This document shows positions 1 to 22,709 of a stretch of DNA of 22,709 bases, in pieces; the stretch's first letter is position 1; every line of letters begins with the position of its first letter. Under the pieces are notes generated by a model. It worked only from the letters and a program-made list of their open reading frames with translations, was not told the DNA's origin and ran no database searches. The DNA lies in IMG/VR virus record IMGVR_UViG_3300029787_000297, positions 1 to 22,709 of that record; one strand, 5' to 3'. This DNA comes from a virus. A program made the translations under genes and the position numbers.

Positions 1-321
1 AACTTAGGCATGTCACGTCAGAATTGTATTGGTTGGTTTGAAAAATATTTTGCAGGGCGTGTTTTAGCAAAGTCCGCATGTATTGGATGCCCGTTTCATA
101 ACACCTTTGAATGGCGCGATATGAAGATCAATGACCCAACATCCTTTGCGGACGCCGTAGAGTTTGATGAGGGCATCCGCTACCCCGAAAATAACGAGGA
201 CATTCGGCAGTTTTTACATGCTGAACGGAAGCCGTTGGCCGAAGTAGATCTTCAAAACTTGGAAGACAAAGGGCAACTGAACATGTTCAACAATGAATGC
301 GAAGGCATGTGCGGCGTATGA
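1..321 (+). CDS. PAPS reductase-like (PP-loop ATPase family) protein, C-terminal part
   Basis: The reading frame is open to the first base, so the gene starts outside the window. The ATG at 10 is probably an internal Met (residues N-L-G precede it in frame). Visible are the cysteine pair C-I-G-C-P-F-H (about residues 24-30 counted from that Met), a D-A-V-E-F-D segment, and the C-terminal end N-E-C-E-G-M-C-G-V. From memory, this cysteine layout and tail are typical of phage-encoded phosphoadenosine-phosphosulfate-reductase-like PP-loop proteins. The N-terminal ATP-binding part is not in the window. Family members activate substrates with ATP for sulfur or nucleotide chemistry; the phage substrate is unknown. 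The cysteines could bind metal or an Fe-S cluster (inference). Its stop overlaps the next start as ATGA, which suggests translational coupling. Confidence 0.7.
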   Translation, partial: NLGMSRQNCIGWFEKYFAGRVLAKSACIGCPFHNTFEWRDMKINDPTSFADAVEFDEGIRYPENNEDIRQFLHAERKPLAEVDLQNLEDKGQLNMFNNECEGMCGV

Positions 322-464
322 GCCTACCCCCGGCAGACTGCCCGTGGTGCGGCGAACATTGCACGCAATGGAACTATGTGCGTGGTCATTATGAATGCCC
401 GCGCTGCAAGAGATCTGTCGCAGATTGTTGCGACGGTGAGCAAGAGACGGCACATGACGAATGA
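318..464 (+). CDS. Small zinc-ribbon protein (48 aa)
   Basis: This short frame starts at an ATG that overlaps the upstream stop as ATGA, and it ends at a TGA at 462-464. The protein has two CxxC knuckles, C-P-W-C at residues 8-11 and C-P-R-C at 27-30, plus Cys15 and a C-C pair at 37-38. This is the layout of a minimal zinc ribbon. The tail is acidic (D-G-E-Q-E-T). Many phages carry tiny zinc-ribbon proteins next to metabolism genes, with mostly unknown roles. Nucleic-acid or protein binding is an inference. The overlap and the Cys pattern make it a convincing gene despite its length. Confidence 0.75.
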   Translation: MSLPPADCPWCGEHCTQWNYVRGHYECPRCKRSVADCCDGEQETAHDE

Positions 465-582
465 CCCCTCGTTTGTTCTGCTCATAGCCGCTATTGCGGC
501 TGGGGTAGTTGTTGTCTCTTCAATGGTAGTCGGGGTCGATTTCTTCTCCATCGCCGACCCCGGCTACTTTTTTGAGGATTGA
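454..582 (+). CDS. Small single-helix membrane protein (42 aa), hypothetical
   Basis: The frame begins at an ATG 11 bases inside the zinc-ribbon gene and ends with TGA two bases before the next gene's ATG. After a short polar N-terminus (M-T-N-D-P) there is one long hydrophobic stretch, about residues 7-31, rich in Ala, Val and Ile, then a short acidic tail ending F-F-E-D. This is a predicted inner-membrane miniprotein. An in-frame ATG lies further upstream at 376, but it would sit deep inside the zinc-ribbon gene and is less likely. I recognise no family. Support comes from the tight tiling between two credible genes and the clean hydrophobic profile. Confidence 0.5.
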   Translation: MTNDPSFVLLIAAIAAGVVVVSSMVVGVDFFSIADPGYFFED

Positions 583-583
583 A

Positions 584-775
584 ATGCAATTAAAAAACAG
601 ACGCCCGTGCGTAACTACGCGCACGGAAAATTTTCATTTTTCAATTTCTTTTGACCCCGACACAGGACAGCCCGTAGAGTTTTTTATAACAGGAAGAGGC
701 AAGGTTGGGCAGCAGCTTGACCTTGAACTTTATGACCTAAGTGTGGCCGCATCAAAGCTGATGCAGGGGAAATGA
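584..775 (+). CDS. TSCPD-like small protein (63 aa)
   Basis: The ATG at 584 is preceded by GAGG (574-577) at good Shine-Dalgarno spacing. A TTG four codons upstream is less likely. After a polar start comes a beta-strand-like F-H-F-S-I-S-F, then D-P-D-T-G-Q-P-V-E-F-F-I, G-R-G-K-V-G-Q, and a helix L-S-V-A-A-S-K-L-M-Q. This resembles the TSCPD fold known from ribonucleotide reductase C-termini and from small stand-alone phage proteins (a strand with 'G.P.EvFi', then 'gK.G', then a helix ending in Q-G). The biochemical role of stand-alone members is not established. It is the last gene of the left + strand cluster before the att region. Confidence 0.55.
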   Translation: MQLKNRRPCVTTRTENFHFSISFDPDTGQPVEFFITGRGKVGQQLDLELYDLSVAASKLMQGK

Positions 776-805
776 TTTACATAAAATACTGTAGGTCACG
801 ATAAA

Positions 806-829
806 ATTTGCAAATCATTTACAAAATAT
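806..829 (+). repeat. Direct repeat copy A, candidate integrase arm-type site
   Basis: This copy shares ATTTGCAA, then 3 bases with one match, then ATTTACAAAA with the copy at 1014-1037; about 20 of 24 positions are identical. It lies 91 bases left of the att core. A shorter related element, ATTTACATAAA, occurs just after the preceding stop codon. Tyrosine integrases of the lambda type bind such arm sites with their N-terminal domain; that assignment here is an inference from position. Confidence 0.6.
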
Positions 830-920
830 CTGTCATTAGGGGTATACTAGGACTAACTACAGTGGTACTAAGGCATTGAGAAGACTGTAAGTTCTTGATT
901 CCGTTGGACCTCAGAACACA

Positions 921-965
921 CTCATAACCTGAAGGTCGTAGGTTCAAATCCTACCCCCGCAACCA
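921..965 (+). other. attP: att core: 3' half of an initiator tRNA-fMet gene
   Basis: The segment reads from a CTCATAA anticodon loop (anticodon CAT) through the variable loop, the T arm (GTAGG / TTCAAAT / CCTAC) and the acceptor 3' strand CCCCGCA, to A-CCA. It matches initiator tRNA-fMet as remembered, especially alphaproteobacterial forms with the CTCATAACCTGAAGG sequence. The 5' half is missing: upstream bases do not pair with the anticodon 3' strand, and no CGCGGGG-type acceptor 5' strand exists. This is the usual situation for an att core that restores the tRNA gene on integration. The integrase lies 174 bases downstream on the same strand. Confidence 0.85.
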
Positions 966-982
966 ATGATATCAATAACTTA

Positions 983-1011
983 GCCGTCTTCTCCCTGAAG
1001 GCGGCTTTGTT
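983..1011 (+). terminator. Rho-independent terminator-like hairpin behind the att core
   Basis: Arms GCCGTCTTC (983-991) and GAAGGCGGC (997-1005) pair over 9 bp with one G-T wobble around a 5-base loop. TTTGTT follows at 1006-1011. The T-tract is short, so strength is uncertain. It sits 17 bases after the tRNA CCA on the arm that would stay next to the restored tRNA gene after integration, and upstream of int. Confidence 0.55.
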
Positions 1012-1013
1012 GC

Positions 1014-1037
1014 ATTTGCAATTTATTTACAAAAATG
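1014..1037 (+). repeat. Direct repeat copy B, candidate integrase arm-type site
   Basis: This is the partner of the repeat at 806-829, in the same orientation and about 20 of 24 identical (ATTTGCAA and ATTTACAAAA blocks). It lies 48 bases right of the att core. One copy on each side of the core gives a P-O-P' layout. Confidence 0.6.
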
Positions 1038-1051
1038 CCCGGATGTCCGGG
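1038..1051 (+). promoter_or_regulatory. GC-rich dyad between att and int
   Basis: CCCGGA and TCCGGG form a perfect 6-bp inverted repeat with a 2-base spacer. It directly abuts the right arm repeat. It could be a protein-binding site for a repressor or excisionase. The 2-base spacer is too tight for a good RNA hairpin loop. Confidence 0.35.
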
Positions 1052-1072
1052 TAAGGCTGTGACCTTCAGTGC

Positions 1073-1117
1073 AATATCCTGTTGATATTTGTTGTGACAT
1101 AAGTTATATCGGATATC
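1073..1117 (+). promoter_or_regulatory. Candidate int promoter overlapped by two ATATC/GATAT dyads
   Basis: TTGATA (1082-1087) and TATATC (1105-1110) are spaced 17 bases apart and resemble -35 and -10 boxes, 5/6 and 4/6 to consensus. Two inverted repeats overlap them. AATATC-ctgtt-GATATT (1073-1089) covers the -35, and ATATC-g-GATAT (1106-1116) covers the -10. Their centres are 30 bases apart, about three helical turns. This looks like an operator-controlled promoter, but no repressor gene is visible in the window. Confidence 0.4.
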
Positions 1118-1138
1118 ACATAAAGGACGGAGGGCATT

Positions 1139-2287
1139 ATGCCAACAGTAACAAAGAAACAGGGCGTGCGTCCTGTAATACCCAACAAAAAGTATATGAT
1201 TGATTTGCGCGGCAAGGGCGCTGATGTTGAACAGGAAACATTCCACGGCACGTTTAAACAGGCGCAGGATTACAGAGAAAAAAGATTGGTGGAGTTGCGA
1301 GAACCAAAAAAACGCAAAGCAAACGAAGCACCCGACACGGTGTTTGATGCGTGCCAATTATTCTTGGCTGTGCAGGAAGCACGGATTGAGGAAGGTGAGA
1401 TTGGTAGGGGGGAGTTCGTCAACAAGACGCGACACCTGAACCAGATGTGCGGCGTTCGTATCGGCAACAAGACTGTCGGTAGCTTGACCCTGGACGACGT
1501 GACGTATGAAATCTTGAACGAGAATGTCAAAAAATCATTGGGGAAAAATCGCGCTAAGAAGACAGTGCGGCGTGCCTTCGTCACCATCAAGCAGATGATG
1601 AAGTGGTGCGAGGATAAGGGATGGTTTGATAAATCCCCAGCCGCTGCAATTAAGATTTCTTTGAAGGGTGAGAAGCGCCAAGAGTTACGCCGCATTAGCC
1701 CAAATGAAATGCGTAGCGTTATTGAAGCGGCGCCAGAGAAGTACCGTAAGGTAATCCAGTTTGCTGCCTACACTGGGCTGCGTGCTGGAGAACAACGGGC
1801 GCTAACGTGGGACGATGTGGATTTGGACATGGGGTATGTTCATGTCCGATCAGCTATCAAATGGGATGGTGAACTTGGGGCGCCTAAGACTGATAAAAGT
1901 GAGCGGTCTGTGCCATTGCCTGGGACGGTCATACAGATGCTGCGCGAATGGAAAATGCGTCAGCCTCTAAAAGAGCGCACCAACAACCTCGTCTTTCCTA
2001 CAAGCATGGGATACTACGCCGACCACTGCAACTGGCGTAACCGTGGGCTGCAAGCTACATGCTTACAGTTGGGGTTGGACAAGATGACATGGCACGATCT
2101 GCGCCACTTCTACGCCAGTGTTTTAATTTTTGATGCAGAGGTATCTGACCCGCAAGTGGCAGCGTTTCTTGGCCACAGTGATCTCGGGTTTACGTATAAA
2201 GAATATGCCCGCTACTTTGCAGACCGAGACCGTGACGTTGTCATTGGCAAGTCATTAGATCGTGTGTTCAAAGCTAGTGGTCAGTGA
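1139..2287 (+). CDS. int: Tyrosine site-specific recombinase (phage integrase)
   Basis: This 382-aa protein would catalyse integration of the phage at the tRNA-fMet site and, with an unseen helper, excision. The N-terminal part (about residues 1-60) is basic and strand-rich like an arm-binding domain. Residues about 66-160 resemble the SAM-like core-binding domain, and 185-375 are catalytic. The catalytic set is complete: Arg215 in T-G-L-R-A-G-E, Lys about 250-253, His319/Arg322 in W-H-D-L-R-H, His346 in L-G-H-S, and nucleophile Tyr356 in T-Y-K-E-Y. The ATG has GGAGG six bases upstream. It is the only rightward gene after the att region, and its 3' end overlaps the convergent nuclease gene by 14 bases. 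Confidence 0.95.
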   Translation: MPTVTKKQGVRPVIPNKKYMIDLRGKGADVEQETFHGTFKQAQDYREKRLVELREPKKRKANEAPDTVFDACQLFLAVQEARIEEGEIGRGEFVNKTRHLNQMCGVRIGNKTVGSLTLDDVTYEILNENVKKSLGKNRAKKTVRRAFVTIKQMMKWCEDKGWFDKSPAAAIKISLKGEKRQELRRISPNEMRSVIEAAPEKYRKVIQFAAYTGLRAGEQRALTWDDVDLDMGYVHVRSAIKWDGELGAPKTDKSERSVPLPGTVIQMLREWKMRQPLKERTNNLVFPTSMGYYADHCNWRNRGLQATCLQLGLDKMTWHDLRHFYASVLIFDAEVSDPQVAAFLGHSDLGFTYKEYARYFADRDRDVVIGKSLDRVFKASGQ

Positions 2288-2600
2288 TTGATACGTTGCC
2301 GTCCTCGTCTACATACGCAATCTTTACACCAAGATCGCGCTGTATTTTTTTACGCACACGATAGATACGGTGTTGTTTAGTTCTGCCAGGGTTGGCGCGT
2401 TGCGCGTCCGCCTTGGCATCGAACAATTGTATTTCACCCTGTTTATTAACAGCAATGAGATCAATGGGACCATCGTGATTTATAAGTGGGCTAAACACCC
2501 AGTAATCGTTATCGATTAAATAGGCAGCTAATCTAGCTTCAGCAGCGGCGCCTTTGAAAATACTTTTAACGCTCACAAAACAATGCTCGTTCTGCTGCAC
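2274..2600 (-). CDS. PD-(D/E)XK nuclease-like protein, Hjc/resolvase-type
   Basis: This 108-aa protein shows the small PD-(D/E)XK layout: Glu21 in K-G-A-A-A-E-A-R, Asp47 in G-P-I-D-L-I-A-V, and D61-A-K63 in Q-L-F-D-A-K-A. Asp replaces the usual Glu of the E-x-K motif, which the family tolerates. The spacing resembles archaeal Holliday-junction resolvase Hjc and phage relatives. Cleavage of branched DNA before packaging is the likely but unproven role. The listed start is a GTG. A second GTG at 2576 gives an N-terminus V-S-V-K-S-I-F-K-G that fits the family better and overlaps the endolysin stop by only 11 bases. It is the last gene of the leftward late operon. Confidence 0.75.
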   Translation of the reverse strand: MQQNEHCFVSVKSIFKGAAAEARLAAYLIDNDYWVFSPLINHDGPIDLIAVNKQGEIQLFDAKADAQRANPGRTKQHRIYRVRKKIQRDLGVKIAYVDEDGNVSITDH

Positions 2601-3045
2601 GGCGACGTATTAGCCCCGGCAACCGGCGACCACGCGCCAAGGTCCACTTTGGGAACTCGTCTGCTGCCCTTTCAAATGCGCCCCTGTTTAAACAGGATCT
2701 CAAAGTGCTGGCTTTGAAGTTTCCGGTGCCACAGTTGTAGGCGAAGGACGTAATAGCAGCCCATTGATTTTCGTGAAGATCAACGCCCACCAATCGTAAA
2801 AGTCTGCGCTCAGTCTTTTGGATGTCACGAAGAAAAAGTTCGTCTGCTTCTTCCATAGTAATAGGCCGATGATCAGCAGTAACACGGAGACCATCAAGAC
2901 CATAGATGCTGCCAAAACCCAAAGTCCAAATACCCACGGGATCACGACAACACTCCAACAATGGGGTAGAAGTGTCTCCGTCGTGAACACCTTCAAACGA
3001 TTTGATAAGTTTGATGCCAGCTTCATTGCAGATTACTTCGTCCAT
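2566..3045 (-). CDS. Endolysin, GH24 (T4/P22-type) lysozyme
   Basis: This 159-aa muramidase would degrade host peptidoglycan at lysis. The GH24 triad is visible: Glu18 in K-S-F-E-G, Asp35 in R-D-P-V-G, and Thr41 in W-T-L-G-F-G. A helix N-Q-W-A-A-I-T-S-F-A-Y-N-C-G-T-G follows, then S-T-L-R and a basic C-terminus. The ATG at 3045 is chosen because homology starts at once after it (N-E-A-G-I-K-L-I-K-S-F-E-G). The longer frame to 3150 would run deep into the holin gene. There is no signal or SAR helix, so export should depend on a holin. The gene overlaps the upstream holin-like gene by 13 bases. About seven extra residues, including a Cys-Cys pair, separate Glu18 from Asp35. Confidence 0.92.
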   Translation of the reverse strand: MDEVICNEAGIKLIKSFEGVHDGDTSTPLLECCRDPVGIWTLGFGSIYGLDGLRVTADHRPITMEEADELFLRDIQKTERRLLRLVGVDLHENQWAAITSFAYNCGTGNFKASTLRSCLNRGAFERAADEFPKWTLARGRRLPGLIRRRAAERALFCER

Positions 3046-3470
3046 TTGCTTGTAAGCCGTTGGCCAAACCAGAACATAATGATGGTGCTGAACGTAGCAT
3101 CTAACGCACCACCGGCAACGATTAGCCCGTATTGATCTGGCGTAATCCACTGCATAAACACAGCAACGTGAACCAATAAGAACAGGAAAAACACAAGGTA
3201 GGTGATTGTCGGCCTAACACTCGCCGCATAGTTTACTGTCCACTTACTGGCGTTTTGCATCTCAGCTTGCGCGGTCGTCTGCACCGCAATGTTTTGTTCA
3301 CTGACGCCAGAGATGATGGCTTCGTCTCGCTTGTCCGCTGCCATTTGCGCTTGCATGGCAAGCTCATGTTCTTTGTCGCGTGCGTCCTGCTTGCTGTCCA
3401 TGAATTGTTTAAACATGCCCGGACCAACACTGGTCACAAGACCTAGCACGCTGCCTACGATTGAAAGCAT
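3033..3470 (-). CDS. Holin-like membrane protein (GTA_holin_3TM type)
   Basis: This 145-aa protein starts with a short hydrophobic segment (about residues 2-16). A charged helical linker rich in Lys, Asp, Glu and Gln follows (about 22-75). Next is the V-R-P-T-I-T-Y motif and two membrane helices (about 87-108 and 114-134). The 'RP.iTY' entry to a two-helix hairpin is characteristic of the three-helix holin family first described for gene transfer agents. It directly precedes the endolysin in one overlapping cassette, which supports a role in membrane permeabilisation. The ribosome-binding site TAGGAGG (3476-3482) contains the stop codon of the preceding gene. Confidence 0.75.
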   Translation of the reverse strand: MLSIVGSVLGLVTSVGPGMFKQFMDSKQDARDKEHELAMQAQMAADKRDEAIISGVSEQNIAVQTTAQAEMQNASKWTVNYAASVRPTITYLVFFLFLLVHVAVFMQWITPDQYGLIVAGGALDATFSTIIMFWFGQRLTSKWTK

Positions 3471-3479
3471 CGTGTCCTC

Positions 3480-3833
3480 CTACTTTTCTACGTTGGGATG
3501 TTTGGAATTGTGAATGTGCTGGAGATGCGACACTTGATCTTGCAGCACCTTCAATTCAGCTTGGATTGTTGCCAATTCGCGGTTACGAATTTCCAAACTT
3601 TTAACGCTATTAATTTCTTTCAACACCGCGATTTGAGATGAGAAGACTGCCCTCTGGCTTTCAGCGTCGTCCAGCCGCGCATCGAATGATGACTTGAATT
3701 TATCAAAGGCTTTGTGGAAGCCTTCCAAGTCTTCCATCACGCGGGAAAGATTGTTCCGCACGATGGCGTAACCGCTGGCAATCGTTGCCAACATGATGAG
3801 ACCTTGGATCGCGTGAGTGGCAGTTAGCTCCAT
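3480..3833 (-). CDS. Membrane-anchored coiled-coil protein, possible spanin-like
   Basis: This 117-aa protein has a single N-terminal hydrophobic helix (about residues 8-25), followed by a long charged helical region to about residue 108 with heptad-like spacing of Leu, Ile and Val. This topology (one N-terminal anchor plus an extended coiled coil) resembles inner-membrane spanins of the Rz type, and the position just before holin and endolysin fits. No lipoprotein partner (Rz1) could be identified, so the assignment is tentative. Its ATG follows the preceding stop directly (TAAATG). A phage protein with a merely structural coiled coil is the alternative. Confidence 0.55.
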   Translation of the reverse strand: MELTATHAIQGLIMLATIASGYAIVRNNLSRVMEDLEGFHKAFDKFKSSFDARLDDAESQRAVFSSQIAVLKEINSVKSLEIRNRELATIQAELKVLQDQVSHLQHIHNSKHPNVEK

Positions 3834-4355
3834 TTACTGCATTTCCTTTAGGTACACTAAAAGATAAATTCCACCCCCTATAAACGCGATCACAGTAATA
3901 GCCTTCACTGTCTCCAGAGCTATTCTTTTCCAAAAGGATTTTTCAGCTTCAGCTTTTCGCTGTTGCTCTGCTATTTTTTCACGATGTTTTTTGTGCTTCT
4001 CAGCAATGCGCTTGCTGCGTTCAATCTCAATTTTTTTAAACGTCCCCTTGCCCCACTTGTTATCAATTTCACGTTCGAGGGATTTTAGGTTCCGGGCAAT
4101 CTGTTCCTTTTCTAAAACATCAGCGGCAACTGAACCGAGGGAAGTTTCGTCGTCGAAGGCTTCGTCACCTTCCTTTGCACGGATGTTAATTACTTGCTGC
4201 GTGCGTGATTTTGGCTTTCCCTTTTCGGCCTTTTGTTCTTCTTCTTGCGCCTTAAATAATTGGTCTAAGCCTTGCGCTATGTCTTTTACGCCCTTGGCAG
4301 ATTTTACGAGCGTCCTCGTCGTGGCTATGGCAGCAGCAATTGTTACTGGGTCCAT
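3834..4355 (-). CDS. Charged coiled-coil protein with C-terminal membrane anchor, hypothetical
   Basis: This 173-aa protein begins M-D-P-V-T-I-A-A-A-I-A, a short apolar helix. A highly charged helical middle follows (Lys/Glu-rich, about residues 45-140), and a hydrophobic C-terminal helix ends the protein (about 146-168, I-T-V-I-A-F-I-G-G-G). The start at 4355 is preferred because it overlaps the preceding stop as TGATG and gives a clean N-terminus. A longer frame reaching 4460 starts with Cys-rich sequence unlike the rest. Similar N-termini occur in unnamed proteins of marine podoviruses, from memory. The function is unknown. Its place among membrane and lysis genes suggests an envelope role. 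Confidence 0.6.
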   Translation of the reverse strand: MDPVTIAAAIATTRTLVKSAKGVKDIAQGLDQLFKAQEEEQKAEKGKPKSRTQQVINIRAKEGDEAFDDETSLGSVAADVLEKEQIARNLKSLEREIDNKWGKGTFKKIEIERSKRIAEKHKKHREKIAEQQRKAEAEKSFWKRIALETVKAITVIAFIGGGIYLLVYLKEMQ

Positions 4356-4513
4356 CAGTCGCGTCCCATCCATTTCTTGACAGTCGCACTTTCCCAAATG
4401 CGGATGCTTAACCAAACAATTGTGAACAACGCCGCAACGTCGGGCAGCAAAGAAAACCAACTACCCAAGCCACCAGCAACGGCGGCAACGTCTACGGCGT
4501 TTTTCAATTCCAT
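4355..4513 (-). CDS. Tiny membrane protein (52 aa), candidate second holin
   Basis: Almost the whole chain is hydrophobic: V-D-V-A-A-V-A-G-G-L-G-S-W, then L-L-P-D-V-A-A-L-F-T-I-V-W-L-S-I-R-I-W, ending in a short basic tail K-K-W-M-G-R-D. This could be two closely spaced helices. The size and layout resemble class II holins such as T7 gp17.5, and similar short proteins occur in marine T7-like phages. The start at 4513 overlaps the preceding stop as TAATG, and the stop overlaps the next start as TGATG. The longer frame to 4618 would run inside the preceding gene. Holin activity is an inference. Confidence 0.6.
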   Translation of the reverse strand: MELKNAVDVAAVAGGLGSWFSLLPDVAALFTIVWLSIRIWESATVKKWMGRD

Positions 4514-4833
4514 TAGATTTTCTCGCCTCGTTCTATCGGTTTTATAAGTTGGAAATCGTCTCCACTTGCAAACGGGCAAACCATGCCATCCGGCTTTCGC
4601 ACAATCATCATTGTCCAAGTTTTAGTTTTTGGATTAGCCATCAAAATCATTTTGTGGCCGTCACTGCCAAGTTCCGCACGTGCCACCTCTTCCTCACCAA
4701 ATTTTTGGTGAAAATTCATCAAACCATGCCGGTCAAAGCACACCATTGCCTGTGCGCTAGGCATAAAAAAAGCCGCTATAAAAGCGGCTGTGGTAACGGC
4801 AAGAAAGCCGGTTATGATGGCTCGGAAGGCCAT
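4513..4833 (-). CDS. Secreted small protein with signal peptide (106 aa), hypothetical
   Basis: The N-terminus M-A-F-R is followed by a hydrophobic run (about residues 5-23) and an A-Q-A cleavage site near residue 29, a typical Sec signal peptide. The mature part (about 77 aa) has two Cys (C-F-D-R near the cleavage site and M-V-C-P-F-A later), which could form a disulfide in the periplasm. I recognise no domain. The gene overlaps the end of the tail-assembly-chaperone-like gene by 22 bases and couples to the next gene by TAATG. A textbook terminator hairpin lies inside the signal-peptide codons (4765-4789). A periplasmic role in lysis or superinfection exclusion is possible but unproven. Confidence 0.6.
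   Translation of the reverse strand: MAFRAIITGFLAVTTAAFIAAFFMPSAQAMVCFDRHGLMNFHQKFGEEEVARAELGSDGHKMILMANPKTKTWTMMIVRKPDGMVCPFASGDDFQLIKPIERGEKI
4765..4789 (-). terminator. Intrinsic terminator inside a coding sequence
   Basis: On the - strand, AGCCGCT and AGCGGCT form a perfect 7-bp stem around a TTTAT loop, followed by seven T. Structurally this is a strong rho-independent terminator for the leftward late transcript. It overlaps codons about 15-23 of the secreted 106-aa protein. Translation through it would prevent hairpin formation, so it could act as a translation-dependent attenuator (inference). Confidence 0.6.
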
Positions 4834-5105
4834 GTAATGTCACCCTGAACCGTTGTATCATTATATGACGCTGGCAAGTCGCGCAGTTGTTGGCGATACG
4901 TTTGCCAAGAACTAGACAAGGTTAAATCCGACCCTGCCCTCCAATCTGTTTCTGCCAGTTTTTGATCACGCTTTAATCTCAACCCGGCCCATGCCCTTGC
5001 GGCGGCACCGTCTGCCCAGGCCTGTTCCTCGGCTTCTCGCACTGCCTGTTCTTCGTCAGTTAGATTGACTGCAACGCCATTAACCCGTTTGGTGTAGATT
5101 GCCAT
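4812..5105 (-). CDS. Tail fiber/tail assembly chaperone-like protein
   Basis: This 97-aa protein has the familiar pattern L-R-L-K-R-D-Q-K-L-A-E-T-D-W (about residues 42-55), W-Q-T-Y-R-Q-Q-L-R-D-L-P (about 67-78), and a C-terminal I-T-W-P-S-E-P. This 'RD..L..TDW ... YRQ.LRDLP ... WP..P' signature occurs in small phage proteins annotated as tail assembly chaperones or tail-fiber assembly proteins, usually just downstream of a tail fiber gene as here. Its ribosome-binding site TAGGAAAG begins with the fiber's stop codon. In a podovirus it more likely helps fiber folding or attachment than tail-length control. Confidence 0.75.
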   Translation of the reverse strand: MAIYTKRVNGVAVNLTDEEQAVREAEEQAWADGAAARAWAGLRLKRDQKLAETDWRAGSDLTLSSSWQTYRQQLRDLPASYNDTTVQGDITWPSEPS

Positions 5106-5114
5106 CTTTCTTTC

Positions 5115-7328
5115 CTATGTGTGTTTGATGCCGAATACCGACATTTTACCGGACACAATCGATCCGCTGGAAAATTTAAAAAGTATTCTGTCCACGACAA
5201 TCTGGCTCAGTCGGCTACCATTAATCAAAGCCATTCGTGGGTGTGGTTGCGCGGTCCGGTAATGTCCAGTGCCATGTATGTTTGGGAACATGGCCGTTGA
5301 ACCCACATGTAATGTGAGCATAGCACCCCAACCCTCACCTGCGGCATTTCCCACGCGGTCAGTTGAGGCGTCCTGGCCTATCAAATCGATTGTTGCTGAA
5401 CCCGTGGAACCTTGGCGCGTTATAGTCGAACCGTCTCCGCTGTCGTATTGGAGTGTTGCGAAAGAATAATCACTACCACCACTATCAATTCCAGAGCTAT
5501 CCCCAAATTGTATTTGCGGTGTTACGTCGTCGGTAGCCGGGTGCATACCAGAAAAAATAACTCCAAAAGTGTGATATGTGCTGGCATCCAACCCGGTCTG
5601 AGTTAGGCTGGCATCACTGCTAGCCTCTTGTGATCCGATTAACGTCCACGCCCCGCCGCTTCCGGCTAAATCCAAAATACCCTGTACGGTGTCGCGTTTC
5701 GTGTTGCCGCTGTCCGATACATCGCCCAGCAAAATCGAGTCACCCGCTGCAACCGTGACCTCAGTAAAATCTGCAACCAGTGCATCTTTTAATTTAGTCT
5801 CATCAACCGCGTTGTTGGCAATCATGGCGGTGGCTACAGTGCCATATGAAACGTCCGTGCCGTCGCTCTGTAGTACCGTGTTAGCTGACCCAACTGCCAG
5901 CCGCGCTGTCGCATTGCTGCTGTCTCTGACGATGATGTCGCCGCGTGTCGTCATCGGATCAGACAAAGAGCCAGCGTTGCCGGATCGCGTAAATTCAATC
6001 GCCACGGCATCGGTGTCAGCGAAACTACCGTTGCTGTCCACATGCGTAACCGCCAGTTTTACATAACCACTGGCGTCAGTAGATGCGCCTGACAATTTGT
6101 AGATCGCGTAATTTGCAGGGGCTGACTTCTTAGTAACCCGCACCTGACCACGGTCAGCCGTGTTAGTGCTGTCGTCCCATGACAAAATGTATGCTGATAC
6201 ATCCGCACTATTAGCGTCAGCATCGTCTATGTAGATTGCGGTTACGCTGCCTAGTGTGCCGTTGTTTAAACGGATGACGCCTGTTCCGGGGTCTGCGTCC
6301 GATGTGGTGGTGCTAAATGTGTAATCCAACCCAGCATAGTCGCTGTCGCCAGATGGCGAAAACGCAATGCTAATCTCCGCACTGTTGGACATAGACGTTG
6401 AACCAGCTACATATGACACCGGGACTTTTGTATAGCCGCTTGCATCCGTGACCGCGCCCGTGACCTTAAAAATAACCATTGGTGATGCAGGGTTGGGATT
6501 ACCAGCAATTGTAATGTAACCCTTGGTGCTACCAGACGTAGCGTCATCCCATGACTGAACCCATGCGCTAATGTCTGTGGTGCCGTCGCTATCGTCCACA
6601 TACATAATCGTAGCTGAGTTTAAGCTGGTGTTGTTAAGCCTGATAAACCCAGCGCCAGGATCGCTGTCCGTTGTCGTTGTCGAGTATTGCATCGACACGC
6701 CGCCCATCATGCCCGTTTGACCAACAGGAATACCCAACGCTAAGGCACCAGTTGATGCTGTGAATGATGCAGTGGCTGTGCCGGGCGCACCGGAAGACGT
6801 GGCAACATTTGATACGGTGACGCTGCTCACGCGGCCAGTTGTATTCTCTAAAGCATCTGCGTCTGAGTTCCACCCCAGCAATTTAGATGCACTTGGCTCT
6901 GGAAGTTTGGAAGACGCGCCGCCTGTGTAGGTGTCTGGGAACGATACAGACTTATCAATATCCGACTGCTGCTCTTGCGCTACCATCATGGAACGGTCTA
7001 GCGCAGTTTCATGCGTCTCAGCCGGGAAGGGATCGTTGGCCACGTAATCGGTTGTTTGCGTTTGCGTGGTCTTACGTCGAATGTGCCATTGCACCGTATC
7101 CGCTGGTGCTGACCCTGCGACCACAGCGCCGGTAGATCCGTTACCACCCGTTACAGTGTAGTGGGTGCTGTAAGACTTGGTCGCTTCTGCCCCTGTCGCA
7201 ATCGTCCGTTCGATCACTTCAAGTTCGGCACTGGCGCCTGTTCCTTGAAACGGGAACGACACGGCAAAAGACGTAGTTGATCCGTTCCCCGTGTAGGACA
7301 CGGAGGTTGTGGTAGAGCTAACTGTCAT
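5115..7328 (-). CDS. Tail fiber protein with T7-type N-terminal domain
   Basis: This 737-aa receptor-binding fiber has an N-terminal region (about residues 1-130: Y-T-G-N-G-S-T-T-S-F near the start, then H-E-T-A-L-D-R-S-M-M) that resembles the virion-attachment domain of T7 gp17. Residues 215-327 and 338-450 are two copies of a 113-aa module. A G-D-I-I-V-R-D-S-S-N-A-T-A-R-L shaft motif follows near residue 463, common in phage fibers. The C-terminal 180 residues are Gly/Ser/Asp-rich and probably hold the receptor-binding tip. Composition is strongly Ser/Thr/Asp/Gly-rich, as usual for beta-structured fibers. The ribosome-binding site TAGGAAAG contains the preceding gene's stop. Confidence 0.9.
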   Translation of the reverse strand: MTVSSTTTSVSYTGNGSTTSFAVSFPFQGTGASAELEVIERTIATGAEATKSYSTHYTVTGGNGSTGAVVAGSAPADTVQWHIRRKTTQTQTTDYVANDPFPAETHETALDRSMMVAQEQQSDIDKSVSFPDTYTGGASSKLPEPSASKLLGWNSDADALENTTGRVSSVTVSNVATSSGAPGTATASFTASTGALALGIPVGQTGMMGGVSMQYSTTTTDSDPGAGFIRLNNTSLNSATIMYVDDSDGTTDISAWVQSWDDATSGSTKGYITIAGNPNPASPMVIFKVTGAVTDASGYTKVPVSYVAGSTSMSNSAEISIAFSPSGDSDYAGLDYTFSTTTSDADPGTGVIRLNNGTLGSVTAIYIDDADANSADVSAYILSWDDSTNTADRGQVRVTKKSAPANYAIYKLSGASTDASGYVKLAVTHVDSNGSFADTDAVAIEFTRSGNAGSLSDPMTTRGDIIVRDSSNATARLAVGSANTVLQSDGTDVSYGTVATAMIANNAVDETKLKDALVADFTEVTVAAGDSILLGDVSDSGNTKRDTVQGILDLAGSGGAWTLIGSQEASSDASLTQTGLDASTYHTFGVIFSGMHPATDDVTPQIQFGDSSGIDSGGSDYSFATLQYDSGDGSTITRQGSTGSATIDLIGQDASTDRVGNAAGEGWGAMLTLHVGSTAMFPNIHGTGHYRTAQPHPRMALINGSRLSQIVVDRILFKFSSGSIVSGKMSVFGIKHT
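5979..6317 (-). repeat. Fiber module, second copy (protein repeat)
   Basis: Residues 338-450 of the fiber repeat residues 215-327 with equal length and no obvious gaps. Shared anchors are S-T-T-T-x-D-x-D-P-G, I-R-L-N-N, I/V-D-D-x-D, S-W-D-D, T-D-A-S-G-Y and a closing S-G. The start-to-start period is 123 residues. Confidence 0.8.
6348..6686 (-). repeat. Fiber module, first copy (protein repeat)
   Basis: Residues 215-327 of the tail fiber are the first of the two 113-aa modules. The copies are clearly diverged in amino acids, so the duplication is old or both copies were acquired as a set. Related modules occur in other phage tail proteins, from memory. Confidence 0.8.
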
Positions 7329-7337
7329 GGTGCTTTC

Positions 7338-9743
7338 CTAGTTAACGGCTTCAGTTGGCCTTATGTAGAAATCTTGTCCGGTTTCTTCGTGTACGCGCTT
7401 TTCAAAATTGCGGGCAAACCCTGGCTTTATGTATTCGGCCATTTGCCACCACAGCATGTAATCCAATGCTGTGCGGGCGTACCAAATATTAGCGCCGGGG
7501 ATCATTGACTTGGCTGTGCGGAATGTTTTGTAGGTCAACCTGTCAGTATCGCCTTCAATTAAATCGTTAATAGAACGAGTTGTCCTTAAAACTGTTCCTA
7601 AAATTGGCCCTCCAACAGCTTCTGCAAATCCAACATTTAAACGCTGTTCACCGCCTATCGCTCCAATGACTAGATCACCATAGAACCCAGCACCACCAGC
7701 AGTCATAAACGCATCAAAAAATGCCTTCATGCTTGGCTCCCTAGGCTCCTTACCAGCAGCAAGATCCTTTGCCAGATTTGCAATATACCCGTACACAGTC
7801 ATGCTTAGAATTAGATGGAGGCCGTATCCTACCTTGCTACCTTCGTTTTTAAATGCCCTAGAAATAATTTCTTGAGTGTATGCAATGCTGAATGATTTTA
7901 GATGGAAAAACAGCATTGAAATTTCCGTCATTGGTTCACCGCGTTTACCGGCGCCCCTTATCAATGCGTTCGTTCTAGCCCCTGGTGTAAGCACGGCGCT
8001 GTCGGCAAAGCCGCCGAAAAACTCTTTCATCTTCAACGCAAAATCTGCGTCTAATATATAATCAACATCTATATATGTTTTGCCTTCAACGTCGCGCACG
8101 GCGTTTTTTAACGTTGCCCAATTATCTGGTGTAATTCCGTAAGCAGACATTTCTGCCCTAAGTTGTGGGTGTATGGCGTCAAAAGATTTGCCCACTTGTT
8201 TAGATATGTAGTTAGCAAGAGTTAATGTCGCGGCTGTCTTCATGCTGTCGTTAAGCCAATTCATGCCGGTAACACGCATCACCACACTAATGAGGTTTGA
8301 ACCTTGCCCATTGATGCCGTCATTACCCAGCCAGCGAGATTGTACGCCAGAAATCAGGCTGTCCATTCCTATGGCCATGCTGTCCGCAACGTCTCGCGTT
8401 TCGCCTTTACCTCTGCCACGGACAAGAACAGACAAGACAGAAGCGTGTGCTTCTAAAAATGGAACGCCTACATCTGCTAATCTTGTTGCTGTTGTCCCTG
8501 CGTCTGAAATTGACGTAAGCACAGTGCCGCCTAGCAATGCACTACTGGATAAATTTTTTCCCCAATTTGTTGCTCTTGCTAAAAACCACCCTGTTGCTTT
8601 GTACGGTGGCAAGATCGACGCAGCGCCTGTCACCTCTTCATACATGCGTTCGATGTATTTTGGATTAATCTTATTTGCTATTTCCTGATTGTTACGCAAT
8701 TTACTCCGCGCCCGGTCTATGACTTCATCTAACATAGATTGTGGGTTCGGCCCCAAGTGCATCATCGCCGCAACGCTGCGCGACATCATGTCTACGCCAC
8801 CAAAAAAACTAGTTCCTACATCCGGTAACCCGTATTGTTTCATGTAAGACCATGCGCTTTGGCCATCTTTAAAATGCAATGATCTGTGATGGCCTAGTTG
8901 CTTGGCCATGTTACCTGGACCTTTAAAGCCAGGAGGCGCAGATAAATCTTTTACAATGTCGTCACGGCGCCCGCTAATTATTGTCGCCCATGATTTTTCA
9001 AGATGCTCCACCTTTTGTGCATCTGTCATCTTTCGCCCAAAAGTTCGCTCTTCGTCAAGAAACGGCAAGATGTCTTTAATCCACTGGTCCCTGCCAGCCC
9101 TATGAACCTTCAAACTGTCATGAGATTGCTTCACTAAATAACCGGGTATCTTGGCAATGTCGGCGCCGTGTTTGTTAGCCGACTTCCTTAAAAACTCGTT
9201 CGCATCCTCCATTGCTTCTGCGATAACTTTAGCGGTTCTATTGCCTGTACTTCCCGGCTCATAACTTTCACGCATAAGCAACTCACCGTTTTCCGCGTTA
9301 CGCAGAAACGCCATTCCTTCAGCCCGTGGCACACCGTTAGCCTCTATATTGCGAGCGAACATAACTTGAGCTTGTCGTTCAAGCGCACGGAATGTGCTTT
9401 CAACAGATCTTTTGTATGGGCTGTTGCCATACTCTCCCGCCATAATGCTTTCAAGAAATTTAGGAATATCTTTGTCAGGGATTTCGCGCAGCCGCTGTAT
9501 AAACTTTAACCGCGTTTTATAGTTTAACGCTCTGTTGCGCTTTTCGTTAATCGCAGCGCGTTCCTCTTGCGCCACCCTTTCGTTGACCGCTTTCTTTAAT
9601 TCAGCGTCCAGATCGACAACATTCTTGTCGGCTTGCAGCCGTTCTAAAATATCAACAACTTCGTCTTTCAGTTCCTTTGCTTGCTGTTCGTTTAAATTCG
9701 GCGCAGCTTGCCGGATGGTTGCAACGCAATTATCAAACGCCAT
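7338..9743 (-). CDS. Internal virion protein, C-terminal half of a gp16/large polyvalent-type protein
   Basis: This 801-aa protein starts at an ATG overlapping the preceding stop as TAATG; a GTG eight codons upstream is less likely. Residues about 12-90 are a charged helical, probably coiled-coil region. The middle has N-L-S-S-S-A-L-L-G-G-T-V-L-T-S-I-S-D-A-G. The C-terminal third has H-L-K-S-F-S-I-A-Y, G-Y-I-A-N-L-A-K-D-L-A-A-G-K-E-P and G-G-A-G-F-Y-G-D. This series of motifs is typical of the C-terminal region of large podovirus internal (ejected) virion proteins. The role would be part of the inner core that helps DNA cross the cell envelope. The partner N-terminal half is the gene immediately upstream. 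Confidence 0.75.
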   Translation of the reverse strand: MAFDNCVATIRQAAPNLNEQQAKELKDEVVDILERLQADKNVVDLDAELKKAVNERVAQEERAAINEKRNRALNYKTRLKFIQRLREIPDKDIPKFLESIMAGEYGNSPYKRSVESTFRALERQAQVMFARNIEANGVPRAEGMAFLRNAENGELLMRESYEPGSTGNRTAKVIAEAMEDANEFLRKSANKHGADIAKIPGYLVKQSHDSLKVHRAGRDQWIKDILPFLDEERTFGRKMTDAQKVEHLEKSWATIISGRRDDIVKDLSAPPGFKGPGNMAKQLGHHRSLHFKDGQSAWSYMKQYGLPDVGTSFFGGVDMMSRSVAAMMHLGPNPQSMLDEVIDRARSKLRNNQEIANKINPKYIERMYEEVTGAASILPPYKATGWFLARATNWGKNLSSSALLGGTVLTSISDAGTTATRLADVGVPFLEAHASVLSVLVRGRGKGETRDVADSMAIGMDSLISGVQSRWLGNDGINGQGSNLISVVMRVTGMNWLNDSMKTAATLTLANYISKQVGKSFDAIHPQLRAEMSAYGITPDNWATLKNAVRDVEGKTYIDVDYILDADFALKMKEFFGGFADSAVLTPGARTNALIRGAGKRGEPMTEISMLFFHLKSFSIAYTQEIISRAFKNEGSKVGYGLHLILSMTVYGYIANLAKDLAAGKEPREPSMKAFFDAFMTAGGAGFYGDLVIGAIGGEQRLNVGFAEAVGGPILGTVLRTTRSINDLIEGDTDRLTYKTFRTAKSMIPGANIWYARTALDYMLWWQMAEYIKPGFARNFEKRVHEETGQDFYIRPTEAVN

Positions 9744-11455
9744 TAAAACAGACCCGCTAGTATACACGCAGCGGCTTGCTTATATCCGTCGCCTGTTTGT
9801 TTTGTTTCTTCAATAATTTCGTCAGCCTCGCGCATGCTAACGTCAGAAGTGTCAACCGTGTCTCGCAACAACTCATCTTCCTCAAGTTCTGTTTTCAACC
9901 TATCCACGTCGGCAAGCGCGTCATCTATTTCAGTTTGCACAGTAGCTTCGTCAATCAAATCTGGTGTGTCGTCTAGGAACCGTTGGGCGGCTTCCATCGT
10001 TTGCCGTTCTTGAAAATCAAACACTCTGTTCTCTGGCGAATGCGAGCGCTGCACAGCAGCAGTGCCGTAGTCAATGTCAGGGACAACTCGGCTGTTAACA
10101 GGGCCAGAACCCTCTGTTGTTGACGTGTCAATCTGCGACATACGAACGCCGGGTAATTCTGTCGGTAAAACTATGTTTTTGCCGTCAGCTTCTATTGCTT
10201 TGATAAGATCTTTATCGGTTGTGTTTAAAATAAAAAATTCGTCACCGATCTTTGCAACTAAACTTTTTTCAATAACTTTATTGGTTTCTAAAATTTTCCT
10301 TGCGTTTTCGGCGTCACGTTTGCGTTGAAACGACAGATAACTGCCTTCAGGGGTTTGAGTAATAAGTTTTGTTGGAACCTCTATAGTAGTCTCACCGGCA
10401 CTCTCTGCGGTGCGGGGTGGAGCATCAATACCCAGCCTATCAAGTTCCCGTTGCCCTAGTTCTAATTTGGGTTTTGCATCACCGTCAACGCCCTCAGAAA
10501 CTCTAACCGTAAACGTCCCTGTTGCATCGCCGCCTAAAGTCACAGGGTCTAAAACATTTTCCACCCCGTCTGCAAAATCAATTTTCACTCCGCCTGTTGT
10601 TGGGTTGTAAACGCGCCCTAACGCTGTGCTGCTTTCCAAATCAGCACGCAGTATATAATCAACGCCTTGCACAACCCGGCCACTGGCCAATTGGCCAGTA
10701 GCGGCTGACATTGCAGAGTGCTTCGCTTCTGGTGAGGCAGCTTCAACCGCTTCGACAACTTGGCGTGCTGTTATAGGTGGTTTAAATCTGTCTTTAACAA
10801 AGCCGCCAGCGCCATGCAGCCCACCGCCTAGTATGGAACCAAACGCAAAGTTGGCAAAACTGTCATATAGATCGTAGTCCGCTTGCCGGTCTTGTGCGGC
10901 AAAATATACAATCGGTTCAACATACGCAGCACCGACTGCACCCTCTACGGCGCCCCGTTGTGCGCGGACAGAGAACCGGCCAAACTTAGAAGCAGTTTGA
11001 GATAGTTTTGCTGCAAAACGTGCATGGCCAAGAAATGGTATAAACGCCGATCCAATGTTTATTGGGTCTAGCAAAGAGCCAAACAACCCGCCGCCAAACG
11101 TTGCTGCTGATGTAACGACGCCTTCTTTGGCGTTTGCCAAAACAAGGTTACGGCTGATCTCTTCACGTTTGTAATCTATTAAAAGATCTAAGCTGGCGTC
11201 TGTCTCACCCTCTGCTGGTTTTAATTGACCCGTTAGGTTTGCTCTATCGATACGTTCTTCTTGTTCTACCGTGGCCAACACGCGGGACGTATCTGTATCC
11301 CTCGCGTTATTTAATTGAAAATATTTATAAATTGATGACGAAGGATTTTCGGCCCACGCCTCACGGCCAGCAGCGACAGCAGCATCTAGCGTTCCGTATT
11401 GTAAGTTGAGCGGCCCTTGCCGGGGCGTAATGTTTTGCGGAAACCGCTGCGCCAT
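9743..11455 (-). CDS. Internal virion protein, N-terminal half of a gp16/large polyvalent-type protein
   Basis: This 570-aa protein has an Ala/Gly-rich hydrophobic region (about residues 112-145, including G-S-L-L-D-P-I-N-I-G). Next comes an A-V-E-G-A-V-G-A-A-Y segment and F-A-F-G-S-I-L-G-G-G-L-H-G-A near residue 208. These features are common in the N-terminal part of large phage internal virion proteins. The second half is more polar and acidic, ending in a helical tail and A-A-A-C-I-L-A-G-L-F. No lysozyme or transglycosylase motif is evident. Start and stop are each coupled to neighbours as TAATG. With the 801-aa neighbour the pair sums to 1371 aa, close to T7 gp16 (1318 aa). Confidence 0.7.
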   Translation of the reverse strand: MAQRFPQNITPRQGPLNLQYGTLDAAVAAGREAWAENPSSSIYKYFQLNNARDTDTSRVLATVEQEERIDRANLTGQLKPAEGETDASLDLLIDYKREEISRNLVLANAKEGVVTSAATFGGGLFGSLLDPINIGSAFIPFLGHARFAAKLSQTASKFGRFSVRAQRGAVEGAVGAAYVEPIVYFAAQDRQADYDLYDSFANFAFGSILGGGLHGAGGFVKDRFKPPITARQVVEAVEAASPEAKHSAMSAATGQLASGRVVQGVDYILRADLESSTALGRVYNPTTGGVKIDFADGVENVLDPVTLGGDATGTFTVRVSEGVDGDAKPKLELGQRELDRLGIDAPPRTAESAGETTIEVPTKLITQTPEGSYLSFQRKRDAENARKILETNKVIEKSLVAKIGDEFFILNTTDKDLIKAIEADGKNIVLPTELPGVRMSQIDTSTTEGSGPVNSRVVPDIDYGTAAVQRSHSPENRVFDFQERQTMEAAQRFLDDTPDLIDEATVQTEIDDALADVDRLKTELEEDELLRDTVDTSDVSMREADEIIEETKQTGDGYKQAAACILAGLF

Positions 11456-13986
11456 TATGGTCTACCCGCTATTTTGCCAGCGGTATCAACAGGACGTATA
11501 CGCCTTTTTGTTCTTAGTTCTCTGCTTTTCTTTTTCATATACTCATTGTGCGCCTTGACCTCACCATCAAACGACACACTAATTGGTTTTTTGTTAGCAT
11601 CTTGAATTAAACGCCCGGTAGCGTCAGTTAGGTTTGCCTTGGTGCCGTCTTGCGACATGATCCAAATGGCACTGCCAGAAGTAAGCAACGAACGCATTTT
11701 CTCTTGGGCAACTTCCTCCGTGTCACCTGCCCCAATAAGATTGTCAAATGGCTTTCTATAAAATTTTACATCAGGATTACGCTCAACCCACGTACGTAGT
11801 GCGGTTTGCACCCGGCTTGCATCAAACTCGCTTTGGTCTGCTCTGTCACTTTTAGCAACAATGCCGCGCAATCTTGGCAAGGAAACAACGAGATAGTTGT
11901 CACTAACAATGTCGTTGTAGGCTTTATCAACAGCCTTATCGACAGATAGACCTGATCGCATATAACCAAGCGCAATTAATTCAACAGCGTTGCGAGATGT
12001 GTTAGCCAAACCAACACCACGGTCTCCCGCTGCACTTGTTACGTCGTTCATTTTAGCCGTTAAAACTTTTGACAAATCAGCCGTGTCAACACTTTGCTTT
12101 AATTCTTGCGTCGTCGCTTGGCCCATCAAAGTAATAAGGCGGTCCTGCACGTCTTTATTATCAACCATCATTATGGTGGCAACGCGGTCATCTAATTTGG
12201 CGCCTGTTAGTTCGTTTAACAATCCGTCGAAATCGTCACCCATAACCTCGCGCAGCCTGTTAATTTCATTAACAACAGATTGCGGATTGTCTTCCATCCG
12301 TTTCGACAAGTCGCTGGCAATCGCTGTTACATACTGCTTTGGCAACAACCGTCTGTTGGCCTCTGGTATACCCAGCCGTTCGAATTCTGTTTGCCGCACT
12401 GCTGCAAAGTCTTCGTATGTTTCCGGGGTTTGATTGGCACCACTTTCCGCAAATTCCTGGTAGCGTTCACGCGCTGCGTTGCTTGATGATAAAATTGCTT
12501 GCGCGGGGTCTTTGCTTCGAAGTGTGTTGATTGCCTTTGCTGCTTTTACAACCATAGCTGCGTTGCTTTCACGCAATCTTTGGATTTTTTGTGTTGGCGC
12601 AGTTTCGGTTGCTGCTTCTCCCGCTTCTGCAACAATTTCTGTCTGCAGACTAGGGGCAGCACTTTGCAAAGCGATATTTGTTGATGCAATAGTAACTACT
12701 TCGTCGCGTATTTGTTTTAACTCTTCTGCTGCTTTTGGGTCTGCGACATTAGCTGCAATTGCTTCATCACTAATTGCTTCCTCTTGCGCTTCTGTCGGCG
12801 TGCCTGTTTTGCTTATAGCATTAAGGTTGCGTCTAAACTCGTCCGCATAATCAGCGCCACGTCTATCTAATATTGTTTTAATTCTTGCTACGCCGTCAGT
12901 CCGCTGCTTGAGATTTTGCAAAATTATTTCTGCGTTAGCGCCGGTAGAACCTTCCGTAGCGTCAGCTTCAAGGCTTTCTGCAATATCTAATAACGCTTGT
13001 GTTGATAAATTTTGATCTAGCTTGTTTCTCGTATCTTCATATCCAATTTGATCCTGAAATCGGTCACGTAAAACCATTGCTTTTTCTGTATCGTGCATGT
13101 TTGCAACAAGGCCATCTATAACTTCTCCACGCACTTTTTCACTTGTGTTTCCTCCCGCTTGGCTGATTTTGATAAGCATGTTTACTTTTTTTTGTATTTT
13201 TGTGTCATGCGCGTTTCTCTCAGCCCGACCTTGGCTTTCCAACTGCTTAATTTTTTGCTTTGCTTTGTTAGTTAAAGATGCGCGTTGTCTGCCAGTAAGG
13301 TGAATAAATTTATCTTCGCCTTCCTGTTCTTCTAACTGCCTTTTTAATTTTTGCGGGTTAGCGCCAATTAAAAACTCTGCCCGCGCAAGATCCGAGTTAT
13401 TTAAAAATTCTCTATATTTCCTCTCACCATCATCAGCAGAAATTACACGGTTTGCATACGCTTGTTGAAGAAGTTCCCTAGCATCATCCATCCGCGCCAT
13501 ACGATCCTTAACAGTGTCGTCTGGTCTTATTGCATTAGCTAGTGCCGTTAAATTAGTAACAAGATTAGCCTCTAACTTTTGACGGCCACGAATAATGCCA
13601 TCCTTCTGCACAGCGATTTGTGACCGTGCCACCATCTCACGGGCTGCACTGTCAAAAGAACGCTGGGCATTCATCGACAGACCGTTGCCCGCTTCTGCAA
13701 TAATTGCTTCTGCTCGTTCGGCAAAGGTACTCATTGACCCTATGGGGTCTTCAGTTTGTAAATCTAATTCTAATTGTTGCAGCTTTAGTTGCGCGTTGAC
13801 CCTGGCTTGATGCGCTGCATCGTCATCCGCTGCCTTTAATAGACCAAAGCCTACTTGTGCTAACTGATTACCAACACCAGCAACCGCCCGACCAATATTG
13901 TTTTGTTGCGATACACCTCGCGCACGCTGCACGCCTGACGTTGCTAAAGCGCGACTTTGGGATGTGTATGTGGGTATTCGTGCCAT
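11455..13986 (-). CDS. Internal virion protein, gp15-like
   Basis: This 843-aa, almost entirely helical protein is rich in Ala, Gln, Arg, Glu and Asp, with no membrane segment. The N-terminus (M-A-R-I-P-T-Y) is followed by R-A-V-A-G-V-G-N-Q-L-A-Q-V-G near residue 32, then long coiled-coil-like helices. Size (T7 gp15 is 747 aa), composition and position between a gp14-like and a gp16-like gene identify it as the core/ejection protein equivalent to gp15. That protein forms a periplasmic conduit with gp14 and gp16 in T7. Sequence similarity to T7 itself is not obvious by eye. The ribosome-binding site TAAGGA (13993-13998) contains the stop of the preceding gene. Confidence 0.75.
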   Translation of the reverse strand: MARIPTYTSQSRALATSGVQRARGVSQQNNIGRAVAGVGNQLAQVGFGLLKAADDDAAHQARVNAQLKLQQLELDLQTEDPIGSMSTFAERAEAIIAEAGNGLSMNAQRSFDSAAREMVARSQIAVQKDGIIRGRQKLEANLVTNLTALANAIRPDDTVKDRMARMDDARELLQQAYANRVISADDGERKYREFLNNSDLARAEFLIGANPQKLKRQLEEQEGEDKFIHLTGRQRASLTNKAKQKIKQLESQGRAERNAHDTKIQKKVNMLIKISQAGGNTSEKVRGEVIDGLVANMHDTEKAMVLRDRFQDQIGYEDTRNKLDQNLSTQALLDIAESLEADATEGSTGANAEIILQNLKQRTDGVARIKTILDRRGADYADEFRRNLNAISKTGTPTEAQEEAISDEAIAANVADPKAAEELKQIRDEVVTIASTNIALQSAAPSLQTEIVAEAGEAATETAPTQKIQRLRESNAAMVVKAAKAINTLRSKDPAQAILSSSNAARERYQEFAESGANQTPETYEDFAAVRQTEFERLGIPEANRRLLPKQYVTAIASDLSKRMEDNPQSVVNEINRLREVMGDDFDGLLNELTGAKLDDRVATIMMVDNKDVQDRLITLMGQATTQELKQSVDTADLSKVLTAKMNDVTSAAGDRGVGLANTSRNAVELIALGYMRSGLSVDKAVDKAYNDIVSDNYLVVSLPRLRGIVAKSDRADQSEFDASRVQTALRTWVERNPDVKFYRKPFDNLIGAGDTEEVAQEKMRSLLTSGSAIWIMSQDGTKANLTDATGRLIQDANKKPISVSFDGEVKAHNEYMKKKSRELRTKRRIRPVDTAGKIAGRP

Positions 13987-13995
13987 ACTATGTCC

Positions 13996-14544
13996 TTAGA
14001 ACGGGGTGTAGTAGCCCTGTTGGGCGAGCAATGGTAAGTTAGGTTGTTTTGCTGTGGGCATGCTCATACCAATGCGCCCAGCACCCGCTGCCAATGTTCC
14101 AGCGCCACTGATAAGGCCAGCGGTCATTGCCGCATTGCCTTGCGCCAAAAGACCACCAGCATTTGATCTGTCTTGTTGTGCGCCAATCATACTTGCGCGG
14201 CTTTGCACTTCGCCCTGGTGCAGTCTGTTCAAACGATCTAGCTCAAACTCTGCTGCCATGCCGCCAAGTACGTCTAAGGTTGTGCCTTCATTTATAACCA
14301 CGCCGCTCTTAGCAAAGGACACTTGGCCCTGTGCCAATGCAACCTTGCGGCGGCGGTCAATGGTATCAGCATCCGCATCGGCAGCTTGTATCTGCATGAT
14401 GGCATTGTTTTCGGAAACTTTGGCGTTGTAGTTAGCAAGCTGCGCTTGGTAGTTTGCATTCTGTTGGGCCATGCGGCCCTGATACACAGCACCGGCACCA
14501 GCTATTGCTGTACCAATAACGGCAATTGTGGTAGGTTCACACAT
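13996..14544 (-). CDS. Internal virion protein, gp14-like
   Basis: This 182-aa protein starts M-C-E-P-T-T-I-A-V-I-G-T-A-I-A-G-A-G, a short hydrophobic helix. An Asn/Ala/Gln-rich helical region and A-D-T-I-D-R-R-R-K-V-A-L-A-Q-G-Q follow, then S-G-V-V-I-N-E-G-T and a Gly/Ala-rich hydrophobic end. This is the usual pattern of podovirus gp14-type internal virion proteins, including the 'RR....G.....a.sGv....Gs...vl' section. In T7 the protein enters the outer membrane during DNA ejection. It lies directly between tail tubular protein B and the gp15-like gene, as in T7. Confidence 0.85.
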   Translation of the reverse strand: MCEPTTIAVIGTAIAGAGAVYQGRMAQQNANYQAQLANYNAKVSENNAIMQIQAADADADTIDRRRKVALAQGQVSFAKSGVVINEGTTLDVLGGMAAEFELDRLNRLHQGEVQSRASMIGAQQDRSNAGGLLAQGNAAMTAGLISGAGTLAAGAGRIGMSMPTAKQPNLPLLAQQGYYTPF

Positions 14545-14546
14545 AG

Positions 14547-17237
14547 TTACCCCGAATGCGTTATGATGCGCGTGATGATTGAAGACAACTCAAATGGCAA
14601 CGGCTGGGCCTGTCTCACGCTAACTTGCCCTTCTGTCTCCCAAGAACCGTGGAACTGCACAGTCTTGTCGCCCGTAAACAACGGCGGTGATATATCCATT
14701 GGCGTGCTGCCAGCACGAAACTGAACTTCGTCAAAAGACGCTCCGTCAGGTGCAAACTCTGCACCCAACGTATCTAAAAATCTAAACGTTGTTTCAAAGA
14801 CGCGCTTGGTGCGACCTTGTGCACTGCCATCGTCGCCACCTTGTTCTGGTCGTAGCGTCTTAACCGTCGATGTGTAGGGCAACCCAATCGTTGCCTTTAA
14901 TACTGTTGGAGACAGCGACGATACTGCACCACTGGTTACAGCCTGGTTAGGGTAGACAGAACCATCACCTAACACACTTACCGTCTCACTTTCCAAATGG
15001 TCTAGGCCGGATATGCTCGATGCTGCTGTGCTGTCATAGGTCAATGCGCTATCTGCAAAAATGCAATTGATCTTGTTGCTGCCTCGCAGCGGATCAAACT
15101 TATTCGATAGCACTTCAACATAGCGCCGTGTCGTCCCGTTGACGGTACGTTGCACAGTTATCCATAGCTCGTCTTGATTATCGCCGGGTATGACGGTGAT
15201 GCTTTCAACCTTAGCGTCTTGCCGCAAGAACTGTGTGGATGCACTTGATGCGTCAGTTAGTGTTATTGTTGCTTGCACTAGCGCCTGGTCTTTTGTCTCC
15301 GCTAGTTTAATCGTGTTGCTATCGACAACGTGAACAAAGTATTTTGTGCCGTCCGTTAGTCCACCGACAACCTCGCCACCGTTCGCGTCGTAGGTTACAG
15401 CGTCACCGGACGCATACCCGTGGCTGCTAATTGTTATCTGGTTACTGCCTACGCTGCTGGCTGAATTAAAACTTTTAGATATGTTGCCGCCGAGCACATG
15501 CTCATGCCACGCAACAACTTCCTGATCTCGCAAGTATGTTAGACCAGCTAAACGCCCATCGTCTCGTACAGACCAGACAATGCTGTCCGGTTCTTGCTGA
15601 AACGACATTTCTACAAGACCTTCGCCAGTCACATTCTCTGCAAGGATAGTAAGATCCGGCGACACAAAACTGTCTGTTGCTAGATCGAAAGACAACTCAC
15701 GCAGTTTGCGCTGGTGAAACTGTATAAACAGCACGCGGCTGTCGATCCTAATTGGCCGCGTGGTGTGGCAACCCCGTGTGCCTTGTCTAACGACACGAAC
15801 GTTTGAAGGCGTCACACCTTCCTGTTGTGTTGATGACGTAAGCGTAAATTCACCGCCAGCCGTTCCAACCGCCATCACAGCACCGGCACTTAGCCAACGA
15901 ATGCTGTTGACCTCATCGGTTGCAATTGTGTTTACGATGGCGCCCGTATCTAACGCACTTGGGGCAAAGTTTTCAAACTCACCAGATCGAGAACCAAAGA
16001 TAGTTTGAGGTTGTTCGGTGGTCCCGCCAAAAAATAGACGTTGCTCGAAGAACGCTACAGCAGACGGGTAGCCGGTTGTGCCAGAGAACGCACCCAACCG
16101 CCAATCTGTTTCAGCAGACGTGCCGCCAAAGTTTTTATTTACGTCAGCGTCAACGTTGGTTGTGCTGTTGATGTCAGTAATTGTTGCGTTGCCGTAAACA
16201 ACGCCGCCGTCGTCTAGGTACTTCCATGTGACGCTGTTATCGACAATGTTCTCACCTTCGCCACTTGGCCCACCAGAACCGGCTGACGTTCCCGCTTTAA
16301 CGCATTCATATACGTTGCCACTGTTGCGCCGCACGTCTCCCACGGAAAACGATGTGGACGCTGCCCATGCTGTTGCTTGGTGGCCGATACGAATAAGTCT
16401 GCCAACATCTGTTGATAGAAAACCGCTGCCACCATTGATGCCTGTAACAGCACTCGCGGCAATGGTAATGCCGGTGCCTGACACTGCACTGGGAGTGAGT
16501 GTGGTGGTTGTAACGTTATCTTCTAAATATGGCCCGTCCTCGAACGTGACCTCTGACAATGTAAAGTTTGTATGACCCGTGCGGCTTAATTTACGCGGAG
16601 CATATGACGGATGTGCGATATACATTACGTCCGCTGTTTGGGCATACTGCAACTGAAACAATTTAGCCGTTTCAAACGGCGTTGCTATTTCGTAAACGCG
16701 GGCTGCTGTTCCCGCGCTACTATACGTTGTGAAGCTGGATGTGTTGACGTTGGTGCCGTCTATATCTGTTAGCTCAAATGTATTGGTGGTTTTGTTGGCT
16801 ACCTTAAAATATTTCCCGTTCACTTCCGTCATGCCAACAACTGAACTTATGAACACAACATCGTTGTCGCTGAACCCGTGGCTCGTGGCTGTAACTACGC
16901 CAGGATTGGCTTTTGTAATTGCGCTAATAGTTTTGTTGGCTTCTAAAATAGAGCCTTGGTCCTTAAAGAACCTAAAGTATTGGTTGCCCGCTTCTAGGCA
17001 ATAGGCTTGTTCTGTGTTGAACCGGAACGGTATTAGCCGCGACTTTGCGCTGCTGGTTTTTGTTTCATTGATGAACTTCGTACCTGGACGCCGTGATATG
17101 CCGCCGTGTGGCAACACAACAAGGTTGGTTAGTTCCTCTGCACCATTGGCGTATTTGTTTAAATCAACACGGCCAAACAGGCGAGGGGATAGCTGCCCCG
17201 CTGTAAAGTTGGTTTGGATCGCAGTTACACGCGACAT
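14547..17237 (-). CDS. Tail tubular protein B (gp12-like tail nozzle) with inserted modules
   Basis: This 896-aa protein starts with Q-T-N-F-T-A-G-Q-L-S-P-R-L and N-L-V-V-L-P-H-G-G-I-S-R-R-P-G-T-K, the conserved beginning of podovirus tail nozzle proteins. Later hallmarks are F-F-E-Q-R-L-F-F-G-G (about residues 396-405), N-S-I-R-W-L and R-K-L-R-E-L-S-F-D. It is about 100 residues longer than T7 gp12 (794 aa). The extra length is explained by modules at about residues 104-158 and 597-665, which look alike (S-H-G-F/Y then D/G-x-K-Y-F and an N-T-F/I end), and by a carbohydrate-binding-like stretch at 288-342. It starts directly after the TTPA stop. Confidence 0.9.
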   Translation of the reverse strand: MSRVTAIQTNFTAGQLSPRLFGRVDLNKYANGAEELTNLVVLPHGGISRRPGTKFINETKTSSAKSRLIPFRFNTEQAYCLEAGNQYFRFFKDQGSILEANKTISAITKANPGVVTATSHGFSDNDVVFISSVVGMTEVNGKYFKVANKTTNTFELTDIDGTNVNTSSFTTYSSAGTAARVYEIATPFETAKLFQLQYAQTADVMYIAHPSYAPRKLSRTGHTNFTLSEVTFEDGPYLEDNVTTTTLTPSAVSGTGITIAASAVTGINGGSGFLSTDVGRLIRIGHQATAWAASTSFSVGDVRRNSGNVYECVKAGTSAGSGGPSGEGENIVDNSVTWKYLDDGGVVYGNATITDINSTTNVDADVNKNFGGTSAETDWRLGAFSGTTGYPSAVAFFEQRLFFGGTTEQPQTIFGSRSGEFENFAPSALDTGAIVNTIATDEVNSIRWLSAGAVMAVGTAGGEFTLTSSTQQEGVTPSNVRVVRQGTRGCHTTRPIRIDSRVLFIQFHQRKLRELSFDLATDSFVSPDLTILAENVTGEGLVEMSFQQEPDSIVWSVRDDGRLAGLTYLRDQEVVAWHEHVLGGNISKSFNSASSVGSNQITISSHGYASGDAVTYDANGGEVVGGLTDGTKYFVHVVDSNTIKLAETKDQALVQATITLTDASSASTQFLRQDAKVESITVIPGDNQDELWITVQRTVNGTTRRYVEVLSNKFDPLRGSNKINCIFADSALTYDSTAASSISGLDHLESETVSVLGDGSVYPNQAVTSGAVSSLSPTVLKATIGLPYTSTVKTLRPEQGGDDGSAQGRTKRVFETTFRFLDTLGAEFAPDGASFDEVQFRAGSTPMDISPPLFTGDKTVQFHGSWETEGQVSVRQAQPLPFELSSIITRIITHSG

Positions 17238-17792
17238 TTAACGGCTCTCCAGCCAATCAAGTTCGGTTGCCGGTTGCGCTTCCTGTGCGTCTACCCGGCG
17301 TGCTTCTGCTAACTTGGTCGTATACAACGTTTCCATATTCGACAGCACAGTCTGCGAAGCGGTGATTTCATAAGCAATGTCTGCTGCTAGACGCAGCGCA
17401 AAGGTTTCAGCAAACAGCGCATCAAATAGCGTTGGGTCTTCAACTTCACTTACATAAACAATGTTAAGGGGTGCCGCTGCGTTAGAGACGACCTTGCGGC
17501 CTTCGATGATCCAGTTTTCGGTTGTGTCTACTTCGACAACGCGAAGACAATCCGATGGCCATGTAAAAGCATTTGTATATTCATAGACAGGTGCCGTGGT
17601 GTCTGCTGCTAGTGCGACACGCTTTACGGCAAAATTCCACGGGTGGCCACGCAACACTTGGTTGCGAGATTGTTCGTACATGCGGTTGCACGCACGGGCC
17701 TCTTTCGTATCGTCGGCCAGCGACGTTATCGGCTGCGCTCCTAATAGTGTTAGGGCGCGGTTGGATATGGATACGAATGTGTTGGTAGCCAT
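17238..17792 (-). CDS. Tail tubular protein A (gp11-like adaptor)
   Basis: This 184-aa protein matches the gp11 family in length and in key segments. N-R-A-L-T-L-L-G-A-Q-P-I lies near the N-terminus, then N-R-M-Y-E-Q-S-R-N-Q-V-L-R-G-H-P-W-N-F-A (about residues 36-55), W-P-S-D-C-L-R-V, and a helical C-terminus. The protein forms the ring joining the portal to the tail nozzle. The ATG is preceded by TTAGGATT, which lies directly against the T-tract of the terminator upstream. Expression must therefore come from read-through or from an unrecognised start within about 45 bases. The stop is directly followed by the gp12-like start. Confidence 0.92.
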   Translation of the reverse strand: MATNTFVSISNRALTLLGAQPITSLADDTKEARACNRMYEQSRNQVLRGHPWNFAVKRVALAADTTAPVYEYTNAFTWPSDCLRVVEVDTTENWIIEGRKVVSNAAAPLNIVYVSEVEDPTLFDALFAETFALRLAADIAYEITASQTVLSNMETLYTTKLAEARRVDAQEAQPATELDWLESR

Positions 17793-17803
17793 GTTTTAAT
17801 CCT

Positions 17804-17832
17804 AAAAGAAAAGGGGCGGCTTGCGCCGCCCC
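17804..17832 (-). terminator. Strong intrinsic terminator between head and tail genes
   Basis: On the - strand, GGGGCGGC and GCCGCCCC form a perfect 8-bp GC stem closed by a GCAA tetraloop (GNRA class). TTTTCTTTT follows. All parts of a textbook rho-independent terminator are present. It lies seven bases after the stop of the head surface protein gene and eleven bases before the tail tubular A start. Confidence 0.9.
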
Positions 17833-17838
17833 GATCCG

Positions 17839-18318
17839 TTACGAAACGCAGTAGTGAATGATGAACGAAAGATCTCCTTCCGTTCCACCGGCTGCGGCCA
17901 TCGTTATCGCAATGTAATAGTAACCTCCGGGATCTGTACTTGCCCCAGCGATTTCATACATTTTTTTGCCAACGGTGTTGATGTTGGATGCTTCATGGCG
18001 AACGTCTGCCATAGCACCCGCATCCGCAACCGTGGTTGCAAAAACGTCTTCGTCAACAACAACACCGGCTGTGGTGTAGATGCCGACATTGAAAGTGTTA
18101 CTGCCACCAAGCGTGTCTGAACCCACGAAAATATGCGGAACAGTTGCATTACTTGGAATTGGAGCAAGCATGAGAATATCATTATCATCACTGTCTCCAG
18201 CAGCTACGACGATGGTTCCCTGAGCTACACGCATCACGCCATGTAGGTTGGCAACATCATTCATCGCGGGAGGGCTGGCTTCGAAGTTCGTAACCAGCGT
18301 TGAGTTAGCTGTACCCAT
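17839..18318 (-). CDS. Probable head surface/decoration protein, hypothetical
   Basis: This 159-aa protein is low in charge and rich in Ala, Gly, Thr, Val and Asp, with alternating hydrophobic strands (I-L-M-L-A-P-I-P, H-I-F-V-G-S-D-T-L, Y-Y-Y-I-A-I-T-M-A-A-A). This suggests a beta-structured virion protein. It follows the major capsid gene directly, with a very strong ribosome-binding site TAAGGAGG (18327-18334) that includes the capsid stop codon. High expression in step with capsid is therefore expected. Position and make-up suggest a capsid decoration or head fiber protein. I know no named family for it. Confidence 0.6.
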   Translation of the reverse strand: MGTANSTLVTNFEASPPAMNDVANLHGVMRVAQGTIVVAAGDSDDNDILMLAPIPSNATVPHIFVGSDTLGGSNTFNVGIYTTAGVVVDEDVFATTVADAGAMADVRHEASNINTVGKKMYEIAGASTDPGGYYYIAITMAAAGGTEGDLSFIIHYCVS

Positions 18319-18331
18319 TAATCAATCCTCC

Positions 18332-19213
18332 TTAGCTCGGATCGCATTCGATGTAGCCTACCAACTCTTCCTGCATCCTGGTGCTGCCTATTGCCATAGA
18401 AGCAAAGACTTGCTGGGAGTAGTTTTTGTCGGCACGTTCGCTGACGCGAACTTGTACATCTTGACCAACAGCCAGAACGATGCCGGGTTTGGCATAGAAC
18501 AGAACTTTATGGTCAGCGTTGGCGTCAACACCAATGCGTTCTGTGCGGATGAAACTGAAGCCCAAGAAGGTTTCAACTTCGCCCTGTACCAACGCTTTAA
18601 CGGTGTTGAAGTCACTGGATGTTACAGCGGTTTCGGCCAGCAGGTTTTTAAGCTGTTTGGCGTTGACGACACAGTAACGCTCGATCTCAGGATCAATGTC
18701 AGATGAATCCAAGACTTCCTTGGCTGCACGTAGCTTGGCTACGTTCAGGCCAACGTCGGAAGAACTGCCACCAACTTGCACGTCTACCGTATTGGCAGAA
18801 GAGTAAGATGTGCTGGTTGAACCATCGACGCCAGTGAAGGCAGTGCCATCAGCAGCGGCGATAATCTCATCATCCATCGCCCTTCCGAGGGCCATTGCGC
18901 TTTGCTCTGCGTAGGGACCGGCAGGATCAATAAGCATCCTGACCTTGTCTTCTTGGTCAATGAGATCTGCCCAATCATAATCCACAAGGCTTACGCGGCG
19001 CCTCGCATGTGGAACATCAAGTCTGGGAGTATCGGAGTGACGGCTGGTTCGTTTAGAAGCAACGGTGCTGCCCAACTGCTCGAAGTAAGCATTCTTGCCT
19101 GTGACTTGTTCTTGACGAACGCTTTCACGAAGGCGAGAACCCTTTTGCTGAACGAGATGTTCGACGTTACCTTTATACTGCTCAACGAAAGCCGTAGTTA
19201 TTTGAACACTCAT
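18332..19213 (-). CDS. Major capsid protein (BPP-1 Bbp17-like, HK97-fold family)
   Basis: This 293-aa protein has a helical N-arm (F-V-E-Q-Y-K-G-N, about residues 9-16). A charged loop ends in R-R-R-V-S-L-V-D-Y-D-W-A-D-L-I-D, then D-P-x-G-P-Y-A and A-M-D-D-E-I-I-A-A-A-D-G-T-A, and an E-T-F-L-G-F-S-F segment near residue 215. These features are typical of the capsid family found in Bordetella phage BPP-1 relatives and many environmental podoviruses. It follows a scaffold gene and has the strong ribosome-binding site AAAGGAG (19220-19226), as expected for the most abundant virion protein. There is no sign of a frameshifted longer form as in T7 gp10B. Confidence 0.88.
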   Translation of the reverse strand: MSVQITTAFVEQYKGNVEHLVQQKGSRLRESVRQEQVTGKNAYFEQLGSTVASKRTSRHSDTPRLDVPHARRRVSLVDYDWADLIDQEDKVRMLIDPAGPYAEQSAMALGRAMDDEIIAAADGTAFTGVDGSTSTSYSSANTVDVQVGGSSSDVGLNVAKLRAAKEVLDSSDIDPEIERYCVVNAKQLKNLLAETAVTSSDFNTVKALVQGEVETFLGFSFIRTERIGVDANADHKVLFYAKPGIVLAVGQDVQVRVSERADKNYSQQVFASMAIGSTRMQEELVGYIECDPS

Positions 19214-19346
19214 AGTGTTCTCCTTTACGGTTAAGTTAAAAGTAAGGTTAAGGTCAACGTGTTGTCGGGTATCCCGGCACGTCTACGTTTACAGTCGTCA
19301 CTGCGTTGTCTTTCCAACTGTCTCGCGGGGGCGTGAACCTTGTCCG
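19214..19346 (-). promoter_or_regulatory. 133-base spacer upstream of capsid with hairpin
   Basis: This is the largest non-coding gap in the late operon. It contains a hairpin (TGCCGGG / CCCGACA on the - strand, one G-T pair, 3-base loop, 19263-19279) that is not followed by a T-tract, so it is not a classical terminator. Two GGTTAAG repeats lie nearer the capsid start, with a strong Shine-Dalgarno AAAGGAG. A TTGACC could be a -35, but I find no convincing -10. An mRNA-stabilising or processing element, or a phage promoter of unknown consensus, are both possible. Confidence 0.4.
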
Positions 19347-20210
19347 CTACGCTGCTTGATCAGGATGCGCGAACTCATAAAGTTGCGTAAGCCGATCATT
19401 TAGAACTTTGTTTTCTGGACTTGTTTTATCCATCAAAGCTGGATTGGCACGGATGCGGGATATCTCTGCCCGTGCATCTTCTGGCGTCATACCAAAAGAC
19501 CCGGACACTTCTGCATCCTTAAATTGCTGCCCGGAACTTAGCTCGGCGCCAACTTTTGCAAACGCACGAACCATTTCCGGGTGGTTGCCCAAGCCGCTCT
19601 CATTAAGCAAGTCCACTAATGTGTCTGAACCGAAAGCACGAACGGCACGACGGGCTAACCCAACCTTCTCATCGAAGGAATTGCCGTACTCTTTCTTTAG
19701 TTCGTTGCCCCATTCTTCGAAAGCACGTTGCTGGTCAAGTGCCATGTCTTTCTCTTGACCAATTGCCCGCTCAACAAACGCATCGTGTAAACGCTGCGCC
19801 ATATGCGCTGGCACCTTTGCTTCGTGTGCCTTCTCTCTAAACCACGCTGACATATCTTGGTTATAGTTTTCGTAGCCTTGCGGAACAGCTAACTCATATC
19901 CTTCAGCCGTTTCCGGCGCACCAAGTTTATCCCAGCCTTCCCATTGGCTAATGTCCTGACCTTCAACCGGCAACGGTATGCGGTCTGTACCAATCTGGCG
20001 TTCTAGGTTGACGTAGCTTTTGACCACATCGTCGGTGGTCTGCCAGCCTTTGTTCTCTACAAAACCACGATGCTCATCCGACACCCATTCCGGGGTTGTC
20101 AGACTTGTTGTGGCTTGTGCAGCTTGTACATCTTGTACACTTGTTTCGCTAACGGCGCCCCCTTCAACAGGGTTGCCCGCATCAGCGGACCCTTGCTCTT
20201 CTTCACTCAT
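19347..20210 (-). CDS. Capsid scaffolding protein
   Basis: This 287-aa, acidic, mainly helical protein is encoded between the portal module and the major capsid gene. The N-terminal 45 residues are low-complexity and acidic (M-S-E-E-E-Q-G-S-A-D), then comes W-V-S-D-E-H-R-G-F-V-E-N-K-G-W (about 42-56). The segment L-G-A-P-E-T-A-E-G-Y near residue 98 is a common feature of phage scaffold proteins. A helical C-terminus ends in F-A-H-P. Scaffolds template procapsid assembly and are absent from the mature particle. ATG at 20210 is preferred: GGAG lies six bases upstream. The TTG at 20222 is a weaker option. The gene overlaps the preceding one by 8 bases. Confidence 0.82.
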   Translation of the reverse strand: MSEEEQGSADAGNPVEGGAVSETSVQDVQAAQATTSLTTPEWVSDEHRGFVENKGWQTTDDVVKSYVNLERQIGTDRIPLPVEGQDISQWEGWDKLGAPETAEGYELAVPQGYENYNQDMSAWFREKAHEAKVPAHMAQRLHDAFVERAIGQEKDMALDQQRAFEEWGNELKKEYGNSFDEKVGLARRAVRAFGSDTLVDLLNESGLGNHPEMVRAFAKVGAELSSGQQFKDAEVSGSFGMTPEDARAEISRIRANPALMDKTSPENKVLNDRLTQLYEFAHPDQAA

Positions 20211-20445
20211 CAATAACTCCAATTCCTATTTTCATGACTTGCTCGTCATCCAGGCCAAGGAACGAGATGATGCGACGTACCATGTCACGCGTTCCCTCCA
20301 GATGTTGAACCTCTTCCGGTGCGCGTACTCCTGTGACTTGGAACAACCCACTAGCCTTCATCATGTCACGCAGCACCACTTGTCCTTCCGGCACATTCAT
20401 AAAGATGTGGCGGTAGGATTCGACCAACTGTTTTTGAGTGGTCAC
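20203..20445 (-). CDS. Bbp19-like small phage protein (80 aa)
   Basis: The protein has S-Y-R-H-I-F-M-N-V-P-E-G-Q-V-V-L-R-D-M-M (about residues 10-29) and a later E-G-T-R-D-M-V-R-R-I-I-S-F-L (about 50-63). This matches the pattern 'y...F....G..VL.DL ... eG.R.vv..I' of the Bbp19 family from Bordetella phage BPP-1. Family members lie between portal and scaffold/capsid genes and are of unknown function. The start is GTG, overlapping the portal stop as GTGA, so translation is probably coupled. I infer a role in head assembly from position only. Confidence 0.78.
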   Translation of the reverse strand: MTTQKQLVESYRHIFMNVPEGQVVLRDMMKASGLFQVTGVRAPEEVQHLEGTRDMVRRIISFLGLDDEQVMKIGIGVIDE

Positions 20446-22055
20446 TGTTGGGCGGCTTGACTGATTTGGCTAATCTTTAACGCCGCGTCAGCAGCTTGCG
20501 GTGCTGCTTGTACGGCTTGCTGTAATTGTTGCTGTTGTGCTCGGCCCTGGCGTACTTGTTGTATCTGCTCCTGATCGTTCAGGATGCTTTGCGGTACACC
20601 GTTTACGTCGGCCAAGACCCGCGTGATTTCGTCAAAGTTAAAGTTGTCCATCACAGACGGATCTACCGCTGCAATGGGTTGAACCATTTCCAGTGTTCTC
20701 AAAATTCCAACTCCCTCTTCTGATTTCATCGCACGCGAAAGCGGCGACACATACTCCACTTGGTATTCCTGTCCTTGTAATATCTCTGGCACTTCAGGCA
20801 ACAATCCTTGGCGTGCGAGAATGCCTAGCTCTCTCTCAATCAACGGCCCTAGCGTTTCTGATTGTTGGCGCCCAACAGTTGGTGCTAACAACGCGCCTTT
20901 CTCTTGCGCCCGCTGCAACACTTCCGTTGCAGTCATTGCCGGAGAATCAACAAGGATCTGAAATAAAGTCACGAGGAAAGCATCGTTAATAGTACGGCGC
21001 CGTCGCTCCATCATGTCTTCGCCAATGTCAGGACGGCCACCTGTATTAAGTGGCTGTATGGGCGCCTGTGTTCTGCCATCCAACCGGGCAAACGTTGCGC
21101 CGCCAGCCCGCGTGTTGACGGGCAGTATGACGCCGTCATCAGCTATAAGCAGGGGCGGGTCTACAACCTTTTCACCAGCGCGGATAACCACGCGGGACAT
21201 GGCCTGTAACATCTTGATGTCAGGAAGCACCAGCATCGCTGGAGATCGACCATATGTTTCACGTGGGCCAGTGACGTAGCGGCTAATGATGTAAGGGAAA
21301 TCTTCGTAGCCGCCTTCTTCTATAACATTCTTAGTTTTCGTTTCGTAGTACGCCGACCCAAACTCCATGTTGATGCGGTCGCTCATAGATACGTCGCGGT
21401 CTGTGCGCGGCGCCACAACATGCAACAACTCAACGCGCTCATCAGGATTGTCGTTGGCTTTGTCGAGCACTTCCTTGCTGATGTCTTCGTCGTTAAACAT
21501 CAACGCAACTTGTCGCGCCGTGCAATCCATTTTTCGGTACACGGTATCAATGATGCCGTGTTCGTTCTCTGCGATAAACATATCCGACAAGTGAACAGCG
21601 CGGTAACGGAAGCCTTCGTCAAACTTCTCATCAACAAACATGCCGCCCGTGCCGAATGCGCCTAACGACAAATACCCTTCGTGCATTTGTGATGCGAAGT
21701 TGGCGCGGGGGGCGTAGCGATAGTGAAACAGTGCGTTCTCTACAGCGTCAAACCATGCGGCGACCTCTGGTACGCGGGACAATTCTGGGTCACTGGTGCG
21801 AAGCGTGTGCCACCTTGCGCCACGCGGCGTCAGTAAACTCTCAACAGCAGCGGCAAACCGTTCGAGTGCAAGCGCACTGGTGGCGTCATACATCTTGTCG
21901 GTGCGCTTATCGCCAGGGGTGCGGTTGCCAGTGAACTCAGAAGAACGCGGCAGCACTCTTTCTGCAATCTCTTCCCAGGTGCTTTCCCATGTTCCGCGCT
22001 TACTCTTCATCCGCTCGTAGCGTTTAAAGATCGCGTCTGTGTCTTGAAAGTCCAT
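20442..22055 (-). CDS. Portal (head-tail connector) protein, T7 gp8 family
   Basis: This 537-aa protein is almost the length of T7 gp8 (536 aa). Hallmarks are W-E-E-I-A-E-R-V-L-P-R (about residues 26-36), a T-P-R-G-A-R-W-H motif near 76-83, G-T-G-G-M-F-V-D-E near 134-142, Y-G-R-S-P-A-M near 269, and M-T-A-T-E-V-L-Q-R-A near 373. The C-terminus is Gln/Ala-rich. Twelve copies form the channel for DNA packaging and the tail attachment site. ATG overlaps the preceding stop as TAATG. Packaging would need a terminase, which is not in this window. Confidence 0.95.
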   Translation of the reverse strand: MDFQDTDAIFKRYERMKSKRGTWESTWEEIAERVLPRSSEFTGNRTPGDKRTDKMYDATSALALERFAAAVESLLTPRGARWHTLRTSDPELSRVPEVAAWFDAVENALFHYRYAPRANFASQMHEGYLSLGAFGTGGMFVDEKFDEGFRYRAVHLSDMFIAENEHGIIDTVYRKMDCTARQVALMFNDEDISKEVLDKANDNPDERVELLHVVAPRTDRDVSMSDRINMEFGSAYYETKTKNVIEEGGYEDFPYIISRYVTGPRETYGRSPAMLVLPDIKMLQAMSRVVIRAGEKVVDPPLLIADDGVILPVNTRAGGATFARLDGRTQAPIQPLNTGGRPDIGEDMMERRRRTINDAFLVTLFQILVDSPAMTATEVLQRAQEKGALLAPTVGRQQSETLGPLIERELGILARQGLLPEVPEILQGQEYQVEYVSPLSRAMKSEEGVGILRTLEMVQPIAAVDPSVMDNFNFDEITRVLADVNGVPQSILNDQEQIQQVRQGRAQQQQLQQAVQAAPQAADAALKISQISQAAQQ

Positions 22056-22261
22056 TAGACCCCCAGCATTGTTGTTTTCTGTATCGCGCCAACATCAGTG
22101 TTGCGCGGGACGCCCTGCATAATCGTGCGCCCTTGATATGTACCGCCGCCGGTCGTGGACATTGCAGAACGTTGGGCCTTGTCTAACCGTGCGCCCATAG
22201 AACTCTGCGCTGGTTTAGCCCCGCCGCTCTGCATCTGGTTGTACATCTGTTGTGTACACAT
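22055..22261 (-). CDS. Small hypothetical protein upstream of portal (68 aa)
   Basis: The ATG overlaps the preceding stop as TGATG, and the stop overlaps the portal start as TAATG, so the gene is locked between two credible neighbours. A GTG one codon earlier also exists. The product is polar, rich in Gln, Met, Gly, Ser and Thr (C-T-Q-Q-M-Y-N-Q-M-Q near the start, T-T-G-G-G-T-Y-Q-G-R in the middle), with no membrane segment or known motif. Similar short polar proteins precede the portal in other marine podoviruses (recollection). The function is unknown; a head-assembly or packaging accessory is possible. Confidence 0.65.
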   Translation of the reverse strand: MCTQQMYNQMQSGGAKPAQSSMGARLDKAQRSAMSTTGGGTYQGRTIMQGVPRNTDVGAIQKTTMLGV

Positions 22262-22347
22262 CACTTTTTCTTAGTGACTTTCTTCATTGGTTTTTTCTTA
22301 GGTGGACGACCGACCTTGCTTCCGTAAGTACCGCGACCTTTTGGCAT
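22261..22347 (-). CDS. Tiny Lys-rich protein with AT-hook-like motif (28 aa)
   Basis: The frame starts M-P-K-G-R-G-T-Y-G-S-K-V-G-R-P-P-K-K-K and ends K-K-K. Twelve of 28 residues are Lys or Arg. V-G-R-P-P-K-K-K resembles the AT-hook core (G-R-P flanked by basic residues), which binds the DNA minor groove. The gene tiles exactly: its stop overlaps the next start as TGATG, and its ATG follows the upstream stop with a 2-base gap. Near-identical openings occur in marine podovirus genomes, from memory. DNA binding is an inference. Confidence 0.65.
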   Translation of the reverse strand: MPKGRGTYGSKVGRPPKKKPMKKVTKKK

Positions 22348-22349
22348 AT

Positions 22350-22505
22350 CTACTTCCTCTTCTTTGCTGTCTTCTTGGATTGTTTAAACGCCTTGGCTGT
22401 TGGCGCACCCTTAGTGCCTGGTTTACGCATGCGCTCACCAGAACCAGCAGCTATTCTTTTTCTCTTTGCATGAATGTTGGCATAGAGGCCGGGACGCTTT
22501 GCCAT
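22350..22505 (-). CDS. Small Lys/Arg-rich protein (51 aa)
   Basis: The protein begins M-A-K-R-P-G-L-Y-A-N-I-H-A-K-R-K-R-I. It continues through a Gly/Ser-containing linker (G-S-G-E-R-M-R-K-P-G) and ends in a basic tail K-K-T-A-K-K-R-K. Eighteen of 51 residues are Lys or Arg. I recognise this opening from short unnamed proteins found near portal or terminase genes in marine podoviruses. The ribosome-binding site AGGAGGG lies upstream, with the preceding gene's TAG between it and the ATG. A nucleic-acid-binding role in packaging or condensation is a guess based on charge. Confidence 0.7.
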   Translation of the reverse strand: MAKRPGLYANIHAKRKRIAAGSGERMRKPGTKGAPTAKAFKQSKKTAKKRK

Positions 22506-22506
22506 A

Positions 22507-22709
22507 CTACCCTCCTAACAAATTACGCATGCCAAGGTTGGCTTCTTCAGTGACGCCTTCGCCACCTGTCAACAATGTTGGTGCGCGGCCACGCGCAAGT
22601 ATGTTGCGACGCCGTGCGCTGCGTTGTGCTGCCGTCATTTCTGGATCATCCCGCGTTGGCGGGGCAGGGGGCGGGGGTGGTGCAACAGGGGGCGGTGGTG
22701 GAGTTGTAT
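22507..22709 (-). CDS. Proline-rich small phage protein, N-terminus outside window
   Basis: The leftward frame is open to the window edge and stops at TAG (22507-22509). The visible 66 residues start with two runs of five prolines separated by V-A, then T-R-D-D-P-E-M-T-A-A-Q-R. A basic region A-R-R-R-N-I-L-A-R-G-R-A follows, then T-L-L-T-G-G-E-G-V and a C-terminal N-L-L-G-G. The 'RG.A.tLLTGG.GV' segment after a poly-proline stretch is a recurring feature of small proteins near portal/terminase genes in T7-like and related phages. The function is unknown. The gene is 5'-truncated here by the end of the sequence. Confidence 0.7.
   Translation of the reverse strand, partial: TTPPPPPVAPPPPPAPPTRDDPEMTAAQRSARRRNILARGRAPTLLTGGEGVTEEANLGMRNLLGG

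Follow-up and report, generated by a model that had tools for sequence, protein, structure and literature searches.

Attachment sites on tRNA-Met(CAT) genes are already known, and phages of Alphaproteobacteria commonly target the initiator/Met(CAT) tRNA. Integration of the HMO-2011-type roseophage CRP-3 at tRNA-Met(CAT) has been verified by sequencing and PCR (PMC6918029), and many tyrosine-integrase prophages are found at tRNA-Met(CAT) in Paracoccus (PMC6536676). Partial tRNA genes serving as attP in marine phages were reported in 2013 (PMC3861242), and the mycobacteriophages Fionnbharth and LeBron have cores in the anticodon-loop region, flanked on either side by paired putative arm sites (PMC10865867). 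Given the precedents of CRP-3, Paracoccus, and the mycobacteriophages, the attP described here is itself of a known kind.

The window (the whole stretch of DNA analysed; 22,709 nt, IMGVR_UViG_3300029787_000297) comes from a 25-kb virus record. Apart from the attP and integrase region it consists, on the other strand, of a podovirus-like late region with genes for a head-tail connector, protease, major head protein, tail proteins, internal virion proteins, holin, and endolysin. Matches to CRP phages suggested an HMO-2011-type origin, which is disfavoured because the integrases lack significant similarity and int is placed elsewhere; the portal comes closest to those of other podoviruses. Just upstream of attP, positions 10-321 encode the C-terminal portion of a protein resembling phosphoadenosine phosphosulfate reductase (phrog_424), and an 843-aa protein encoded among the internal virion genes (11458-13986) lacks any PHROG match. 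The window yielded no identifiable gene for an excisionase or a repressor, which counts against the integration scheme proposed below.

The attP core and its target tRNA

The core (921-965, + strand; CTCATAACCTGAAGGTCGTAGGTTCAAATCCTACCCCCGCAACCA) is identical to the 3' portion of tRNA-fMet, 45 nt running from the anticodon loop through CCA, exactly as claimed in a preliminary description of this DNA; it opens with the initial base of that loop and lies 173 bp upstream of int. The core is identical (45/45) to alphaproteobacterial tRNA-fMet, and public bacterial genomes contain the same 45 nt in at least 119 stretches, with few exceptions from Alphaproteobacteria (the level to which the host is placed); at least 119 viral contigs contain them as well. 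ARAGORN detects no whole tRNA in the window, and calls tRNA-Met(cat) when a host 5' half is joined in silico to the phage core and flank. Because phage genes flank the core on both sides and the 5' half of the tRNA is absent, the site is, judged from its sequence context, an attP and neither attL nor attR. Eight host genomes contain 1 to 3 intact tRNA-fMet copies each, which fits both the earlier statement that the cell depends on few initiator tRNA genes and the need for exact gene restoration. The 3' strand of the anticodon stem in the core has T at its third position (CCT), and host genes with the same core have CAGG opposite, giving an A-U pair in these initiator tRNAs where the classical three G-C pairs would be expected.

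Relatives of the integrase consistently carry the same type of core. Ten loci were found in IMG/VR by protein alone, and all nine for which upstream DNA was read have the 3' half of tRNA-fMet in front of int (38 to 45 of 45 bases); in a wider set this holds for every relative with upstream DNA read, from 99% to 45% integrase identity. Differences among these cores are mostly paired changes in the T-stem (GTAGG/CCTAC, GCAGG/CCTGC, AGAGG/CCTCT), a pattern expected of cores that track the tRNAs of different hosts. Among relatives at roughly 33-40% identity are some with tRNA-fMet and some with the 3' half of another tRNA, and the latter also start at the anticodon loop. This shared starting point supports, without proving, a crossover within the anticodon loop, for which positions 921-927 of the core (+ strand) are the presumed overlap region.

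The preliminary description had proposed looking in alphaproteobacterial genomes for tRNA-fMet genes sharing the core and for prophages or integrases directly behind them. The exact core is indeed present in bacterial tRNA-fMet genes; an integrated copy with this integrase was found neither in 385 alphaproteobacterial genomes (cut-off 1e-40) nor in 136 SAR116-order genomes (cut-off 1e-15), about 520 genomes in all. This result would suit the view that the tRNA piece is a chance match or decayed relic and that the true attachment site lies elsewhere, as would the core of one relative (L010, 3223-3267), which is altered in T-stem and T-loop (GGTTCAAAT to GCTTTAAAT) in a way that would leave a defective tRNA upon integration, through either decay or a sequencing error. 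Such a relic is nevertheless very improbable, since the core is kept with compensatory changes down to 45% integrase identity and the geometry of the arms and IHF motifs (below) is fixed across relatives.

Fragments of tRNA-fMet are also present in other genomes. Two SAR116 loci, L472 (AG-390-L20; core copies at 586, 9394, 11079, and 15407) and L473 (592, 3250, and 11597), each contain a single complete tRNA-fMet and, behind it in the same orientation, two or three 3' fragments spread over 11-15 kb. The L472 copies are separated by metabolic genes (PEP carboxylase, cobalamin and cyclase genes), and no integrase matching the profile was found in either fragment region; these arrays look like integration scars. 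In Thioclava dalianensis (L474), a whole tRNA-fMet at 540 is followed 7 kb downstream, at 7549, by an exact copy of the 45-nt 3' portion with an integrase-like ORF just ahead of it, an arrangement that reads as an integrated element whose core boundary coincides with that of the window. In a Rhodobiaceae locus (L171, 1647), the left flank beside the core is the same as in viral contig L094, which suggests an attR, or a phage of the L094 type, in that host.

Integrase, arm doublets, and IHF-consensus sites

The integrase gene (1139..2287, + strand) encodes a 382-aa tyrosine integrase of the lambda type that matches PF00589 (E 2e-20) and phrog_1. Residues R215, R322, H346, and Y356 are invariant in the alignment, the catalytic domain has the Arg..His-x-x-Arg..His..Tyr arrangement, and Tyr356 is the presumed nucleophile. 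A structure model built on six sequences (mean pLDDT 78, pTM 0.52) shows an N-terminal strand-strand-strand-helix domain (strands 10-14, 18-22, and 32-36, then helix 39-54), a helical core-binding domain, and a catalytic domain. Structurally it comes closest to Tn1549 Int (Z 21.0, rmsd 4.1, 282 residues) and to lambda Int 1z1b (Z 19.4 over 318 residues, alignment spanning 4-368); the rmsd of 13.8 to the latter means that the domain orientation is unmatched. On its predicted fold, the N-terminal domain is the putative arm-binding domain of a lambda-type (hetero-bivalent) tyrosine integrase. The lambda-type layout claimed earlier is supported by a three-domain integrase and by relatives that keep the tRNA-fMet 3' half, then the integrase, with paired arm repeats.

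The preliminary description also reported two direct repeats of about 20/24 identity, 91 and 48 nt from the core. The spacings are correct and the repeats (806-829 and 1014-1037) are real, with 19/24 identical bases, and 18/20 over the best stretch compared with 14/20 for the best of 60 shuffles. However, each repeat is better read as two putative head-to-tail 11-bp integrase arm sites, with doublets at 806-827 in the P arm (806..816, ATTTGCAAATC, and 817..827, ATTTACAAAAT) and at 1014-1035 in the P' arm (1014..1024, ATTTGCAATTT, and 1025..1035, ATTTACAAAAA), all on the + strand. By sequence, the core is thus flanked left and right by doublets with an 11-bp period, in the places where a lambda-like attP has its arm-type sites. 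A possible third arm-type site to the left of the P doublet (775..785, + strand; ATTTACATAAA) is weak and single-copy; its ATTTACAT is kept in L002 and L003.

Each attP examined has its own arm unit, repeated at 10-12 bp on either side of the core (e.g., GCGCGTTTT in L004/L255/L256, ATTAACGTT in L260, CCTCACAG in L286, and CCCGCAAA in L108). Under one scoring rule, the doublet layout was detected in 36 of 60 non-redundant attPs and never in eight rounds of shuffling. Variation in arm sequence within a conserved layout is what would be expected of arm sites recognised by an N-terminal domain that itself diverges. Related phages that keep the integrase and lack the repeats had been named as evidence that would count against the earlier interpretation; what the relatives display is a change of arm sequence and a persistence of the doublet layout.

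A scan with the IHF consensus WATCAANNNNTTR identified one site in the P arm (H; 888..900, - strand, reading AATCAAGAACTTA on that strand) and one to the right of the core (H'; 970..982, + strand, TATCAATAACTTA), so that by consensus IHF sites lie between core and arms, as in a lambda-like attP. Among 20 non-redundant attPs, the left motif was present in 8 (0.14 expected), always on the - strand, and the right motif in 12 (0.06 expected), always on the + strand. Their positions are about one helical turn (about 10 bp) apart (-33/-34, -43/-44, and -52; +5 to +7 and +15/+16). The right motif was also detected in 19 of 46 three-prime-half viral contigs (at +5, +13 to +17, and +25), a set fetched by core pattern alone and partly overlapping the 20 attPs. 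An IHF-like motif at +5 or +13 to +15 is likewise present at 8 of 74 intact host tRNA-fMet loci, and the right-hand motif alone is therefore undiagnostic. Its occurrence may in part go back to the host trailer or to earlier integrations; when these host loci were considered as integration remnants, no integrase was detected within 2.5 kb.

Behind the CCA lies a terminator-like hairpin (982..1006, + strand) with a weak T run. The 48 nt behind the core (966-1013) fold at -20.9 kcal/mol (z -5.9), and hairpins are seen by eye at the same place behind the core in relatives; a terminator scan did not list the hairpin at 982..1006 on the + strand.

Outlying half-sites that follow the targeted tRNA

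Outside the arm doublets are two short elements in inverted orientation. The left one (788..797, + strand; ACTGTAGGTC) matches the tRNA half-site CCTGAAGGTC at 8/10 positions, and the right one (1061..1070, - strand; ACTGAAGGTC on that strand), located between the P' arm and int, matches it at 9/10; this half-site corresponds to the 3' anticodon stem and variable loop. Including these elements, the functional region probably extends from about 775 to 1070, broader than the 806-1037 given originally; the IHF sites, 11-bp substructure, terminator, and outlying half-sites are all additions to the preliminary description.

Across 50 non-redundant fMet attPs, the right site matches at 8/10 or better in 26 and at 9/10 in 17, compared with 2.9 and 0.13 for scrambled decamers. 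In sister phages that target other tRNAs, the outlying element is the half-site of the targeted tRNA itself (e.g., GCCGAATGTC at 10/10 in L274, TCAGTGGGTC at 10/10 on both sides in L298, and TCCGTAGGTC at 10/10 in L331), and L282 and L298, with nearly the same surroundings, differ in core and outlying element together. Permutation of the target labels gave p about 2e-4, and the true strength is below this value because fMet accounts for most of the rows and some of the ten remaining ones come from related phages. The other attB half (CCTGACGAGC, 10/10 in L030 and L045) is found in a separate integrase family, and in the CRP phages outlying half-sites are weak and mixed (9, 8, and 7 of 10). No description of target-matched extra half-sites around attP was found in the literature, and this target-tracking is the only possibly new feature of the locus. 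The simplest reading is that the outlying half-sites would be extra core-type sites for the integrase. If the integrase of phage HP1 has core-like sites outside its crossover site, these would give them a precedent.

What such sites might do can be read in two ways. They could be operators through which the integrase represses its own gene near the promoter, in which case they would change with target specificity; at somewhat less than even odds, this is a serious possibility. The right copy, at 8/10 or better, stands between the P' arm and int in about half of the fMet attPs (26/50, with about 3 expected), promoter-like sequence is seen by eye directly after it in several, and KplE1 IntS, with a tRNA-then-int layout and integrase sites overlapping the int promoter, has established autorepression (PMC2951348). 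However, a second, inverted copy often sits at the extreme left, remote from int (L298, L350, L352, L445, L294), the family of L022/L030/L045 has the site at about +112 although at least about 1 kb separates it from int, and a promoter scan gave no Sigma-70 int promoter in the window at its threshold. In KplE1, repression acts via the attL sites themselves, and the passages compared describe no target-matched outlying half-sites.

Alternatively, the elements could be structural, as two more core-type sites that hold the attB-destined protomers until attB is captured. Pairing and inversion like those of attB half-sites, a position just outside the arm doublets, a spacing from the core that varies little (mostly +94 to +104) with a match to the target tRNA, and the other attB half in other integrase families (CCTGACGAGC, 10/10) would all suit this role, and two attP-bound lambda Ints must capture naked attB (PMC4880445). 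A clear right copy is nevertheless present in only about half of the fMet attPs and a left copy in fewer. Lambda is not known to have such an outlying half-site, and a structural role is on balance rather unlikely. More doubtful still is the specific version in which inverted mimics of attB half-sites hold two attB-destined protomers in the intasome and are re-matched at each tRNA switch.

Proposed scheme and comparison with known systems

The best explanation, to which we assign a probability of about 93%, is a lambda-like attP acting at the host initiator tRNA gene, with arm doublets, IHF bending, and extra half-sites, carried by a temperate podovirus-like marine phage of Alphaproteobacteria. 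The integrase would carry out recombination inside the anticodon loop of the host's initiator tRNA gene, and the phage core would become the new 3' half of that gene, restoring the tRNA exactly. A phage-supplied terminator would then replace that of the host tRNA and be followed by int, giving an attL predicted to consist of a whole tRNA-fMet, then ATGATATCAATAACTTAGCC, then this integrase. The N-terminal domains of the integrase would bind the 11-bp doublets on each side of the core, IHF would bend the DNA at the two opposed sites so that arm-bound integrase could reach the core, and the inverted half-sites outside the arms would act as extra core-type sites.

The loci form a large natural series, with many integrases on one target, more than 20 arm sequences, and sister integrases re-targeted to other tRNAs, which could yield a recognition code for arm sites. 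Additionally, the target-matched half-sites make the lambda puzzle of how an attP complex captures naked attB testable.

Among known systems, CRP-3 resembles the window as a marine podovirus whose core overlaps the 3' end of a tRNA gene of the same type (PMC6918029). However, it is an unrelated phage whose integrase has no significant similarity, whose identity begins after the anticodon loop, and whose int lies about 1.6 kb away in the opposite orientation. The Paracoccus prophages differ in being siphovirus-like. Fionnbharth and LeBron share the tRNA anticodon-loop core and paired putative arm sites on both sides, but use another tRNA and other integrases and may depend on a whole tRNA gene of their own. 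In the comparison with lambda, no Xis or Fis sites were identified in the window. The attP and Int of lambda share with the window an arm-flanked core, IHF sites between core and arms, and a three-domain integrase, whereas the window differs from lambda in its tRNA gene target, its arm doublets on both sides, and its outlying half-sites.
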